In this document: positions 1 through 64,000 of the stretch, one piece after another
Layout: every line of letters starts with the position of its first letter
Position numbering within the stretch: position 1 is the first letter of the stretch
Assembly (NCBI GenBank): GCA_017428245.1
Contig: JAFRRF010000002.1
Coordinates: forward strand, 1 to 64,000
Reading direction: 5' to 3'
Length of the DNA: 64,000 bases
DNA from: Bacteroidales bacterium
GTDB taxonomy: Bacteria; Bacteroidota; Bacteroidia; Bacteroidales; UBA932
Program-made: the position numbers and the translations under genes
The notes under the pieces: model-generated
Seen by the model: the letters and a program-made list of their open reading frames with translations, nothing else
Told to the model about the DNA's origin: nothing
Database searches by the model: none

Positions 1-1
1 C

Positions 2-1387
2 CTGAAGACAAGCAAGATCGCCTGCTGGCTGGCGCTTGCCTGCCTGGTGGTGCCGATGTTCGGCTCCTACTTCTTCGACGACATGTTCTCCACCGTGTCG
101 CAGATCTTCAAGAATCCGGAGATGCTGCAGCTCGGCTGGAATTCCCAGCAGTTCGGCTTCTATGCCGGCGGCTATTCCTTCCTCTGCGTGTGGGGCGGCC
201 TGATTATCTGCGGCATCCTGCTCGACAAGTTCGGTGTGCGGCTCATCGGTTCCGTCTTCGTCGGAATGATGGTGGTCGGCGCGGCCATCGTGACCTGTGC
301 TATCTCTTCCAAGAGCCTGACGCCCAATTCTTCCCTGACGATCGCCTATGTCGGCTGCATGTTGTTCGGCCTGGGCAGCGAGATCGCCGGCGTGGCGGTC
401 ACCCGGTCGATCGCCAAATGGTTCAAAGGCAAGAACGTGGCCCTGGCCATGGGCCTGCAGCTGGCCATCGCCCGTATCGGTACGGGCCTGGCGATGCTGC
501 TCTCGCCGGTACTCGTGCTCAAAAACCATATGGAAGGGACGGTATACACCCTTTCGGAAACCAACAAGCCTGCCATCGTGGGCCTGTCCCTGCTGTTCAT
601 CGGCATGATCCTCTGGGCCATCTTCGTGGCCATGGACGCCAAGTATGACCGCCAGGAAGGCATCGTCTCCCAGCGCGGCGAAGTGAAGGAGGAAGACAAG
701 TTCAAATTCTCCGACATCTTCAAGGTGCTGAGCAACCCGCGTTTCATCATGATCGCCCTGCTCTGCGTATTCTTCTACTGCTGCGTCATCAGTTTCAAGA
801 AGTTCGGTACTTCGATCATCATCCCGCGCTTCGATCTCGACCCCTCCACGGCTTCCGTGATGATCTCGATGATCGCTTTCGCGCCCGTGATCTTCACGCC
901 GCTCTTCGGCGCGCTGGTCGACAAGGTGGGCAAGGCGACGACCTGGATGATCCTCGGCGCAATCCTGGTGTTCTGCGCGCACCTGATCATCGGTTTCGCA
1001 CCCGGCGTGCATTTCTACGGCTATGCCGCCATCGTGCTGCTGGGCATCGGCTATTCGCTGGTCCCTTCGGCGATGTGGCCGACCGTTCCGAAGATCATCC
1101 CCGAGAAGAACCTGGGAACGGCCTATTCGATGATCTACTGGATCCAGAATATGGGCATGCTGCTCGTCCCGATTTTCGTAGGCCGCATCATGAAGAACTA
1201 TGCCGACAAGAAGGAGGGTCTCGACGCCGCTACGGCCGAGATTCTGGACAAGGCGGCCGCCGTCCACTCCGAGTTCATCTTCGTCTCCCTGGGCATCGTC
1301 GCCATCACCGTCGCAGTCTGCCTCTTCTTCAACTCGAAGAAGCACCCCGAACTGAAGATCGACCGGCCTTCGAAGGAGGTCGCGTAG
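2..1387 (+). CDS. MFS transporter, 5' end cut by window edge
   Basis: Integral membrane transporter of the major facilitator superfamily; the substrate cannot be told from sequence. The frame is open from base 2, so the true start lies left of the window and the first visible residues (LKTSKIACWLALACLVV) are already a membrane helix. About 461 residues are visible, with some twelve hydrophobic segments. Between helices 2 and 3 is the MFS motif A, seen as GILLDKFGVRLIG, and the second half repeats a related loop (GALVDKVGKATTW). A charged cytoplasmic loop (QRGEVKEEDKFK) separates the two six-helix halves. The gene ends at a TAG followed by a strong terminator. Family call is firm, substrate unknown. 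Confidence 0.9.
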   Translation: MKTSKIACWLALACLVVPMFGSYFFDDMFSTVSQIFKNPEMLQLGWNSQQFGFYAGGYSFLCVWGGLIICGILLDKFGVRLIGSVFVGMMVVGAAIVTCAISSKSLTPNSSLTIAYVGCMLFGLGSEIAGVAVTRSIAKWFKGKNVALAMGLQLAIARIGTGLAMLLSPVLVLKNHMEGTVYTLSETNKPAIVGLSLLFIGMILWAIFVAMDAKYDRQEGIVSQRGEVKEEDKFKFSDIFKVLSNPRFIMIALLCVFFYCCVISFKKFGTSIIIPRFDLDPSTASVMISMIAFAPVIFTPLFGALVDKVGKATTWMILGAILVFCAHLIIGFAPGVHFYGYAAIVLLGIGYSLVPSAMWPTVPKIIPEKNLGTAYSMIYWIQNMGMLLVPIFVGRIMKNYADKKEGLDAATAEILDKAAAVHSEFIFVSLGIVAITVAVCLFFNSKKHPELKIDRPSKEVA

Positions 1388-1401
1388 CGAACAAGGTTCA
1401 A

Positions 1402-1439
1402 CACAAAGAAAGCCGTCCTTTTGGGCGGCTTTCTTTGTG
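1402..1439. terminator. Bidirectional terminator between MFS gene and ssb
   Basis: Two 17-base arms (CACAAAGAAAGCCGTCC and GGGCGGCTTTCTTTGTG) pair with one mismatch around a TTTT loop. It lies between the convergent ends of the MFS gene and ssb, and either strand gives a GC stem followed by a T-rich tail. Confidence 0.8.
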
Positions 1440-1454
1440 CTTTGGAGGGCAAGG

Positions 1455-1961
1455 TCAGAACGGCAGGTCGTCGGTTCCGTCGTCGTTCAGGTCGGCGGGA
1501 TTGACCATCGGCGTGGTCTGTTGCGGAGCGGGGGCGTGGTGCGGTTGGGCCGGGGCGCCGTAGGACGGCTGGTTGTAGCCCTGCTGGGGCTGGGGCTGGC
1601 CTTGCGGCTGTGCCGGAGCGCCGGGATTGTCGCCGCGGCGGCCGAGCAGCTGGATGGTGTCGGCCTGGATTTCCGTCACGTAGCGTTTCTGACCGTTCTG
1701 GTCGTCCCAGCTGCGGCTGCGGATCTTGCCTTCCACGTAAATCTGGCTGCCTTTGCGGATATAGTTCTCCGCCAGGTCGGCCAGCTGCCGCCAGGCGATG
1801 ATGGTATGCCATTCCGTCATTTCGCGGGATTCGCCGTTTCTGTCGCGATACCTTTCACTGGTTGCCAGCGTAATGGTGGCAACCGATGCGCCGCCCTGAA
1901 GATGTCTGATTTCAGGGTCCTTCCCTACATTTCCGATGAGTAATACTTTGTTGAGTGCCAT
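1455..1961 (-). CDS. ssb: Single-stranded DNA-binding protein
   Basis: Binds single-stranded DNA during replication, repair and recombination. The 168-residue protein has the OB fold in residues 1-105 (MALNKVLLIGNVGKDPEIR start, WHTIIAW, YIRKGSQIYVEGKI), then a flexible Gln/Pro/Gly-rich linker, and ends in the acidic tip DDGTDDLPF. That tip is the standard docking site for partner proteins. Length and layout are typical of bacterial SSB. It is transcribed alone from a promoter at about 1981-2012 and ends at the shared bidirectional terminator. In many genomes ssb sits beside mutY; no such gene is here. Confidence 0.97.
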   Translation of the reverse strand: MALNKVLLIGNVGKDPEIRHLQGGASVATITLATSERYRDRNGESREMTEWHTIIAWRQLADLAENYIRKGSQIYVEGKIRSRSWDDQNGQKRYVTEIQADTIQLLGRRGDNPGAPAQPQGQPQPQQGYNQPSYGAPAQPHHAPAPQQTTPMVNPADLNDDGTDDLPF

Positions 1962-1980
1962 AATGTCTGTAAATTTTCGC

Positions 1981-2012
1981 TAAAAGTACGGATAATCTTC
2001 AATTCTTGCAAA
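1981..2012 (-). promoter_or_regulatory. ssb promoter
   Basis: On the minus strand TTTG (2012-2009), 20 bases, then TACTTTTA (1988-1981), close to the Bacteroidetes TTTG/TAnnTTTG consensus with the last G changed to A. It is 20 bases upstream of the ssb start codon. Confidence 0.6.
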
Positions 2013-2029
2013 TAAAAAGTTTCTGAAAG

Positions 2030-2106
2030 ACGGAAGGACGCACCGCCCGCCGTGCTCGGGCCTGTCGTGCGGGTTAGGGTTTGAAAGAGGGCGGTGCGGC
2101 TTCCGT
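2030..2106. repeat. Long imperfect hairpin after the lysS operon
   Basis: Arms at 2030-2048 and 2089-2106 pair as ACGGAAG...CACCGCCC with GGGCGGTG...CTTCCGT. The 40-base interior can fold again (CCCGC with GCGGG). It lies between the 3' end of the regulator gene and the ssb promoter, so it probably terminates the lysS operon, but it lacks a clear T tract and is longer than a plain terminator. Confidence 0.5.
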
Positions 2107-2114
2107 TACAGGGA

Positions 2115-2681
2115 TCAGTACCGCCGGTCGATCCGGTGGAGAGCCGCTTCGTGTTCACGGCGCAGGCGGGCGGCCTGTTCGGTCAGGAAGCGCTCGAGCG
2201 GAACGGAGCGGTCGAGACCGAGTTTCCGGCGGATGTCCGCCCGCCGGTTGTAGAAGGTCTGTTCGTGGTCATAACCGAAAACCTTGTCGATGCAGATCGG
2301 GTCCAGGCCGAGCGTGATCATCCCGCAGATGGCAATCTCGTTGCGGTTGAGTCCGGGGTAGCGTTGTTCGAGCCAGGTCAGGAGCCCGCAGTCGTAGAGA
2401 TTCGCCAGGATCAGGAATTCATCTTTGACGGCGCGCCCTTCTCCCCGCGGAGCGGTGAGGATGCGGTTGAGCCGCTTGGAGAGCATATGGACGCTTTCGC
2501 CACCTTGTGCGGAGGCATTTGCGATGTCGGAAAGCAGGTCTGCCAGATGACGGGCGGCCGGTTCGATTCGGTCGCGGTCGGAGCGGACCAGGTTGAGCAG
2601 GGTCCTCAGGTCAGTGTGCTGCCGACGGAGCCGGATGAAAGCAAGGATAAGCAACCCTGTTTCCAAAAAAAAACAGGGCAA
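2115..2681 (-). CDS. Membrane-anchored regulator-like protein, start uncertain (T9 tract)
   Basis: Not recognised by name. As an open frame from a TTG it gives 188 residues: a hydrophobic segment (ETGLLILAFIRLRRQ), a helical middle, and a C-terminal region (NRNEIAICGMITLGLDPICIDKVFGYDHEQTFYNRRADIRRKLGL) that resembles the LuxR-like helix-turn-helix of Bacteroidetes TPR/DUF6377-type regulators. Six bases after the aroE stop there is an ATG (2697) whose frame reads MENILLALFF and then loses phase at a run of nine T. Removing one T joins it exactly to the hydrophobic segment, giving a better membrane anchor and tight coupling to aroE. The annotated TTG start is therefore probably wrong, or the tract varies. 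Role inferred only from the tail. Confidence 0.6.
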   Translation of the reverse strand: MPCFFLETGLLILAFIRLRRQHTDLRTLLNLVRSDRDRIEPAARHLADLLSDIANASAQGGESVHMLSKRLNRILTAPRGEGRAVKDEFLILANLYDCGLLTWLEQRYPGLNRNEIAICGMITLGLDPICIDKVFGYDHEQTFYNRRADIRRKLGLDRSVPLERFLTEQAARLRREHEAALHRIDRRY

Positions 2682-2702
2682 GAAGAATATTCTCCATATA
2701 AG

Positions 2703-3470
2703 TTATTTCGTTAGGGCACAGCAGGCCTTGACACGCACGGCATCGGGTTCTATCCCGGTCATCAACTGGTAGCCGGCGATGGCCTGTTCGCCCAGCCAGT
2801 CCATTCCCGAGATGTAGGTGGCGCCGGCCGCCTCGCACATCTCCCGCAGGCAGGGATCCTTGTAATTGGGCTCCACGACCACGCGCCCTTCGAGCGGAAG
2901 GCGGTCTACCAGGTCTGTCCGCAGAGGCAGCGTGTAGATGAGGATATCCATCTGGCCGGCCAGTTCCGCGGCCTGTTCCAGCCGGACCGGAATCATTCCG
3001 CCGCCCGTAAAACAGAATTCGCGTGCCTTGCGGAAATCGCGGTTGGCCACCGTGACCGACATCCGCAGTTTCAGGGCGGCCAGTGCGGCAGCTTTCGCGG
3101 CTCCGCCGCAGCCGATCACCAGCACTTTGGTCCGCTTCCCCGGCTGGGCATAGGGAGCGAGCATTTTCTTGAGTGCCCAGAAATCGGAATTGTAGCCGTA
3201 AATCTTTCCGTCCTTCTTTTTCAGGATGTTGACTGCATAGAGTTCCCTGGCGATGGTGTCGGCGATATCGACTTTCCGGAACGCGTCGCCTTTGAAGGGC
3301 GCCGTGACGTTGACGGCTTCGTAATCCTTTTCAAAACGGCGGTAGGCCCGTTCGAAATCATCTTCTTCAATCAGGTCGTAGGTCATCTCCGGGTTGTCCG
3401 GATAGGCGGCCCTGAACAGTTCGGGGCTCTTGCTGTGCGCGATGGGGTAGCCGATCAATCCGTATTTCAT
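2703..3470 (-). CDS. aroE: Shikimate dehydrogenase
   Basis: Reduces 3-dehydroshikimate to shikimate with NADPH in the shikimate pathway. The 255-residue protein shows the substrate motif SKSPELF (13-19), the catalytic lysine in VNVTAPFK (Lys60), the second catalytic acid in YNSDFWALK (Asp96, usually written NTD), and a nucleotide-binding turn VIGCGGAAKAA (118-127). It is slightly shorter than the E. coli enzyme (272). The start overlaps the trmH stop by four bases, so the two are translationally coupled in the lysS-trmH-aroE-regulator operon. Shikimate kinase lies 10 kb away at 13798-14298. Confidence 0.95.
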   Translation of the reverse strand: MKYGLIGYPIAHSKSPELFRAAYPDNPEMTYDLIEEDDFERAYRRFEKDYEAVNVTAPFKGDAFRKVDIADTIARELYAVNILKKKDGKIYGYNSDFWALKKMLAPYAQPGKRTKVLVIGCGGAAKAAALAALKLRMSVTVANRDFRKAREFCFTGGGMIPVRLEQAAELAGQMDILIYTLPLRTDLVDRLPLEGRVVVEPNYKDPCLREMCEAAGATYISGMDWLGEQAIAGYQLMTGIEPDAVRVKACCALTK

Positions 3471-4246
3471 AGGCTTGTGTTTTGCTGTTTGCGCTGCCGG
3501 ACGGCTTCGAAGGCCAGGATGGCGGCTGAAACCGACACGTTGAGGGAGTCCATTGCGCCGGCCATCGGGATGCGGATGTGCGCATCGGCCCGATTCCGCC
3601 AGAAGTCCGAGAGACCTTTGTCTTCCGTGCCGAAGACCAGGGCGGTGGAACGCACCATATCGGTTTCATAGTAAAGAACGGAATCCTGGAGCTGGGCCGT
3701 CAGGACGGCGATGCCGCGGGATGACAGCCACGCAAAGGCTTCTTCCGACGTGCAGGCGACCGTGGGAACGGAGAACAGGGCGCCCAGGCTGGCACGGATC
3801 AGGTTGGGATTATACAGGTCGGTGAGCGGGTCGCAGACCAGCACCGCATCGACCCCTGCCGCGTCGGCGGTTCGCAGCACGGCGCCCAGGTTGCCGGGCT
3901 TCTCAACGCCTTCCAGCACCAGGATGAGCGGGGCGGGCGAGGGCCGAAGGTCTTCCAGATGCATCTGGCGAGCCCGCATTACGGCAACGATGCCTTCCGT
4001 ACCCTCGCGGTAGGCGATTTTCTCGTAGAGGCTGCGGCTGACGACGAAATCGGCCGTCGCGGTGTCGGTTTCGCCTTCGCGGACGAAAACCGTCACGGCT
4101 TCGAACCCGGCCGAGAGGGCCCGCTCGAATTCGCGGCGCCCTTCTACGACAAAGAGCCCGCGGGCTTTACGCTCGCGGGATTTCGTCTCAAGGGCGAGGA
4201 GCTCCTTGATCTTGGGATTCTGCGGGGATGTGAGGATCTCCGCCAT
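3467..4246 (-). CDS. SpoU/TrmH-family RNA 2'-O-methyltransferase
   Basis: Probable ribose methyltransferase acting on rRNA or tRNA with S-adenosylmethionine. The 259-residue protein has an N-terminal substrate-binding part (TSPQNPKIKELLAL...GLFVVEGRREFERAL) like RlmB/TsnR enzymes. The knotted SPOUT domain follows, with its three motifs: NLGAVLRTADAAGVDAVL, LVFGTEDKGLS, and IPMAGAMDSLNVSVSAAI. The Asn in NLGAVLRTAD and the Ser-Leu-Asn of motif 3 are the usual active-site residues. It starts four bases after lysS and overlaps aroE by four bases. The exact target nucleotide cannot be assigned. Confidence 0.92.
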   Translation of the reverse strand: MAEILTSPQNPKIKELLALETKSRERKARGLFVVEGRREFERALSAGFEAVTVFVREGETDTATADFVVSRSLYEKIAYREGTEGIVAVMRARQMHLEDLRPSPAPLILVLEGVEKPGNLGAVLRTADAAGVDAVLVCDPLTDLYNPNLIRASLGALFSVPTVACTSEEAFAWLSSRGIAVLTAQLQDSVLYYETDMVRSTALVFGTEDKGLSDFWRNRADAHIRIPMAGAMDSLNVSVSAAILAFEAVRQRKQQNTSL

Positions 4247-4250
4247 CGTG

Positions 4251-5789
4251 TCATTCGGCTTTTTCTTCCTTGGGCGCCGTTTTCTCGGGCCGCATCTGCG
4301 GGAAGAAGAGCACGTCCTGGATGGTGGCCGAATCGGTCATCATCATCGTCAGGCGGTCGATGCCCATACCCAGGCCGGAGGTCGGCGGCATGCCGTATTC
4401 GAGCGCCCGGACGAAGTCCATGTCGATGTACATCGCCTCGTCGTCGCCGGCGTCTTTCAGGCGGACCTGGTCGTTGAATCGCTCCAGCTGATCGATCGGA
4501 TCGTTGAGCTCGCTGTAGGCGTTGGCCAGTTCCTTGCCGTTTACGAAAAGTTCGAAACGCTCGGTCAGCGCCGGATTCTCGCGGTGGCGCTTGGTGAGCG
4601 GGCTCATCTCCACGGGGTAGTCGATGATGAATGTGGGCTGGACGAGGTTCTTCTCGCAATATTCGCCGAAAATGGCGTCGATGAGCTTGCCCTTGCCCAT
4701 TTCGGGCTTGATCGGGACGTTGAGCTTCCTGCAGGTGTCGCGGAGCTGCGTTTCGTCCATCCCGGCGATGTCCACGCCCGCGTATTCCTTGATGGCTTCG
4801 AGCATCGGGAGCTTGCGGTAAGGCGCCTTGAACTCGATCTCGTTGCCCCAGACCTCGAATTTCGTCTTGCCGTTGATGGCGATGGCGATCCGTTCAATCA
4901 TCGTTTCGACGAACTTCATCATCCATTTGTAGTCCTTGTAGGCTACGTAGATTTCCATACAGGTGAACTCGGGGTTGTGGGTGCGGTCCATACCCTCGTT
5001 CCGGAAGTCCTTGGCGAACTCATAGACACCCTTGAAGCCGCCTACGATCAGGCGCTTGAGGTAGAGTTCGTTGGCGATGCGCATATAGAGCGGGATGTCG
5101 AGGGTGTTGTGGTGGGTGATGAACGGACGGGCCGTGGCGCCGCCCGGGATCGACTGGAGGATGGGCGTCTCCACCTCGAGGTATCCGTGTTCGTTGAAAT
5201 AGTCGCGCATCGTGCCGATGATCTTCGTGCGTTTCTCGAAGATCTCCTTCACGTGCGGGTTCACGATCAGGTCGACGTAACGCATCCGGTAGCGGAGCTC
5301 GGGGTCGGCGAAGGCGTCGTACACTTCGCCTTCCTTCTCCTTGACGATGGGGAGGACGCGGAGCGATTTGCTGAGCACCGTCAGGCTTTTGGCGTGGATG
5401 GACAGCTGGCCTGTCTGCGTGATGAAGGCATAGCCCTTGATTCCGACGATGTCGCCGATGTCGAGGAGTTTCTTGAAAACGGTATTGTAGAGGGTCTTGT
5501 CCTCGTCCGGGCAGATCTCGTCGCGTTTGACATAGACCTGGATGCGGCCGCGGTCGTCCTGCAGTTCGATAAAGGAGGCTGCGCCCATGATGCGTCGGCT
5601 CATCATACGGCCGGCAATGGCGATATCGTTGAAGTTCCCTTTCTCAGGATCGTAACCGTCTTTGATTTCCTGTGTCGTGGCGTTGACGGGGAATTCGGCG
5701 GCAGGATAGGGGTTGATGCCCAGTTCCTGCAGTTTCTGCAAAGAGGCGCGGCGGTTCAGTTCCTGTTCGTTGAGATCAGTGATTTCCAT
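4251..5789 (-). CDS. lysS: Lysyl-tRNA synthetase, class II
   Basis: Charges tRNA-Lys with lysine. The 512-residue protein has the N-terminal OB-fold anticodon-binding domain (about 60-170, with [19 protein letters not shown]) and the class II catalytic core. Motif 2 is seen as [14 protein letters not shown] and motif 3 as [23 protein letters not shown] is the lysine-specific loop. A short Lys/Glu-rich tail ([12 protein letters not shown]) follows motif 3. It is first gene of the leftward operon lysS-trmH-aroE-regulator and is divergent from recJ, sharing a 112-bp promoter region. The first ATG after the promoter is used. Confidence 0.98.
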
Positions 5790-5832
5790 CGGGTATAATT
5801 TTTCTTCCAGCTAAAGTTTTCAGTTCAAAATA

Positions 5833-5867
5833 CAAAGTTAGCATTTTTTTGCAGAAAGGCGGACAAA
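5833..5867 (-). promoter_or_regulatory. lysS promoter
   Basis: Minus strand TAACTTTG at 5840-5833 matches the -7 box; a TTTG at 5867-5864 is 23 bases upstream, slightly wide. It overlaps the recJ promoter on the other strand. Confidence 0.6.
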
Positions 5868-5880
5868 TTTATTATCTTTG
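5847..5880 (+). promoter_or_regulatory. recJ promoter
   Basis: TTTTG at 5847-5851, 21 bases, then TATCTTTG at 5873-5880, a perfect Bacteroidetes -33/-7 pair. It excludes the upstream TTG at 5878 as the recJ start, because that codon lies inside the -7 box. Confidence 0.8.
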
Positions 5881-5901
5881 CAAATTAGGCGAAGAGTTTT
5901 T

Positions 5902-7644
5902 ATGGGTATTGAAAAGAAATGGGTCGTCAAGGAACCGGGGAACCCCGCTTCCGTCCGCCAGCTCGCACAGGAACTGGGGATCGACCAGGTTTTGGCCAAC
6001 CTGCTCGTGCAGCGTGGCATCGATACCTTCGCCAAGGCCCGGGAATTCTTCCGCCCCGACCTGGGAATGCTCCACGACCCGTATCTGATGAAAGATATGG
6101 ACAAGGCCGTGGACCGGATGGACAAGGCCATCCGCGACCACGAGCGGATTTTCGTCTATGGCGACTATGACGTCGACGGAACCACGGCCGTCTCGCTGGT
6201 GTATTCTTTTTTCCGCCAGTTCGACACCAACATCGAGTATTATATTCCCGACCGCTATGATGAAGGCTACGGTGTCTCCTACAAGGGCATCGACACCGCC
6301 CGCGACCACGGCTGTACGCTGCTGATCACCCTCGACTGCGGCATCAAGGCGGTGGAGAAGGTCAAATACGCTGCAAAGTTCGGCATTGACACGATCATCT
6401 GCGACCATCATCTCCCCGATACGGAACTGCCGCCCGCCGTGGCGGTGCTCGACCCCAAGCGGGAAGACTGCAATTATCCCTTCGACGACCTGTCGGGCTG
6501 CGGCGTGGGCTTCAAACTGGTGCAGGCTTATGCCAAGCGGCACGGCATTCCTTTCGAGGAATACCAGACGCTGCTCGACCTGCTGGTCGTCAGCATCGCG
6601 TCGGATCTCGTGTCGGTGACGGGCGAGAACCGCGTCCTGGCCTACTACGGTCTCAAACAGCTCAATGAGAACCCGCGCAAGGGCCTGATTCCCATCATCA
6701 AGCTTTCCGGCCTGGAGAAGCACCGCATCACCATCGACGAGATCGTCTTCAAGATCGGCCCGCGCATCAACGCGGCCGGCCGCATGGAGAGCGGCCGTAC
6801 GGCCGTCGATATGCTGACGGCGCGCGACGACCAGGAGGCGATGGAGATCGGCGACGCCATCAACGAACACAACAACGACCGCAAGAAGATCGACCGTGAA
6901 ATCACCGAAGAGGCGCTCAAGATGGTGCGCGACATGCCCGACTTCGCCGAGCGGAAATCGACCATCGTCTATAATCCGTCGTGGCACAAGGGGGTGGTCG
7001 GAATCGTTGCCTCCCGTCTGGTGGAAGCCTATTACCGGCCGACTATCGTGATGACCCGATCGAACGGTTTCATCACGGGCAGCGCCCGTTCCATCGCCGG
7101 CTTCGACCTTTACGATGCCATCGAGAGCTGCGCCGACCTGCTCGAGAACTTCGGCGGCCATATGTATGCGGCGGGCCTGACCATCAAGGAAGAGAATTTC
7201 CCGGAGTTCTGCCGCCGTTTCGAGGATGCCGTGGCCGTCCGTATCAAGAACGTGGTGATGACCCCCACGGTCGATATCGACTCCTATCTCGATTTCAATC
7301 AGATCACGCCCAAGTTCTTCCGCCTGCTCAAGCAGTTCCAGCCCTTCGGACCGGGCAACCAGTCGCCCGTATTCATTACGGAGAACGTGTATGACAACGG
7401 CAATGGCCGCAAGGTCGGCAGCGCCGACCACGGCGACCTCAAGCACCTCAAACTCGAACTCATCCAGGAGGACGAACCTTACCACCACATCTCGGCCATC
7501 GCTTTCAATCTCTCCGAGCATTTCGAGCATATGCAGGCCGGCAATCCCGTCGACATCTGCTACTCCATCGCCGAGAACTACTACCGCGGCATCGCCAACA
7601 TCCAGCTCCGCGTCAAGGACATCAAAGAGAAGGAACTGTTCTGA
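5902..7644 (+). CDS. recJ: Single-stranded-DNA-specific exonuclease RecJ
   Basis: 5'-3' exonuclease on single-stranded DNA used in mismatch and recombination repair. The 580-residue protein carries the DHH phosphoesterase core: VYGDYDVDGTTAV (motif I), LITLDCG (motif II), IICDHH (motif III, the name-giving DHH) and the later GRINAAGRMESGRTAV. The DHHA1 domain shows WHKGVVGIVASRL and GGHMYAAGL, and an OB-like domain ends the protein. ATG at 5902 (MGIEKKWVV) is chosen because the frame extension to 5878 would start in the promoter. Length matches the family. Confidence 0.97.
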   Translation: MGIEKKWVVKEPGNPASVRQLAQELGIDQVLANLLVQRGIDTFAKAREFFRPDLGMLHDPYLMKDMDKAVDRMDKAIRDHERIFVYGDYDVDGTTAVSLVYSFFRQFDTNIEYYIPDRYDEGYGVSYKGIDTARDHGCTLLITLDCGIKAVEKVKYAAKFGIDTIICDHHLPDTELPPAVAVLDPKREDCNYPFDDLSGCGVGFKLVQAYAKRHGIPFEEYQTLLDLLVVSIASDLVSVTGENRVLAYYGLKQLNENPRKGLIPIIKLSGLEKHRITIDEIVFKIGPRINAAGRMESGRTAVDMLTARDDQEAMEIGDAINEHNNDRKKIDREITEEALKMVRDMPDFAERKSTIVYNPSWHKGVVGIVASRLVEAYYRPTIVMTRSNGFITGSARSIAGFDLYDAIESCADLLENFGGHMYAAGLTIKEENFPEFCRRFEDAVAVRIKNVVMTPTVDIDSYLDFNQITPKFFRLLKQFQPFGPGNQSPVFITENVYDNGNGRKVGSADHGDLKHLKLELIQEDEPYHHISAIAFNLSEHFEHMQAGNPVDICYSIAENYYRGIANIQLRVKDIKEKELF

Positions 7645-7647
7645 TTT

Positions 7648-7681
7648 TTTGCGGGGCGTAAGCTGTTTTCTTGTATTATTG
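7648..7681 (+). promoter_or_regulatory. Probable promoter of thioredoxin-like lipoprotein gene
   Basis: TTTG at 7648-7651, 22 bases, then TATTATTG at 7674-7681; one base off the -7 consensus. Start codon follows 33 bases later. Confidence 0.45.
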
Positions 7682-7714
7682 TCAGATCGTTTCCGGCAAT
7701 TAATACACAAATCG

Positions 7715-8872
7715 ATGGATAAGAAAATCTTTATTATTGGCTGCCTGGTGGCTTTCGCCGCTTTGGCATCGGCTTGCGGGGAGAAGATCCCGGCCAATGA
7801 GCTTCGCCTTGAAGCGCAGCTCGAATGTCCGTATGACAGCGTGGATGTCATGACGGTTCAGTATGGTTCCACGGCCTATGAGATGAAACGGGAAGCGCTT
7901 CAGGACGGCCGTCTTGTGATGACCCTCCCTTTGGAAGAACCCGTTTCGGTAACCCTTCGGATGCCTGGAGACTATTTCCACATGGGCATCAACTTCCCCG
8001 GCGTGCCGGGTGAAAAGGTTGTCGTCAACGGAAGTTTTGAAGACTATGCCATCGGGGGTACACGCTTTTACAAGGAATACGCCGAGGTCAGCGACCTGAC
8101 CAAGCCCGCCATGGTGAAACTGGGCCAGATGCGGGAAGACATTGAGAATCTCTTTGCCGAACTGATCAAGGACCGCGAGAAGAATGCAGACCGGATCAAG
8201 GAGGAAAACGAGCGATATAAAGCCGAGTACGAGGCAGTTTATAGGGATTTGAAGCAGAGGGCGTATGATTATGTTTCCGCTCATCCCGACAAGGATGCTT
8301 CGGTTGGGCTGCTTCAGTTGATTGGCGAGGATCAGATAGAGCATGTTGTTGCATCTCTCGACCCGAAGGTCGCGAACGGCAAAATGAGGCCGGTGATCGA
8401 TGCGCTCCGCAAGCAAGCCGAGAATGAACGGATCCGTCAGGAAGCGGTCGAATCGATCAAGGAAGGCGTCGAGGCCCCCGACTTCACCCTCCCGGACATC
8501 GAAGGTAAATCGTTTACCCTTTCGTCGATGCGCGGTAAATGGGTAATCCTCGACTTCTGGGGCTCTTGGTGTGGCTGGTGCATCAAGGGTATTCCCGATA
8601 TGAAGAAATACTATGAGAAGTATGCCGGCAAGTTCGAGATCGTTGGCATCGACTGCCGCGACACCAAAGAGAAGTGGAAAGGAGCGGTCGAAAAGTACGA
8701 ACTGCCATGGCTCCACGTTTACAATGCCGACGCCGACGGTACGCCTGACAAATATGCCGTACAGGGCTACCCCACGAAGATCATCATCGACCCCGAAGGA
8801 AAGATCGACAAGATCGTCATCGGCGAAAGCGAAGAATTCTACAAGTATCTCGATACGCTGTTCGGAGAATAA
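7715..8872 (+). CDS. TlpA-like thiol-disulfide oxidoreductase lipoprotein
   Basis: Probable membrane-attached, periplasm-facing thiol-disulfide exchange protein. The 385-residue product has a lipoprotein signal ending LASACG (lipid on Cys). A beta-rich domain resembling DUF4369 follows (about 25-125), then a long charged helical stretch (LIKDREKNADRIKEENERYK), and a C-terminal AhpC/TSA-type thioredoxin domain from about 255. The redox site is W-C-G-W-C (Cys286 and Cys289), an uncommon variant of WCGPC, with the cis-proline in GYPTKI. ATG at 7715 gives the complete signal peptide; longer forms run into recJ. A second TlpA-type protein with the usual WCGPC is at 10590-11588. Confidence 0.9.
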   Translation: MDKKIFIIGCLVAFAALASACGEKIPANELRLEAQLECPYDSVDVMTVQYGSTAYEMKREALQDGRLVMTLPLEEPVSVTLRMPGDYFHMGINFPGVPGEKVVVNGSFEDYAIGGTRFYKEYAEVSDLTKPAMVKLGQMREDIENLFAELIKDREKNADRIKEENERYKAEYEAVYRDLKQRAYDYVSAHPDKDASVGLLQLIGEDQIEHVVASLDPKVANGKMRPVIDALRKQAENERIRQEAVESIKEGVEAPDFTLPDIEGKSFTLSSMRGKWVILDFWGSWCGWCIKGIPDMKKYYEKYAGKFEIVGIDCRDTKEKWKGAVEKYELPWLHVYNADADGTPDKYAVQGYPTKIIIDPEGKIDKIVIGESEEFYKYLDTLFGE

Positions 8873-8875
8873 GCG

Positions 8876-9301
8876 CTACACGAATTCTTCCGGCGCGATG
8901 ATTCTGGGGCTCGTCCAATCGGGGACGAGCCCCGGCTGTATATTGAAATGTTTGGGATTATGGGTGACAAGCAGGTCACAGTTGCCTTGTGCGGCGCAGA
9001 CAGCTTGCAGGGTGTCTTCGAAGTCAGGCCCTGAAAGAAGCAGTGCTTTGTCCAGGATTGCCGCATCCATCGGGAGAACATCCACCAGGATTGAAATTTG
9101 TTTCAGTGTTGGAATCAGGATGTTCTGATTCAGCGTCTTGCGGAGGACATAGGCAATATTGGCCATTGAGAGAATGGAGGTGTGCAGGGATACTTTACCA
9201 TCGGATCCGGCTTGAAGAACTTCGAGTGCGGACTGGTAGCCGGGACGCTCCAGCAGGATATCCAGCAGGATGTTGGTGTCGAGAAAGAGGCGGGGATTCA
9301 T
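8876..9301 (-). CDS. PIN-domain toxin (VapC-like)
   Basis: Probable ribonuclease toxin of a type II toxin-antitoxin pair. The 141-residue protein begins RLFLDTNILLDILLERPGY, with the first PIN aspartate (Asp8). It continues with the central acidic cluster DFEDTLQAVCA and the last acidic strand CDLLVTHNPKHF, the usual order of a PIN active site. It overlaps the upstream antitoxin by four bases. The stop codon is four bases from the end of the convergent thioredoxin gene, so transcripts of the two may collide. Target RNA is unknown. Confidence 0.88.
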   Translation of the reverse strand: MNPRLFLDTNILLDILLERPGYQSALEVLQAGSDGKVSLHTSILSMANIAYVLRKTLNQNILIPTLKQISILVDVLPMDAAILDKALLLSGPDFEDTLQAVCAAQGNCDLLVTHNPKHFNIQPGLVPDWTSPRIIAPEEFV

Positions 9302-9564
9302 TTCGACAGGATGTATTGGAGCCGTTCGTCCGATCCGGCCTCTTCGTTCTCGATTGAATTCTTCACTACGCCGACCAGACTCAGGATTCTTGGATCGGTT
9401 ACGCCTGCCGGAACGGCCGGCTGCCGGCGTTCCGCTTCAGCTTCCAGCAGGTTCTCAATGAATTTTTTCAAAGACACACCTTCTTTTCGGGCCTGTTGTG
9501 AAAGGGCCGTAAAGACCGGCAGGTTCAAATCAATCAGTTTTCGCTTGGTGGAAGAAGTATTCAT
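9298..9564 (-). CDS. Ribbon-helix-helix-type antitoxin
   Basis: Predicted partner of the PIN toxin. The 88-residue protein starts MNTSSTKRKLIDLNLPVFTA and has a short beta strand followed by two helices (LSQQARKEGVSLKKFIENLLEAEAERR), the layout of ribbon-helix-helix/CopG-type DNA-binding proteins. An unstructured C-terminal part probably contacts the toxin. The ATG at 9564 is chosen; a frame extension upstream would run through the -7 box. Toxin and antitoxin overlap by ATGA. An AT-rich inverted repeat at the promoter (9564-9588) is the likely autoregulatory site. Identity as antitoxin rests on position and fold pattern. Confidence 0.82.
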   Translation of the reverse strand: MNTSSTKRKLIDLNLPVFTALSQQARKEGVSLKKFIENLLEAEAERRQPAVPAGVTDPRILSLVGVVKNSIENEEAGSDERLQYILSK

Positions 9565-9609
9565 ATATATTTTTTGTGCAAATATATATATTATTTGGAG
9601 ATTAATCAA
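9564..9609 (-). promoter_or_regulatory. Toxin-antitoxin promoter with operator-like inverted repeat
   Basis: Minus strand TTG (9609-9607), 20 bases, TATATTTG (9586-9579). A perfect inverted repeat TATATATTT (9564-9572) and AAATATATA (9580-9588) covers the -7 box and the region to the start codon, as expected for autorepression by the antitoxin. The leader is under ten bases. Confidence 0.6.
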
Positions 9610-9638
9610 TAACCTGACAATTAATCGGCGGAAATTGC

Positions 9639-9646
9639 TATATTTG
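9639..9646 (+). promoter_or_regulatory. -7 box of phosphatase gene promoter
   Basis: TATATTTG 21 bases before the ATG at 9667; no good -33 element (only CTG at 9614). Confidence 0.55.
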
Positions 9647-9666
9647 ACAAAAGATCCGACTCAACT

Positions 9667-10593
9667 ATGAAAAGACTTCTGCTGATTACCCTGGCGGTGC
9701 TGGCCGCCTGCTGCCTCGACGCTTCCGCTGCCCGCCCGAAAGCCAGGCACGTTATCTTTATCGGCGTGGATGGCGTATCGACGCCGGCTTTCAAGGATCC
9801 CGTCCTCCTGGGCCGGATGCCCAATATCTGGATGATGATGAACCAGGGAAGTTATACCTTGGAGAAACGTTCCGTGATGCCTTCATCATCGGCTATCAAC
9901 TGGGCTACCATTTTCAACGGCCTGCCGACCGAACAGCACGGATACGGCAATTGGAATTCTTCCAAGCCTGAGATTCCGGCCGTTCTGGACAACGGCCGGG
10001 GGATGCCCCCGACCATCTACACGCTTCTCCGCGAGCAGCGGCCGAAGGCCGAGTCGGGCTGCGTGTACAACTGGGACGGGATCGGACCGTTGATCGACAC
10101 GGCTGTGATCAACTACCATCTGTATGATCCGGGGTATCACGAACCGGAAGGCTATACGATGGAGCGTTACACGCTGGAACGGGCCGTGGAGTACATCAAG
10201 TTCCATAAACCGGTTTTCTTTACCTTTTACATCGGCGACGTGGACGAAGTGGGACACCGTGCCGGCTGGGAATCGCCGGAGTATTACGACTGTCTCGTCG
10301 AAGTCGACCGGATGGTCGGCCTCATTTTCCAGGCGGCGATGGATGCCGGGATATTCGACGACACGATCTTCGTCTTCTCGTCCGACCACGGCGGTTCCGG
10401 CAAAGGCCACGGGAAACTGGAAATGGCGCATCTGGAGACGCCTTTCATCCTGTTCGGCAAACATATCCGCGAAGGATATATCCTGGAAGAGCCGATGATG
10501 CAGTACGATCTGACGGCGACACTGGCCTACGCGCTCGGACTGAAGATCCCGAAGGCCTGGCGCGGCCGGCCGATGAAGTCTATGTTTAAATGA
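9667..10593 (+). CDS. Exported alkaline-phosphatase-superfamily phosphodiesterase
   Basis: Probable secreted nucleotide pyrophosphatase/phosphodiesterase (type I phosphodiesterase family). The 308-residue protein has a signal peptide (MKRLLLITLAVLAACCLDASA) and the metal-binding layout of the family: IFIGVDGV (first Asp), nucleophile region MPSSSAINWATIFNG, then YIGDVDEVGHRAG, FVFSSDHGGSGKGHGKLE and the late His in EMAHLETPF. The nucleophile is a serine or threonine in the NWATIFNG neighbourhood. It overlaps the following TlpA-like gene by ATGA, so the two are co-translated and may act together in the envelope. Substrate unknown. Confidence 0.9.
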   Translation: MKRLLLITLAVLAACCLDASAARPKARHVIFIGVDGVSTPAFKDPVLLGRMPNIWMMMNQGSYTLEKRSVMPSSSAINWATIFNGLPTEQHGYGNWNSSKPEIPAVLDNGRGMPPTIYTLLREQRPKAESGCVYNWDGIGPLIDTAVINYHLYDPGYHEPEGYTMERYTLERAVEYIKFHKPVFFTFYIGDVDEVGHRAGWESPEYYDCLVEVDRMVGLIFQAAMDAGIFDDTIFVFSSDHGGSGKGHGKLEMAHLETPFILFGKHIREGYILEEPMMQYDLTATLAYALGLKIPKAWRGRPMKSMFK

Positions 10594-11588
10594 TGTCCGT
10601 TATGGCGACGCGGTTTGTTATGGCGGCTGTATGCCTGGCCACCGTTGTGCTTTCCTGCGGCAGGAACGCTTACACTATCGACGGTATCTTCACGACCGAC
10701 GACGGGACGGAGGTCTATCTGATCGACCTGGACCGTAGCGACACGCTGGGCGTGACTTCGGTTCAGGACGGCAGGTTCTCCTTTACGGGCGATGTGAAAG
10801 AGCCCTGCTTCGTTTATGTGGGCCGCGAAAAGACGCGGGTCTCCCTCATTCTGGAGCCGGGCACCGTGACGGCCGACATCGACGAACGGACCACCGGCGG
10901 CACGCCGATGACCGACGCTTACAACGCCTTCCACAAACGTTTTTACGCATACAAGCGTGACCAGCGGGCCGAGAAGGCCGCGCTGACCGATTCGGTCGTC
11001 AAGGCCAACCCCGACAATCTCCTGGGCGCCGTTGCCCTGGAAGATCTCGCCCACGTCGATACGTCCGCCTTCCTGACGCTCTACCGGCAGACGGTCACCG
11101 ACCGGGTCCGCGATTTCTATCTGGTCCGAAAAGCCTTCGAGTCGATCGAACTGCAGAACAGGACGGCTGTCGGTCAGCCGTTCACGGACTACACGGTCGT
11201 CGGCGGCAATCCCGACGGCACGGATGTGAAACTTTCCGACTATGTGGGCAAAGGCAAGTATATCCTGCTCGACCACTGGGCTTCGTGGTGCGGCCCCTGC
11301 AAGGCGGAGATGCCGTATATCAAGAAAACGTGGGAAGCTTTTGCGGGCGACCGCTTCGACGTGGTGAGCGTCGCTGTCAGCGACAAGCGCGACGATACCG
11401 TCGCCGCTCTGGCCAGACTCGACATGCCCTGGCATCAGATTTTCGATGCCCAGAAGATTCCGGGTCAGTTGTACGGCATCAATGCGATTCCCCACCTGAT
11501 CCTCTTCGCGCCCGACGGCACCATCCTGAAGCGTGGCCTGCGGGGAGAGGATATCTACTCGACAATAGCTGAAATCCTAAGCGAATAG
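10590..11588 (+). CDS. TlpA-family disulfide reductase lipoprotein with DUF4369-like domain
   Basis: Probable periplasm-facing thiol-disulfide reductase. The 332-residue product has a lipobox (VLSCG, lipid on Cys23 or so) and an N-terminal beta domain of the DUF4369 type (YTIDGIFTTDDGTEVYLIDLDRSDTLG). A helical linker and a thioredoxin-like domain from about 195 follow, with WASWCGPC (Cys234, Cys237) and cis-proline AIPHLIL. It begins inside the last codons of the phosphatase gene (four-base overlap). Several Met codons lie near the start; the first keeps the overlap, and MATRFVMAAVCLATVVLSC is the likely functional signal. Confidence 0.92.
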   Translation: MMSVMATRFVMAAVCLATVVLSCGRNAYTIDGIFTTDDGTEVYLIDLDRSDTLGVTSVQDGRFSFTGDVKEPCFVYVGREKTRVSLILEPGTVTADIDERTTGGTPMTDAYNAFHKRFYAYKRDQRAEKAALTDSVVKANPDNLLGAVALEDLAHVDTSAFLTLYRQTVTDRVRDFYLVRKAFESIELQNRTAVGQPFTDYTVVGGNPDGTDVKLSDYVGKGKYILLDHWASWCGPCKAEMPYIKKTWEAFAGDRFDVVSVAVSDKRDDTVAALARLDMPWHQIFDAQKIPGQLYGINAIPHLILFAPDGTILKRGLRGEDIYSTIAEILSE

Positions 11589-11599
11589 CCTGCTGAGCG

Positions 11600-13801
11600 T
11601 TACAGCGAGCGCAGCGAGACGGCGAAGCCGCCCGAGCGGGCCATCCGCAAGTTCAGGACCGTGGAGGAATCCACGGTCTGTTTCGTGATGGTATAGGCCT
11701 GCGGGTTGGTCTCGAAATCGGCGTCGGGCGCATCGGCGTAGATGGTGGCTTCATATTGCAGGCCGGGTTGCAGGAAGTCCAGTTTTACGGAAAACTCCCG
11801 GGCGTTCTCGTCGGTGATGCCGCCCACGTACCATACGTCGTGCAGGTGACCGTCCTTGTAAACGAAATCATATACGCTGGAATGGCCGCTGAGCCGGCCC
11901 GAATTGAGCGTAGCCGTTTTCGGATGCCGGGCCGTGATGATGTAGGCGCCGGGCTCGGCTTCCAGGTACAGGCTCTTGTCCCAGTCGACGGCCACGTCCT
12001 TGATGAACTGGAAGGCGTCCATAAAGCGGGCGTAGTTTTCGGGAAGGTCGGCCGCCATCTGGAGCGGCGAATAGAAGGTCACGTAGAGGCCCAGCTGGTT
12101 GCAGAGCGTGTGCCGCATCTTCTGCGGGTCATCGGGGTTGACCTTTGCAATGTCCATCTCGAAAATACCGGGCGTGAAGTCCATCGGGCCGCCCTGCTGC
12201 CGGGTGAACGGCAGGATGGTGGTGTGGCCGGGCTCGATGATGCTCCGGAACTCATTGCCCATGGCGCTCTCGTTGCCGATCATGTTGGGCCAGGTCCGGC
12301 ACAGGCCGGTAGGCCGCACGGCTTCGTGGGCGTCGACCATGATGTGATGCTTCGCGGCCTCGACGATGGCGTAGTGGTAGTGGTTGTTGATCGGCTGGCT
12401 GTAGTGGTGCTCGCCGTAAGGGATGATCGCGCCCACGTAGCCGCTCTTGACCGCATCGTAGCCGTATTGGTTCATCAGCGTATAGGCCTGCTCCATCCAA
12501 CGCTCATAATTGAGCGTGGACGAGGAACTCTCGTGGTGCATGATCAGCCGGATGCCTTTCTGGTGGGCATACTGGTTGAGCGCGGGCAGGTCGAAATCGG
12601 GATATGGGGTGAGGAAGTCGAAGACGAAATCCTTCTGGCAGCCGTACCAGTCTTCCCATCCTATGTTCCAGCCTTCGATCAGCAGGGCATCGAAACCGTT
12701 CTCCGCGGCAAAATCGATATACCGGCGCACGTTTTCGTTGTTCGCACCGTGCCTGCCGTGCGGCTTGGCGTGCTCATAGTCCGTCACGCCCAGCTGGACC
12801 GAAGGATAGTCGCTCGTATAGGACCAGTGGCTCTTTCCGGTAATCATCTCCCACCACACGCCCATATACTTGACGGGATGGATCCAGCTTACGTCGTCGA
12901 TCGCGCAAGGCTCGTTGAGGTTCAGGATGAGCCGTGACGCCAGCACTTCCGGGGCACTTTCGCAGACCATCACGGTACGCCAGGGCGTCTTGCAAGGTGC
13001 CTGCAGGCGGCCTTTCACGCCTTCCGCGTCGGGCGTCAGGTTGGCGCGCAGCACGTGGTCCTTTTCGCCCCAGTCGAGGTGCAGGGTGGGGTAGTCGAGC
13101 GTGGCGGCTTCGTGGATGTTGAGATACAGGCCTTTGTCGGTCTTCAGCTGCAGGGCGGTCTGGACGCCCGTGGGAGAAGACTGGACCCGCGGCCAGCCTC
13201 CTTTCGCGCGCACGGAATCGCTCGCGGTCCGGACCTCGGACAACCTGGATTCCGTAGGGCAGAATTCCTGGATGTCATAATCACCCGGCACCCACCAGGC
13301 CGTCGGATCCTCTGTCAGGGCGAATTCCGTCAATTCTTCCCGGACCTTGAAATAGGTGAGTTTGTTCTCAAGCGGGAACTCGTAGCGGAAACCCAGGCCG
13401 TCGTCATAGAGCCGGAAGCGGATGTCCATGGCCTCGCCCGATTCCTTGCGGAGATTCACCAGCAGTTCGTTGTAATGATTGCGGATCTGCGCTTCTTCGC
13501 CCCAGACCGGTTCCCAGGTCTCGTCGAAAGAATCGAAGGAGGTTCCGCATAGGGTGAATCCCCGGTCCAGGCTCTCCCGTTCGAGGAGAGCGAATCCCAG
13601 GCGGGAGGGCAGGATGACAGCATCGCTGTGGCGGGAGAGGCTGTACTCCGGCACACCGTCAACCAGTGCAAACTTCAGTTCCAGCCTCGCGTCCGGACTG
13701 AGGAGCACGATGGCGTCGGCAGGCAGGTTCTCGTTCTTGTGGGTGCAGGCGCCGAGGAGGAGCAGCGCAGTCAGAGTCAGCAGGAGACGAAAAGTTTTCA
13801 T
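11600..13801 (-). CDS. Glycoside hydrolase family 97 lipoprotein
   Basis: Probable alpha-glycosidase of the SusB type, acting on oligosaccharides in the periplasm. The 733-residue protein has a lipobox (LLLLGACTHK), an N-terminal beta-sandwich (to about 290), a TIM barrel with GVWWEMITGKSHW, FDALLIEGWNIGWEDWYG, IRLIMHHESSS and VDAHEAVRPTGLCRTWPNM, and a C-terminal beta domain. Where retaining GH97 enzymes carry a nucleophile aspartate this protein reads AVKSGYVG, so an inverting SusB-like mechanism is more likely; the glutamates in VDAHEAVRP and GNEFRS are candidates. The start overlaps the aroK stop by four bases. No SusC/SusD pair is nearby. Confidence 0.93.
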   Translation of the reverse strand: MKTFRLLLTLTALLLLGACTHKNENLPADAIVLLSPDARLELKFALVDGVPEYSLSRHSDAVILPSRLGFALLERESLDRGFTLCGTSFDSFDETWEPVWGEEAQIRNHYNELLVNLRKESGEAMDIRFRLYDDGLGFRYEFPLENKLTYFKVREELTEFALTEDPTAWWVPGDYDIQEFCPTESRLSEVRTASDSVRAKGGWPRVQSSPTGVQTALQLKTDKGLYLNIHEAATLDYPTLHLDWGEKDHVLRANLTPDAEGVKGRLQAPCKTPWRTVMVCESAPEVLASRLILNLNEPCAIDDVSWIHPVKYMGVWWEMITGKSHWSYTSDYPSVQLGVTDYEHAKPHGRHGANNENVRRYIDFAAENGFDALLIEGWNIGWEDWYGCQKDFVFDFLTPYPDFDLPALNQYAHQKGIRLIMHHESSSSTLNYERWMEQAYTLMNQYGYDAVKSGYVGAIIPYGEHHYSQPINNHYHYAIVEAAKHHIMVDAHEAVRPTGLCRTWPNMIGNESAMGNEFRSIIEPGHTTILPFTRQQGGPMDFTPGIFEMDIAKVNPDDPQKMRHTLCNQLGLYVTFYSPLQMAADLPENYARFMDAFQFIKDVAVDWDKSLYLEAEPGAYIITARHPKTATLNSGRLSGHSSVYDFVYKDGHLHDVWYVGGITDENAREFSVKLDFLQPGLQYEATIYADAPDADFETNPQAYTITKQTVDSSTVLNLRMARSGGFAVSLRSL

Positions 13802-14298
13802 AGTGATTGGATGAGGGTGGACAAATCTGTGATGACCTGTTCGTAATCGGTTGATTCGATGGGGAATATAATGTCGGCTGCGGCAGCGTACAGGGGCCGT
13901 CGCGCATCGTACAGGGCCCGGATGCCTTCAGTCGGCAGGCCTTTGACCACCGGCCTTTCGGCGTTTTCGATTTCCCGGAGGATGATGTCGAACGAAGTGT
14001 CGAGCCAGATGAGCGTGGCGTGCTCCTTCAGCAGATGCAGATTCTCCTCGCGCAGGATGGTACCGCCGCCGAGGGCCAGCACGGTATCGTGTTCCGCCGC
14101 AAGCGCCTCGTCGAGCATCTGCGATTCAATCTCGCGGAAGCGCCCCTCACCGCCGGCAGCGAAAATCTCCGCCGGCGTCCCGTGCCGGGCCGCAATCAGC
14201 TCGTCGAGATCCACGAACGCCCACCCGAGCCGCTCCGCCGCCGCCCGTCCGAACGTCGTCTTCCCGCTCGCCATAAATCCTGTCAGTGCTACAATCAT
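13798..14298 (-). CDS. aroK: Shikimate kinase
   Basis: Phosphorylates shikimate at the 3-hydroxyl with ATP. The 166-residue protein begins with the P-loop (LTGFMASGKTTFG) and has the shikimate-binding DLDELIAARHG with the family Asp, the Arg in FREIESQML, the GGGTILRE loop, and the lid region ENAERPVVKGL. Length is typical. It heads a two-gene leftward unit with the GH97 gene, which is an unusual pairing. No clear promoter is visible upstream; the parC terminator lies 40 bases away. Confidence 0.95.
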   Translation of the reverse strand: MIVALTGFMASGKTTFGRAAAERLGWAFVDLDELIAARHGTPAEIFAAGGEGRFREIESQMLDEALAAEHDTVLALGGGTILREENLHLLKEHATLIWLDTSFDIILREIENAERPVVKGLPTEGIRALYDARRPLYAAAADIIFPIESTDYEQVITDLSTLIQSL

Positions 14299-14337
14299 GT
14301 GGCAGATAAATATCTGGTTTTCAGTTAATTCCTGAAA

Positions 14338-14393
14338 ATCGTGTGCGTAAAAACGCGCACACGATTCTTTGTATATCGCTGATAATCAACGCA
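14338..14393 (-). terminator. parC terminator with conserved flanking motif
   Basis: Perfect 10-base stem ATCGTGTGCG (14338-14347) and CGCACACGAT (14356-14365). Read on the minus strand, just after the parC stop, it is preceded by TTGATTATCAGCGATAT, which matches a motif before the 21.1-kb terminator at all but one base. Confidence 0.7.
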
Positions 14394-14407
14394 GTAAGCG
14401 CCACGGT

Positions 14408-17164
14408 CTAAAACAACGTCGGTTCGGTAGGGTTGCTCCAGTTCGGCTCGGCGGGGGTTTCGGTGCCGATATCGGGGACTGATGCCGTGTCAGGCTCTTC
14501 AGGGGTGTCAGGCTCTTCCGGCAGTTCGGGCTCTTCTTTCACCAGCGGTTCCACGAACTGCACGGACTTGACCTCCAGCGAAGATACCTTCTTTCCCTTG
14601 GCACGGAAACCCTTCTTGCCGATAAACTGTTCCACGTCGATCCGTTCCGGTTCCCTGCCGGCATTTTTCCCCTTGAAGGTGACCTCCAGCTGCGGCCAGC
14701 GGTCTTCGCTCAGTCCCAGCATCTTCGAACCTTTGCCGTCGGCGATGTAACTTACTGCTATGCCGTTGTTCGGCTCGAAACAGAAACGTTTGATATAGAA
14801 TGCCTTAGCCGGTCCGTCGTAATACAGGGCGGAAAATACCTTCTCGGGATCGAACTTCTCGACCCGCATAATGTCGCCCTGGAAATGCGTACTCAGGTCG
14901 AAACCGGTCGTATAATAGGAACCGTCCTTGCACAGGACCAGGATCTGGTCGCCTTCCGAGAATTCGCCCAGATACAGGCCGCGGCCCGCATCGTTGAGAC
15001 GGTAGATATCTTCGTCGAGCCAGATCTGCTTGCCGGCGAGCGTGGATACACCCTTGGCCTTCAATGTGATGCGCTGGATGGAGTTCTTGCTCGTGACCAC
15101 GTTGCCCCGGGACGTGCGCCCCTTGATGGCCAGATCGGCGAAATTGTACTCATCCACCAGTTTCTTGAGTTTCGGACGCGGCCGGTACTGGACGCGGAGC
15201 ACCTCCGCCTCGCCGTTGCTGTTGGCCGTGAACCAGAGTACCGTAGAACCCGGCTTGCCGAGGGTCAGGTCGTACTCCTTGTCGCGCGTGATGCCGGTGA
15301 TGGCGAAGCGCTTGGCATAATACACGCCGCCCGGTTTTCCGTCGCGGTACACCACGTTGTAGACCGTGCGCTCGTCTTTCCGGTTGAACACGGCCGCGTG
15401 GATGATGTCTTTCCCGATGAACGCCTTGTCCTTGACCTTCGTGACCAGATACTTTCCGTTCTTCATGAAGACCACGATTTCGGCGATGTCCGAACAGTCG
15501 CAGATGTATTCCGCCCCGTCGATCTTCTTGGGATCGGTGCCTACGAAGCCGTCGGCCTTGTTGGCGTAGAGCTTGGCATTGAGGGTGATGACCTTCTCGG
15601 CCTGGATATTCTCGAAGGTGGAGATCTCGGTCTTGCGCGGGAAACGGGCGCCGTACTTGCGCTTGAGCTGCTGGAAGTAGCGGATCGTGAATTCGGTCAG
15701 GTGCTCCAGATTGTTCTTCACTTCTTCGATGTCGGCCTCGATGCCGCGGATTCTCTCCTCGGCGGCCTTGATGTCGAAACGGGAAATCTTCCGCACCGGC
15801 TTTTCAACCAGTTTGGCGATGTCTTCCGGCGTGATGGGCCGCCGCAGCAGGTGCTGGTACTTGCCCATCTCGCGCTCCACGTCTTTCAGCTGCTCCTCCC
15901 AGGAGGCTGCGTCGTTCTCGAGGATGCGGTACACCTTCTGTTCGAAGAAGATCTTTTCGAGGCTCGACCAGTGCCAGTCGCCTTCCAGTTCGTCGAGCAG
16001 GATCTGCAGCTCCTGCTGGAAGAGATCGCGTGTGTGCGAGGCATTGTAGCGCAGGATCTCGTCCACACCCATAAAATGCGGCTTGCGGTCCATGATCACG
16101 CAGGCATTGGGAGAGAGGGCGATCTCGCAATTGGTGAAGGCATACAGCGCGTCGATGGTCTTGTCGGGCGACACCTCGTTCTGGAGCGTGATGTTGATCT
16201 CCACGCCGCTGCTGCTCATATCATCGACCTTCTTGATCTTGATCTTGCCCTTGTCGTTTGCCTTGATGATCGAGTCGATCAGGCTCTCGGTCGTCTGGCC
16301 GTACGGGATCTCGGTGATTGTGAGCGTACGCTTGTCGGTCTTGACGATACGAGCGCGGATCTTGACCTTTCCGCCGCGCAGGCCGTTGTTGTAACGCGAA
16401 CAGTCGATCAGGCCGCCGGTAGGGAAGTCGGGATAGAGTTCGAAGTCCTTGCCGCGGAGGGCCGCGATGCAGGCGTCGAGCAGTTCATTGAAGTTGTGCG
16501 GCAGGATCTTGACCGCCAGGCCCACGGCGATGCCGTCGGTGCCCTGTGCGAGCAGGAGCGGGAACTTCATCGGCAGGACGACCGGCTCCTGGTTCGTCCC
16601 GTCGTAGGAAGGTACCCATTCCGTTATCTTCTTGTTGAAGGCGACTTCGAGGGCGAACTTGCTCAGACGGGCCTCGATATATCGCGAAGCGGCAGCCGCG
16701 TCGCCGGTGAAGATGTTGCCCCAGTTGCCCTGGGTGTCCACCAGATATTCCTTCTGGCCCAGGCCCACGAGCGCGTCCTTGATCGAGGCGTCACCGTGCG
16801 GGTGGTATTTCATCGTGTCGCCCACGATGCCGGCCACCTTGTGGTAATGGCCGTCCTCGACTTTGTGCATCGCGTGCAGGATGCGGCGCTGCACCGGCTT
16901 GAGACCGTCTTCGATATGGGGGACGGCGCGGTCGAGGATCACATAGGAGGCATAGTCGAGGAACCAGTCCCGGTACATGCCGGAAAGCTTGTATTTGTTC
17001 TCGCCTTCGGCAACCAGTCTGTCGTATTTGCCGAAGGCGGTCTCGTCGACCGAATCTTCGTCAACGATCTGATCCGCGTCCTCTTCTTCGGGAATCTCTT
17101 CTTCCAGCTCTTCCAGTTCGTCGTTCTCGTCGTCTTCTTTCATTTCACTGAATCCTTTAGTCAA
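14408..17164 (-). CDS. parC: DNA topoisomerase IV subunit A
   Basis: Breaks and rejoins DNA to unlink chromosomes, together with ParE. The 918-residue protein has an acidic N-terminal extension (about 1-45), the winged-helix core with HPHGDASIKDALVGLGQ (121-137) and the catalytic tyrosine in AAASRYIEAR (Tyr162). A coiled-coil gate domain (about 390-500) and a beta-pinwheel-like C-terminal domain (520-860) follow, then a Pro/Glu/Thr-rich tail. The absence of a GyrA box and the context with era fit ParC rather than GyrA in Bacteroidetes. The start overlaps the era stop by eight bases; MKEDDEN eight codons in is an alternative start. No parE in the window. Confidence 0.93.
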   Translation of the reverse strand: MTKGFSEMKEDDENDELEELEEEIPEEEDADQIVDEDSVDETAFGKYDRLVAEGENKYKLSGMYRDWFLDYASYVILDRAVPHIEDGLKPVQRRILHAMHKVEDGHYHKVAGIVGDTMKYHPHGDASIKDALVGLGQKEYLVDTQGNWGNIFTGDAAAASRYIEARLSKFALEVAFNKKITEWVPSYDGTNQEPVVLPMKFPLLLAQGTDGIAVGLAVKILPHNFNELLDACIAALRGKDFELYPDFPTGGLIDCSRYNNGLRGGKVKIRARIVKTDKRTLTITEIPYGQTTESLIDSIIKANDKGKIKIKKVDDMSSSGVEINITLQNEVSPDKTIDALYAFTNCEIALSPNACVIMDRKPHFMGVDEILRYNASHTRDLFQQELQILLDELEGDWHWSSLEKIFFEQKVYRILENDAASWEEQLKDVEREMGKYQHLLRRPITPEDIAKLVEKPVRKISRFDIKAAEERIRGIEADIEEVKNNLEHLTEFTIRYFQQLKRKYGARFPRKTEISTFENIQAEKVITLNAKLYANKADGFVGTDPKKIDGAEYICDCSDIAEIVVFMKNGKYLVTKVKDKAFIGKDIIHAAVFNRKDERTVYNVVYRDGKPGGVYYAKRFAITGITRDKEYDLTLGKPGSTVLWFTANSNGEAEVLRVQYRPRPKLKKLVDEYNFADLAIKGRTSRGNVVTSKNSIQRITLKAKGVSTLAGKQIWLDEDIYRLNDAGRGLYLGEFSEGDQILVLCKDGSYYTTGFDLSTHFQGDIMRVEKFDPEKVFSALYYDGPAKAFYIKRFCFEPNNGIAVSYIADGKGSKMLGLSEDRWPQLEVTFKGKNAGREPERIDVEQFIGKKGFRAKGKKVSSLEVKSVQFVEPLVKEEPELPEEPDTPEEPDTASVPDIGTETPAEPNWSNPTEPTLF

Positions 17165-18065
17165 GTATGTATCCGAATTGTCTGAGTTTCTTCTTGTCTT
17201 CGCGCCAGTCGGGCTCCACCTTCACGAAAACCTGCAGGAACACTTTCTTCTGGAAGAAATGCTCCATTTCCAGCCGGGCCTGCGTGGCCACGCGTTTGAG
17301 GGCGCTGCCGCCCTTGCCGATGATGATCGCTTTCTGGGAGTCGCGCATCACGTTGATCACGGCGCCGATGTCGTAGCGGACCTCGCCTTCCTTGAACCGT
17401 TCGATGACGACCTCGGTGCAGTAGGGAATCTCCTTGTCGTAGTTTTCGAGGATCTTTTCCCGGATGATTTCCGAGGCGAAGAAGCGCATGCTCTTGTCGG
17501 TGAACTGTTCCTTGTCATACCACGGCGGGCTGACGGGCAGTTTGGCCAGGATCGCCTCGAAAATGTTCTCGAGGTTGAATTTCTCCCGGGCCGAGGCGGG
17601 GAAGATCTCAGCGTTGGGCACGAGGGCCTTCCACTCCTCCATCAGCCCGAGTACGGTGGCCTGGTCGCTCAGGTCGATCTTGTTGAGTACGATGAGCACG
17701 GGGCAGGTGAGCTGGCGGAGTTTCTCGACATAGGCCTCGTTCTTGTCTTTTTTCTCCACTACGTCGGTAACGTAGAGGATGATGTCGGCGTCGCCGATGG
17801 CCGTGTCCACGAAGTCGAGCATGCTCTGTTGCAGGGCATAACTGGGCTTGAGGATGCCCGGCGTGTCGGAATAGACGATCTGCCAGTCCTCGCCGTTGAC
17901 GATGCCCATGATGCGGTGGCGCGTGGTCTGTGCCTTGGCCGTTACGATAGAAAGATTCTCGCCCACCAGGGCGTTCATCAGTGTCGATTTGCCGACATTC
18001 GGGTTGCCGATGATGTTGACGAACCCGGCCCGATGCTGTTTCGGGGTCTTGTTTTCCGCAGCCAT
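17157..18065 (-). CDS. era: GTPase Era
   Basis: Ras-like GTPase that binds 16S rRNA and helps assemble the 30S subunit. The 302-residue protein shows G1 NIIGNPNVGKSTLM, G2 with AQTTRHRIMGI, G3 YSDTPGI, and G4 LNKIDL. The C-terminal KH domain carries the RNA-binding loop IGKGGSALKRVATQAR. Length and order are exactly those of Era. It is the middle gene of rluB-era-parC; rluB stop and era start share one base (TAATG), and parC overlaps the end, so all three are translationally coupled. Confidence 0.98.
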   Translation of the reverse strand: MAAENKTPKQHRAGFVNIIGNPNVGKSTLMNALVGENLSIVTAKAQTTRHRIMGIVNGEDWQIVYSDTPGILKPSYALQQSMLDFVDTAIGDADIILYVTDVVEKKDKNEAYVEKLRQLTCPVLIVLNKIDLSDQATVLGLMEEWKALVPNAEIFPASAREKFNLENIFEAILAKLPVSPPWYDKEQFTDKSMRFFASEIIREKILENYDKEIPYCTEVVIERFKEGEVRYDIGAVINVMRDSQKAIIIGKGGSALKRVATQARLEMEHFFQKKVFLQVFVKVEPDWREDKKKLRQFGYILD

Positions 18066-19084
18066 TATTCGAAAGCCCCCATCTTGAGCAAAGCGATCTC
18101 TTTCTCTTCGAGGAAGCGCCAGGCGCCGCGGCGCAGGTTCTTCTTGGTCAGGCCGGCGAAGTACACGCGGTCGAGTTTCTTGACCTTGTAGCCCAGCGAT
18201 TCGAAGATGCGGCGGACGATGCGGTTGCGTCCCGAATGGATCTCCAGGCCCACCTGGCTCTTGTCGTCATCCACGTAGGAGAGAGCGTCGGCGGCAATCG
18301 GACCGTCCGGCAGTTCGATGCCGTCGAGAATCTTCTCGAAGTCCTCTTTCGTCAGGTTTTTGTCGAGGGTGGCGTGGTAGATCTTGCGCACTTCGTGTTT
18401 CGGGTGGGTGAGTTTCTCTGTCAGGTCGCCGTCGTTGGTGAAGAGCAGGACACCCGTGGTGGCCTTGTCAAGACGGCCTACCGGGAACACGCGTTCCGGG
18501 CACATGGACTTGGAGATGAGGTCCATCACGGTCCGTTCGGCGTGCGGATCGCTCATCGTGGTGACGAAGTCCTTGGGTTTGTTCATCACGAGGTAGACTT
18601 TCTTTTCGCCCCGGATGCGCTGGCCGTTGAAGCGGACGTCGTCCCTGGACGGATCGATCTTCGTGCCCAGTTCGGTGACCTTCACGCCGTTGACCGTCAC
18701 CTGGCCGGTCTCGATGAACATGTCGGCTTCCCTGCGGGAGCAGATGCCGGAGTTGGCGATATACTTGTTGAGACGGACCGGACCGTTTTCTTCGGCAGGG
18801 GCCGCCGCCTTGGCCCTGGGCTTCGGCGTATATTTCTTCTGATAGTCCGGCTTCCGGTCGTATGGCTTGCGGTCGTATGGCTTGCGGTCGTAAGGTTTCC
18901 GGTCGTCTTGTTTCTGGTTGCCGGATTTTGCGTAAGCGGGTTTGTCGTCTCTGCGACGATAGGAGGTCGGCGCGTCGGACCGATTCTCATCGGTGGCGCG
19001 GGCGCCGTATGATCTGCGCTGCGGACGGTTTCCGTCGCTGCTGCGCTTCGTGTAGGGGCGTTTGGAACGCGGTTTTTCTTCCAT
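18065..19084 (-). CDS. RluB/RsuA-family rRNA pseudouridine synthase with repeat-rich N-terminus
   Basis: Makes pseudouridine in rRNA. The first 100 or so of 339 residues are basic and low-complexity, including three near-identical DRKPY repeats (DNA at about 18847-18900, 15-bp period). Then come an S4 RNA-binding domain (VRLNKYIANSGICSRREAD) and the catalytic domain with the nucleophile aspartate in FPVGRLDKATTGVLLFTNDGDL. The C-terminus shows HSGRNRIVRRIFESLGYKVKKLDR. A long charged tail in front is common in Bacteroidetes members. It heads the rluB-era-parC operon. Confidence 0.93.
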   Translation of the reverse strand: MEEKPRSKRPYTKRSSDGNRPQRRSYGARATDENRSDAPTSYRRRDDKPAYAKSGNQKQDDRKPYDRKPYDRKPYDRKPDYQKKYTPKPRAKAAAPAEENGPVRLNKYIANSGICSRREADMFIETGQVTVNGVKVTELGTKIDPSRDDVRFNGQRIRGEKKVYLVMNKPKDFVTTMSDPHAERTVMDLISKSMCPERVFPVGRLDKATTGVLLFTNDGDLTEKLTHPKHEVRKIYHATLDKNLTKEDFEKILDGIELPDGPIAADALSYVDDDKSQVGLEIHSGRNRIVRRIFESLGYKVKKLDRVYFAGLTKKNLRRGAWRFLEEKEIALLKMGAFE

Positions 19085-19121
19085 GGGAAACTTTCGTGTA
19101 AAATAAGTGCATATTATCCTG

Positions 19122-19158
19122 CAAATTTAGTTTAAACCGCGAAATTTTCCTATTTTTG
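19122..19158. promoter_or_regulatory. Divergent promoters of the rluB operon and the ABC permease gene
   Basis: Minus strand -7 box TAAATTTG (19129-19122) for rluB; plus strand -7 box TATTTTTG (19151-19158) for the permease. Their upstream elements overlap. The plus box excludes the TTG at 19156 as a start codon. Confidence 0.6.
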
Positions 19159-19185
19159 AAAGTCAAATCTTTTGGAGGATCTGTG

Positions 19186-20406
19186 ATGAGAGATGTTTTC
19201 CGTTTCGCCCTTGATGCTGTTTTGGCCAATCGCCGCCGCGCGCGGCTGACCGTTGCCATCATTGCCGTCGGCGTCGCTTCGCTGGTAGGCATCCAGACTG
19301 CCGTGGCCGTGCTGGCCGACCGGGTGGTCGGCAGTTTCGGCAAACTGGGCGCAGGCTTGTTTACGATTCAGCCGAAAGAAGATGCTCCGCCGATTACGCT
19401 CCGGCAAGCGCAGGATTTTACTGCTCCGTTTCGCTCTGATATTCCGTTGCTCTCGCAGAAAAATGCTCGTTCAACGGAATATCACCCGCTCCACTCCGCA
19501 TCCTCCGTCTGGTCATTGCGCAATAAGCGGGCGCAGGTGCGAAGCGGCGGGGCGGCTACCGATCCGGTGGTCCGCGTGATTTCCTGCGATGCGCAGTATC
19601 TGGCCTGCCAGGGCCTGGAACTGGCCGCCGGCCGTAATTTTTCGTCCCGGGAGATCGAGGAGCGGCAGCCCGTGGCCCTGCTGGGCGACAATGTCCGCAA
19701 AAAGCTGTTCGGTGACGGCGACGGGGTAGGTGAGATGGTCAGCTGCGGCTCCGGCCGCTACCGCGTGGTCGGCGTGCTCGACCGGCAGGGCGCCCTGTTC
19801 GGGACGAATCTCGACAGCGCCGTGCTGATCCCTCTCGACGGGGCGGTCTCCGGCTGCTGCATCACGGTACGGGTGCCAGCCGGTATCTCACAGGTTGCGG
19901 CGGTGACCGAAGCCGGCCGCCAAATGGCCGCCGTGCGCCGGCTGCCGCCGGGTGCCGGGCCCGATTTCGACATCGTACAGGCCGACGGCGCCCAGGAGAT
20001 GGTCGCCTCGCTGCGCTCCAAATTGTCGATGATCGCCCTGGCCATCGGCCTGATCACGATGCTGGGTGCGTCGGTAGGTCTGATGAACAGTATGCTGGTG
20101 TCGGTCAAGGAGCGGACAAAAGAAATCGGCACGCGCCGGGCGCTGGGCGCCAAAGCACGTGCCGTAGAAATGCAGTTCCTGATGGAATCCGTCCTGATCG
20201 GTCAGGCCGGTAACGGCTTCGGCGTTCTGCTGGGGCTCTCGCTGGGCGCCCTGGTAGCCCGGGGGCTGGACGGCCGTTTCGTCGTTCCCTGGGCCTGGCT
20301 GCTTGCGGCAACGGTCCTGTCGGTGGCGGTCAGCCTTGCATCAGGTCTTCTGCCGGCCCGCCGCGCCGCCGCCCTCGATCCCGTCGAGGCCTTGCGGAGT
20401 TTGTGA
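19186..20406 (+). CDS. MacB/FtsX-type ABC transporter permease, without ATPase partner nearby
   Basis: Predicted inner-membrane permease of an ABC exporter. The 406-residue protein has an N-terminal membrane helix (LTVAIIAVGVASLVGIQTAVAVL), a periplasmic MacB_PCD-like domain (about 45-270), and a C-terminal FtsX domain with three helices. The coupling sequence VKERTKEIGTRRALGAKARAVEMQFLMES and the ending PARRAAALDPVEALRSL are classical. ATG at 19186 is preceded by a purine-rich GGAGGA, which is unusual for this phylum. No ATP-binding subunit or membrane-fusion protein is adjacent, so its partner must be elsewhere. Confidence 0.9.
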   Translation: MRDVFRFALDAVLANRRRARLTVAIIAVGVASLVGIQTAVAVLADRVVGSFGKLGAGLFTIQPKEDAPPITLRQAQDFTAPFRSDIPLLSQKNARSTEYHPLHSASSVWSLRNKRAQVRSGGAATDPVVRVISCDAQYLACQGLELAAGRNFSSREIEERQPVALLGDNVRKKLFGDGDGVGEMVSCGSGRYRVVGVLDRQGALFGTNLDSAVLIPLDGAVSGCCITVRVPAGISQVAAVTEAGRQMAAVRRLPPGAGPDFDIVQADGAQEMVASLRSKLSMIALAIGLITMLGASVGLMNSMLVSVKERTKEIGTRRALGAKARAVEMQFLMESVLIGQAGNGFGVLLGLSLGALVARGLDGRFVVPWAWLLAATVLSVAVSLASGLLPARRAAALDPVEALRSL

Positions 20407-20423
20407 TTTTTTTTCTACATTTG
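20392..20423 (+). promoter_or_regulatory. Nitroreductase gene promoter
   Basis: TTG at 20392-20394 (inside the end of the permease gene), 21 bases, then TACATTTG at 20416-20423. Confidence 0.6.
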
Positions 20424-20448
20424 TTTTCGATAAACCGAATCCAATCCT

Positions 20449-21096
20449 ATGAAAAAGACCCTTTTACTCTGCGCGGCATTGCTGACTGCGCTGACGGTTT
20501 GCTCCTGCAAATGCGAGGAGAAAGCTGCGAAAACGACGGGCGTCGACAACGAGACGATCCAGACCATCATGAGCCGCAAGAGCGTGCGCTCCTTTACCGA
20601 CCAGGCCATTCCGGATGAATATATGGAGGCTATGCTGAAGGCCGCCATGGCCGCCCCTTCCGGCTCGAATATCCAGCCCTGGCACTTCGTGGTCGTGACC
20701 GACAAGACGCAGTTCGGCCGCATTTTCGAGAACAATTTCAATTTGAAGACCTTCAATTCGGCCGCAGCCGTCGTAGTGTTCTGTGCTGATACGACGGTCA
20801 CCCGTCCGCCGCGCAACAACCCGGACGGCGACCCCGTGACCCGCCCCAACGGAACCTGGCGCGACGATATGGGCGCCTGCACCGAGAACTTCCTCCTGGC
20901 TGCCGAATCGCTCGGACTCGGCGCCGTATGGACGGCTTCCTATCCCGACCCCGTCCGTTTCCTGACCATGAAACGTGAATTGGGCCTGCCCGACAATTTC
21001 CTGCCCTATTGTGCCGTGGCCGTCGGCTACCCCGCCGGTGACGAACAGCCCAAGGACAAGTGGAAGCCCGAGCGCATCCACTACAATCAGTGGTAG
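20449..21096 (+). CDS. Nitroreductase-family lipoprotein
   Basis: FMN-dependent oxidoreductase of the nitroreductase fold. The 215-residue protein begins with a signal (MKKTLLLCAALLTALTVCSC) whose Cys suggests lipid attachment, which is unusual for a flavoenzyme that is normally cytosolic. The fold is clear: IMSRKSVRSFTDQAIP (phosphate-binding Arg-Ser-Arg region), MLKAAMAAPSGSNIQPWHFVVV, ACTENFLLAAESLGLGAVWTASYP, and the end AVGYPAGDEQPKDKWKPERIHYNQW. Natural substrate unknown. It is monocistronic, with its own promoter and terminator. Confidence 0.9.
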   Translation: MKKTLLLCAALLTALTVCSCKCEEKAAKTTGVDNETIQTIMSRKSVRSFTDQAIPDEYMEAMLKAAMAAPSGSNIQPWHFVVVTDKTQFGRIFENNFNLKTFNSAAAVVVFCADTTVTRPPRNNPDGDPVTRPNGTWRDDMGACTENFLLAAESLGLGAVWTASYPDPVRFLTMKRELGLPDNFLPYCAVAVGYPAGDEQPKDKWKPERIHYNQW

Positions 21097-21114
21097 GCTG
21101 TGGCGGATAGGTGT

Positions 21115-21170
21115 TTGATAATCAGCGATATCCTAAAAATCGGTTGCGTCAAAATACGCAACCGATTTTT
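21115..21170 (+). terminator. Strong bidirectional terminator with conserved flanking motif
   Basis: Perfect 15-base arms, AAAAATCGGTTGCGT (21135-21149) and ACGCAACCGATTTTT (21156-21170). Directly before it is TTGATAATCAGCGATAT (21115-21131), the same motif as in front of the parC terminator. It serves the nitroreductase gene and, on the other strand, the Bat operon. Confidence 0.85.
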
Positions 21171-21214
21171 TCTAAGCAGCTGGCTGATAGCTAGTTGTCT
21201 GCCACACAAAAGTG

Positions 21215-23860
21215 TCAGATGATCTCGAAAGTGCCGGCCGGAGCCCAGCCCTGGCGGCCGTCGGCGATTTCTACTTTCGTCCAGTCGCCGACATTGTCGA
21301 GGAGACGGACCTTCGTGCCTTCGTGGAGGACGAAGACCGTACTGCCGCCTTCCGCCGGCGATCCCTTGACGGAGCAGACCGGCGTGGTGACGATGGCGCT
21401 GTCCTGCCGCGTGACGGCACGTTTCTGCTGCAGCGAGAAAACGAAGGTAAAAATGGCCAGTGCGAAGGATACGCAGGCGAGGATGAACGAGAGGCGGCGG
21501 AAAGCCGGGGAGGCGCCGTGGCGGAATACGAGCAACAGCACGCCGACGATGGCTGACAGGGCCAGCGTCAGCCACGCCCAGGCGTCAGCCGACAGACCCT
21601 GCCGCAGGTTGCGGAACCAGGAGATCAGGATGAAGTCGGGGACCGCGTCGATCTTGTCGAGCGTCAGCTGCTGTGAGATTGCCAGGTTGTTCGCCGCATC
21701 GGAATGGGAGGGATCGAGTTTCAGCGCCCGTTCATAATAGAGGATCGCGTGGGCGTTGTCGCCCAGTTTGAAATACGTATTGCCGATATTGTAGAACAAT
21801 TCGGCGCTCTGCAATTGTTCCCCCTCGATCATCTGGTAGCAGTTGAGGGCGTTCTGCCACTGTTCGGCGGCGTAGGCCTCGTTGCCTTTCTGCCAGAGGC
21901 CCGCCACGTCGTCCTGTGCCCGGGCGGGTGCTGCCGACAGGAAGAGTCCCGGCAGCAGCAGAAGGACGGCGACGCCGGAAACCTTCTTCCCGGCCGGCTT
22001 CGGATTGTGAAGCTGGCCTTCGATGTCGGAAATGACCTTCACGGCCTCGTTGTATTCGTTTTCCATCTGTGTCTGGGCGCTTTCAGGTGCGTAACGGGCG
22101 AATTCGCAACGGTCAAGCAATGCGTCGAAAGCCGATACGGTCTCGTCGCGGACACCCCGCTCGCGGAGCGTTCCTCCGATCGTCTCTTTCGACAGGTCGG
22201 CCGCAGGAATCAGCAGTTTATCGGAGACATAGCCCAGCAGGGCTTTGTGCAGTTCTTCGTAATAGGCTCCCGCCAGGTTCTTCTGGAGATAACCCTCGGC
22301 GCTCTTGAGCCGGGCGCGTGCCATCTTGTTCGCACGGCGGTTCCGGTTGCCGGCGACGTCGGCGCGGCGGGCCTGACGGCGCCGGAGCAACGCTCCGGTC
22401 AGGCAGCAGATCAGCGCCAGGGCGGCCAGCAGGATATAGAACAGCGGGGATCCCGCAAAGAAGGCGTCCTTTTTCCTGAAACGGCCGTCACCCAGGGCGA
22501 TGTAGCGGAAGTCTTCGCTCAGGCTGCGGACGGTCTGCCGGTTGGAACCGGCCACCGCCACACCCCCGCCGGCGATCTCTTCGCCCTTTTCGATGGTCAC
22601 CGGAATATCGCCCGTAGAAGTGGTGACATATTTCCCGTGGGTATTGTCGTAGAAGGTGTATTCGATCGAGGGAATGACGAAGTCTCCGTGGCTGCGGGGA
22701 ATGAACGGATACTCGAAGGTCTTCGATCCGCTCGTGCCGCTGGCCGAGGTCTTGTCGGTGCTCTTGAGGTCGTACACCTCGAAATCGGGCGGGAAGTTCA
22801 CCTTGGGCGCTTCGAGCATCGAAAGGTTGCCGTTGCCCGAGATCGTGACGATCAGCGAGGCGGCCTCGTTCGATTTGATGCCTTCCTTGCTCATCTTGGC
22901 GGTGATCTTGAAGTCACCCACGCCGCCGGCGAACGAGGCCGGGGCTCCGGCAGGCAGGTCGCGCACCTTGACCTGCAGGGTGGGGGTGCTGACCCGTTTG
23001 CGGATGGTCTGGTACTGGTCGAAGAAATCGTCGAAGATGGAGAGCGGGCTGCCTGAAGAAGTGCGTACGCGCACCTGGCAGACCATCTCGGCCGGATCGA
23101 TGGTCAGCGTGCCGCTCTGCTGGGGAATCAGTACCCACTGGCGCAGGAGCGCAGCGTTGTAGATGGTTCCGCCTACGCTCTCCCGCTTGAATTCCAGATT
23201 GTTGACCGATACGGTCTCCTTGCTCCAGAATCCGTTGAAGGTAGGGAATTTGACGTCCTCGAAACTCGTGACGTCGGCACGGGTATAGAATTTCAGCGTG
23301 GCGGTGACAGGCTCGCCCTTGACCACGTTGCTCTTGTTGAGGGTCAGGCGCATGAAGATGTCCTGGTTGGACACGGTGCCCGTGACGGACGGATCGCTGT
23401 TCCGGGTCGATCCCTGCGCGGACGGATCCTGCTGGTTCTGCTGCCCCTGTGCGTTGCCCTGTCCGCCGCCGGCCGGGCCCTGGGAGGGTTGGCTGGCTAC
23501 GACCTCGACCTTGACTGTGGAAGAGGTGACGGATGTCTTGTCGACGTTCGCGCTGGCCGCCGGAAGCGTGAACGTGCCGGTCTTTTTGGGTTGGAGCAGA
23601 TAGGTCACGGTCTCCTGATGGGTGGAGGTGCGTTTGCCGTTGACGATGCTGGTGCTGGACATCGAGCCCTTCTGCGGGCCCCAGACCACGTCGAAATCGT
23701 CGGTGCCGGGCCATTCGAAGTCACTCATCCGGCCCTCGGCCGTAAAGACGATGCGGAAGGTCTCGTCGATCGAGACCACGCCCGGGCCTTCGACTTTCAG
23801 CGTCTGCGCGGCGGCGGTCAGCGCGCAGGAAAGCATCAGCAATGTTAGAATCCGTTTCAT
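21215..23860 (-). CDS. Fused BatD-BatE aerotolerance protein
   Basis: Last gene of the Bat operon, combining two proteins that are usually separate. The 881 residues are: signal peptide (MKRILTLLMLSCALTAAAQ), BatD immunoglobulin-like periplasmic domains to about 440 with a Gln/Gly-rich linker, a membrane helix (YILLAALALICCLTGAL), and a cytoplasmic helical domain. A second signal-peptide-like segment follows (VAVLLLLPGLFLSAAPARAQ), then TPR repeats (ELFYNIGNTYFKLGDNAHAILYYERALKLDP), two membrane helices and an SH3-like end (GTKVRLLDNVGDWTKVEIADGRQGW). The relict internal signal marks the former BatE start; no stop or Met separates them. Role in envelope stress is known for the family only in outline. 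Confidence 0.88.
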   Translation of the reverse strand: MKRILTLLMLSCALTAAAQTLKVEGPGVVSIDETFRIVFTAEGRMSDFEWPGTDDFDVVWGPQKGSMSSTSIVNGKRTSTHQETVTYLLQPKKTGTFTLPAASANVDKTSVTSSTVKVEVVASQPSQGPAGGGQGNAQGQQNQQDPSAQGSTRNSDPSVTGTVSNQDIFMRLTLNKSNVVKGEPVTATLKFYTRADVTSFEDVKFPTFNGFWSKETVSVNNLEFKRESVGGTIYNAALLRQWVLIPQQSGTLTIDPAEMVCQVRVRTSSGSPLSIFDDFFDQYQTIRKRVSTPTLQVKVRDLPAGAPASFAGGVGDFKITAKMSKEGIKSNEAASLIVTISGNGNLSMLEAPKVNFPPDFEVYDLKSTDKTSASGTSGSKTFEYPFIPRSHGDFVIPSIEYTFYDNTHGKYVTTSTGDIPVTIEKGEEIAGGGVAVAGSNRQTVRSLSEDFRYIALGDGRFRKKDAFFAGSPLFYILLAALALICCLTGALLRRRQARRADVAGNRNRRANKMARARLKSAEGYLQKNLAGAYYEELHKALLGYVSDKLLIPAADLSKETIGGTLRERGVRDETVSAFDALLDRCEFARYAPESAQTQMENEYNEAVKVISDIEGQLHNPKPAGKKVSGVAVLLLLPGLFLSAAPARAQDDVAGLWQKGNEAYAAEQWQNALNCYQMIEGEQLQSAELFYNIGNTYFKLGDNAHAILYYERALKLDPSHSDAANNLAISQQLTLDKIDAVPDFILISWFRNLRQGLSADAWAWLTLALSAIVGVLLLVFRHGASPAFRRLSFILACVSFALAIFTFVFSLQQKRAVTRQDSAIVTTPVCSVKGSPAEGGSTVFVLHEGTKVRLLDNVGDWTKVEIADGRQGWAPAGTFEII

Positions 23861-23867
23861 ATCCTGA

Positions 23868-24629
23868 TTACCAATTTTTCTCTTTCTGTTTCGATTTCAG
23901 GCGGGCAGCCTTTTCCTTCTTGACCTTGTCCTGGGTATCATTTTCCTGGGCCTGGATGGCCTGCAGCATCTGCTGGGCGGCCTGCGGCGTGATCTTGGGC
24001 TGCTGCCCCTGATTCCGCTGCTGATCCTGGTTCTGTTTCTGGTCCTGCTGCTGATCCTGATTCTGATTCTGGTCGTTATTCTGGTTCTGGTCCTGGTTCT
24101 GCTGCTGGTCCTGATTTTGATCGTTATTCTGATCCTGGTCCTGGTTCTGATCCTGGTTCTGGTCGTTCTGGCCGCCGCCGTTCTGCTGCTCGTTCTCGAG
24201 CATCTTCTGGGCGTAGGCCAGGTTGGCCTTGGTCTCCATATCGCCCGGATTGCGACGCAGGGCGTTCTTGTAGTCATCGATGGCTTCCTGCCACGAACGC
24301 TGTTTCAGCTTGGCGTTGCCCGCGTTGTGGAAGGCGTCTGCACCGTGCTTCCCCTTTGCCAGGGAATCGAGTCCCGCCTTGTAATAGCGGTCGGCTTCCT
24401 GGTAGTTCTCCTGCCGATAGTAGGTGTTGGCCAGGTTGTAGTCGGCCGTAACGGACGTCGAATCGGCCACCAGGGCCTTTTTGTATTGGATCTCGGCCTG
24501 CGGCCAGTGCTCCTTGCGGAACTCGCGGTTGCCACGGCGTACGCCGCTCCGCTCGCTTTGCGCGAAGCAGCAGGTCGCGCCGAGAAGGCAGGCCAGGAAA
24601 AGGCAGATATAGCGTTTCATACGTGTCAT
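23868..24629 (-). CDS. batC: BatC: TPR protein with Asn/Gln/Asp-rich tail
   Basis: Exported or periplasmic TPR protein of the Bat complex. The 253-residue protein has a signal peptide (MKRYICLFLACLLGATCCFAQ) and TPR repeats (about 30-135: AEIQYKKALVADSTSVTADYNLANTYYRQENYQEADRYY). About 70 residues made almost only of N, Q and D follow, and then a basic end (KKEKAARLKSKQKEKNW). The start at 24629 overlaps batB by ATGA; the Met three codons later would give the cleaner signal peptide. The repetitive tail is encoded by degenerate CAG/AAC/GAC-type codons at about 24000-24180 and may vary in length. Confidence 0.9.
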   Translation of the reverse strand: MTRMKRYICLFLACLLGATCCFAQSERSGVRRGNREFRKEHWPQAEIQYKKALVADSTSVTADYNLANTYYRQENYQEADRYYKAGLDSLAKGKHGADAFHNAGNAKLKQRSWQEAIDDYKNALRRNPGDMETKANLAYAQKMLENEQQNGGGQNDQNQDQNQDQDQNNDQNQDQQQNQDQNQNNDQNQNQDQQQDQKQNQDQQRNQGQQPKITPQAAQQMLQAIQAQENDTQDKVKKEKAARLKSKQKEKNW

Positions 24630-25627
24630 TTGAACAGTTTGCGCCGGGCTTTCCGCTGGGGAATCAGAAGTTCGAGCACCAGGAAGAAAAGCGCGATGGC
24701 GAAGAAATACATATATTGCTCGTCGAAATCCTCGAACACGACAGAGTTGAACTGCTCTTTGTCGAGGGTGCGGATATCGTCGATGATGGGATTCAGGCCG
24801 AATTCGCTGTTGCCGGCGCGGACGTATTTGCCCTCGCCGATGCCGGCGATTTCCTGCAGGATGTCTTCGTCGAGCCTGGAAACCACGATGTCGCCGTTAC
24901 GGTCTTTCATCAGGCTGCCGTTCTTGGGGATGGGTTTGCCCTGGGGCGATCCCACGCCGATGCAGTAGATGCGGATGCCCTGTTCCGCGATGGCTTTGGC
25001 GGCTTCCAGGACATCGCCTTCGTGGTCTTCGCCGTCGGTGATCAGGATGATTGCCCGCGAGTGTTCGCTCTGTGTACTGAAACTGCGGGCCGAGGACATC
25101 AGGGCTTCTGCGAGCGCAGTGCCCTGGATGGGTACGCTTTCCGTATTGATGGTCTTCAGGAAGATCTTTGCCGAGACGTAGTCGGCCGTGATGGGCAGCT
25201 GGACGAAGGCCTGTCCGGCGAAGACGACCAGGCCGATGCGGTCGCCCTGCAGGCGGTCCACCAGACGCGAGATCGCCAGTTTGGAACGTTCGAGCCGGTT
25301 GGGAGAGTAGTCCTCGGCAAGCATCGAGTTGGATACGTCGAGGGCGATGACCACTTCCACGCCCTTTGACTCGTGTTCCTTGAGCCGGGCGCCGAGCTGC
25401 GGCCGGGCCAGGCCGAGGGCGAAAAAGAACCAGGCGGCGGCCAGCAGGCTTACTTTGAGCCAGCCTTTTCCGACGGAGGCTTCGGGCATCAGCTGCGCCA
25501 CGAGTTCCGGATTGCCGAGCCGGGCGATACGCTTGCGGCGGGCGCGCAGATACAGCGCATACGCCACGAAGAGCAGCGGCACGAGCAGCAGCAGCAAGAG
25601 ATATTGGGATTGTGCCAGATAGACCAT
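24626..25627 (-). CDS. batB: BatB: membrane-anchored von Willebrand A protein
   Basis: Component of the Bat system, thought to form a membrane complex with BatA. The 333-residue protein has two N-terminal membrane helices (LLLLLLVPLLFVAYALYL, SLLAAAWFFFALGLA), a VWA domain with a complete MIDAS (DVSNS, then Thr in TALAEAL and Asp in ITDGEDHEGD), and a C-terminal helix (YFFAIALFFLVLELLIP). The VWA domain sits between helices on the periplasmic side. It lies one base from batA and overlaps batC by four bases. Confidence 0.95.
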   Translation of the reverse strand: MVYLAQSQYLLLLLLVPLLFVAYALYLRARRKRIARLGNPELVAQLMPEASVGKGWLKVSLLAAAWFFFALGLARPQLGARLKEHESKGVEVVIALDVSNSMLAEDYSPNRLERSKLAISRLVDRLQGDRIGLVVFAGQAFVQLPITADYVSAKIFLKTINTESVPIQGTALAEALMSSARSFSTQSEHSRAIILITDGEDHEGDVLEAAKAIAEQGIRIYCIGVGSPQGKPIPKNGSLMKDRNGDIVVSRLDEDILQEIAGIGEGKYVRAGNSEFGLNPIIDDIRTLDKEQFNSVVFEDFDEQYMYFFAIALFFLVLELLIPQRKARRKLFK

Positions 25628-25628
25628 A

Positions 25629-26615
25629 TTACGGGATCCTCCTGAAAAACACGAAGCGCAGCAGCAGTTCCGCCAGCAGGGCGAACAGCGCGATCAGCGC
25701 AAAGCGCATGAACAGTTCCGAATAGACGGGGAAGCTGTCCACGGTGGTGCGGGTCTTCTCCATCTGGTTGATTTCGGAATAGATTTCCATCAGTTTGGTA
25801 TTGTTGGTGGCGCGGAAATACTTTCCGCCGGTCTCCGATGCGATCTGCTTGAGCAGGTCTTCGTCGATTTCGACCTTGACATTCTGGACCTGTACGCCCC
25901 ACGGGGTCATAAACGGATAGGGGGCTTCGCCCATCGCGCCTACGCCGATGGTATAGACGCGGATGTCGTAGGTCTTGGCGATTTCGGCGGCCATCAGCGG
26001 CGCGACTTCGCCGCTGTTGTTCATACCGTCGGTCAGCAGGATCACCACCTTGCTCTTGGCGTCGGAATCCTTGAGACGGGCCACGGCGGTGGCCAGGCCG
26101 TTGCCGATGGCGGTACCGTCGTCGATCAGACCGGTCTCCACTTCCTTCATCAGGTTGATGAGCGTGGCACGGTCGGTGGTCAGCGGCGCCTGGGTGTAAC
26201 TTTCCCCGGCGAAGACCACGATGCCCATCCGGTCGGCCGGTCGGCTGGCGATGAATTCCATCGCGATGTCTTTGGCAGCGCCGATGCGGTCGGGCTTGAA
26301 GTCGCGGGCAAGCATCGAAGTGGAGACGTCCATCGTCAGCACGATGTCGATGCCTTCCGTATCGACCTTCTCAAAGTTCTGGGACGAACGGGGCCGTGCG
26401 ATGGCCACGATGATGGCGGCCAGGGCGATCATCCGCAGGATGAAGGGGAGGTGGCGCGCCCAGGCGGCGGCACGGCCGTTGCCTGCGTCCCACTGGGCGG
26501 CATCGGGCACCGTCAGCGACGGCTCCCGGCCCCGCAGGGAGCGCCAGATGTAGAGGGCGGCCAGCGGAAGGAGCAGCAATTCCAGCCAGAGCAGGTTCGG
26601 ATATTCGAAAAACAT
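25629..26615 (-). CDS. batA: BatA: membrane-anchored von Willebrand A protein
   Basis: Paralogue of BatB. The 328 residues comprise two N-terminal helices (LWLELLLLPLAALYIW and LRMIALAAIIVAIARP), a VWA domain with MIDAS DVSTS and the later LTDGMNNSGEV, and a C-terminal helix (FALIALFALLAELLLRFVFF). The order batA-batB with shared architecture is the classical Bat arrangement. The start is one base after the end of the preceding gene; translation is almost certainly coupled through the operon. Confidence 0.95.
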   Translation of the reverse strand: MFFEYPNLLWLELLLLPLAALYIWRSLRGREPSLTVPDAAQWDAGNGRAAAWARHLPFILRMIALAAIIVAIARPRSSQNFEKVDTEGIDIVLTMDVSTSMLARDFKPDRIGAAKDIAMEFIASRPADRMGIVVFAGESYTQAPLTTDRATLINLMKEVETGLIDDGTAIGNGLATAVARLKDSDAKSKVVILLTDGMNNSGEVAPLMAAEIAKTYDIRVYTIGVGAMGEAPYPFMTPWGVQVQNVKVEIDEDLLKQIASETGGKYFRATNNTKLMEIYSEINQMEKTRTTVDSFPVYSELFMRFALIALFALLAELLLRFVFFRRIP

Positions 26616-26616
26616 A

Positions 26617-27561
26617 TTATTCCTCCTCCTCCTCGACTTGTTTCATATAGGTTTCGTTCACGAAGCGGACGGCGGTCGGGATCGCATTCTCGTTCTCCTG
26701 GTCCGGAGCCGTATATTTGGCGAACTTGACGAAATCCGCCGTGGTGAAGAGTTCCTTCATCTGTTCCATCAGCGAAGCGTCGATCTGTTTGTCCTGCAGG
26801 TCACGGAACATTTCGGCCGAGGTCTGTTCGAGGGCCGCCACGTCGTAGCGGTCGGCAATATACTGTCGGAGGGCGTCGGTCACCTGCGTATAGAACTGCT
26901 TCTGCTTGTTGTTCTGCCACAATTTCTGGGCGCGGGTCTTCTCGAGGCTGCGGAGTGCCACGATGTGCGGCGGATCCTGGACCACAGGCTTGCCGAAAAA
27001 GTCGCGGTGCTGCCTGCGGAGCCGTATCCAGCGGATCAGCAGCCATACCAGTGCGGCCAGCAGCAGGACCAGTCCGATCCAGGGCGCCACTTCCTTGAAT
27101 GTGAGCGGATAGCGGATCTGTCCCTTGATGTCGTAAGGCTGGAAGGTTGCCGTATCGACGGGGATGGTATTGACCGCAAGCGTCGGGCCGGCATAGGTCA
27201 GCGTATCGACGGTTCCGTCGGCACGTGCCAGGAGCACGTAGAGCGGCGGCAGCACATAGCTGCCGCTGTCGAAACTGGTCAGGGTGATGTGTCCCCGCAA
27301 GGCGAGCGTCCCGTTCTTTTTCGACAGCGTGTCGAGCGCCATATCGCCGAAGGCTTCCACGCCCGGTACGGGCGTCTCGCCGGGCTTGCTGATACGGGCT
27401 GCCTCGCCGGGGGCCAGGTTCAGGTCGATCGTCCATTCGATCTGGTCGCCGATCAGGATGGAATCGCGGCTGATGCGGCTCTTCAGGGTACTGTCATCCT
27501 GCGCGAGGCATGTGAGGGAGCCGAGCGCCAGGGCCAGGACGATCAAGATACATTTCTTCAT
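26617..27561 (-). CDS. Bat-operon membrane protein, unnamed
   Basis: Conserved companion of the Bat genes, no established function. The 314-residue protein has a signal peptide (MKKCILIVLALALGSLTCLAQ), a periplasmic beta-rich domain (about 22-150, DQIEWTIDLNLAPGEAARISKPGETPV), one membrane helix (WIGLVLLLAALVWLLIRWI), and a cytoplasmic helical part (DPPHIVALRSLEKTRAQKLWQ...YTQVTDALRQYIADRYDVAA), similar to the cytoplasmic region of BatD. The Met at 27561 is chosen because it lies one base after the DUF58 gene stop and starts the signal peptide; upstream extension would overlap that gene. Confidence 0.85.
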   Translation of the reverse strand: MKKCILIVLALALGSLTCLAQDDSTLKSRISRDSILIGDQIEWTIDLNLAPGEAARISKPGETPVPGVEAFGDMALDTLSKKNGTLALRGHITLTSFDSGSYVLPPLYVLLARADGTVDTLTYAGPTLAVNTIPVDTATFQPYDIKGQIRYPLTFKEVAPWIGLVLLLAALVWLLIRWIRLRRQHRDFFGKPVVQDPPHIVALRSLEKTRAQKLWQNNKQKQFYTQVTDALRQYIADRYDVAALEQTSAEMFRDLQDKQIDASLMEQMKELFTTADFVKFAKYTAPDQENENAIPTAVRFVNETYMKQVEEEEE

Positions 27562-27562
27562 A

Positions 27563-28444
27563 TCAAGCTCTGTTTTTGAAGAATGCGATGAGTTGTCTGA
27601 CATAGTCTTCTCCCGTTCCGATGGAAACCGTGTCGATGCGGTATCGGCGCAGGGTCGTTTTCATATTCTCGGCCGCTTCCCGGTTCCAGTCTTCGTAGTT
27701 GCGCCGTACGGTGGCGGAAGCGGTGTTGATCCACCGGTCCCGCCCGGTTTCGGCGTCACGGACGTGGACGAGCCCGACGTTGGGCAGTGTCCGTTCGCGC
27801 GGGTCGAATACGTTGATGACGGAAATGTCGTGCCGGTTCACCGCAATCTTGAGGGCGTCTTCGTAGCGCGGCTGCCGCTTGTCGTCGAGGTCGATCATAT
27901 CGGAGAGCAGGAAGGCGGTGCAGCGTTTCTTGATGGCGTTGGTCAGGAAGCGGAGGGCGGCGCCGATGTCGGTGCCGCGGTCCTGCGGCTCGAATTCCAC
28001 CAGGTCGCGGATGATGTGGAGCAGATGGCTGCGCCCTTTCTTGGGCGGAATGAACTTCTCCACTTTGCTGCTGAAGAACAAGGCGCCGACCTTGTCGTTG
28101 TTGATGGATGCCGAGAAGGAGAGCACGGCTGCGATTTCGGTCACCAGGTCTTTCTTGGTCTGGCTGGTGGTGCCGAAAAGGCGCGAACCACTCACGTCGA
28201 CGAGCAGCATCACGGTCAGTTCGCGTTCCTCCTCGAAGATTTTGACGTAGGGAGCCCTGAGGCGGGCGGTGACGTTCCAGTCCATATTGCGGACATCGTC
28301 GCCGTACTGGTACTCGCGGACTTCGCTGAAGGCCATGCCGCGTCCTTTGAACGCGGAATGGTACTCTCCGGCGAAGACCTGGTGTGACAGCGCCTTCGTC
28401 TTGATCTCGATCTTCCGGACCTTCTTTAACAGATCATTCTCCAT
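27563..28444 (-). CDS. DUF58 protein of the Bat operon
   Basis: Cytoplasmic protein with a VWA-like fold that goes with MoxR ATPases. The 293 residues include the DUF58 signature (GRGMAFSEVREYQYGDDVRNMDWNVTARL in two parts around 35-65), then VMLLVDVSGSRLFG, a degenerate MIDAS (DVSGS), and AFLLSDMIDL. The start shares one base with the moxR stop (TAATG). In the general MoxR-DUF58-VWA model it links the ATPase to the membrane VWA proteins; this is family knowledge, not shown here. Confidence 0.93.
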   Translation of the reverse strand: MENDLLKKVRKIEIKTKALSHQVFAGEYHSAFKGRGMAFSEVREYQYGDDVRNMDWNVTARLRAPYVKIFEEERELTVMLLVDVSGSRLFGTTSQTKKDLVTEIAAVLSFSASINNDKVGALFFSSKVEKFIPPKKGRSHLLHIIRDLVEFEPQDRGTDIGAALRFLTNAIKKRCTAFLLSDMIDLDDKRQPRYEDALKIAVNRHDISVINVFDPRERTLPNVGLVHVRDAETGRDRWINTASATVRRNYEDWNREAAENMKTTLRRYRIDTVSIGTGEDYVRQLIAFFKNRA

Positions 28445-29436
28445 TACGGAACTTCTACGGCGTTGAGGACGTCGGTGATGATTTCTTCGGAGGTGATGTT
28501 CTCGGCTTCGGCCTCGTAGGTCAGGCCGATGCGGTGACGCAGCACGTCGTAGCAGACGGCACGGACGTCTTCGGGAATCACGTAGCCGCGGCGCTTGATG
28601 AACGCATAGGCTTTCGACGCCAGCGCCAGCGAGATGCTGGCACGCGGCGAGCCGCCGAACGCAATCATATCTTTCAGTTTGCCCAGTCCGTATTCTTCCG
28701 GCTGGCGCGTCGCAAATACGATGTCCACAATGTAGCGCTCGATCTTCTCGTCCATATACACGTCGCGCACCACCTGGCGCGCCCGGACGATGTCCTCCGG
28801 CTTGAGCTGCGGCGTCGGACGCGGGAACTCACCCTGATTGTTCATCCGGATGATCAGTTTCTCCTCGTCTTTCTTCGGATAGGTGACCTTGACTTTCAGC
28901 ATGAAACGGTCGACCTGCGCTTCCGGAAGGGGATAGGTGCCTTCCTGTTCGATCGGGTTCTGCGTAGCCATCACCAGGAAGGGCTCCGGCAGTTTGAAGG
29001 TCTCTTCGCCGATGGTCACCTGGCGCTCCTGCATCGCCTCGAGCAGGGCCGACTGCACCTTGGCCGGGCTTCGGTTGATTTCGTCGGCCAGGATGAAGTT
29101 GGCGAACACCGGACCTTTCTTGATCTGGAACTGTTCGCTCTTCTGGCTGTAGATCATCGTACCGATGAGGTCGGCCGGCAGCAGGTCCGGCGTGAACTGA
29201 ATCCGGTTGAATCGGGCTTCCATGATCTGCGCGAGCGTGTTGATGGCCAAAGTCTTGGCCAGGCCCGGCATACCTTCGAGCAGGATGTGCCCGTCGGCCA
29301 GCAGACCGATCAGGAGATTGTCCATGAGCTGCTTCTGCCCCACGATCACCTTGCCCATCTCCATCTGGATGATATCGACGAAGGCGCTCTCCCGTTCGAT
29401 GCGTTCATTTAACGCTTTAATGTTTACGCTATCCAT
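28444..29436 (-). CDS. MoxR-family AAA+ ATPase
   Basis: First gene of the Bat operon; a chaperone-like ATPase thought to mature or remodel the VWA partners. The 330-residue protein has Walker A in LLEGMPGLAKTLAI, the family signature GPVFANFILADEINRSPAKVQSALLEAMQERQVT (Walker B ILADE), sensor 1 VMATQNPIEQEGTYPLPEAQVDRF, and a C-terminal lid with SPRASISLA. Promoter at 29479-29486. The seven-gene operon runs from here to 21215 with spacings from -4 to 7 bases. Confidence 0.96.
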   Translation of the reverse strand: MDSVNIKALNERIERESAFVDIIQMEMGKVIVGQKQLMDNLLIGLLADGHILLEGMPGLAKTLAINTLAQIMEARFNRIQFTPDLLPADLIGTMIYSQKSEQFQIKKGPVFANFILADEINRSPAKVQSALLEAMQERQVTIGEETFKLPEPFLVMATQNPIEQEGTYPLPEAQVDRFMLKVKVTYPKKDEEKLIIRMNNQGEFPRPTPQLKPEDIVRARQVVRDVYMDEKIERYIVDIVFATRQPEEYGLGKLKDMIAFGGSPRASISLALASKAYAFIKRRGYVIPEDVRAVCYDVLRHRIGLTYEAEAENITSEEIITDVLNAVEVP

Positions 29437-29453
29437 TTTTTATATTCTTTTTG

Positions 29454-29486
29454 TATTTTTGTTGTCTGAACTATCTTACAAAGGTA
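29454..29486. promoter_or_regulatory. Divergent promoters of Bat operon and truA
   Basis: Minus strand -7 box TACCTTTG (29486-29479) for moxR, 43 bases before its ATG. Plus strand -7 box TATTTTTG (29454-29461) for truA, 37 bases before its ATG. The two boxes are 17 bases apart and must compete. Confidence 0.65.
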
Positions 29487-29498
29487 ATATTTTTTTCG

Positions 29499-30251
29499 AT
29501 GCGTCTTTTCATACAGCTCTCCTATGACGGTTCGCCTTTCTGCGGCTGGCAGACCCAGGCAAATTCTCCGTCGGTACAGCAGGAGCTCGAACGGGCGCTT
29601 GCGATCGCCTTTGGAGAGAAAATCACTGTCGTCGGGGCGGGAAGGACGGACACCGGCGTGAATGCCAGACATTTCATTGCACACTTCAATGTGACAGCCT
29701 TCCCGGGCGGAAGCATCGCGCCTTTGCTGCGCAAAATAAATGCCATTCTGCCCCCTGCCATCGTGGCAGAGGCATTCTATCAGGTGCCGGACGACGCGCA
29801 CGCGCGTTTCGACGCCGTGAGCCGCACCTACCGCTACTACATCCACACCGCCAAGGATCCCTTCATCCGCCATTCCTGCCGCATCTGGTTCACGCCCGAT
29901 GTGGAAGCGATGAACCGGGCAGCCCTCGTATTGCTGGGCCGGCACGATTTCTCGAGTTTCGAAAAGACGGGCGGCGCCAACAAAACCGATATCTGCACCG
30001 TGACCGAAGCCCGCTGGGAAGCGCTCGACGAGACCCATTTCGTGTTCACTATCACGGCCGACCGATTCCTCCGCAATATGGTGCGTGCCACGGTCGGCAC
30101 GCTTTTGGAAGTGGGAAGGGGTCGTCGTTCGCCCGAATGGGTGGCCGAAGTGCTGGAAGCGCGCGACAGGGGCATGGCCGGGCAGTCGGTCTATGGCGAA
30201 GCGCTCTTCCTCGAAGAGATCAGATACCCTTATCCGTTGATAACAATTTAA
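29499..30251 (+). CDS. truA: tRNA pseudouridine(38-40) synthase
   Basis: Converts U38-U40 of the tRNA anticodon stem to pseudouridine. The 250-residue protein begins MRLFIQLSYDGSPFCGWQ and has the catalytic aspartate in VVGAGRTDTGVNA. The second domain carries RFDAVSRTYRYYIHT and the end FVFTITADRFLRNMVRATVGTLLEVGRGR. ATG at 29499 is used because an upstream in-frame TTG would fall inside the promoter. It starts a unit truA-exbB-exbD-tonB with two-base spacing to exbB, an odd pairing of tRNA modification with an energy-transducing system. Confidence 0.96.
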   Translation: MRLFIQLSYDGSPFCGWQTQANSPSVQQELERALAIAFGEKITVVGAGRTDTGVNARHFIAHFNVTAFPGGSIAPLLRKINAILPPAIVAEAFYQVPDDAHARFDAVSRTYRYYIHTAKDPFIRHSCRIWFTPDVEAMNRAALVLLGRHDFSSFEKTGGANKTDICTVTEARWEALDETHFVFTITADRFLRNMVRATVGTLLEVGRGRRSPEWVAEVLEARDRGMAGQSVYGEALFLEEIRYPYPLITI

Positions 30252-30252
30252 T

Positions 30253-30975
30253 ATGATAGAACCTATGCTTTTCAATTTTCTCCAAACAGCCGTCGACGCC
30301 GCCGAGGCCGTCGAGGTGGCTCCCGTCCAGGAGGAGCTCTCTTTCTCACTGATCAGTATGGCCGCCAAAGGCGGTTGGCTGATGCTGGTGCTGCTCGCGC
30401 TCTCCATTGTCGCCATCTACATTTTCGGCAAGAAATGGTGGGCCATCAGCCAGGCCGGCAAAATCGACAAGAACTTTATCAAGGATGTGGACAACTACCT
30501 GATGGAAGGCAAGGTCCGCTCGGCGCGCGCCCTCTGCCGCCGCAGCGATACCCCCGTCGCCCGTATGATTGAAAAGGGTGTCGAGCGCATCGACAAGCCG
30601 CTGGGCGATATCCGCATCGCCGTGGAGAACGTGGCCAACGTGGAAGTGGCCAAACTCGAGAAAGGCCTTCCGGCCCTGGCCACCATCGCCGGCGGTGCGC
30701 CGATGATCGGTTTCCTCGGTACTGTGATGGGTATGGTTCAGGCCTTCTTCAATATGGCGCAGGCCGGCAACAACATCGACATCACCCTGCTTTCGGGCGG
30801 TATCTATACGGCGATGATCACCACGGTCGGCGGTCTGATCGTCGGTATCCTGGCCTATTTCGGCTACAACTTCCTTACGGCGAAGATCACCGGCCTGGTC
30901 TCCAAGATGGAGGCCGCTTCCATTGAATTCCTCGATGCTGCCCAGGCGCGCAAAGAGGCCAAATCGGAGATGTAG
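30253..30975 (+). CDS. exbB: MotA/TolQ/ExbB proton channel protein
   Basis: Inner-membrane subunit that couples the proton gradient to TonB or Tol. The 240-residue protein has a first membrane helix (GGWLMLVLLALSIVAIYIF), a cytoplasmic domain (about 60-150), and two further helices (ATIAGGAPMIGFLGTVMGMVQAF and ISGGIYTAMITTVGGLIVGILAYF region). GTVMGM and the Thr/Gly-rich third helix are typical of ExbB. ExbD and a TonB-like protein follow. ExbB is preferred over TolQ because of the TonB partner. Confidence 0.93.
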   Translation: MIEPMLFNFLQTAVDAAEAVEVAPVQEELSFSLISMAAKGGWLMLVLLALSIVAIYIFGKKWWAISQAGKIDKNFIKDVDNYLMEGKVRSARALCRRSDTPVARMIEKGVERIDKPLGDIRIAVENVANVEVAKLEKGLPALATIAGGAPMIGFLGTVMGMVQAFFNMAQAGNNIDITLLSGGIYTAMITTVGGLIVGILAYFGYNFLTAKITGLVSKMEAASIEFLDAAQARKEAKSEM

Positions 30976-30977
30976 CG

Positions 30978-31391
30978 ATGGCAATCAAACGATCCACGAA
31001 AGTTGACTCGGCTTTCTCGATGTCGTCGATGACGGATATCGTGTTTCTGCTTCTGATATTCTTCCTCGTGACCTCGACCCTGGTCAACCCCAACGCGCTC
31101 AAACTCCTGCTCCCCAAGAGCACGGGGCAGGTGGCCGCCAAGGCCACGGTCAGCGTGTCGATCAAACACTATCCCGAACAGGACAGGGTGACCTATCACG
31201 TCAACGGCAACCAGAAACCGGTCGCTTTCGGTGAGATAGAACCGCAGATCCGCGATCTGCTCCAGTTCGAGGACGACCCGACCTTCTCGATCTATGCCGA
31301 CGAGACAGTGCCGGTCAAGGAGGTGGTGGCGCTGATGAATATCGCCAAGCGCAATCATTACAAGGTCATTATGGCGACTTCGCCGGAATAA
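30978..31391 (+). CDS. exbD: ExbD/TolR biopolymer transport protein
   Basis: Partner of ExbB. The 137-residue protein has a short cytoplasmic start, one membrane helix (SMTDIVFLLLIFFLVTSTLV) with the key Asp of the family in SMTDIVF, and a periplasmic domain ending in VPVKEVVALMNIAKRNHYKVIMATSPE. The spacing of two bases to exbB and 19 to the TonB-like gene indicates one transcription unit. Only one ExbD copy is present, whereas many Bacteroidetes carry two. Confidence 0.93.
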   Translation: MAIKRSTKVDSAFSMSSMTDIVFLLLIFFLVTSTLVNPNALKLLLPKSTGQVAAKATVSVSIKHYPEQDRVTYHVNGNQKPVAFGEIEPQIRDLLQFEDDPTFSIYADETVPVKEVVALMNIAKRNHYKVIMATSPE

Positions 31392-31410
31392 CGTCTAATC
31401 CACGAAAACG

Positions 31411-32145
31411 ATGAATCGGTCCAATTGGGTGGGAATCGGCCTGACGGTAGTGTTTCACGCGCTGCTGTTGATGCTCGGCTTTTCCTCCGGGCTGAAGTAC
31501 ATCTATCCGCCGCCCCAGGAACAGGCCGTCCTGATGGAGTTCCCCGAGGAGCCCCTGCCTGAACTGGTGCAGGTGGGTGCGGAGCCGCGGGCGGAAGCGC
31601 CCGATCCGGATGCCCCGGTCCAGCTCGTCAAGCGCTCGGAATCGCCGGTCCAGGGGACAAAGGCCAATGAGGCCTACGAATCGACCGTCGGTGACGACGG
31701 TGACGTGGAAGTCCCCGAGCCCAAGCGGGAGATCGACCGCCGGGCCCTGTTCCCGTCGGCCGCCAACAACAAGAAAGACACCCTGGCGCCCCAGACATCT
31801 TCGAATCCCTCGGCCCGGTTCGACGAAGGCCACGCCAGCGGCAATACGATGGCCGGTTCGTCCAACGGGGAACCGTCGGCCAGGCTGGCCGGCCGAAATG
31901 TCGTGGGCTCGCTGCTGCTGCCGTCCTACAGTGTGCAGAAAGCGGGGCGCGTGGTGGTCAAGATCATGGTGGACCGCGAGGGCAACGTGACCGACGCCAT
32001 CCCCGGCATCGAAGGCACGTCGGTGACCGACCGTTCGCTCTGGGCCGCCGCGAAGGAGGCCGCCCTCCAGGCCCATTTCAACGCCAATCCCAAGGCCCCC
32101 ATCTCCCAGGAGGGCACCATCACGTACATCTTCAAGCTGCAGTAA
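31411..32145 (+). CDS. TonB-like energy transducer
   Basis: Predicted to link the ExbBD motor to outer-membrane receptors. The 244-residue protein has an N-terminal signal-anchor (WVGIGLTVVFHALLLMLGFSSGL with the TonB-type His in the helix), a Pro/Glu-rich periplasm-spanning linker (EFPEEPLPELVQVGAEPRAEAPDPDAP), and a C-terminal domain (VVKIMVDREGNVTDAIPGIEGTSVTD...ITYIFKLQ) of TonB type. The C-terminal fold is slightly divergent, so it could also be a TolA-like protein. The gene ends just before an unusual repeat region. Confidence 0.85.
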   Translation: MNRSNWVGIGLTVVFHALLLMLGFSSGLKYIYPPPQEQAVLMEFPEEPLPELVQVGAEPRAEAPDPDAPVQLVKRSESPVQGTKANEAYESTVGDDGDVEVPEPKREIDRRALFPSAANNKKDTLAPQTSSNPSARFDEGHASGNTMAGSSNGEPSARLAGRNVVGSLLLPSYSVQKAGRVVVKIMVDREGNVTDAIPGIEGTSVTDRSLWAAAKEAALQAHFNANPKAPISQEGTITYIFKLQ

Positions 32146-32257
32146 AGGCCGTTGGCTCGTGGCCGCCTGTTTGTCGCCGCTGGTCCGCGTCCGTTGCTCC
32201 GCCCTTTCTTCCTCGCGAGTTCGTCATTTTGCCCACGCGCCTCTTCGCTCTGCACTC

Positions 32258-32412
32258 GTGAGCCCGTTTATCCTTCGTCCTGCGTCCTTCTATTGCTACC
32301 TCTCCGGGCTCACCCCCTTGTTTCGCCGCTGTGAGCCCGGTTCTTCTTGTCGAGAGTGCCATCAATCGCCGTTTGTCCGGGCTCACCCCCGTCATTTGGG
32401 CGCGTGAGCCCG
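32258..32412. repeat. GTGAGCCCG/CGGGCTCAC repeats with 73-bp period
   Basis: GTGAGCCCG occurs at 32258, 32331 and 32404 and its complement CGGGCTCAC at 32305 and 32378, all exactly 73 bases apart. Each CGGGCTCAC pairs with the next GTGAGCCCG around a 17-base loop starting CCCC. A decayed earlier unit is visible near 32185. It fills the 351-base gap between the TonB-like gene and the convergent metallophosphatase gene, where no gene is seen. The half-site GTGAGC/GCTCAC is shared with the 51-bp arrays at 60.5 and 63.4 kb. Confidence 0.8.
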
Positions 32413-32496
32413 GGGAGGGAGTGGCTGGAGCGCGCCTGGCGGTGGGTGAGCGGGCTCGGCGTGACAAGTTTCTTATGGGGTAGGCCGAGGGGAGGC

Positions 32497-34392
32497 TTAG
32501 TAGTGCAATAGTGTGACGACACCGTCCATTGTGGCGACCAGAAGCTGGTTGTCGGGCAGGGGAACGATGTTGTTGAGGAGGGCGACGGAGATTTTGTGCT
32601 TCCAGACGAGGGCGCCGTTGTCGGCACGGAGGCAGAAGATGTTGCCCTTGTCGGTGGGGACAAAGAGCAGCTGGCCGTCGGGGCTGCAGGCGCAGGGCGT
32701 CGGAGCGATCTCGTAGCCGAAGCCGGGACGGACTTCCCAGCGTTTTTCGCCTTCGCCGGTAGTGGCGTAGGCCTGGACGCTGTCGAACATTGTCTTGACA
32801 TAGATCGTCTCACCGTCGGGGGAGATAGCGATCGATTCGCGGCCACCGGCCGCTACCCACAGTTGCTTGCCGGTGGCGGCATCCACGGCGTAGGTCTTTC
32901 GCTCCGGCGTCACGAAGAAGATGCGCCCGTGCGCCTTCACCGGATAAACTGCAGCCGGCGAGAACATCCGGGATCCCTTGACATTCCATACCCATTGCCG
33001 TTCGCCCGTACGGGGATCGAGACTGTAGAGCGTGTTGGCCCAGTCGCCGAAGACGACCTGTTCGTCGTCTACGAACGGACGGCATTCCACGAAACCGGCG
33101 ATGCCTTCGTGCTTCCACACGAGGCGGCCGCTCCGCACTTTCAGCGCTCGGAACACGTGGTCGGACGATCCCACATAGGCAATGCCTCTGTGGATCGCCG
33201 GTGTGGCCAGTACGGATTTTTCGCAGCGATGGCGCCAGCGCAGCTTGCCGTTGCGCAGGGAGAGGCAGTAGATATAGCCATCGGTCGAGCCGATGACCAC
33301 ATATTTTTTCCATACGGCGGGCGTGGAGAACACTTTTCCTTCGGTGGCGAAGCGCCAGCGCTCGCGTCCGGTGTCAGCATCGAGGGCTTTGACGACGCCT
33401 GTCTCGTTGGCGTAAACCACGAAGCGGCCTGCCTTCACGGCCCCGCATCCGATGTCGCCTTCATCCTGGCTGCGCCAGATTTCGGTCACCTGCGGGTATT
33501 CCCGGTTGACGTCGAATTTCAGGAACGGATAGTCGCCCGGCAGGCCGTAAGGGTTGTCGCGGCCTGCGGCCTTGTCGGGAACGTATTGCGGCGAGGTGGA
33601 AAGATGCTGGCTGTACCAGGGCTTCCGCTCGAAGGGTGTGACTGTCTGCCCGTCGGCATCCACGAGAATCCGTTCGTGTACCGAGAAAACGCCGTCGGAG
33701 ATATCGATGATATTGTAGCCCACTTCTTTTCCGCGGTCGGGCGAGCGTCCCAGAATGCCCGGAACGCCCTCGTATTCAAGGACACGGTTCTGGTGCCAGT
33801 GCCCGCCGATCAGCAACTGGATGTTGCACTGTTTGACCGTGTTCATCAGTTGGAAGTAGTTGAGCACGGAGGTATCCTGCGGGTAATGGTTGACCAGGAT
33901 CACAGGCTGTTCGCTGGGTATGGTCCGGGCAACGGAGTCGAGCCAGCTGAGGCTTTCGTGCGGAATAAGTGCCGGGGCCATCCGCATATTCGGGCCGCAG
34001 TTGCAGCCCAGGAATTTGATGCCGCCCGCATCGAATTCGAAATGTTCGTAGCCGAAGATCTTGGCGAAGGAGTTGCAGCCGCTCTCCGACCACTTGGCGT
34101 CGTGGTTGCCCGCCACGACCCAATACGGATGCGCGAGTTCATCGAACATCTCCTGCGTGAAGGCGAATTCCTCATCCGTCCCGAAATCCGTCAGGTCGCC
34201 CCCGAACACCGTGAACTGGATGTCCGGCTGCGCATTGATATCGGCGATGCACCGTTTCAGGTTGTCGATATGCGACGTCCCGTTCAGCGTAATATGGATA
34301 TCACTCAGGTAGGCAAACTTGACCGGCGTAGTCTGCGCCTGGGCCGAGATAACTGCGATTACAGCTAGGAATAATACAACGAAACGTTTCAT
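32497..34392 (-). CDS. Exported metallophosphatase fused to PQQ-type beta-propeller
   Basis: The 631-residue protein has a signal peptide (MKRFVVLFLAVIAVISAQAQ) and a calcineurin-like metallophosphatase domain, about 22-250. All metal motifs are visible: AYLSDIHI, VFGGDLTDFG, VVAGNHDAKW, ILVNHYPQD and LIGGHWHQNR. After a linker comes a beta-propeller of repeated blades (ALDADTGRERWRF, CLSLRNGKLRWRH, ALKVRSGRLVWKH, SLDPRTGERQWVW, AVDAATGKQLWV, CLRADNGALVWKH), about 300-631. The propeller probably binds a ligand or cell-wall polymer; PQQ binding itself is not shown. Likely periplasmic or surface located. It is monocistronic. Confidence 0.9.
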   Translation of the reverse strand: MKRFVVLFLAVIAVISAQAQTTPVKFAYLSDIHITLNGTSHIDNLKRCIADINAQPDIQFTVFGGDLTDFGTDEEFAFTQEMFDELAHPYWVVAGNHDAKWSESGCNSFAKIFGYEHFEFDAGGIKFLGCNCGPNMRMAPALIPHESLSWLDSVARTIPSEQPVILVNHYPQDTSVLNYFQLMNTVKQCNIQLLIGGHWHQNRVLEYEGVPGILGRSPDRGKEVGYNIIDISDGVFSVHERILVDADGQTVTPFERKPWYSQHLSTSPQYVPDKAAGRDNPYGLPGDYPFLKFDVNREYPQVTEIWRSQDEGDIGCGAVKAGRFVVYANETGVVKALDADTGRERWRFATEGKVFSTPAVWKKYVVIGSTDGYIYCLSLRNGKLRWRHRCEKSVLATPAIHRGIAYVGSSDHVFRALKVRSGRLVWKHEGIAGFVECRPFVDDEQVVFGDWANTLYSLDPRTGERQWVWNVKGSRMFSPAAVYPVKAHGRIFFVTPERKTYAVDAATGKQLWVAAGGRESIAISPDGETIYVKTMFDSVQAYATTGEGEKRWEVRPGFGYEIAPTPCACSPDGQLLFVPTDKGNIFCLRADNGALVWKHKISVALLNNIVPLPDNQLLVATMDGVVTLLHY

Positions 34393-34408
34393 ATTGTCTA
34401 TCTATATA

Positions 34409-34527
34409 TCAATCCCGTATCACTTCCCGAACCGTCTCGCTCCGCGAGACCCCTCCCAAGCAAGCTTGGGCCCCTCCCTCTTATGTTGCCGAGGGTGGCA
34501 CAGGTTCTTGAAGTGATACGGGATTGA
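34409..34527. repeat. Multi-hairpin element, copy 1
   Basis: A perfect 18-base inverted repeat (34409-34426 with 34510-34527) encloses a hairpin GTCTCGC-TCC-GCGAGAC (34434-34450), the core CCCTCCCAAGC-AA-GCTTGGGCCCCTCCC (34451-34478, an inner stem within) and a third, weaker hairpin (TGCC/GGCA with GAGGG nearby). It lies three bases after the rfbA stop. Two relatives are at 37631-37759 and 54774-54881. Confidence 0.8.
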
Positions 34528-34530
34528 TTA

Positions 34531-35400
34531 TTATAATAACGATAATAGATACTGTCCGTACTGGTTTTTCTTCATCGGTTCGGCGACGGCGCGCAACTTC
34601 TCGGCGGAAATCCAGCCGTTGAGGTAGGCGATTTCCTCGAGGCAGGCGATCTTGAGGCCCTGGCGTTTCTCGATGACTTCGACGAAGGTCGAGGCTTCGG
34701 CAAGGGATTCGTGGGTACCGGTGTCGAGCCAGGCAAAGCCGCGGCCGAAGGTTAACACGCGGAGTTCCTTGTCGGCGAGGAAGGCATTGTTGACCGAAGT
34801 GATCTCCAACTCGCCGCGGGCCGAAGGCTTCACTTCCTTCGCCACGCGGACCACCTTGTTCGGATAAAAATAGAGGCCTACGACGGCATAGTTGCTCTTG
34901 GGTTTCGCCGGTTTCTCTTCGATACAGTCGGGACGGCCTTCCGCGTCGAACGAGACGACACCGTAGCGTTCCGGGTCATTGACCCAGCAGCCGAACACCG
35001 TGGCCTCGGCCCGCTGCTCGGCATTCTCCACGGCCTTCAGAAGCAGATCCCGGAAGCCGGTACCGTGGAAGATATTGTCGCCCAGAACCATACACACGGA
35101 ATCGTCGCCGATGAACTCTTCGCCGATGATGAAAGCCTGGGCCAGTCCGTCGGGAGAAGGCTGCTCGGCATACGTGAACTGGACGCCGTAGTCGGAACCG
35201 TCGCCGAGCAGACGCCGGAAGCCCGGCAGGTCGTGCGGCGTGGAGATGACCAGGATCTCCCGGATTCCCGCCATCATCAGCACGGAAATCGGATAATAGA
35301 CCATCGGTTTGTCATAGATGGGAATCAGCTGCTTCGAGATTCCCTTGGTGATGGGGTAGAGACGGGTGCCGCTTCCCCCGGCGAGTACGATACCTTTCAT
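34531..35400 (-). CDS. rfbA: Glucose-1-phosphate thymidylyltransferase
   Basis: Makes dTDP-glucose from glucose-1-phosphate and dTTP, the first step toward dTDP-rhamnose. The 289-residue protein starts [18 protein letters not shown] (nucleotidyltransferase signature), with [24 protein letters not shown] (metal-binding Asp) and the rhamnose-pathway ending [10 protein letters not shown]...[13 protein letters not shown] at 35400 is chosen since the promoter -7 box lies just upstream. rfbB, C and D are not adjacent here, so the pathway genes are split or elsewhere. Confidence 0.96.
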
Positions 35401-35408
35401 AATGACAA

Positions 35409-35440
35409 CAAAGTTAATAAACAATCGGCCGGATTGCAAA
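35409..35440 (-). promoter_or_regulatory. rfbA promoter
   Basis: TTTG (35440-35437), 20 bases, TAACTTTG (35416-35409) on the minus strand, a full consensus match, 9 bases before the ATG. Confidence 0.8.
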
Positions 35441-35447
35441 ACAAGCG

Positions 35448-35480
35448 TTGCGAACGATCTTTTTTGTACCTTTACTTTTG
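35448..35480 (+). promoter_or_regulatory. yccF-like gene promoter
   Basis: TTG at 35448-35450, 22 bases, TACTTTTG at 35473-35480; start codon 22 bases further on. Confidence 0.55.
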
Positions 35481-35501
35481 AAAACAGATGAATCTGCGAC
35501 C

Positions 35502-35870
35502 ATGAAACTACTCGGTAATCTTCTCTGGCTTGTTCTCGGCGGACTGCTGGTCGCCATAATCTATTACCTCGTGGGCCTGCTGATGTGCATTACCATCATC
35601 GGCATCCCTTTCGGTGTGCAACTGTTCAAGCTGGGCACCTATGCCCTGTGGCCCTTCGGCCATGAACTGGTCGACGGTCCCGGCGAGCCGGGCTGTCTTT
35701 CCATCGTGATGAATCTTATCTGGATCCTCCTGGGCTGGTGGGAGATCGCACTCATCCATCTGGTCTTCGGCCTGATCTTCTGCATCACCATCGTGGGAAT
35801 TCCCTGGGGCCTGCAGCACTTCAAGATGGCAATCGCCTCCATCTTCCCTTTCGGAAAGGAAATCCGTTGA
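35502..35870 (+). CDS. YccF-family inner membrane protein
   Basis: Small inner-membrane protein of unknown function. The 122-residue product contains two copies of the YccF domain: [47 protein letters not shown] and [48 protein letters not shown] in shortened alignment, each with the signature CITI(I/V)GIPxGxQ. Four membrane helices are predicted. ATG at 35502 is used; the frame extends upstream only through the promoter. The gene stands alone, and its 3' end overlaps a small open frame on the other strand. Confidence 0.9.
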
Positions 35871-36108
35871 CAAAGGCCTCGGTATCATTCGAGAGGTCGG
35901 CCGCATTCTTGATATAACTGAAGTCTGAAAGGACCCTCGGGAGGGCGGAAAAAGGGGAGCGCCGGAGCGCTCCCCAAAGCCGAAGGTCGGACAGAAAACC
36001 ATTATCGACCTTGCCACGGCGAATGCGTTTGTACGCTTTCACTTTGACAAGTTTCGGGATCCTATACTCAAAGTACAGGCTCACAACAATGTGGATAAAC
36101 CTTTTCAT
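35821..36108 (-). CDS. Small basic hypothetical protein behind a structured leader
   Basis: Doubtful gene of 95 codons starting MKRFIHIVVSLYFEYRIPKL, basic in the first half (KVKAYKRIRRGK). The function is unknown. What supports it is position: a full-consensus minus-strand promoter (36258-36289) drives a 140-base structured leader that ends two bases before this ATG. What argues against it is a GC-rich hairpin (GGGGAGCGC-CGGA-GCGCTCCCC, 35954-35975) inside the frame and a 50-base overlap with the yccF gene. The real product may be shorter, or only the RNA may matter. Confidence 0.35.
   Translation of the reverse strand: MKRFIHIVVSLYFEYRIPKLVKVKAYKRIRRGKVDNGFLSDLRLWGALRRSPFSALPRVLSDFSYIKNAADLSNDTEAFVNGFPFRKGRWRRLPS
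35954..35975. terminator. Hairpin downstream of yccF
   Basis: Perfect 9-base arms GGGGAGCGC and GCGCTCCCC with a CGGA loop. There is no U tract on either side of useful length (AAAAA precedes it, so the minus strand reads TTTTT after the stem). It may end the minus-strand leader transcript. Confidence 0.45.
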
Positions 36109-36110
36109 TA

Positions 36111-36252
36111 TGATAAGATTTATAGTCTCGAAAAAGGTTACCAGAGGTTGGGCGGAGTACCCCTTCGGCTTATAGATCAGAAAAGGCATTTCAGTAGGGG
36201 CTGAAATGCCTTCAAGGTTCGAGACTATTTTTGCTTTCGCAAAATCTTATCA
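36111..36252 (-). ncRNA. Candidate structured leader or small RNA
   Basis: Arms at 36111-36132 and 36218-36252 pair as two 11-base blocks (TGATAAGATTT and ATAGTCTCGAA); the right arm holds an extra small hairpin TTTGCGAAAGCAAA (minus-strand reading). Inside is a 12-base perfect hairpin AAGGCATTTCAG/CTGAAATGCCTT. A promoter begins transcription within a few bases of the outer arm, so the whole fold is transcribed. It could be a cis-regulatory leader of the small frame at 36108, a free RNA, or a MITE. Confidence 0.45.
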
Positions 36253-36257
36253 CAACA

Positions 36258-36289
36258 CAAAGATAATACAGAAATCGGCCGGATGCAAA
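36258..36289 (-). promoter_or_regulatory. Promoter of the structured leader
   Basis: TTTG (36289-36286), 20 bases, TATCTTTG (36265-36258), a perfect consensus on the minus strand. No annotated gene other than the small frame lies downstream before 35870. Confidence 0.75.
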
Positions 36290-36300
36290 TCTTTTTCAGA

Positions 36301-36319
36301 TGCCCGGTCGAGCCGGGCA
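36301..36319. repeat. REP-like palindrome, intergenic copy
   Basis: TGCCCGG-TCGAG-CCGGGCA followed by TGACG. Same family as copies at 45145, 48777 and 52119. It lies just downstream of ubiX. Confidence 0.7.
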
Positions 36320-36352
36320 TGACGTTGGAAGTCAGGCAGTGCCTGAAAGGCG

Positions 36353-36913
36353 TCAGGGCTTCCAGCGATAGGCATCGTCGAGCGGGGCGAGGCCGGCCAC
36401 TTGCAGCAGCCGGGAGACGAAGCCGTCCACCAGTGTCTCGAGGTCGGCCGGGCGGGTGTAGAAGCCCGGTGCGGCGGGAGCGATGACTGCGCCGGCCTCG
36501 GTCAGCGCCGTCATATTGCGCAGGTGGATCAGACTGATCGGGGTCTCGCGCGGGACGATGATCAGGGGCCGGCGCTCCTTGAGCTGGACGTCTGCCATCC
36601 GGGCGATGGCATCGTCGGCCGTGCCTGCGGCGATACGGGCCAGCATTCCCATTGAGCAAGGGAGGACGACCATCACGTCGGCGGCTGCGCTGCCGGAGCA
36701 GAACGGTGCGTCGAACCGGCGGTTGTCGAGACCGACCGGCGGCTCACAACCCAGTTCGTGCCGCCAGATCTCCCGTGCCGTGTCGGTCAGGACGAGGTGC
36801 AGTGCAATGCCCGGAAGGGCGGCGGCCCGCTCCATGAAGCGCTGTGCATAGCAGGCGCCGCTGGCGCCCGTGACGGCCAGCACGACGTTCTTCACAGGAC
36901 GGTCACAATCCAT
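36353..36913 (-). CDS. ubiX: Flavin prenyltransferase UbiX
   Basis: Attaches dimethylallyl phosphate to FMN to give prenyl-FMN, the cofactor of UbiD decarboxylases. The 186-residue protein has the FMN-binding start VVLAVTGASGACYAQRFME, the central VVLPCSMGMLARIAAGTADDAIARMADVQLKERRPLIIVPRETP, and the end APGFYTRPADLETLVDGFVSRLL. All are family signatures. It follows the sirtuin gene by nine bases. With mqnC in the same window it may serve menaquinone synthesis, which is inference. No ubiD homologue is nearby. Confidence 0.95.
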   Translation of the reverse strand: MDCDRPVKNVVLAVTGASGACYAQRFMERAAALPGIALHLVLTDTAREIWRHELGCEPPVGLDNRRFDAPFCSGSAAADVMVVLPCSMGMLARIAAGTADDAIARMADVQLKERRPLIIVPRETPISLIHLRNMTALTEAGAVIAPAAPGFYTRPADLETLVDGFVSRLLQVAGLAPLDDAYRWKP

Positions 36914-36922
36914 CGCGCAATG

Positions 36923-37615
36923 CTATAGATATTCCTCGAGCAAGATCTTCTTCAGTTCGGCCATACCCACGGTCGCGGGCTCCTGAATCTGCCGGAAGTA
37001 TTTGTAATCGAGCCGGATGGGTTTCGGATCGATGAGGAAGATCGGCCGGCCGAAGGTAATGTAGCGGAAAAGTCCGGCAGCCGGATAGACGTTGAGCGAG
37101 GTGCCGATGATCAACAGGATGTCGGCTTCGGAAACCGCGTTGGCGGCCGGCGTCATCATCGGGACGGCCTCGCCGAACCAGACGATGTGCGGACGGAGCT
37201 GTACGCCGCGCTGGTCGCAGTCGCCCAGGTTGATGTCGCGGTAGCCGATATCCTTGACGCCACGGTCTTCCTGGTCTTCAGGACGGACCTTGGTCAGTTC
37301 GCCGTGCAGGTGGATGACCTTCGTGGAGCCGGCCCTCTCGTGGAGATTGTCCACGTTCTGCGTGACGACGGTCACGTCAAAATACTTTTCGAGCTCCGCG
37401 ATGATCTCGTGGGCGCGGTTGGGCTGCGCCTTCTCGAGCTGGCGGCGGCGCTCATTGTAGAATTTGAGCACGAGGGCTTTGTTGCGGTACCATCCCTCGA
37501 TGTCGGCTACGTCGGCCACGTTGTAGTTTTCCCACAGGCCGTCGCTGTCGCGGAAAGTCTTGATGCCGCTTTCGGCGCTGACGCCCGCGCCGGAGAGTAC
37601 GACTAGTTTCTTCAT
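36923..37615 (-). CDS. cobB: Sirtuin-type NAD-dependent protein deacylase
   Basis: Removes acyl groups from lysines using NAD. The 230-residue protein starts MKKLVVLSGAGVSAESGIKTFRD and has VVTQNVDNLHERAGS, the catalytic His in IHLHGEL, PHIVWFGEAVP, and LIIGTSLNVYPAAGL. The four cysteines of the zinc site are missing; where they should be the sequence reads KVRPEDQEDRGVKDIG, as in the short zinc-free sirtuins. The ATG at 37615 is chosen; upstream extension runs into a repeat element. It is followed by ubiX. Confidence 0.94.
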   Translation of the reverse strand: MKKLVVLSGAGVSAESGIKTFRDSDGLWENYNVADVADIEGWYRNKALVLKFYNERRRQLEKAQPNRAHEIIAELEKYFDVTVVTQNVDNLHERAGSTKVIHLHGELTKVRPEDQEDRGVKDIGYRDINLGDCDQRGVQLRPHIVWFGEAVPMMTPAANAVSEADILLIIGTSLNVYPAAGLFRYITFGRPIFLIDPKPIRLDYKYFRQIQEPATVGMAELKKILLEEYL

Positions 37616-37630
37616 GGTTATACTCTTTTG

Positions 37631-37759
37631 GGGACGAGTGGTTTCTCTTTCAAGACCGTCTGCGCCCACGCAGCCGTGAGTGGGAGGGGCCCAAATCGCA
37701 GATTTGGGAGGGATAGGCCCCGGAGGGGCCGTAGTCTTGAAAGAGAAACCACTCGTCCC
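37631..37759. repeat. Multi-hairpin element, copy 2
   Basis: Perfect 26-base arms (37631-37656 and 37734-37759). Inside are a hairpin CTGCG-CCCA-CGCAG, the core in reverse orientation (37682-37714: GGGAGGGGCCCAAATC-GCA-GATTTGGGAGGG) and GGCCCC-GGA-GGGGCC. It lies between the ATPase stop (37767) and the cobB start (37615). Confidence 0.85.
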
Positions 37760-37766
37760 ATTGAAA

Positions 37767-38825
37767 CTATACAAAATAATAATTCCGAAGCCAGTATTCG
37801 AACAGCGGGTCGATGATCCGGGCGTTGTCGTCGCGGTCGAAGGTCAGTACTTCTTTTTTCTGGAGTGCCTCCTTCACGCGCACCACGCCCGCCGAAGAGT
37901 TCAGGCGGTAATTCTCCAGGGTCTCGGCGCTGGTAAACTTCTGGACCCCGTCCACCACGGCGTGCAACAGGTTGATCTGGTTGCCGGTCAGGTCGAACAG
38001 GATCTGCTTGAAGCGCGGCTCGTGGATGGAGAGCAGCGTGTCGCGCGCACGGTTGACGATCTTGCGGTTCACGTACCCGGCCGGCATCGCATAGCAGAAT
38101 GCGCAGAGTTGTTTGAGATACCACATATCGCCCGAGGATATGTCGTAGAGGGCCAGGGCCTCTTCCATTTCGATGACGCGTCCCACGTTGAGGAAGGAAC
38201 TCCTGATGTGTTCGCAGAGCATCTTTTTGTCGAGCGGCGGGAGGTCCAGTGTGCGGCACATTCCGTAGAAGCACTTCCGCTCCTCGAAGATGTTTTTCAT
38301 CGCATTGACGAACGAACCGGTGAAGATGTATTTCACGTGGTGCTGGCGGCTCCACAGGCGATCGAGTGCCTCCAGGCCGAACTGTTCGTCCTCAAAGCGG
38401 AGCAGATTCTGGAATTCCTTGAAATAGACCACCATCTGCTTGCTGGCCTCATTGGCGATGATGCCCGGCAGGTCGAAGATCTTGTTGCCCGAAATTTCGT
38501 CGATGCAGATCTCGAAGGGAAGCAGCGCATCGCGGTTGACTTCCAGGGCGCATTCCCGCATCTTGTCGCGCCACAGGGCCGTGAATTCGTCGAGGGTCCG
38601 GACGTTGAACAGGTCGATGTCGCAGACGATGAGGTTCGGGCGGTGCGAGCGGACCTGTTCGAGGGCTTCCCTGACAATGGTCTCCTTTCCGCACCGTGCG
38701 CCGCCGTAGATGGCGATGCTGCGGTTGCCCGTTTCCATCGCGGCGACAATCTCACCGATCTCCCGGTTGCGGCCGATAATGCTGCTGCCTGCGGCGATCT
38801 TGTCGAATGCGAAAGGAAAGTCCAT
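37767..38825 (-). CDS. AAA+ ATPase of the archaeal-type ATPase family
   Basis: Unnamed ATPase. The 352-residue protein has a degenerate Walker A (IYGGARCGKETIV), Walker B-like ICIDEI, and a C-terminal winged-helix region (FKQILFDLTGNQINLLHAVVDGVQKFTS...VRVKEALQKKEVLTFDRDDNARIIDPLFEYWLRNYY). That ending is typical of ATPases found next to or derived from mobile DNA, but this copy has its own promoter and normal GC content. ATG at 38825 (MDFPFAFDK) is used. Function unknown; similar proteins are common as multi-copy genes in Bacteroidales. Confidence 0.85.
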   Translation of the reverse strand: MDFPFAFDKIAAGSSIIGRNREIGEIVAAMETGNRSIAIYGGARCGKETIVREALEQVRSHRPNLIVCDIDLFNVRTLDEFTALWRDKMRECALEVNRDALLPFEICIDEISGNKIFDLPGIIANEASKQMVVYFKEFQNLLRFEDEQFGLEALDRLWSRQHHVKYIFTGSFVNAMKNIFEERKCFYGMCRTLDLPPLDKKMLCEHIRSSFLNVGRVIEMEEALALYDISSGDMWYLKQLCAFCYAMPAGYVNRKIVNRARDTLLSIHEPRFKQILFDLTGNQINLLHAVVDGVQKFTSAETLENYRLNSSAGVVRVKEALQKKEVLTFDRDDNARIIDPLFEYWLRNYYFV

Positions 38826-38851
38826 CGTCGATGTTTTTAACAAAATTGTTA

Positions 38852-38883
38852 CAAAGATAGAAAAACCCTGCTCCTGACGCAAA
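38852..38883 (-). promoter_or_regulatory. Promoter of the ATPase gene
   Basis: TTTG (38883-38880), 20 bases, TATCTTTG (38859-38852), full consensus on the minus strand. It overlaps the preceding terminator's A/T tail. Confidence 0.8.
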
Positions 38884-38909
38884 AAAAAACCGGCTGAAAA
38901 GCCGGTTTT
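38884..38909 (-). terminator. Terminator of the DUF3276 gene
   Basis: AAAAACCGGCT-GAAA-AGCCGGTTTTT, 11-base perfect arms, three bases after the stop of the DUF3276 gene. Confidence 0.85.
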
Positions 38910-38911
38910 TA

Positions 38912-39283
38912 TCAAAGTTCCTCGAAGTTTACGTCGGAAAATGGAGTGGGAGCGGTCTGTTCGGAGGCTTCGGCCGGCCCCGCGGGCTGTACGTCCGGCT
39001 CTGCCGGGCAGCGTTCGCGGATATAATTGACAACCTCCTGAAGACCGTCGGCGAACTTGTCGAAGTCCTCCTTGTAGAGGAAGATTTTGTGCTTGTCGTA
39101 AACATAGCGGCCATCGCGCTCGATGCGTCGCTTGCTCTCGGTGATGGTCAGGTAGTAGTCATTGCCCTTGGTGGCTTTCACATCGAAAAAGTAGGTACGC
39201 TTTCCCGCTCTCACAGGCTTCGAATATACGTCGTCTCCGTTTCTGTCCTGGAAACCTGCATTGTCATAATCCTCGTAGTACAT
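38912..39283 (-). CDS. DUF3276 / PUR-alpha-like nucleic acid-binding protein
   Basis: Small conserved Bacteroidetes protein with a PUR-alpha-like fold, predicted to bind single-stranded DNA or RNA. The 123-residue protein shows the PUR repeat pattern SKPVRAGKRTYFFDVKATKGNDYYLTITESKR and HKIFLYKEDFDKFADGLQEVVNYI. An acidic, proline-rich tail follows (PAEPDVQPAGPAEASEQTAPTPFSDVNFEEL). It is monocistronic with a -7 box TATCTTTG at 39328-39321 and a strong terminator. The biological role has not been established for this family in the phylum, to my knowledge. Confidence 0.9.
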   Translation of the reverse strand: MYYEDYDNAGFQDRNGDDVYSKPVRAGKRTYFFDVKATKGNDYYLTITESKRRIERDGRYVYDKHKIFLYKEDFDKFADGLQEVVNYIRERCPAEPDVQPAGPAEASEQTAPTPFSDVNFEEL

Positions 39284-39320
39284 TTTGCTAGGTTTTAATC
39301 GTTTTTTCGATAATCTCCGA

Positions 39321-39328
39321 CAAAGATA
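39321..39328 (-). promoter_or_regulatory. -7 box of the DUF3276 gene
   Basis: TATCTTTG on the minus strand, 38 bases before the ATG; no clear -33 element in the AT-rich sequence upstream. Confidence 0.6.
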
Positions 39329-39594
39329 GATTAATATTTTTATTATTCCTAATGATTATTGCTGAGGCTTGATACGATGATGAATATGCTCCAAGAGAAG
39401 AAAGAAATAGGAATCTTTGTAAAACGGTTTTTGCATTGGGTGGCTGGTAATCTTCCAGTTCGCGCCCTCTCGTAAGTAAAAATTATTACTTTATTACTGC
39501 TTCGGTTCGTTGTGATTTGAATATCGTCGTAGGCCATTGCGATATGACGAGTAATGCAGAAAATAGAGACAATGGACTAAAAATAATGGGATTA

Positions 39595-39628
39595 TTTGGT
39601 TGAAAATCTTGGGAATTTTGTATCTTCG
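39595..39628 (+). promoter_or_regulatory. Promoter of the DUF4143 ATPase gene
   Basis: TTTG at 39595-39598, 22 bases, TATCTTCG at 39621-39628 (one base from consensus); an overlapping TTG at 39600-39602 gives an 18-base spacer. ATG at 39647. Confidence 0.55.
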
Positions 39629-39646
39629 CAAAAAAGTTATGAAAGT

Positions 39647-40912
39647 ATGTATTACAAGCGGCTTATTGAGGAGGAAATCGCGATTAAGTTGAAGTCGTCG
39701 GGCGCTGTGGTTGTGGCAGGGCCAAAGTTTTGCGGCAAGACGACGACTTGTATGCTTTATCAAAAGAGTTTTGTGAAACTGAATACAAAACAGGCTATTG
39801 CTATGGCCAGGATGGATCCCAAGGGTGTACTGAATGGGGAGTATCCCAGGTTAATTGACGAGTGGCAAAAAGCTCCTGACATTTGGAACCAGATAAAGGA
39901 TGACTTGGATTTTAATTATGTGTTTGGAAAGTACATTCTGACAGGGAGCAGTACACCGGTGAACAAGACGGAAGTTCATCATAGCGGTGCAGGGAGAATC
40001 GCTCCACTGAAGATGCGCCCAATGACGCTTTGGGAATCAAAAGAATCTAAAGGTATCGTGTCTCTAAAGGACCTATTTGATGGTGGAGCGGATTTTCCTT
40101 GGGATATGAATTCGGGCTTTACATTGAACGATGTGGCTTTTCTTCTATGCAGGGGTGGTTGGCCTATCGCTGTATTGGCGCCGAAAGAAATCGCTTTGGA
40201 AATCACGAAAAACTACTATAATGGTCTGTTCGTGTTCGAAGATAGTGAGAACGAGAGATTCCGCAATAAAAAGCCTGAAGTGCTGAGAATGATTCTGCGA
40301 AGCTATGCGCGAAACATCTCGACGGAAGCCGCTGTATCGACCATTATTTCAGACATCAAGCAAAGCAACGAGCGGACAATGGATCCAAAGACGTATGACG
40401 ATTATATGGAGGCGTTGAAGGATTTGTATATCATTGAGGATATGGAGGCTTGGAATCCAAATATAAGGTCAAAAACTTCCATCAGAAGCACACCTACCAG
40501 ACATTTTGTGGATACTTCAATAGCCTGCCGGAGCCTGGGAGTAAGTCCCAATGATTTATTGAATGATATAGAGAGTTTCGGGCTGTTCTTCGAGGACTTT
40601 GCTGTAAGGGATCTTTCGGTGTATGCGGGATGCCTTGGTGGCGTGGTAAAGCATTATAGAGATAATGCAGGGTTGGAATGCGATGCTATCGTGCATCTGG
40701 AGGATGGCCGCTGGGGCGGCATCGAGATTAAACTTGGTGGAGATGATTTGATTAATGCTGGAGCGGAATCATTAAAAACGCTCCGAAACAAAATCGTAGA
40801 GAAGAGCGATGAGAAAGCACCATCGTTCCTGCTTGTACTAACCGCAGTTGGTGGGGCTTATAGGCGAGATGATGGGGTGTTTGTGGCGCCAATTAATATG
40901 TTAAGGCCATAG
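39647..40912 (+). CDS. AAA_14/DUF4143 ATPase
   Basis: ATPase of a family often multi-copy in Bacteroidales. The 421-residue protein has Walker A VVAGPKFCGKTTTC, Walker B-type EYPRLIDEWQKAP, sensor LTGSSTPV, and the C-terminal DUF4143 part (YMEALKDLYIIEDMEAW...RHFVDTSIACRSLG...GLFFEDFAVRDLSVYA...CDAIVHLEDGRWGGIEIKLGG). That last stretch has a nuclease-like IEIK strand (D-x-ExK pattern). The gene is AT-rich relative to its surroundings, as for a horizontally acquired gene. It ends one base before an IS21-like element. Role unknown. Confidence 0.88.
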   Translation: MYYKRLIEEEIAIKLKSSGAVVVAGPKFCGKTTTCMLYQKSFVKLNTKQAIAMARMDPKGVLNGEYPRLIDEWQKAPDIWNQIKDDLDFNYVFGKYILTGSSTPVNKTEVHHSGAGRIAPLKMRPMTLWESKESKGIVSLKDLFDGGADFPWDMNSGFTLNDVAFLLCRGGWPIAVLAPKEIALEITKNYYNGLFVFEDSENERFRNKKPEVLRMILRSYARNISTEAAVSTIISDIKQSNERTMDPKTYDDYMEALKDLYIIEDMEAWNPNIRSKTSIRSTPTRHFVDTSIACRSLGVSPNDLLNDIESFGLFFEDFAVRDLSVYAGCLGGVVKHYRDNAGLECDAIVHLEDGRWGGIEIKLGGDDLINAGAESLKTLRNKIVEKSDEKAPSFLLVLTAVGGAYRRDDGVFVAPINMLRP

Positions 40913-40913
40913 C

Positions 40914-41135
40914 TGGAAATTCCGCTGCAAAGTGACCCCCTGCGTCCGCTCTCAAACTGACCCCCTCGTCCGCTTGAAAATGACCCCCTGGTCTTAAGAA
41001 TGAAATCCTAAATAGAATGCAGGCTAGTGCGGTTTTTCATACCAACTGCCTGCATTCATAGTTTTGATGAAAGGAAAAGATAAAGGGGGTCAATTAGGAG
41101 CGGATTGAGGGGGTCAATTTAGTGCGGATTCTCCA
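40914..41135. mobile_element. Short non-autonomous element with IS21-type ends
   Basis: 222 bp without a gene. Ends TGGAAATTCCGC and (complement) TGGAGAATCCGC match at 10 of 12 bases. Inside each end a motif of the form TCCGC-n-AAnTGACCCCCT is repeated, three times on the left and twice on the right, pointing inward. Multiple terminal repeats of this kind are the mark of IS21-family ends. The middle holds an 8-base stem (ATGCAGGC/GCCTGCAT). The right end truncates the displaced Rhs tip. No clear target duplication was found. Confidence 0.75.
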
Positions 41136-41758
41136 TTGCAACCATAGAATAAAATATTAGCACCTTGTTTAGCCCAATTAAAGATGATATTATTCCATCC
41201 CTCAATAGTCATTTGATTATAATGAGCAAACTCTCCAGAAGTCTGATCAACCCCAATAGGTCCATCGAAACCGGCATGCGACCAAATACCGACCTCTGTT
41301 GTTTGACCATATTCCTCACTATATTTATCGACTGCCTCCTTTACTTTTTTTTTCAGTCCCCCTAAATCTCTAATTCCAAACAATAAAACTATATCTTTAT
41401 CACTATCAAAGTCTCTCTTAGCTTCGATTTCTTTTTTCCGGGTCTCTGCAGATGCCTTAAACATCTTTTCATTTGTGGTATAGAATAACATATAAACTTT
41501 CGCTCCCTCAGGATCTATCATGTTCACGGGATCTCCTGCGCAATAAACATACGGATTAATCCCGTAATCCTTTTCCGCCATGGGATCATAGGTGTTCCAT
41601 CGGACGAGCTTCGCGTCGTACATCCTCGCCTCGAAGTCGAAATATGGAAGCGAGGAATTAGTGGCCACACTAATTAAGGAGCTCAATGTTGACTGGCTAA
41701 ATAAAACGACATAAACATAACAAAGATTGATCCGATAATGTAAAGGAGCACCAAGCAT
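41114..41758 (-). pseudogene. Displaced Rhs C-terminal tip, truncated by mobile element
   Basis: A silent toxin cassette. Residues from about 38 (LPYFDFEARMYDAKLVRWNTYDPMAEK...DPVNMIDPEG) repeat the conserved end of the Rhs core encoded at 42070-44112. An unrelated AT-rich tip follows. In the tip, VGIWSHAGFDGP and NILFYGCNG have the His-Gly and Gly-Cys spacing of a caspase-like (clan CD) peptidase. The frame then runs into the IS21-like element and stops at once (GESALN). The upstream 30 codons overlap the immunity gene and are not real coding; there is no start of its own. No second immunity gene remains. Confidence 0.75.
41508..41655 (-). repeat. Direct repeat of the Rhs core end
   Basis: About 148 bp nearly identical (roughly nine in ten bases) to 42777-42924. 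This is the recombination homology by which the displaced tip could replace the current one. Confidence 0.8.
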
Positions 41759-42063
41759 CCCTTTAGCCCGCTATTCGATTCGTTTTTGTATATATCTTCT
41801 AATCTAGAATACTTTTTCTTATTATCATTTCTTTTAAAGAAACTATAGTACGCGTCTAAGATAATGAAAGGAAGAACTACCAATATGTTGATAGTAGGAG
41901 TAAACTCAAAATGAAAAGCATTGAGAATCTGCGCTGTTATTGCCAATGCTATTAGAGCAAAAGAGGCAAACAAAACACCATATCCCCATTCGCAATAGTT
42001 ATTATCATCTATCCTTTTGTATGCTTTTGCAATTCGGTAGAAACAATAATTAAATAATCTCAT
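41683..42063 (-). CDS. Small membrane protein, probable Rhs immunity protein
   Basis: 126 residues with four hydrophobic segments (GYGVLFASFALIALAITAQIL, NILVVLPFIILDAYYSFF, GCLVLLYIIGSIFVMFMSFYL and a weak first one). It starts six bases after the Rhs gene stop, is AT-rich like the toxin tip, and sits between the tip and a displaced second tip, which is the standard place for an immunity gene. A membrane location fits protection against the hydrophobic, possibly pore-forming tip. No family was recognised; assignment is by position. Confidence 0.7.
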   Translation of the reverse strand: MRLFNYCFYRIAKAYKRIDDNNYCEWGYGVLFASFALIALAITAQILNAFHFEFTPTINILVVLPFIILDAYYSFFKRNDNKKKYSRLEDIYKNESNSGLKGCLVLLYIIGSIFVMFMSFYLASQH

Positions 42064-42069
42064 TTAAAA

Positions 42070-44112
42070 CTATTTAAAGGGTTGATACTCTGGTAGTCCT
42101 GGATTAATCCCTGTCTTAACTTGCGGTATGATTACCTTATTTAAATACATATAGTGGAGCCTTTTTCCCCCAAGTGTCCAATATAAGGAGATACCTGATC
42201 CAACAATGGGGACAAACCCTAATCCTTCTACAATAATGTCAAGTCCATGTTCAAGTTGTTCATTTAATGTTTTTGAATTCAATACAGATTTTACTGAAAT
42301 ACCTATGTTTAGAACCCCAATCGCTCGGCCTGTCAAACTCGCGATTGTTCCAAGATGTGAAACACTGTTGGGGGTTACCCACTGGTTTCCTTTCCAACCA
42401 TTTAAATACCACTTGAAATCAAGGTTTCCTTTACTGTCTGTAATTCGAAAGGTGACTGTACTTTTTTTAGCATAATCTCCCATCCCGCCTACAATAGAAG
42501 CTCCTTTTAAAAGCAATTCGCCTAATTCTATCGATAATGTGTTTAAACTACTCTCATCGTCAAAACTGTAAGCGGTGCTACTTAATACTAATCCTCCAGA
42601 TTTATCTGTATGCTGTTTGAAGAGGACCGCCCGATCGTTTTCAATAGATAAGTAATTCTCTCCTATGTTCTTCCATATAATCCCATTAGCATCCTTGTAA
42701 AAATAATCTTGCGATTTACGCCACATATTATGATTATTTCCGTCTTCATCCGTATATTCATACCAGTCTTGTCCTTCTGGATCTATCATGTTCACCGGAT
42801 CTCCTGCGCAATAGACATACGGATTGATTCCGTAGTACTTCTCCGCCATCGGGTCGTAGGTGTTCCAACGGACGAGTTTCGCGTCGTACATCCTGGCTCC
42901 GAAGTCAAGGTAGGGAAGCGTGACGCCGGCGATGGCCGTCTGATCTTCCTTGCCGGAGAACTTCTGGCGGTTGGAGGCGAGGGTCGCATACGTATTGCCG
43001 AACGTCGTACGGCTTCCGAAGGGGTAGTAGTCGTTTCGCTCGACGACGTTGCCGGAGGCGTTGACGATGGTCCGGACGCTGCCCAGATGGTCCCGTATCG
43101 TGTAATAGGGCGTCATGGCAGTACCGTTCTTCAAAAATCGTGCAGTGCCGTCGGCGCTTGCTTCCGCACTTTCAAGGGCGTAGGTCGTGTTACCGCCGCT
43201 GACGGCTACGGTGTATGTCAGGTCTCCGGCGTAGATGACGCCGTTTCCCGCCGGGTCGGTCACCTTGTACTTCGTTCCGTCGGCGAGCCAGTGGTATGTA
43301 GCCGTCTGGGTGTTTCCGCTGGTCACGGTCTCGGGAAGATTCAGGATGTTGTAGGCGAAGCTCAGATTCGCCCTTCCGTCGGCCGTCGTGTTGCCGTTGC
43401 CGTCATGCGAGAACGAAGCGTTGATGTTCGAGCCTTCGTCCTTTCCGCTGACGCCTGTCAGCAGTGGGCCGCTGTAGGTGTATGAGTAGTCATCCTGCGG
43501 TGTCGATATGTCGGAGCCGTAGCGCTTGAGCCTCAGGAGTGCGCCATTACTGTTGTACAATATATCTTGCTCTGTATAGGTTTTCTCTCCGGTGTCCGTC
43601 GTTCCCGTGAAGCGAGTCGTCGTCATCAGCCGTCCAGCGGCATCGTAGGTGAAGCCGTAGGTGTTGCGCGCCGAGCCCTGGAGGGTCATCACCTCGGAGA
43701 TGCCCCCGCCGTATCGGGCGGCCGTTCCCCTCGTAGGGCTGTCATAGCGGAGCGTCTCGGAGAAGAGGGTCGTCGAACCCTTCTTCGCCGTGTGCGTCAG
43801 CAGCTGGCTGCGGATGTCGTAGGTGTCGGTGACGATGCCTGCGGCGCCTGTCGCGGTGAGCGTGTCGCACTTGTGGCGGCCGATGGCGTCGTAGCCGTGC
43901 TTGACCATCGTCGATGACGAGCCGAGGGAGGCCGATTCCGTGAGGAGGCGGTTCCGCGTGTCGAACGTCGCCGTCCTCTGTACCGTGGCTGTCGTACCGA
44001 GGGTTCCCGTCACCGTCCGTTCCGTCTCGTTGCCGACATAGTCGTAGCACAGGCTCGTCCGGAGTGTCGATGCCAGCGACAGGGCTATGATCGGAAGGGA
44101 CAGGCGCATCAT
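42070..44112 (-). CDS. Rhs/YD-repeat polymorphic toxin, N-terminally short
   Basis: 680 residues. Residues about 20-400 are YD repeats (YDAAGRLMTTTRF, YTYSGPLLTGVSG, FSHDGNGNTTADGRANLSFAYN), ending in the Rhs core signature (YYTIRDHLGSVRTIV, DYYPFGSRTTFG, ARMYDAKLVRWNTYDPMAEKYYGINPYVYCAGDPVNMIDPEG). The AT-rich C-terminal tip (about 450-680) has two long hydrophobic glycine-rich segments (LGTIASLTGRAIGVLNIGISV and VEGLGFVPIVGSGISLYW), suggesting membrane insertion. The family is normally over 1000 residues with a secretion-linked N-terminus; here only a signal-like MMRLSLPIIALSLAS precedes the repeats, so the 5' part is probably lost. Confidence 0.85.
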   Translation of the reverse strand: MMRLSLPIIALSLASTLRTSLCYDYVGNETERTVTGTLGTTATVQRTATFDTRNRLLTESASLGSSSTMVKHGYDAIGRHKCDTLTATGAAGIVTDTYDIRSQLLTHTAKKGSTTLFSETLRYDSPTRGTAARYGGGISEVMTLQGSARNTYGFTYDAAGRLMTTTRFTGTTDTGEKTYTEQDILYNSNGALLRLKRYGSDISTPQDDYSYTYSGPLLTGVSGKDEGSNINASFSHDGNGNTTADGRANLSFAYNILNLPETVTSGNTQTATYHWLADGTKYKVTDPAGNGVIYAGDLTYTVAVSGGNTTYALESAEASADGTARFLKNGTAMTPYYTIRDHLGSVRTIVNASGNVVERNDYYPFGSRTTFGNTYATLASNRQKFSGKEDQTAIAGVTLPYLDFGARMYDAKLVRWNTYDPMAEKYYGINPYVYCAGDPVNMIDPEGQDWYEYTDEDGNNHNMWRKSQDYFYKDANGIIWKNIGENYLSIENDRAVLFKQHTDKSGGLVLSSTAYSFDDESSLNTLSIELGELLLKGASIVGGMGDYAKKSTVTFRITDSKGNLDFKWYLNGWKGNQWVTPNSVSHLGTIASLTGRAIGVLNIGISVKSVLNSKTLNEQLEHGLDIIVEGLGFVPIVGSGISLYWTLGGKRLHYMYLNKVIIPQVKTGINPGLPEYQPFK

Positions 44113-44130
44113 CGGCGGAAGAATCAGGAA

Positions 44131-44147
44131 CTAACTTTTAAAGTTAG
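44131..44147. repeat. 17-base palindrome upstream of nusB
   Basis: CTAACTTT-T-AAAGTTAG, between the divergent Rhs gene and nusB. It may be an operator or a scar of the islet boundary. Confidence 0.4.
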
Positions 44148-44171
44148 ATTTTATTTTTGAACGAAACCACT

Positions 44172-44200
44172 TATCTTTGTAAAAAATTCAGATAACTTTG
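44172..44200 (+). promoter_or_regulatory. nusB promoter region, two -7-like boxes
   Basis: TATCTTTG at 44172-44179 is the likely -7 box. A second TAACTTTG at 44193-44200 is only two bases before the ATG and would make a leaderless message or none. Confidence 0.6.
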
Positions 44201-44202
44201 AA

Positions 44203-45144
44203 ATGCTATCCCGTCGACTGATTCGTATCAAAGCATTCAAGACGCTCTTTGCATTCGTGGGCTCCGAGTCCGACAATGTCAATGCCGCGCAGAAGACGCT
44301 GCTGGAGTCTTGTGACAAAGTCAAGGATCTATACTATTTCCTGCTCAATATTTCGTCGTCCCTGGTCAACGTGGCCGAAGAAAAGATCTCCGTCGGTCTG
44401 CGGAAATACCATCCCACCGAGGCCGAAGCCAACCCGAACTACAAGTTCGTGCGCAACCGCTTCGCGGCCCTGCTCTCCGACGATCCTGAATTCGGACGCA
44501 TCTGCCAGAAACGCGGACTGAACTGGGGCGAGTACGACCCGTTCGTGCGCCACGTTTACAACTCGATGATCACCAAGGAGTACTATCAGGATTATATGAA
44601 TTCGGAAGAGGACTCCTTCGAGGCGGACTGCCGGCTGTTCTCCTGCATCTTCGAAGACGAATTCGAAGACAACGAGGAACTCGAGTCGATTCTCGAAGAC
44701 ATCTCCCTGCTGTGGATCGACGACCTGGCCTTCGCGCTCAACGCCGTGATCGCCGGCATCGCCGAAACCAGCCGCAAGAAGCGTATCGTCCATCCCAATA
44801 CCTTCCTCAAGGAAGACGACAAGGAATTCGCCCTGCGCCTGCTCACCGAATCGATCGTGCACTACGATGAGTACTTCAAGCTGATGGAATCGCACCTGGA
44901 CAACTGGAAGGCCGACCGCCTGGTCCTGACCGACGCCGCCCTGATCGTGATGGGCGTCACCGAGGCGGTGGAGTTCCCGACCATCCCGGTGAAGGTGACC
45001 ATCAATGAATACGTGGAGATTGCCAAATACTACAGCACGCCCAACAGCCGTATCTTCGTCAACGGCATCCTCGACCGGATCATCCAGGAGAAGATCCGCG
45101 AAGGGGAGATCATCAAACAGGGGCGCGGATTGCTTGAACAATAG
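44203..45144 (+). CDS. nusB: Transcription antitermination factor NusB, long form
   Basis: Part of the rRNA antitermination complex with NusE. The 313-residue protein is of the long Bacteroidetes type. The first part is helical (MLSRRLIRIKAFKTLFAFV...KVKDLYYFLLNISSSLVNVAEE), and the NusB domain lies in the last 140 or so (LLTESIVHYDEYFKLMESHLDNWKADRLVLTDAALIVMGVTEAVEFPTIPVKVTINEYVEIAKYYSTPNSRIFVNGILDRI in family terms). The ending with PNSRIFVNGILDRI is diagnostic. It leads the conserved Bacteroidetes cluster nusB-yajC-ybbR-coaE. Confidence 0.95.
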   Translation: MLSRRLIRIKAFKTLFAFVGSESDNVNAAQKTLLESCDKVKDLYYFLLNISSSLVNVAEEKISVGLRKYHPTEAEANPNYKFVRNRFAALLSDDPEFGRICQKRGLNWGEYDPFVRHVYNSMITKEYYQDYMNSEEDSFEADCRLFSCIFEDEFEDNEELESILEDISLLWIDDLAFALNAVIAGIAETSRKKRIVHPNTFLKEDDKEFALRLLTESIVHYDEYFKLMESHLDNWKADRLVLTDAALIVMGVTEAVEFPTIPVKVTINEYVEIAKYYSTPNSRIFVNGILDRIIQEKIREGEIIKQGRGLLEQ

Positions 45145-45165
45145 ATTCCCGGTCAAGCCGGGAAT
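45145..45165. repeat. REP-like palindrome, intergenic copy
   Basis: ATTCCCGG-TCAAG-CCGGGAAT followed by GACGTTG. It starts on the base after the nusB stop codon; same family as 36301. Confidence 0.75.
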
Positions 45166-45197
45166 GACGTTGAAAAACAAACAAAAACTATAAAACA

Positions 45198-45527
45198 ATG
45201 AATCTCTTTATGATTACCTTCCTTCAGGCCCAGGGACAGGCCGGCCAGGCCGGCGGCGGTGGCTTGACGATGCTGCTGATGCTTGCCCTCATCTTCGTGG
45301 TGATGTGGCTGTTCATGATCCGTCCCCAGCAGAAACGCCAGAAACAACTCAACGAGTTCCGCAACAACCTTTCCAAGGGCGACAAAGTCGTCACCGTGGG
45401 CGGCATCTACGGCACCATCGTCGAAGTCAACGACAACAAAGTGCTGCTCGAAATCGACAAGGACGTCAAGATCAAAGTCGACAAGGCCTCACTCGTCAAA
45501 GATTTCAGCGAAGCCCAGCAGGCCTAG
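45198..45527 (+). CDS. yajC: Preprotein translocase subunit YajC
   Basis: Small membrane protein associated with the SecDF complex. The 109-residue protein has a single helix (LTMLLMLALIFVVMWLFMIRPQQKRQK) followed by the typical cytoplasmic part FRNNLSKGDKVVTVGGIYGTIVEVNDNKVLLEIDKDVKIKVDKASL. A second Met four codons in is also possible. It lies between nusB and the YbbR-like gene, three bases before the latter, as in other Bacteroidetes. Confidence 0.96.
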   Translation: MNLFMITFLQAQGQAGQAGGGGLTMLLMLALIFVVMWLFMIRPQQKRQKQLNEFRNNLSKGDKVVTVGGIYGTIVEVNDNKVLLEIDKDVKIKVDKASLVKDFSEAQQA

Positions 45528-45530
45528 TCC

Positions 45531-46481
45531 ATGCGGGACTTCCGGCTCTTTCTGGCTTCCCTGATCATCGCCTGCGCCGTGTGGGTGATGCATACCTTTA
45601 CGCTCGACTATTCCGCATCGATCCCTTGTACCGTGCGGGTGACGACGAATCTGGAAGGTTATGCTCCTTCGGCCGTGGCGCGCGAGCCGATGGTCATCCG
45701 CGGCAAGGCCTCGGGTTTCTATCTGCTGCGGATGCGGGGAACGGGCCGGAAGGCATTTCCGGTCGACATCGCCGTGGAAGCGCGGCATTTCACGCCTGTC
45801 GAGGGTGTGGAAGACCGTTTCACGCTGCCGGTGTCCGAGATCCGGGAAAGGCTGGAAGAACAATTGGGCGACCGCTTCGACATCGATTTCATCGAGACGG
45901 AGCGGCTCACATTTGCTTTTACACCCCAGTCGTATGTAAAGGTCCCGGTGGCGGCGTCGCTCGATGTGACCTTCCGCCCGCAGTATATGCAGGTAGGGGA
46001 GGTCCGCCTTATGCCCGACTCCGTGCTGGTGTATGGCCCTGTCAAGGAACTGCAGCGCCTGACACGCGTCCGCACGCGGAGCATCACGGGCAGTTCCGTG
46101 GACAAGAGCCTGCAGGGCACCGTGGCCCTGGAGCCGGTCGCCGGACTTCGTTTCGATGTCGACCGCATTGCCTATGACGTGGAAGTGGACCGTTATGTCG
46201 AGTCCACGCTGACGCTTCCGGTGACCGCGGTCAACGTGCCTGCCGACCGCAAGCTGGTGATCCTGCCTTCGCAGGTGGAGTGCACGTTCCGGGCCTCGTT
46301 CCGGCCGCGCGGCGGCCGTATCACGGCTGAAGACCTGTCGATGGTGGTCGATTACGGGAAGTTCGCCGGTGCCGAAAGCACGAAGGTGATCCCTGAACTC
46401 GTGACTTCCCGGGACATTTATTCCTGGCACATCAAGCCGTCGCTGGTGGAGTGTTTCCAGGTGCTGGTGGAGGAACCATGA
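45531..46481 (+). CDS. YbbR-like domain protein
   Basis: Membrane-anchored protein with repeated YbbR-like beta domains facing the periplasm. The 316 residues begin with a signal-anchor (FLASLIIACAVWVMHTFTLDYSASIPCTVRV). Several beta repeats of about 85-90 residues follow (AFTPQSYVKVPVAASLDVTFRPQYMQVGEVRLMPDSVLVYGP is the clearest). In Firmicutes a YbbR protein regulates the diadenylate cyclase; whether this holds here is unknown, and no cyclase gene is adjacent. The stop overlaps the coaE start by four bases. Confidence 0.85.
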   Translation: MRDFRLFLASLIIACAVWVMHTFTLDYSASIPCTVRVTTNLEGYAPSAVAREPMVIRGKASGFYLLRMRGTGRKAFPVDIAVEARHFTPVEGVEDRFTLPVSEIRERLEEQLGDRFDIDFIETERLTFAFTPQSYVKVPVAASLDVTFRPQYMQVGEVRLMPDSVLVYGPVKELQRLTRVRTRSITGSSVDKSLQGTVALEPVAGLRFDVDRIAYDVEVDRYVESTLTLPVTAVNVPADRKLVILPSQVECTFRASFRPRGGRITAEDLSMVVDYGKFAGAESTKVIPELVTSRDIYSWHIKPSLVECFQVLVEEP

Positions 46482-47080
46482 AACGGCACGTCATCCTGTG
46501 TACCGGCGGCATCGGCAGCGGCAAGAGCGTCGTCGTCCGCACGCTCAACGAACTGGGCGTCCCTTCCTACGACTGCGACCGCTCTGCCAAGGAACTCTAC
46601 GACCGGGATCCGCAGTTGTTGGCGGATGTGGTCCGTATCACAGACCCGGGCGTACTCGATGCTACCGGCCGTCTCGACCGTGCCGCGCTTGCCGAGCGGA
46701 TTTTCCGCGACGGCGACCTGCTCCGAAAGGTTGAGGAGCTGGTCCATCCGGCGGTCGTGCGTGACTTTGCGGCCTGGCTGGATGCCCGCCCCGAACCGGT
46801 GGTGGTGATCGAGTCGGCTATCCTGCTGGAGAAGCCGCAGTTTGCCCCGATGTACGACTCCGTGCTGGTGGTGACGGCGCCCGAGGAGGTGCGGATTGCC
46901 CGCGTGATGGCACGCGACGGGGTCTCCGAGGCGCAGGTGCGCCGGCGGATGGCGCTCCAGTGGAGCGACGAACGCCGGATTGCGTGCGCCGATTTCGTTT
47001 TGGAAAACAACGACCGGCAGGCGATCCTGCCGGCTTTACTGAATATGTTAGCAAAGATTTCAGAAGATGGAAAAAACTGA
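46478..47080 (+). CDS. coaE: Dephospho-CoA kinase
   Basis: Last step of coenzyme A synthesis, phosphorylating dephospho-CoA. The 200-residue protein starts MKRHVILCTGGIGSGKSVVV (P-loop) and has YDCDRSAKELYDRDP, VEELVHPAV, VVIESAILLEKPQF and the lid RIARVMARDGVSEAQVRRRMALQWSDERRIACADFVLENN, all family features. ATG at 46478 overlaps the upstream stop (ATGA). The end overlaps the next gene by 14 bases. Confidence 0.96.
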   Translation: MKRHVILCTGGIGSGKSVVVRTLNELGVPSYDCDRSAKELYDRDPQLLADVVRITDPGVLDATGRLDRAALAERIFRDGDLLRKVEELVHPAVVRDFAAWLDARPEPVVVIESAILLEKPQFAPMYDSVLVVTAPEEVRIARVMARDGVSEAQVRRRMALQWSDERRIACADFVLENNDRQAILPALLNMLAKISEDGKN

Positions 47081-47510
47081 TTTGACGAAAATTCTCTCCG
47101 TCTCCGGCGAGCACGGCCTGTTCCGGTACGTGGCCCAGGGGCGCAATGGTATGATTGCAGAATCGCTGCTTTCCGGGCAGCGGAAACAGTTCGGCCCGCA
47201 GGCCAAGGTCAGCGCGCTGGCCGATATTTCGATCTATACGACCGAAAAGGAAGTCACCCTTCGCGAGGTGCTCGAGACGATGGCCTCCAAACTTTCGCAG
47301 GGTCCGGCGCCCGATCCGAAAGGCGATACGCGGAAGGTCACTGCCTTCTTCGACGAGGTGATTCCCAACTACGATGCGGATCGTTTCTACGTGTCGCATA
47401 TGAAGAAGATCCTCGGCTGGTACGAGGAACTGCGCACACACGCCTCCCTTGAATTCCTTGAGGAGGAGAAAGAAGAGGAAACGGAAGCCACGGAAGAGAA
47501 GGCGGAGTGA
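47067..47510 (+). CDS. DUF5606-type conserved protein
   Basis: Short conserved Bacteroidetes protein of unknown function. The 147 residues begin MEKTDLTKILSVSGEHGLFRYVAQ and include KVSALADISIYTTEKEVTLREVLETM and DTRKVTAFFDEVIPNYDADRFYVSHMKKILGWYEEL. They end in a Glu-rich tail (EEEKEEETEATEEKAE). It overlaps coaE by 14 bases and rimO by four, so it is firmly in the nusB-to-rimO operon. The position suggests a housekeeping role connected with ribosomes or membranes. Confidence 0.85.
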   Translation: MEKTDLTKILSVSGEHGLFRYVAQGRNGMIAESLLSGQRKQFGPQAKVSALADISIYTTEKEVTLREVLETMASKLSQGPAPDPKGDTRKVTAFFDEVIPNYDADRFYVSHMKKILGWYEELRTHASLEFLEEEKEEETEATEEKAE

Positions 47511-48817
47511 AACGGATCCGGGTGGTGACGATGGGGTGCTCCAAGAACCGCGTGGATTCGGAGCATCTGATGCGCGTCCTGCAGGAGCGCGGCTACGAGC
47601 TTGTGCCCGAAGGCGTCGATCCGTCCGATGGCTGGATCGACGAGACGGTCATCAATACCTGCGGTTTCATCCAGGACGCCAAGGAAGAATCGATCGAGGC
47701 GATCCTGGAGGCCGTGGAGGCCAAGAAAGAAGGCCGCGTCGGAAAGGTGTCGGTCTTCGGCTGCCTGTCGCAGCGATATAAGGACGAACTGCCTCCCGAG
47801 ATTCCGGAAGTGGACGAGTGGCACGGCGTCCTGACCTTCGACACCCTGCGCCGCGTGCTCACCACGCCTTCGCACTATGCCTATCTCAAGATTGCCGAAG
47901 GCTGCGACCGCAGCTGCTCGTATTGCGCCATTCCGCTGATCCGCGGCCCGCACGTGAGCGTCCCGGTCGAAGATCTGGTGGAAGAGGCGAGGGGCCTGGC
48001 CGCCCAGGGCGTGAAGGAACTGATCGTCATCGCCCAGGATACGACCTACTATGGCCTGGACCGCTACGGAAAGCGCTGCCTGGCCCGGCTGATGGAACAG
48101 CTTTCGAAGATCGACGGCATCGAGTGGATCCGCCTGCACTATAGCTATCCGACAGGTTTCCCCGAGGACGTGCTCCGGCTGATGGCCGACAACCCGAAGA
48201 TCTGTCCGTATATCGATATCCCGCTGCAGCACAGTGCCGACCGCGTGCTTTCGATGATGCGGCGCGGCATCGACGGACGCCAGACCCGCGAGCTGGTCGC
48301 GAAGATGCGGGCGATGGTTCCGGGCGTCGTGCTCCGCACCACGCTGATCGTGGGGCATCCCGGCGAAGGCGAGGCGGAATTCGAAGACTTGCTCGATTTC
48401 GTCCGTGAATCGCACTTCGAGCGCCTCGGCGCCTTCCAGTATTCGGAAGAAGAGGGAACCTACGGTGCGCTGCATTACAAGGACGAGATTCCCGCCGAAG
48501 TGAAGCAGGATCGTTACGACCGTCTGATGGAGCTCCAGAGCGGCATCTCCCTGGCCTACAACCGGAGCCGCATCGGCACCCGTACCCGCGTCCTCGTCGA
48601 CCGCGTAGAAGAAGACGTCACCCCCGGCTCGACCGGGGGGCTCATCCTCGTCGCCCGCTCCCAGACCGAATCCCCCGAAGTCGACGGCGAAATCCTGATC
48701 AAAGGCGGGGCTACCGTCGGCCAATTCCTCGACGTCAACATCGTCGGTGCTGACGAATATGATTTATTAGCTGAGATGCCCGGTCAAGCCGGGCAAGACG
48801 AATCAACTGGTAAGTAG
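47507..48817 (+). CDS. rimO: Ribosomal protein S12 methylthiotransferase RimO
   Basis: Radical-SAM enzyme that methylthiolates an aspartate of ribosomal protein S12. The 436-residue protein has the MTTase N-terminal domain (VVTMGCSKNRVDSEHLM, NTCGFI, VFGCLSQRY with its three Cys), the radical-SAM motif GCDRSCSYCAIPLIRG, and a TRAM domain at the end. The terminal segment after DEYDLLAE reads MPGQAGQDESTGK and is encoded by a REP-like palindrome (48777-48795), so this extension is an acquired piece. The start overlaps the previous gene by ATGA. Confidence 0.96.
   Translation: MKRIRVVTMGCSKNRVDSEHLMRVLQERGYELVPEGVDPSDGWIDETVINTCGFIQDAKEESIEAILEAVEAKKEGRVGKVSVFGCLSQRYKDELPPEIPEVDEWHGVLTFDTLRRVLTTPSHYAYLKIAEGCDRSCSYCAIPLIRGPHVSVPVEDLVEEARGLAAQGVKELIVIAQDTTYYGLDRYGKRCLARLMEQLSKIDGIEWIRLHYSYPTGFPEDVLRLMADNPKICPYIDIPLQHSADRVLSMMRRGIDGRQTRELVAKMRAMVPGVVLRTTLIVGHPGEGEAEFEDLLDFVRESHFERLGAFQYSEEEGTYGALHYKDEIPAEVKQDRYDRLMELQSGISLAYNRSRIGTRTRVLVDRVEEDVTPGSTGGLILVARSQTESPEVDGEILIKGGATVGQFLDVNIVGADEYDLLAEMPGQAGQDESTGK
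48777..48795. repeat. REP-like palindrome inside rimO
   Basis: TGCCCGG-TCAAG-CCGGGCA followed by AGACG; translated as MPGQAGQD at the RimO C-terminus. Confidence 0.75.
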
Positions 48818-48933
48818 GGCGTAGCTGCGGGTGTTTTTTTGCGAGCGACCTTTTTTTTGGGAGCGAGAAAAAAACAGAGCAGCGAAGCCCGATAGAAGTC
48901 CAATTAAGAAAGACTAAAAAGAATTATCAGTAT

Positions 48934-49680
48934 ATGGAACTTTTGAAAGGAAAGGTCGCGCTGATTACGGGCGCGGCAAGGGGCATCGGCAAACAGATCG
49001 CCCTCAAATTCGCGGAAGAAGGCGCCGATATCGCCTTCACCGACCTGGTCATCGACGACATCGCCCAGACCACGAAACAGGAACTCGAAGCCTTCGGCGT
49101 ACGCGTCCAGGCCATCGCCTCCAACGCAGCCGACTTTCAGCAGACCCACGATACCGTCCAGCAGGTGATGGACGCCTTCGGACGCATCGACATCCTCGTC
49201 AATAACGCCGGCATCACCAAAGACGGCCTGATGCTCCGTATGACCGAAGCCCAGTGGGACGCCGTCCTGACCGTCAACCTCAAGAGCGCCTTCAACTTCA
49301 TCCACGCCGTATCCCCCGTGATGCTGCGCCAGCGGGGCGGCTCGATCATCAACATCAGCTCCATCGTGGGTGTCCACGGCAACGCAGGACAGTGCAACTA
49401 CTCCGCCTCCAAAGCCGGCATGATCGGCCTGGCCAAATCCATCGCTGCCGAGCTCGGCCCGAAGGGCGTGCGCGCCAATGTCGTCGCGCCGGGTTTCATC
49501 CTGACCGACATGACCCGGGAGATGGGTCCCGAAATGCTGAAACAGTGGGAAGCCCGGATCCCGATGCGTCGCGGCGGTACGCCGGCCGAAGTGGCTAAGG
49601 TCTGCACCTTCCTGGCATCCGACCTGGCATCCTATGTTTCCGGGCAGGTAATCCTGGTTGACGGCGGTATGGGGATGTAA
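48934..49680 (+). CDS. fabG: 3-oxoacyl-[acyl-carrier-protein] reductase
   Basis: NADPH-dependent ketoacyl-ACP reductase of fatty-acid elongation. The 248-residue protein has the SDR cofactor motif ITGAARGIGKQIAL, NNAGIT, and the catalytic Ser-Tyr-Lys (NISSIVGVHGNAGQCNYSASKAG). The ending SDLASYVSGQVILVDGGMGM is typical of FabG. No acp or fabF lies beside it. The 116-base gap before it has T tracts but no promoter of the usual form. It ends at a bidirectional terminator. Confidence 0.94.
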   Translation: MELLKGKVALITGAARGIGKQIALKFAEEGADIAFTDLVIDDIAQTTKQELEAFGVRVQAIASNAADFQQTHDTVQQVMDAFGRIDILVNNAGITKDGLMLRMTEAQWDAVLTVNLKSAFNFIHAVSPVMLRQRGGSIINISSIVGVHGNAGQCNYSASKAGMIGLAKSIAAELGPKGVRANVVAPGFILTDMTREMGPEMLKQWEARIPMRRGGTPAEVAKVCTFLASDLASYVSGQVILVDGGMGM

Positions 49681-49697
49681 GCTGCCAAACGGCACAA

Positions 49698-49729
49698 AAA
49701 AACGGGAGTCCTTGCGGGCTCCCGTTTTT
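49698..49729. terminator. Bidirectional terminator, fabG/aquaporin
   Basis: AAAAACGGGAG (49698-49708) and CTCCCGTTTTT (49719-49729) pair perfectly; the genes on both sides converge on it. Confidence 0.88.
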
Positions 49730-49746
49730 GGTTTTCAGCAGTCGCG

Positions 49747-50418
49747 TTACTTCGCGAGGGCTTTCCAGACCCAGGCGGCGAAAGCGCCACCAACCATCGG
49801 GGCGAGGATGAACACCCACACGACCTTGAGGGCTTCGCCGCCGGCGAAGATGGCCGGACCGATGGAACGGGCCGGGTTCACGGAGGTGCCGGTGAGATTG
49901 ATGCACACCAGGTGGACAAGGATCAGGGTCAGACCGATGGCCAGGCCGGCCAGGTTGCCGGCGCCCTTCTTCGCGTCGGTCGTGCCGAGCACGACAAGGA
50001 CGAAGAGGAAGGTAGCGATAAACTCGACGAGCAGCGCACCGCCGACACCGCCGGCATTGGCGACACCGTTGGTGCCCAGACCGCCCGTGAGGTCAGGAGC
50101 GGCGACCACTTTCGTCAGGAGCAGCAGCACGGCACCGGCGATGATACCGCCGATGATCTGGCCGCACCAGTATCCCACGGCGTCTTTCCAGGTCATACGT
50201 CCCGAAAGCGCCACGCCGAAGGTAATGGCCGGGTTGATATGGCAGCCGCTGATGCCGCCGATGGTGTAAGCCATTGCGACGACGGTCAGACCGAAAGCGA
50301 TGGCCGTACCCACTACGCCGGCCGACGTGTTGCAGCCAAGGAACATCGCGGTTCCGCAGCCCAGGAACGTCAGGACGAACGTTCCGATACATTCTGCTAC
50401 ATACTTTTTCATAGGCAA
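49747..50418 (-). CDS. aqpZ: Aquaporin (MIP family)
   Basis: Membrane channel for water, of the AqpZ type. The 223-residue protein has six helices and two half-helices with both NPA boxes intact (SGCHINPAITFGVALSGR and TSVNPARSIGPAIF). The selectivity filter residues His (in TVVAMAYTIGGISGCHINPA region) and Arg (NPARS) fit a water channel rather than a glycerol facilitator. The Cys-rich start is of the AqpZ kind (YVAECIGTFVLTFLGCGTA). It is monocistronic with a weak -7 box TAACTTTA at 50455-50448. Confidence 0.95.
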   Translation of the reverse strand: MPMKKYVAECIGTFVLTFLGCGTAMFLGCNTSAGVVGTAIAFGLTVVAMAYTIGGISGCHINPAITFGVALSGRMTWKDAVGYWCGQIIGGIIAGAVLLLLTKVVAAPDLTGGLGTNGVANAGGVGGALLVEFIATFLFVLVVLGTTDAKKGAGNLAGLAIGLTLILVHLVCINLTGTSVNPARSIGPAIFAGGEALKVVWVFILAPMVGGAFAAWVWKALAK

Positions 50419-50477
50419 ATGATTTATGGAATTAGTATATTCTGCGATAAAGTTAACAAAAAAATGCTGACATTGTA

Positions 50478-53400
50478 CTACTTCAAGCCAATCCGGCTCT
50501 TGTCGGGCGCGTTGGGCGTGCCGGGCAGTTCGGGCCAGTTCTTGAGCTCCGCCTTCAGCACTTCGATCGCCTTGTCGAGCTGGGCGTCCTTGCCCACATA
50601 GTCCTCGAACGGATTGATGTCGATGTCAATGTCCGGATCCACGCCGTGTCCTTCGATGATCCACTGGCCCTCGGTCGAGTAGGATGTGAAGAACGGAGTG
50701 CGCATATCCTGGCCGTCGAGGTAGGCGCGTGAGCCGGAGATGCCCACGATGCCGCCCCACGAGCGCTTGCCGATGAGCTTGCCCAGGCCGAGCTTGCGGA
50801 AGCCGTACGGGAAGAGGTCGCCGTCGGACGAGGAGTACTTGTCGATCAGGCAGACCTTCGGACCGTAGAACGTGGCTTCGGGCACGGTCGAATTCCTTCC
50901 GCCGTTGCGCGACATCGTCATCCGGTACACCTCGCGCTGCAGGCGCTCAAGGATCATCGGGGAGACGTTGCCGCCGCCGTTCATACGGTCGTCGATGATC
51001 AGGGCCTTCTTGTCGAGCTGCGTATAGAAGAGCTTGGTGAACATATCCAGGCCTTCGGTGCTCATATCGGGGATGTGGATATAGCCGATCTGGCCGTTCG
51101 AGGCCTTGTCCACCTTCTCGATATTCTTCTGTACCCATTCGTAGTAGGCCAGTTGGCTTTCGTTTGCGACGGGCTTCACATACACGGTGCGGGCATTGTT
51201 GCCGGAGGCCGTCTCGGCGATCACGAGCGAGACCGTCTTGCCTGCCTTGCCCACGAGGGCCTCGTAGATGTCCTTCAGTTCGGAAGCCGGCGTGCCGTTG
51301 ACGTTCGTGATGTACTGGCCCACCTTGGCATTGATGCCCGCTCCGTCGAGCGGCGAGACGAGCGACTTGTCCCACGAAGCGCCTTTGTAGATGTGGTCGA
51401 TGCGGAAGGCGCCGGTCTTGGCGTCCTTGCTGAACTTTCCGCCCAGCAGACCCGTGGCAACGCGCGGAATCTCGGGAACTTCGCCCGAGGTGATGTAGGC
51501 GTGGCCGACCGTGAGCTCGCTGATCATCTCGCCGATCAGGTAGGTCAGGTCGTGGCGGTGCTTGACGTACGGCAGCATCACGGCATATTTGTCGTGAATC
51601 TTGTTCCAGTCGATGCCGTGCATATTCTCCACGTAGAAGTTGTCGCGGGTCACGCGCCAGCTTTCGTCGTAGATCTGCTTCCATTCGGCCTCGTGGTCGA
51701 TGATCATATCCATCTCCGTGGTCGGTACGGGCTCGTCGAGCTTGGCCGGGCCGCCGAAGCCGGTCACATAGAGTTTGCCTCCTTCACGGACCAGGCATTT
51801 CTTGTGGTCGGGGGTGAAAGCCACGGGCACGTTCTTCGGACCGTCGGAGGTCTTGAGGGTCTTCAGGTCGAGAATCTTGACGGCTGCCGCGGCACCGGCA
51901 CCGCCCCTCGGACCGCCGCCCATACCCGGCATCATTCCGCCGAAGGAACTGTAATAGAGTTTGTCGTTCTCGGCCAGGATCAGGCGGTAGCGGCCGGCGG
52001 GAAGCGGCAGCACGCTGGCACGCTGACCGATGCCTTCGACGTCGACTTTCATCGTTGCCTTAGACTCCCGATCGGGGCCGGAGGTGACGTCCTTGCCATC
52101 TCCAGGCTTGCCTTTGCCGTCATGCCCGGCTTGACCGGGCTTCTTGACGCCGTACTCGTCGTTGGTCAGCGTCGTCGGATCGGGCGTGTCCTTGGCCAGC
52201 GGCACGACGAAGACATAGTCGTTGACGTTGTAGGATGCATTCCATTCGACGCGGGAGTACTGCGAACGGAAATCGCGCGACGAGGTGAAGAACAGATACT
52301 TGCCATCCTGCGAGAAAACCGGGCTGGAGGCGTCGTACCAGCGGTCGGTGACCTGGTACGACTTGCCGGTTGCCACATCATAGAGGAAGATGGCGGAGAC
52401 TTCGTTGTCGAGGTCCATCGAGTAGGCGGCCCAGCTGCCGTCGGCCGAGAGGGTAAAGCCGCGCGGGGAGCCGGCCTGGCCGCCGATGATCGCCTTGGCC
52501 CGGTTCGATTCGATGTCCACGTTGTAGATTTCCCGTTTCAGCGTGGAGAAGTAGAGCGACTTGCTGTCGGGCGCCCACTGCAGGTTGCTGGGGTAGCCGT
52601 CCTTGAAAGAAGTCACGGCCTTGGCGTTGGCAGGATTGCCGGACGGGGCGACATATACCTGATACTCTCCGTCCTTGTCGGAGAACCAGGCGATGTGCTT
52701 GCCGTCGGGCGACCAGCGGCCTTCGCGCTCGTGGCCGCCGGGCGTCTGGGTGAGGTTGTTCACCGGGCCGCGGTGGGCGGGGAGGGAGAAGAGTTCGCCG
52801 CGGGCGATGATCAGCACGCGCTCGCCGTCGGGCGACAGGTCGAAGGCAAACATCTTGTCGGCCACGTTCTTGTATTCGGGCCGGCTGTAGATGTTGTCGC
52901 TGTCGAGGTAGATGGTCACCTTCTCGCACTTGCGGGCCTTGACGTCGTATTTGTAGATGTAGCCGCCGTTCTCGAAGACCACATAGTCCTGGGAATACGA
53001 AGGGAATTTGCAGTCGTATTCCGTGAAGTCGGTCACTTTGCGCGTCTTTTCGGTCTTGGTGTCGAAAACGAAGAGATTCATCGTCCGGTCGCGGTCGGAG
53101 AGGTAGTAGATCTCGTCGCCGATCCACATCGGGAAGATGTCCTGGGCGTCGTTGTCGGTGATCTTGTCGATCTGGGTGGTGCCCACGCGGTTGATCCAGA
53201 TGTCGTCGGCCTGGCCGCCCCGGTAGTACTTCCAGGTGCGGAATTCGCGGAACATCCGGTTCATCGCCAGGAACCGGCCGTCGGGCGAGTAGCTGCAGAA
53301 GCCGCCTTCCGTGGTCGGGATCTCCACGGCGGGGCCGCCCTCGGCGTCAACCTTGCAGAGCTGGCCGCGCAGGCCGCTGAAAGTATGGGTCTTGCTGCGG

Positions 53401-53804
53401 TAGACGATTTGTTTGCCGTCGGGCGTCCAGCACATCACGATGTTGTTGGGCCCCATCCGTTCGCCCACCATATCGCGCCCTACGAGGGCCGACCAGGTGA
53501 CGCGCCGGGGCTCGCCGCCGGTGACGGGGATGGTATAGACTTCGGTGTTGCCGTCGTACTGGCCGGTAAAGGCCACTGTCCGGCCGTCGGGGGAGATGCG
53601 CGGGAACACTTCGTAACCCACGTGGGAGGTCAGTTTCTGGGCGGTTCCGCCGTCGATGCCGACACGGTAGAGGTCGCCGGCATAGCTGAATACGATGTTG
53701 TCGCCGCCGACGGCGGGGAATCGAAGCAGACGGGCCTCCTGACGGTCCGCCGCGAAAGCCAGCAGCGGCAGGAGAGCCGCCAGCACGGTGAGGATTCTCT
53801 TCAT
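50478..53804 (-). CDS. Tricorn-like S41 protease with beta-propellers
   Basis: Large exported serine protease. The 1108-residue protein has a signal peptide (MKRILTVLAALLPLLAFA) and WD40-like/PD40 propeller repeats (about 30-600, e.g. FPRISPDGRTVAFTGQYDGNTEVY, WSPDGKHIAWFSDKDGEYQVY). The tricorn C1 region follows, then a PDZ domain (GAGINAKVGQYITNVNGTPASE), and the S41 catalytic domain with ALIIDDRMNGGGN and the nucleophile serine in YSSSDGDLFPYGFRKLG. A short KKPGQAGHDGKGKPG segment around residue 555 is encoded by a REP-like palindrome. It follows yicC by four bases. Confidence 0.94.
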   Translation of the reverse strand: MKRILTVLAALLPLLAFAADRQEARLLRFPAVGGDNIVFSYAGDLYRVGIDGGTAQKLTSHVGYEVFPRISPDGRTVAFTGQYDGNTEVYTIPVTGGEPRRVTWSALVGRDMVGERMGPNNIVMCWTPDGKQIVYRSKTHTFSGLRGQLCKVDAEGGPAVEIPTTEGGFCSYSPDGRFLAMNRMFREFRTWKYYRGGQADDIWINRVGTTQIDKITDNDAQDIFPMWIGDEIYYLSDRDRTMNLFVFDTKTEKTRKVTDFTEYDCKFPSYSQDYVVFENGGYIYKYDVKARKCEKVTIYLDSDNIYSRPEYKNVADKMFAFDLSPDGERVLIIARGELFSLPAHRGPVNNLTQTPGGHEREGRWSPDGKHIAWFSDKDGEYQVYVAPSGNPANAKAVTSFKDGYPSNLQWAPDSKSLYFSTLKREIYNVDIESNRAKAIIGGQAGSPRGFTLSADGSWAAYSMDLDNEVSAIFLYDVATGKSYQVTDRWYDASSPVFSQDGKYLFFTSSRDFRSQYSRVEWNASYNVNDYVFVVPLAKDTPDPTTLTNDEYGVKKPGQAGHDGKGKPGDGKDVTSGPDRESKATMKVDVEGIGQRASVLPLPAGRYRLILAENDKLYYSSFGGMMPGMGGGPRGGAGAAAAVKILDLKTLKTSDGPKNVPVAFTPDHKKCLVREGGKLYVTGFGGPAKLDEPVPTTEMDMIIDHEAEWKQIYDESWRVTRDNFYVENMHGIDWNKIHDKYAVMLPYVKHRHDLTYLIGEMISELTVGHAYITSGEVPEIPRVATGLLGGKFSKDAKTGAFRIDHIYKGASWDKSLVSPLDGAGINAKVGQYITNVNGTPASELKDIYEALVGKAGKTVSLVIAETASGNNARTVYVKPVANESQLAYYEWVQKNIEKVDKASNGQIGYIHIPDMSTEGLDMFTKLFYTQLDKKALIIDDRMNGGGNVSPMILERLQREVYRMTMSRNGGRNSTVPEATFYGPKVCLIDKYSSSDGDLFPYGFRKLGLGKLIGKRSWGGIVGISGSRAYLDGQDMRTPFFTSYSTEGQWIIEGHGVDPDIDIDINPFEDYVGKDAQLDKAIEVLKAELKNWPELPGTPNAPDKSRIGLK
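52119..52142. repeat. REP-like palindrome inside the tricorn-like protease gene
   Basis: Minus strand GCCCGG-TCAAG-CCGGGC followed by ATGACG, read in frame as KPGQAGHD, in a linker between propeller and protease halves. Confidence 0.75.
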
Positions 53805-53808
53805 AAGG

Positions 53809-54684
53809 TTATAGGATGTTAAGTGATTGTTCCTTGATTTTCTCGAGTTCGTCTTTCATTTTGACGACCCATTTCTGGATTTCGGCGTGGTTGGCCTTCG
53901 AACCGAGGGTATTGATCTCGCGGCCCATCTCCTGGGCGATGAAGCCCAGTTTGCGGCCGGGCAGGGGTTCGCTCTCCACCGTTTCGCGGAAGTAGCGGCA
54001 GTGCTGCCTCAGGCGCACCTTCTCCTCGTTGATGTCGAGTTTTTCGAGCCAGAAGATCATCTCCTGTTCGAGGCGGTTGGCGTCGGGCTGGGCGGCAATC
54101 TCTTTGAGCCGGGCCCCGATCCGCTCGCGGACGGCCGTGATGCGTTCGCGCTCGTAACGTTCGACTTCGGGAATGTATGATTCGATTTTGTCGACCTGCG
54201 AGAGGATGTCGCGCTCCAGGCTGACGCCCTCCTTCTTCCGGAAGGCGTCCAGGTCGGCGACGGCTTCGCGGATGGCGGCTTCCAACTTTTCCCATTCCGC
54301 GTCCGAGAGTTCCGTGCTGCGGGTTTCCAGCACATCGGGCAGCCGCATAATGGCCTGCAGCATGGCGTCGGGATCGCAACAGGCCAGTGTCGTACCTTCG
54401 ACGGCCTTGCCGAGCTGGTCGTAGTAGGAAAGGAGCGCGGCGCGGCTGATCGTTTTCGTAGCGGAGCCTTCTGCGCGCTCGACCGTGATGAACAGGTCGA
54501 TGTTGCCGCGGTTCAAGCGGTCGGTAATGTATTTGCGCACTTCGACTTCGTGCTGGCGCGGAATGATTTGGGTTTTGAACGTAATATCGGCGTTCTTGCC
54601 GTTGACCGATCGGATTTCTACCAGGTATTTGTCTGGGCCCAGCAGGCATTGTGCCTTGCCGTAGCCGGTCATGGATTTCAGCAT
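53809..54684 (-). CDS. yicC: YicC-family endoribonuclease
   Basis: YicC/YloC proteins are endoribonucleases that take part in RNA turnover. The 291-residue protein starts MLKSMTGYGKAQ, the family hallmark, followed by VEIRSVNGKNADITFK. It ends with the conserved DUF1732 region (GRKLGFIAQEMGREINTLGSKANHAEIQKWVVKMKDELEKIKEQSLNIL), whose EMxREINTxGSK motif is diagnostic. gmk, its usual neighbour, is absent. Upstream is a 14-base palindrome TATCTTGCAAGATA (54701-54714) that could be an operator. Confidence 0.96.
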   Translation of the reverse strand: MLKSMTGYGKAQCLLGPDKYLVEIRSVNGKNADITFKTQIIPRQHEVEVRKYITDRLNRGNIDLFITVERAEGSATKTISRAALLSYYDQLGKAVEGTTLACCDPDAMLQAIMRLPDVLETRSTELSDAEWEKLEAAIREAVADLDAFRKKEGVSLERDILSQVDKIESYIPEVERYERERITAVRERIGARLKEIAAQPDANRLEQEMIFWLEKLDINEEKVRLRQHCRYFRETVESEPLPGRKLGFIAQEMGREINTLGSKANHAEIQKWVVKMKDELEKIKEQSLNIL

Positions 54685-54745
54685 ATCTCAGTTGCAATAT
54701 TATCTTGCAAGATATTGAAAAAAACAGAAATCCGCAAATTAAACC

Positions 54746-54767
54746 TGTCATTCCGGCTTGTGCCGGG
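54746..54767. repeat. REP-like palindrome, degenerate copy
   Basis: TGTCATTCCGGCTTGTGCCGG: reverse orientation of the REP-like family with one base inserted in the loop, touching the left edge of multi-hairpin element copy 3. Confidence 0.5.
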
Positions 54768-54773
54768 GCGCTC

Positions 54774-54881
54774 TGGGAGTGGCTTTGAGGACCTTCGCTT
54801 CGCTCATCCCTCCCACCGCTTCGCGGCGGGCCCCTCCCGCTATCAAGCGCGGGTGCTTAGGGTCCTCAAAGCCAATTCCCA
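54774..54881. repeat. Multi-hairpin element, copy 3
   Basis: Outer arms 54774-54793 and 54861-54881 pair over 13 plus 5 bases (GGCTTTGAGGACC and TGGGA with one bulge). The core at 54806-54838 reads ATCCCTCCCACCGC-TTC-GCGGCGGGCCCCTCCC in parts, with flanking hairpin CCCGC-TATCAA-GCGCGGG-like. It lies between yicC and the 3' end of the 154-residue gene. Confidence 0.8.
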
Positions 54882-54903
54882 CCCGCGCCTGGCGCACAAG
54901 CCC

Positions 54904-55368
54904 TCAAGCATTTCCAGAATCTGTACTGCTTTTTCGAGGTGTTTCCACGAGGATTACGGGGACGTTTTCGCCTTGTGCCAGATTGTCGAGCATCCTGATT
55001 ATATGTGCCTGTTGCTCTTCAGGGTCTTTGCAAAACTTGAAAGTTATCTTCTCCGCCCCACTGATGATGACCGCACGGACGAACTTCCTGTGAATGTGTC
55101 CTTGAACTTTCCCGACAATCACTGGACAATCGGGATTCTTCTGGTCGATGACGAAGTAGCGGGCGAAGGACTTGCCAGGCTGGACGAGGGATTCGATGGC
55201 GTCTTTCTGGAGATCAAGGGAGATGCAGAGTACGGACGTGTACCACTTCTGGAGCAGTTCAGACGTCATATGGGCGACGATGTTGCAGGCGCTCTCCTTG
55301 TCGGAGGCGCAGATGCGCTGGACTAAGCCGGGCGTGTAATTGGGGATCTGTTCGAGATACTCTTCCAT
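54904..55368 (-). CDS. Unrecognised 154-residue protein with WYL-type operator
   Basis: No family recognised. The cytosolic-looking protein starts MEEYLEQIPNYTPGLVQRI and has two alternating strand/helix stretches (WYTSVLCISLDLQKDAIESLVQPG, FARYFVIDQKNPDCPVIVGKVQGHIHRKFVRAVIISGAEKITFKF). A Thr/Ser-rich end follows. ATG at 55368 is chosen because the -7 box TACTTTTG (55389-55382) lies just upstream. The promoter contains a motif shared with the WYL regulator's own promoter (see 55379-55427), so it probably belongs to the same regulon and to the same accessory islet. Confidence 0.75.
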   Translation of the reverse strand: MEEYLEQIPNYTPGLVQRICASDKESACNIVAHMTSELLQKWYTSVLCISLDLQKDAIESLVQPGKSFARYFVIDQKNPDCPVIVGKVQGHIHRKFVRAVIISGAEKITFKFCKDPEEQQAHIIRMLDNLAQGENVPVILVETPRKSSTDSGNA

Positions 55369-55378
55369 AATCTTTTTT

Positions 55379-55427
55379 CGGCAAAAGTACTCCCAGCTTC
55401 GGCAAAAATATGGCAGAAGTAAAATAG
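55379..55427 (-). promoter_or_regulatory. Promoter with WYL-type operator motif
   Basis: -7 box TACTTTTG (55389-55382, minus). The plus strand carries CGGCAAAAGTAC and, 24 bases on, GGCAAAAATATGGCAGAAGTAA (split: GGCAAAAA, TATGGCAG, AAGTAA), matching the pair of sites at 58123-58171. Confidence 0.6.
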
Positions 55428-55492
55428 ACAAAAAATAGAGTTGCCGGGAGGACAACTCTAGGATCTTGGAAATATGCTCAAGTCAACTTCCT

Positions 55493-56386
55493 TTAGAGAC
55501 TATCAACAACAGATTTGAAGTCGTCTTGGGTGCAGAACGTGAGACTGAAAGAGGATGCCATTTCACGGATTTCTTCCTCACCACGACCATACTTCTTTTT
55601 CGCGTTGAAGTAGTGCAGGATGGCCCCATAAATGGATTTGAAATCTATTGCTTCGGCCATTCTTTTTTCATCATTAAAGAGGTCCAGTATTCGTTGTCTG
55701 TCGGTTGGATTATCTACGAATGCAAGGAGTTCTTTTGACGGACAATATGCCAAATAAATGAAGTTCACGGTCTTCTCATCACCGCCCAAGACCATGTTGG
55801 CAATACCGCAGAGATGACAAATCATTTGTTTGAAATCGAAATGGCCAGAATCCTTGTCTTCCCAAGAAAGATAAAGTGTATCCTTAGAACGATCGTAATC
55901 AAGTTTTCCGTCAAGTCTCGGGATAATGCCCTCTAATAGCATCCTATGACCCTTACGCAGCTCCGGTCTGGAGTAGTTATAAAACTCATGGCATTTGGCT
56001 TCTACGAAGACATTCTTTGATTTCAAGTAGCCGTCGAGATTGGCGTCGAATCCGCCCAGACCTGTTGGCAACTGTTTCTCATATTCAAAGCCATCAAACT
56101 TCTGACCTTGGCTATACATGAAACGGCTTGAAGAAGCATATGATGCCATTTTGGGTGGATATACTATGCCATTTCTCGGATACTCTTGCATTTCACCTCC
56201 CTTGCCATCATCAAACTGTGCTTTCACTTCTTCGGGCATCCTGTCCACATACTCCTGCCATTCTTGGTTAGTAAAATAATTGTGAAAAGTGTGGCCATTC
56301 ACAATGTAACCAGCACTCAGGTCACCGCCTTCCAACTTTTTTTTTGCCCGATCAAAAATCTCGGTAATTGACAATTCTTTTATCAT
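55493..56386 (-). CDS. Predicted PD-(D/E)XK nuclease-like protein (second of WYL operon)
   Basis: 297 residues, AT-rich. It contains MYSQGQKFDGFEYEKQLPTGLGGFDANLDGYLKSKNVFVEAKCHEFY in pieces, where an Asp in FDANLDGYL is followed 10-12 residues later by VEAKC. That D-x(n)-ExK arrangement, with a Glu in the preceding helix (FEYEKQL), is the PD-(D/E)XK nuclease core. It resembles the PGN_0703-type putative restriction endonucleases. C-terminal domain helical, unknown. It follows the first nuclease-like gene by 65 bases. Activity is inferred from motif only. Confidence 0.72.
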   Translation of the reverse strand: MIKELSITEIFDRAKKKLEGGDLSAGYIVNGHTFHNYFTNQEWQEYVDRMPEEVKAQFDDGKGGEMQEYPRNGIVYPPKMASYASSSRFMYSQGQKFDGFEYEKQLPTGLGGFDANLDGYLKSKNVFVEAKCHEFYNYSRPELRKGHRMLLEGIIPRLDGKLDYDRSKDTLYLSWEDKDSGHFDFKQMICHLCGIANMVLGGDEKTVNFIYLAYCPSKELLAFVDNPTDRQRILDLFNDEKRMAEAIDFKSIYGAILHYFNAKKKYGRGEEEIREMASSFSLTFCTQDDFKSVVDSL

Positions 56387-56451
56387 TGTTCTTCTTTATT
56401 TCTAACTCTCTGAATTATTAGACGCGAAGCGTATATTCAAAGCTATGACAG

Positions 56452-57192
56452 CTAATTATCCCAGTGTAATTCAATAAGTTTTCCACCATCCAATGAGTAC
56501 GTTTGTGATTCAGACTGTTTGTTTTCACTTGGTAAAACATGGCATATGTATTTGGCCTTACCCTGTTTTTCCAGTTTCGGGCTACTCTTCTTATTACCTT
56601 GTATTAGACTTTTAAAAGTATCTTTATCGGCAACCTCTAACAAGTGAACAAACACTCCTTGCTCTGCTTCCTTATTCAGTTTAAGAAAGTCTTTAGAGAA
56701 ATCTTTCTGACCAGGCATTGCAGCCTTAAACTCAATCCAATAGATTCTCTTTCCTTCTTCATTATGAATTGTGAGGTCAAAGTTCCCAGATGTCCCTTCT
56801 TGTTTTCCATTTTCATTTTTCTTCCCCAGCTCTGCTAATCTAGGATCTTTGTCTTTTGAAAAGACGTATCTGTAGTCTGTCGGCGTTTCTACGGAATAGA
56901 AACATGGGGCCATATCTTTGTATTTGTCGCATATCTTATTGAATTGCTCAACAAAAATGAACCGAAGTTCCTGCTCACTGACTCGAGTATTAACAGTCTG
57001 TTCCGTGTTTCCCTTTAGCTTGTCATCTTTATACAACCCACGGCCGTATCTCGGGAAAACCAGACGAGATGAGCTTCCTTTTACAAAGCCGCGGCCTTCT
57101 TTCTGTTTCCGATAAACATCATCTACTGCTTTGAAGGTCTCCTTGAAGACCTCGCACAATATTTCTTCAATAGGCTTAACTTTTTCACTCAT
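56452..57192 (-). CDS. Predicted PD-(D/E)XK nuclease-like protein (first of WYL operon)
   Basis: 246 residues, AT-rich and unlike the chromosome around it. A helix with Glu (SEQELRFIFVEQFNKICD) is followed by GTSGNFDLTIHNEEGKRIYWIEFKAAMPG, i.e. Asp in NFDLTI and the ExK in WIEFKA, the catalytic pattern of PD-(D/E)XK nucleases. Charged surface segments and a C-terminal beta end (YSLDGGKLIELHWDN) complete it. No known family name could be given. It overlaps the WYL gene by eight bases, so production is coupled to the regulator. Confidence 0.72.
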   Translation of the reverse strand: MSEKVKPIEEILCEVFKETFKAVDDVYRKQKEGRGFVKGSSSRLVFPRYGRGLYKDDKLKGNTEQTVNTRVSEQELRFIFVEQFNKICDKYKDMAPCFYSVETPTDYRYVFSKDKDPRLAELGKKNENGKQEGTSGNFDLTIHNEEGKRIYWIEFKAAMPGQKDFSKDFLKLNKEAEQGVFVHLLEVADKDTFKSLIQGNKKSSPKLEKQGKAKYICHVLPSENKQSESQTYSLDGGKLIELHWDN

Positions 57193-58093
57193 AGTTTAAT
57201 AAGGATTTTTTGAATAATTCATGAAGTTGGTCTCTCAAAACTGGCGGCTCCATCACTTCTACGTCATCCGCATAGTATAAGACATCGTGGATGAAATCAT
57301 AGTTGGGAGTCAGGTAGTACGAGAAGATTGAGTACTCGGCCGTCTTTTCGACCTCCTTCTGGCTAGAGTGTAGTGGCAGGGTGCGGAAGTAGTTGGCTTG
57401 ATGGGCCGTGGTCTTAATCTTGATGTGGGCGGGCTTGGCGTCGTCATATTGGAGGACTCCGTAGCGGGTGCTGAAGAAATCCCGGGCATCGAACGACTTT
57501 CGAACCTTAAAGAGTTTTTCAGAAATTGTTACGGAGTTCATCCGGTCTAATGCGAAGGAGTGCGGCTCCTTGTACCCGCCATTGTGGTCACGGGCGAAGA
57601 GGTACCAGCGGCGCTTGTATTCCTTGAGACAGTAGGGTTCCAGCAGAAAATCGCGGGGGACCTCCATTGTGAAGCCCTGATAGTTGACTTCCAGCATCCG
57701 CTCATCGCGAATCGCTCTGATAATGTCCGTGAGGAACTTGTGGCTGGAAGGCACATCTTCGAAGATAATCCTGTCTCTCATGCTTGCACTTTCGTTGAGG
57801 AGCGAGTTCAAGGTAAGTGCATCCAGCATCCAGGTGCGGATGCCGGTGCCACGCAGGTCTTCATCGTTTTCAATGCGATAGGTGTTGGTGCGACGGTCAC
57901 ACACGATGTCGATGCCGAAGATGTCGGCGATGGACGCGATGTGATTGGCGAAGGTTCGGGTTGCCAGTTCTTTTTCCTCATCATTGACGGAACTCCGCAT
58001 CCAAAGGTCTTTGATTTCGGCCAGCGTGAGCGGCCCGCGGCTCTGAAGTGTCTCCAGCAGCCAAATGTAAGATTTAAAATAGTTCTTTGCCAT
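57185..58093 (-). CDS. WYL-domain transcriptional regulator
   Basis: 302 residues: an N-terminal winged helix-turn-helix (about 1-85, SRGPLTLAEIKDLWMRS...ATRTFANHIASIADIFGIDIVCDRRTNTYRI) and a WYL domain (about 115-200) with FLLEPYCLKEYKRRWYLFARD, the RWYLFARD being the WYL stretch. A WCX-like extension with SRYGVLQYDDAKPAHIKIKT follows. ATG at 58093 is used; the -7 box TACCTTTG (58110-58103) rules out a longer form and leaves a leader of only a few bases. WYL proteins of this shape (BrxR, CapW) repress defence operons and sense nucleic acids; that role here is inference from the two nuclease-like genes that follow. Confidence 0.9.
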   Translation of the reverse strand: MAKNYFKSYIWLLETLQSRGPLTLAEIKDLWMRSSVNDEEKELATRTFANHIASIADIFGIDIVCDRRTNTYRIENDEDLRGTGIRTWMLDALTLNSLLNESASMRDRIIFEDVPSSHKFLTDIIRAIRDERMLEVNYQGFTMEVPRDFLLEPYCLKEYKRRWYLFARDHNGGYKEPHSFALDRMNSVTISEKLFKVRKSFDARDFFSTRYGVLQYDDAKPAHIKIKTTAHQANYFRTLPLHSSQKEVEKTAEYSIFSYYLTPNYDFIHDVLYYADDVEVMEPPVLRDQLHELFKKSLLNYE

Positions 58094-58102
58094 ATCTGAA
58101 CA

Positions 58103-58191
58103 CAAAGGTAATGATAGCTTCTGCAAAAAAGTGGCAGTATGAAAAATATTATTACTCTGCCACGTTTTTGCCGAGTCGGCGGTGATCTTTG
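58103..58191. promoter_or_regulatory. Divergent WYL promoter region with paired operator
   Basis: Minus -7 box TACCTTTG (58110-58103) for the WYL gene and plus GATCTTTG (58184-58191) for the secreted protein. Between them GCAAAAAAGTGGCAG (58123-58137) and its near complement CTGCCACGTTTTTGC (58157-58171) form an inverted pair separated by 19 bases. Both match the site at 55403. The arms cover the -33 positions of both promoters. Confidence 0.7.
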
Positions 58192-58212
58192 TACGGACAA
58201 AAACAAATTCAT

Positions 58213-58728
58213 ATGAACAATACGATTATTGAAAAAATGTGCTGCATCATCCTGCTGTCATTCGTATCGACCGTGGCCGCTGGACAAAGTACTAATCCGC
58301 TGAATTACAGCGGAAGAATGTACATCGAATCTATGGAAGAGATTTCGACTCCCCGCTACGTTTCCTATGAAGAACATGCCATCCTCTCATCCCGGGCCAG
58401 ATACTCCGTGACGGAGGTCATTCGGGTTGATCTGGACTTTGAAAACAATACCATCCGTATCGGAGACGAAACATCCCGGATCAAAGTGACTGCCACCAAA
58501 AAGTACAACACTGACTATGGTTGGACTGTGGTAATCTATGCCAATCTGCTCAATTCCGGCGATAAGGCCGAAATTGTCTGGCGAGAGTACGGGAATCCCT
58601 ACATTCAGCAGATTACTCCCGGTATAGGAGAAGTGAGTATTGCGCGGATGAACTTGTCATACAAGCCTGTGGTCCATTCCGAAGAAGATGCGCTGATGGA
58701 CTTGCTGCGGAGTTTGGGATCCTATTGA
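58213..58728 (+). CDS. Small exported protein, unrecognised, in the WYL regulon
   Basis: 171 residues with a signal peptide (CCIILLSFVSTVAAGQS) and a beta-rich mature part (YSGRMYIESMEEISTPRYVSYEEHAILSSRARYSVTEVIRVDLDFENNTIRIGD in pieces). No family recognised. It is divergent from the WYL gene and shares its double operator, so it is probably controlled by it. It may be an accessory factor or merely an old neighbour. GC content is intermediate. ATG at 58213 gives the better signal peptide than the upstream in-frame start. Confidence 0.75.
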   Translation: MNNTIIEKMCCIILLSFVSTVAAGQSTNPLNYSGRMYIESMEEISTPRYVSYEEHAILSSRARYSVTEVIRVDLDFENNTIRIGDETSRIKVTATKKYNTDYGWTVVIYANLLNSGDKAEIVWREYGNPYIQQITPGIGEVSIARMNLSYKPVVHSEEDALMDLLRSLGSY

Positions 58729-58764
58729 TTCTCCCGGACGGTGTCAGGGATAGTAAAAATTACT

Positions 58765-58772
58765 TATATTTG
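58765..58772 (+). promoter_or_regulatory. -7 box of glnS
   Basis: TATATTTG 20 bases before the glnS ATG; -33 element weak. Confidence 0.6.
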
Positions 58773-58792
58773 TAAGTTAATTATCCCGAAGT

Positions 58793-60448
58793 ATGGAAGT
58801 CGAGAATCGCACCAACAATTTCCTCGAAGAAATCATCGAAGCCGACCTTGCGGCCGGAAAATACGACAGCATCATTACCCGTTTCCCGCCGGAACCCAAC
58901 GGATATCTCCACCTGGGCCACGCAAAGAGCCTGTGCATCAATTTCGGGCTGGCCCTCAAGTATGGCGGCAAGACCAACCTCCGCTACGATGACACCAACC
59001 CCACCAAGGAAGACGTGGAGTATGTCGATGCCATCAAGGAAGATATCAAGTGGCTCGGCTTCCAGTGGGCCGAGGAACGCTACGCCTCCGATTATTTCGA
59101 CCAGCTCTACGAATGGGCGGAACAGCTCATCGAGCGCGGCCTGGCCTATGTCGACGACCAGACGCTCGAGGAGATGCGGGCCAACCGCGGTACCGTCGAG
59201 ACGCCGGGCACCGACAGCCCCTGGCGCAACCGCAGCGTTGAGGAGAATCTCCGCCTCTTCCGCGAGATGAAGGCGGGCAAATATCCTGACGGCGCGAAAG
59301 TGCTCCGGGCCAAGATCGACATGGCGCATCCCAATATGATGTTCCGCGACCCGATCCTCTACCGCATCAAACACGCGCATCATCACCGCACCGGCGACAA
59401 ATGGTGCATCTACCCGATGTACGACTACACCCACGGCCAGTGCGACTCGATCGAACATATCACACACTCCATCTGTACGCTGGAGTTCGACATCCACCGC
59501 CCGCTCTACGACTGGTTCATCGAGACGTTGGGTATTTATCCTTCGCATCAGTACGAGTTCGCGCGGCTCAACCTGACATACACGCTGATGAGCAAGCGCA
59601 AGCTGCTGGAACTGGTGGAGAAGGGCTATGTTTCGGGCTGGGACGACCCGCGGATGCCGACCCTCTGCGGCGTGCGCCGTCGTGGCTATACGCCCGAAGC
59701 CCTGAAGATGTTCTGCGAGAAGATCGGTGTCTCGAAGCGCGACCAGCTGATGGACATCGGCCTGCTGGAATACTGCGTGCGCCAGGACCTGAACGAGCGC
59801 AGCAACCGCTATATGGTGGTCTCCGACGATCCGATCAAGGTCACCCTCACCAACTGGGAGCCGGGACGCGTGGAATGGTTCGAGGCGCCGCTCAATCCGG
59901 CCGCGCCCGATGGGCCCAAGCGCCGCGTCCCGTTTACGGGCGAACTGCTGATCGACCGGGCCGACTTTATGGAAGATGCGCCCAAGAAGTATTTCCGTCT
60001 GCGTCCGGGCGGCGAGGTCCGTCTGAAATACACCTACATCATCAAGTGTGAGGAAGTGATCAAAGACGCATCCGGTAAGGTGGTGGAGCTCAAGTGCACC
60101 TACGATCCTTCCACGCACCCGGCCTCCGGGCAGTGGCGTTCCGTCAAGGGCACCATCCACTGGGTTTCGACCGCCTTCGCCAAGGAGATCGAGTGCCGTC
60201 TCTACGATCGTCTTTTCACGCTGGAAGATATGTCGCAGGTGCCTTGCGACAAGGATTACAAGGATTTCCTCAATCCGGAGAGCCTGGTCGTCCGCACCGG
60301 CTGGGCCGAGCCCGCCCTGCTCGACGATCCCGCCGACCTGGCCGTCCAGTTCGAGCGTGTCGGCTATTTCAAGAAAGACCCCGACTCCACGCCCGACCAT
60401 CTAGTGATGAACAAGACCACCCAGCTGAAGGATTCCTTCAAGCTGTAG
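58793..60448 (+). CDS. glnS: Glutaminyl-tRNA synthetase
   Basis: Charges tRNA-Gln directly with glutamine. The 551-residue protein has the class I HIGH-type motif PPEPNGYLHLGHAKS (residues about 28-42) with FGLALKYGGKTNLRYDDTNP, the GlnRS-specific TYTLMSKRKL (KMSKS-type) and two C-terminal anticodon-binding beta-barrels. Length and motifs match GlnRS and not GluRS. Direct charging means the GatCAB amidotransferase route for Gln is not needed. The gene ends about 100 bases before the first palindrome array. Confidence 0.98.
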   Translation: MEVENRTNNFLEEIIEADLAAGKYDSIITRFPPEPNGYLHLGHAKSLCINFGLALKYGGKTNLRYDDTNPTKEDVEYVDAIKEDIKWLGFQWAEERYASDYFDQLYEWAEQLIERGLAYVDDQTLEEMRANRGTVETPGTDSPWRNRSVEENLRLFREMKAGKYPDGAKVLRAKIDMAHPNMMFRDPILYRIKHAHHHRTGDKWCIYPMYDYTHGQCDSIEHITHSICTLEFDIHRPLYDWFIETLGIYPSHQYEFARLNLTYTLMSKRKLLELVEKGYVSGWDDPRMPTLCGVRRRGYTPEALKMFCEKIGVSKRDQLMDIGLLEYCVRQDLNERSNRYMVVSDDPIKVTLTNWEPGRVEWFEAPLNPAAPDGPKRRVPFTGELLIDRADFMEDAPKKYFRLRPGGEVRLKYTYIIKCEEVIKDASGKVVELKCTYDPSTHPASGQWRSVKGTIHWVSTAFAKEIECRLYDRLFTLEDMSQVPCDKDYKDFLNPESLVVRTGWAEPALLDDPADLAVQFERVGYFKKDPDSTPDHLVMNKTTQLKDSFKL

Positions 60449-60551
60449 AAGTTTTGCGGGCCGCGGGGCTCGGGTTGTCGGGCGCCGGACGCGGGTTGTC
60501 GGATGCGGCAATATTTTGGGTGGCCTGTGACTGCGGAAGTTTGCTAAATCC

Positions 60552-61038
60552 GTGAGCGAAAAAGGGGTTTTCGCTCACGGATTCTTCTTTCTGCGGCCGG
60601 CGGTGAGCAGAATAGGGCTTTCTGCTCACGAATCCTCCGTCTTGCAGTCGCTGGTGAGCGAAATGGGGCTTCCTGCTCACGCCGCCTTCTTTTTTCGGCC
60701 ATCGGTGAGTGAATCAGCGTCTTTCGCTCACGGCGTCATCGTTTCGTGGCCGCTGGTGAGCAGAACAGGGCTTTCTGCTCACGAAGTCCCCGTTATGCCG
60801 CTGCCGGTGAGCGAATGATGGCCTTTTGCTCACCGCAGCCTTGTCGTTCTGCTGTTGGTGAGCGAAATGGGGCCTCCTGCTCACGCCGCCTTCTATTATC
60901 GGCCATCGGTGAGTGAATCAGAGTCTTTCGCTCACGGCGACATCGTTTCGCGGCCGCTGGTGAGCAGAACAGGGCTTTCTGCTCACGAAGTCCCCGTTAT
61001 GCCGCTACCGGTGAGCGAATGATGGCCTTTTGCTCACC
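60552..61038. repeat. Array 1: ten 51-bp palindromic units
   Basis: Units begin at 60552, 60603, 60654, 60705, 60756, 60807, 60858, 60909, 60960 and 61011, exactly 51 bases apart. Each has a 28-base imperfect hairpin of the form GTGAGCnGAA...TTCnGCTCAC and a 23-base variable part ending near CCGCTG or CCATCG. Units 3-6 recur as 7-10 with few changes, a 204-bp duplication. One frame on each strand reads 17-residue repeats VSxxxxxAH, but stop codons occur. The last unit contains the stop codon of the transposase gene. It fills the 585-base gap after glnS. Confidence 0.95.
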
Positions 61039-62035
61039 GGGTAGGTTCTATCGAAGGGAAAAGCTGTTGAACGATGTCTTTGGGCAGCCCCAGGACGCGG
61101 CGGATCTGCTGAGAAGTTGCGTAATAGTCCGTACGCAGGATCCGGGCAATGGCCATCTTGGCATCGGAGGGCAGTAAGGAGAGCTGTTTTACTTTAAAGT
61201 CACGCCATCCCAACATTCTGGCGACGGGATAGATTTCCTCGTCGGTCAAAACAATAGTATCTCCCAATCGTTTTGACACTTCGCTATAAGCTTCGAAGTT
61301 TCGGGTAAGCAGATAGAAATACTGATGTGCGTCGCGGAACATCCGCTCACCGTCTCTGACTCTGGCGTAACTGTCGGGCAGGATCATCCCCTGTCCGTAC
61401 CGATAAGATTCTGGCATTTCGAAGAGACGCTTGCGACACAACGACCTTTTGGTTCGAAAAGGAATATCCCGATAGGGAATCCCGGGATCAGAAAAATGCG
61501 ATTGATTGAAATAAGCCGATCCGCTGCCCCAAGGGTATGAGAAAGGAGTGCTGGAAGGAGTGACCAGATATCCGTTTCTGTTGATATATACGATTTCGTT
61601 GCGCATCATTTCGAGCGATGAGATCTCGATAGGATTATCGCATCGGAAATTCATGAGATTCAAAAAACGGCCCTTGTCGGCACTGTATTTTTCAAGCCGG
61701 TAAGTGAAGCATTCCAAATAGGCGACACATTGACTTTGGGTCCCTCCTCCCAGCGTGTGGATATGGTTCCCCATAATCTGGTCGGTGAAAATGGTCAAAC
61801 CGCTTTCTGCGGCGCTGATGGCACTGTTTGAAACGGCAAACCTGAAGTCCTCGTTTTCAATGAAAAGTGTTTCTGTCAGATTCCCGGGTGTGCAGATGTG
61901 CCAGAGCGGGCCGTATTGGTTCCGGATCTCATAGAAATGCCTTTCACAAAGTCTCTCTTTCTCGCTGAATGAGTAAGGTTGAAAGCTGGCCCTGTCGCCT
62001 GACCACGGCCCCGAATGTCCATCTGTTCCGTTCAT
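61034..62035 (-). CDS. RAYT-like Y1/HUH transposase
   Basis: Single-strand DNA nicking/rejoining enzyme of the IS200/REP-associated (TnpA-REP) type, by motif. In the 333-residue protein the strand before the active site reads LTIFTDQIMGNHIHTLGGG with HUH at His91-Ile-His93. After a helix the catalytic tyrosine lies in EIVYINRNGYLVTPSSTPFSYPWGSGSAYF (Tyr150); its RNG..PFSYPW pattern is the RAYT hallmark. The C-terminal 170 residues are helical, ending in a helix-turn-helix-like part. Promoter TATCTTTG at 62081-62074. Its stop TGA lies within unit 10 of array 1, which suggests the array grew from or into this gene. No transposon ends of its own were found. Confidence 0.85.
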   Translation of the reverse strand: MNGTDGHSGPWSGDRASFQPYSFSEKERLCERHFYEIRNQYGPLWHICTPGNLTETLFIENEDFRFAVSNSAISAAESGLTIFTDQIMGNHIHTLGGGTQSQCVAYLECFTYRLEKYSADKGRFLNLMNFRCDNPIEISSLEMMRNEIVYINRNGYLVTPSSTPFSYPWGSGSAYFNQSHFSDPGIPYRDIPFRTKRSLCRKRLFEMPESYRYGQGMILPDSYARVRDGERMFRDAHQYFYLLTRNFEAYSEVSKRLGDTIVLTDEEIYPVARMLGWRDFKVKQLSLLPSDAKMAIARILRTDYYATSQQIRRVLGLPKDIVQQLFPSIEPTR

Positions 62036-62073
62036 CGCAAAATCTATCGCCTCTTTTGGGGCCAATGTGACGA

Positions 62074-62081
62074 CAAAGATA
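62074..62081 (-). promoter_or_regulatory. -7 box of the RAYT-like gene
   Basis: TATCTTTG on the minus strand, 39 bases before the chosen ATG; this rules out the in-frame TTG at 62065. The region also holds a hairpin GCCGGA-AATG-TCCGGC at 62092-62107 that may end the mqnC transcript. Confidence 0.55.
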
Positions 62082-62125
62082 GGATGACATCGCCGGAAAT
62101 GTCCGGCAAAAAAGCAAAATAAAAG

Positions 62126-63355
62126 TTAAAAAACGGATAATCGGGGCTGATAAAGCTGGTCGCGGAGCCAGGGTGTGAAGCCCGTGGATGCGATAGCCTC
62201 GCGCATCATCCGAACGGCCGCAGGACACGCGAGTCCGCCGCCCTGCCTGTACCGTCCGGGCTGTTCTTCTCGTCCGTCTCGTCCGTCTCGTTCGTCCTGC
62301 TCGTTTCGCCCGTCCTGCCCGACCCGCCCAGGCATCTCATCGAGCGTATGATGCGCCCCTGCCGCTGATACCACGTTTTCTTCGATCATTATGGAACCCA
62401 TATCATCGGCTCCGGCATGTAAAGCCCGTAGTCCGGTGGGAAGACCGACAGTCAGCCAGGAGGCTTGGATGTGATCGACATTGTCGAGTACCAGCCGGGC
62501 GATGGCTACAGTACGGAGGAATTCTTCGTCGGGCGTCCAGCGGCGGGGTTCGCCCGGAAGGGCGATTCCGCCGGGGAGCCGGCCGGCGTCGGCCAGCCGC
62601 TGAAGTTCGGTGCCGCTGAGTTGCATCGGCCAGCAGATGAAGGCACGGAACCCGGGGGTACCTGTCGGACGCGCATCCTGCAGTGTGCGCAGCGCCAGAA
62701 GGTGGTCGATGCGCTCTCCCAGCGTCTCGATATGGCCATATACCATCGTAGCCGTCGTACTCATCCCAAGCGCGTGAGCCTCCCGCATCACGTCGAGCCA
62801 CTGCCGGGCCGTAGGCTTGGCCGGCGACAAGAATCGGCGGACACGGTCGGAGAGGATTTCGGCGCCGGCACCGGGCAGCGTGTCGAGCCCGGCTACCTGC
62901 AGGCGCTGCAGCACTTCGCGGTACGACAGGCGGCTGATACGGGCGATGTGGGCAATTTCCGGCGGACCGAGCGCGTTGAGTCGAAGTGTAGGTTCAGCTT
63001 CTTTCAACTGCCGGAAGAGAGTCTCATACCACTCGATGCCGTAGCGGGGATGCAGCCCGCCCTGCAGCAGGAGCTGGTCGCCGCCGAGTGTTTTCAGTTC
63101 AGCGATTTTCGGCAGATAGTCTTCGAAAGACAGGGTATAAGCCTTTTCCGGCTCGTCGGGCCGGCAGTGGAAATTGCAGAATTTGCAGCCGGAAAGACAG
63201 ACGTTGGTGTAGTTGACGTTGCGGTCGATCTGATAGCTGACGCGTTGCTCGGGGACGTGCGCATAGCGGGCGGCCTGCGCCTGTCCGCAGAGTTCGTCGA
63301 GCGGTGCGTCGCGATAGAGCGACAGGGCTTCGTCTTTGTCCAAACGTTTCATCAC
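62126..63355 (-). CDS. mqnC: Cyclic dehypoxanthinyl futalosine synthase (menaquinone pathway)
   Basis: Radical-SAM enzyme that cyclises dehypoxanthinyl futalosine in the futalosine route to menaquinone. The 409-residue protein has DRNVNYTNVCLSGCKFCNFHC (cluster Cys in CLSGCKFC, written here in pieces), LLQGGLHP, and the MqnC signature ASWLTVGLPTGLRALHAGADDMGSIMIEENVVSAAGA. Between this and the end (AAVRMMREAIASTGFTPWLRDQLY) lies an inserted, charged, repetitive stretch from EMPGRVGQDGRNEQDERDG on, encoded by a REP-like palindrome and short repeats. MqnE is the alternative, but the MIEENVVSAAG motif favours MqnC. Confidence 0.9.
   Translation of the reverse strand: MMKRLDKDEALSLYRDAPLDELCGQAQAARYAHVPEQRVSYQIDRNVNYTNVCLSGCKFCNFHCRPDEPEKAYTLSFEDYLPKIAELKTLGGDQLLLQGGLHPRYGIEWYETLFRQLKEAEPTLRLNALGPPEIAHIARISRLSYREVLQRLQVAGLDTLPGAGAEILSDRVRRFLSPAKPTARQWLDVMREAHALGMSTTATMVYGHIETLGERIDHLLALRTLQDARPTGTPGFRAFICWPMQLSGTELQRLADAGRLPGGIALPGEPRRWTPDEEFLRTVAIARLVLDNVDHIQASWLTVGLPTGLRALHAGADDMGSIMIEENVVSAAGAHHTLDEMPGRVGQDGRNEQDERDGRDGREEQPGRYRQGGGLACPAAVRMMREAIASTGFTPWLRDQLYQPRLSVF
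62311..62342. repeat. REP-like palindrome, degenerate copy in mqnC
   Basis: Minus strand GATGCCTGGGCGGGTCGGGCA followed by GGACG in parts; read in frame as EMPGRVGQD, close to the MPGQAGQD of rimO. Short CGTCC(G/T)-type repeats follow at about 62270-62310. Confidence 0.55.
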
Positions 63356-63432
63356 AGCTATTAAACGGAATTGCTAATATCGTCAAAAAAAACAGGATTC
63401 ACAAGTCTGCGGCCTCGGATTGCCGAAATCGG

Positions 63433-63868
63433 GTGAGCGAAAGACGCTGTCTCGCTCACCACTAGCTGAAAAAGCAGGGTTCCGTGAGTAGGGAATCCTT
63501 TTTCGCTCACGAGTGACAGAAAAAGACGGGTATGGTGAGCAGAAGGCCGCGAGTTGCTCACCGCTGACAGCGAGAATGGGTTTTCGTGAGCAGAAAGCTC
63601 TGATTTGCTCACCATCGGCTGAAAAACGAATGTCCCGTGAGCGAAAAGCCCCATTTCGCTCACCATCGACCGAATAACGGGGACTTCGTGAGCGGAAAGC
63701 CCCGTTCTGCTCACCACTGGCCGAATAACTGAGGCCTCGTGAGCAGGCGACCCCATTTCACTCACGAGTGGCTAAAAAAGGCGGGTGCGGTGAGCAAGAA
63801 GCCACCATTTGCTTACCACCAGCTGAATAACAAGGGCTTTGTGAACGGTAGCGTCCGTCGGCTCACGG
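63433..63868. repeat. Array 2: nine 51-bp palindromic units
   Basis: Units begin at 63433, 63484, 63535, 63586, 63637, 63688, 63739, 63790 and 63841, exactly 51 bases apart, of the same form as array 1 but with more varied sequences; the last two are decaying. Read on the minus strand, most units are in one open frame of 17-residue repeats VSExGxxAHxxxx (about 63361-63765). It covers the region upstream of mqnC, in which no other gene is seen. Confidence 0.93.
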
Positions 63869-63942
63869 AAGAACGGCCGCGGCCAGGCACCAGGGCCCAG
63901 TGGGGGGAGGAATGCCGGAGCCGCGGAATGCCGGTGCGTAGG

Positions 63943-63974
63943 TTGCCGTGTTGCCGGAAAAAACACTATATTTG
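63943..63974 (+). promoter_or_regulatory. Promoter of a gene beyond the right edge
   Basis: TTG at 63943-63945, 21 bases, TATATTTG at 63967-63974. No start codon with a long frame follows within the 26 bases left. Confidence 0.6.
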
Positions 63975-64000
63975 TGTGAATAATCAGTCTGAGAAGTCAT

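Follow-up and report, generated by a model that had tools for sequence, protein, structure and literature searches.

HUH Y1 enzymes, among them TnpAREP and the IS200/IS605 transposases, cut single-stranded DNA beside a hairpin by means of a tyrosine (PMC8266576). The REP sequences of Escherichia coli occur as inverted pairs and are marked by a GTAG and a bulge (PMC6006769, PMC8266576). In Pseudomonas fluorescens SBW25, REPINs are inverted pairs as well, and the commonest inter-REP spacings, 71 and 110 bp, are tied to the REP group (PMC3116915). Within the TnpAY1 proteins, subclass 2.6 is described as having 179 aa, a YIH[QN]NP signature and a WQ motif, in a classification study that began from Pfam Y1_Tnp hits; the sections of that source drawn on here mention no fixed pitch for subclasses 2.6 and 2.4 (PMC6006769). 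The IS200/IS605 elements IS608 and ISDra2 are listed with a transposase of 152 aa and intragenomic copies that are 99% identical (PMC6006769). How REP sequences spread is described as unsolved (PMC8266576).

The family analysed here, of enzymes predicted to cut single-stranded DNA, occurs in uncultured Bacteroidales of the gut and rumen, and hairpin repeats with a spacing of about 51 bp and with letters that vary by lineage flank many of its genes. We read it as a RAYT-like lineage that lies apart from the others and has not been described before, with hairpin arrays of fixed pitch in head-to-tail order. One of its genes lies in the window, i.e., the whole stretch of 64,000 nucleotides that was analysed, and the features of this locus are collected in Table 1.

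Table 1. Features of the RAYT-like locus and its flanking arrays (positions in the window).
Feature	Position	Strand	Description
Array 1	60552..61037	+	10 head-to-tail hairpins (27 bp) at period 51, joined by 24-bp links
4-unit block in array 1	60652..61039	+	204 bp, 1.9 copies, 96% match
RAYT-like gene	61034..62035	-	333 aa from ATG; 343 aa from upstream TTG at 62065
Predicted catalytic Tyr in YINRNG	61586..61588	-	Residue 160 of the 343-aa ORF, 150 from ATG
HUH motif His-Ile-His	61757..61765	-	Residues 101-103 of the 343-aa ORF, 91-93 from ATG
mqnE-like radical SAM gene	62126..63355	-	CofH/MqnC-type, called mqnE here; between the arrays
Array 2	63433..63866	-	8 hairpins at a pitch of exactly 51 bp and a ninth, degenerate one

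A preliminary description of this DNA had proposed ten units at an exact 51-base period in array 1, which was confirmed: the hairpins start at 60552 and then every 51 bases up to 61011, filling the space between the convergent glnS and RAYT-like genes. The stop codon of the RAYT-like gene indeed falls within the final hairpin of the array. Nine units at exactly the same period had been claimed for array 2; this holds for the eight hairpins that start from 63433 to 63790, but the ninth, at about 63841-63866, is degenerate. The definition of the units as GTGAGC...GCTCAC hairpins was borne out, as the window contains 13 exact matches to GTGAGC-N10..24-GCTCAC, all inside the two arrays, compared with a mean of 0.09 and a maximum of 2 in 100 shuffles of the window. 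When folded as DNA, four of five tested hairpins performed better than all of their 200 shuffles and the fifth was matched or bettered by 6 of 200, while two tested links folded no better than their own shuffles. The 4-unit block in array 1 represents a whole-unit duplication. The two arrays are inverted relative to each other (mean link identity 0.22 direct and 0.51 inverted), an arrangement that had been overlooked.

The identification of a Y1 protein between the arrays stood, although the second gene there, the mqnE-like one, had been missed. The best fold match of the RAYT-like protein was 4er8 (E. coli RAYT/TnpAREP), a Y1 HUH fold, and the protein is predicted to fold like the REP-associated tyrosine transposases. 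The ORF tool placed the start at a TTG 10 codons before the ATG, so that the residues first reported as His91, His93 and Tyr150 correspond to H101, H103 and Y160; together with N164, they are invariant in a 59-row alignment of family proteins. By analogy with the Y1 family, Y160 is the predicted catalytic residue. Homology to RAYTs at the level of sequence alone is weak. The query protein matched neither PF01797 (Y1_Tnp) nor NF047646, and the aligned family proteins matched these models weakly (16/59, best E 0.0011, and 13/59, best E 0.0086, respectively). A search of the family profile against PDB sequences ranked a designed repeat protein highest (E 3e-6, no single stretch passing), followed by the ISDra2 transposase (E 0.032). 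Profile comparisons with E. coli RayT failed both with one sequence (E 0.027, off register) and with 14 sequences (E 0.26), though the HUH motifs line up in the latter. The tyrosine motif is YINRNG in the present protein and YIxxNG in the lineage, instead of the YIxxNP of the described class 2 subclasses (PMC6006769), and the 59-row alignment has no conserved W between the HUH and Tyr motifs, in contrast to these subclasses; for this reason the family was not placed in any described subclass. A survey based on Pfam Y1_Tnp hits would probably overlook the majority of the family, as only 16 of the 59 aligned proteins match this profile, all weakly; RAYT-like systems in gut Bacteroidales therefore probably extend further than has been estimated.

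The fixed pitch extends across the enzyme family. In a first set of 92 gene loci, scored for a self-similar lag (three or more windows), such a lag was present in 58 and absent in 34. The top lag was 51 in 26 loci, 102 in seven, 52 in three, 104 in two and 50 in two; one locus had 153, one had 154, and the remaining 16 had other values. By comparison, two of twenty 3-kb control pieces of the window gave a lag (30 and 48). A second set, obtained separately but overlapping the first in origin, consisted of the best 80 of 166 named-genome loci. Its record titles name uncultured Bacteroidales, Bacteroidia or Rikenellaceae MAGs, two of them Candidatus Cryptobacteroides. Here, similar hairpins were paired and their lags, between 25 and 125, were tallied near the gene (within 800 bp, 121 kb in all) and distally (beyond 1.7 kb, 175 kb). 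Near the gene, lag 51 was found 152 times, 52 18 times, 50 five times and 102 66 times, with every other lag at three or fewer; distally, there were three pairs at lag 51 and a single pair at each of 52, 72, 102 and 103. Hence, among these best 80 of 166 loci, 175 hairpin pairs 51 (50-52) bp apart lie within 800 bp of the gene, compared with 4 in the larger distal control. A pair at 50-53 bp was detected on at least one side in 57 of the 80 loci, the detector finding none in the other 23; among the 72 loci with 400 bp on both sides, 53 have such a pair, 27 of them on both sides.

The palindromes themselves differ between gene loci and include GTGAGC, TCCTCA, TTGTTCC, GTCCACA, AAAAGCACAAAA, CCGTCCATG, GGGAGCA and others. 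Over 52 loci, hairpin identity fell from 0.90 for proteins with 70% identity or more to 0.62 in the 55-70% range and 0.46-0.51 under 55%; the correlation between protein and palindrome over all pairs was weak (Spearman 0.15, permutation p 0.0075), which is what fast palindrome turnover would give. The hairpin consensus keeps an inner AAAA/TTTT pair and a GGCC-like loop, and at least four A/T in a row occur in the middle of 40 of 52 first links (20.8 expected by shuffle). Among 159 doublets, GT[AG]G was not enriched at the hairpin foot: shuffling predicts 15.8 occurrences, whereas the gene strand has 8 and the opposite strand 9. A strict 51-base spacing had been called unusual for REPINs. REPINs are pairs in inverted orientation, whereas the present units recur as direct repeats at lag 51 or 102. 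The links on the 5' and 3' sides of the gene were better matched directly in 20 of 25 loci and inverted in four, with one tie, some of the margins being only one to three bases. In several loci (L051, L054, L039, L107 and L110), visual inspection showed two or three hairpins in similar order on both sides of the gene. The pitch of about 51 bp is a property of the enzyme family, and the letters of the palindrome differ by lineage. The suggestion that an enzyme and long arrays of its target palindrome live together in Bacteroidetes is thereby supported and widened to a family-wide pitch.

The recurrence of a palindrome elsewhere in a genome was followed for the GTGAGC type. The genome of the window (G000; 2.37 Mb, 62 contigs) contains 27 exact GTGAGC hairpins in seven arrays on six contigs. 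Allowing up to two arm mismatches, 45 hairpins were found in the seven arrays, in chains of 7, 10, 4, 3, 3 and 18, the last comprising both window arrays; as read, the arrays start and finish with a hairpin. Between arrays, links had a mean identity of 0.46 in the better orientation (21 array pairs) and 0.14 to 0.37 in the other. Because links of different arrays are more alike in one orientation, link and hairpin appear to have spread together. For the C11 array, this joint spread is less clear. Link identity at lag 2 was 0.94 in the C11 array, compared with 0.33 for neighbours, and 0.86 compared with 0.70 in the C9 array; as links two units apart are more similar than adjacent ones, a 102-bp pair was a duplication unit in these two arrays.

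The distribution among relatives was assessed in 299 genomes of the window's taxonomic family, drawn evenly from a larger group, of which 157 encode RAYT-like relatives at E <= 1e-5. Orthologs with at least 56% identity were found in six genomes (G000, G067, G200, G268, G114 and G234), the next values being 49% and 48%. Tandem arrays, defined as two consecutive GTGAGC units at exactly 51 bp, were also found in six of the 299: G000, G067, G200, G268, G114 and G080, with 20, 8, 6, 3, 15 and one forward matches, respectively. Arrays thus mostly go with the gene, with tandem units in 5/6 genomes with the ortholog and 1/293 without (Fisher p 1.9e-9, indicative only, since genomes share ancestry), but there are exceptions on both sides. 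G234 has an ortholog of 56% identity, yet no exact tandem GTGAGC pair; a less strict single-hairpin pattern, which is noisy and occurs in 119/299 genomes, matches it five times, and one unit-like 27-mer adjoins its RAYT-like gene. Conversely, two-unit arrays occur without a close ortholog in G080 and, with mismatches and near a contig end, in G052, and G231 has a single hairpin without a close ortholog; the hairpins of G052 and G231 may be relics or chance occurrences.

Individual sites preserve traces of array history. At the glnS site, matched in 37 of 40 genus genomes and examined at 30 loci, the order in G000, G067, G200 and G268 is glnS, an array, the RAYT-like gene and mqnE pointing back at glnS, and a second array. 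The mqnE-side and glnS-side arrays have 8 and 10 units in G000, 11 and 4 in G067, 4 and 4 in G268, and 4 and 7 in G200, where about 100 bp separate the start of the 4-unit array from the end of a contig. Where this RAYT-like gene is absent and mqnE lies next to glnS, both genes point in the same direction in nine of ten loci (among the 30 listed), 3 to 334 bp apart by tblastn ends. From this order in relatives, the RAYT-like gene and the arrays were probably inserted at glnS and the segment inverted between the inverted arrays, although inversion also occurs without both: in the tenth locus, G247, mqnE is likewise turned, the RAYT-like gene is absent and a pair of other hairpins lies 72 bp apart. 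At the C33 site (neighbouring gene matched in 36/40 genomes, 30 loci examined), three units occupy a 359-bp convergent gap in G000. The same convergent pair at nine other loci among these 30 has no hairpins of the GTGAGC type, with gaps of -19 to 43 bp in eight and 1336 bp in the ninth. The C26 array (20/40 genomes match, all 20 loci examined) is common to G000, with 4 units, and G067, with 7; the outer flanks and the first unit align by eye and the inner units differ, and eight other convergent loci, with gaps of 3 to 578 bp, have no array. Filled and empty gene pairs, together with unit numbers that vary between species at one site, provide natural before-and-after comparisons.

The preferred reading, with a probability of roughly two in three, is that the predicted RAYT-like enzyme has its own target in the flanking 51-base arrays, which it would multiply or move in whole 51- or 102-base units. 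In the mechanism proposed, the enzyme, which we infer to be the agent, would recognise the hairpin of its own lineage and bind it as folded single-stranded DNA. The hairpin or hairpin pair would form, and presumably be acted upon, while the DNA is transiently single-stranded, e.g., on the lagging-strand template. The tyrosine may then cut near the A/T tract in the link, a site guessed from its conservation, at a set distance that would let the enzyme determine the pitch. Unit-length single-stranded DNA could be excised and rejoined at another link, thereby keeping the register, and homologous exchange between units would subsequently homogenise the arrays. A more ambitious version, possible although doubtful, is an HUH lineage with a built-in 51-base ruler that cuts the links on either side of a hairpin and joins units head to tail, building satellite-like arrays of a co-evolved palindrome and moving its own gene likewise. 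The movement of the gene is suggested within this version by several genes bracketed by the same two or three hairpins in direct order.

Alternatively, the arrays may change by replication slippage and unequal homologous exchange, the enzyme being at most a binder or an ancient seeder. Of the seven own-genome arrays, five have hairpins that are on average more alike within the array than between arrays; the same holds for the links of five arrays, with a further one tied, and the block duplication at 96% and the 102-bp alternation in C11 and C9 resemble local duplication. Nevertheless, this explanation is unlikely, as it leaves unexplained the unlike palindromes that stand at 51 (50-52) bp beside different family members, the arrays at sites unoccupied in relatives, and the tie of arrays to the gene. 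The position of the own-genome arrays between long ORFs, several at convergent 3' ends, would also suit regulatory or architectural sites, such as bidirectional terminators, mRNA stabilisers or nucleoid/gyrase sites, with a pitch derived from a host protein; such roles have been credited to REPs in the literature (PMC8266576, PMC2817692). At the two gene pairs checked, however, relatives with the same convergent pair mostly lack arrays, a separate GC hairpin with a T run comes after the array at one site, and the palindrome changes along with the neighbouring enzyme, so that this origin is very unlikely and any host role of the arrays would be secondary. Since 51 bases equal 17 codons, the arrays could encode repeat peptides, and open frames of 80 to 215 codons do cross several of them; stops in that reading in several own-genome arrays, and pitches of 50 or 52 in other lineages, which are no multiple of three, leave this next to no probability. 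Evenly spaced palindromes with 24-base intervals are also reminiscent of a CRISPR-like array, but the links recur within and between arrays rather than being unique spacers, and of the five window proteins tested, PADLOC models matched none but a WYL regulator, making such an array extremely improbable.

Across this family, the geometry is common to many pairs of enzyme and palindrome although the palindrome letters change, so that hairpin specificity and pitch can be separated and tested by swapping. Searches of the open PMC literature listed no account of a RAYT-like gene accompanied by 51-bp hairpin arrays in head-to-tail order in Bacteroidales. The IS200/IS605 elements differ from this system in their copies, which are 99% identical; near-identical gene copies were not found in the window's genome, where the four relatives of the RAYT-like protein are only 21-35% identical to it. 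Bacteroidetes TnpAY1 subclasses 2.6 (Bertels group 5) and 2.4 come from the same phylum as the present family, but the TnpAY1 study had Pfam Y1_Tnp hits as its starting set, and the present query has no Y1_Tnp match. The evenly spaced tandem arrays of P. fluorescens SBW25, with short palindromes thought to be spread by RAYTs, are also similar (PMC3116915); there, spacing follows the REP group, whereas in the present family one pitch is common to unlike palindromes. Further likeness is found in E. coli RAYT/TnpAREP (group 2, subclass 2.2) with BIME-2, which shares the fold match to 4er8, a gene beside palindrome arrays and copies elsewhere in the genome. The E. coli protein has 165 aa and YIxxNP, compared with about 330 aa, YINRNG and a C-terminal extension in the present protein, and its REPs are inverted with GTAG, in contrast to head-to-tail hairpins without enrichment of GT[AG]G at the foot; classes 2.6 and 3 are also described without it (PMC6006769). 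After rayT in E. coli K-12, a 101-bp direct repeat occurs in two copies with two REP hairpins each, i.e., about 50 bp per hairpin, which suggests that the pitch, though carried there by inverted pairs, may be an older trait of RAYT geometry.

Tandem repeats also adjoin the genes of two more distant RAYT-like relatives (26–29% identity), with units of 74 bp at locus L115 (from about 1022 onward) and 71 bp at L118 (from about 1086 onward). Because of these values, other sublineages of the RAYT-like family may use pitches other than 51 bp. Two hairpin systems, GTGAGC and TCCTCA, meet at locus L129 of genome G052, where a TCCTCA-type hairpin (1835) immediately follows a two-unit GTGAGC array; TCCTCA-type hairpins also flank a family gene at another locus of that genome, L053.

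The glnS–mqnE site may attract such elements. In genome G247 (L216), an unlike hairpin pair, GACGTGAAA...TTTCACGTC, lies between glnS and a turned mqnE, at 1146 and 1218 (spacing 72 bp), and no relative of the window gene was found in this locus. Near the ends of two own-genome arrays, at a distance of about 125 to 135 bp, lie tRNA genes for Ala and His (L022, 4504-4577; L025, 4216-4289).

Further features of the window
Feature	Position	Strand	
WYL/WCX-domain regulator	57185-58126	minus	
Three ORFs after the regulator	54904-55455, 55493-56386, 56452-57192	minus	
Span of regulator and ORFs	54904-58126		
Imperfect CTGGTT/CTGATT tandem repeat, units 6 to 48 bp	24021-24164		

The CTGGTT/CTGATT repeat is possibly a low-complexity coding repeat. 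None of the three ORFs has a Pfam or PADLOC match; together with the regulator, their arrangement gives the impression of a defence or nucleic-acid-processing cluster.
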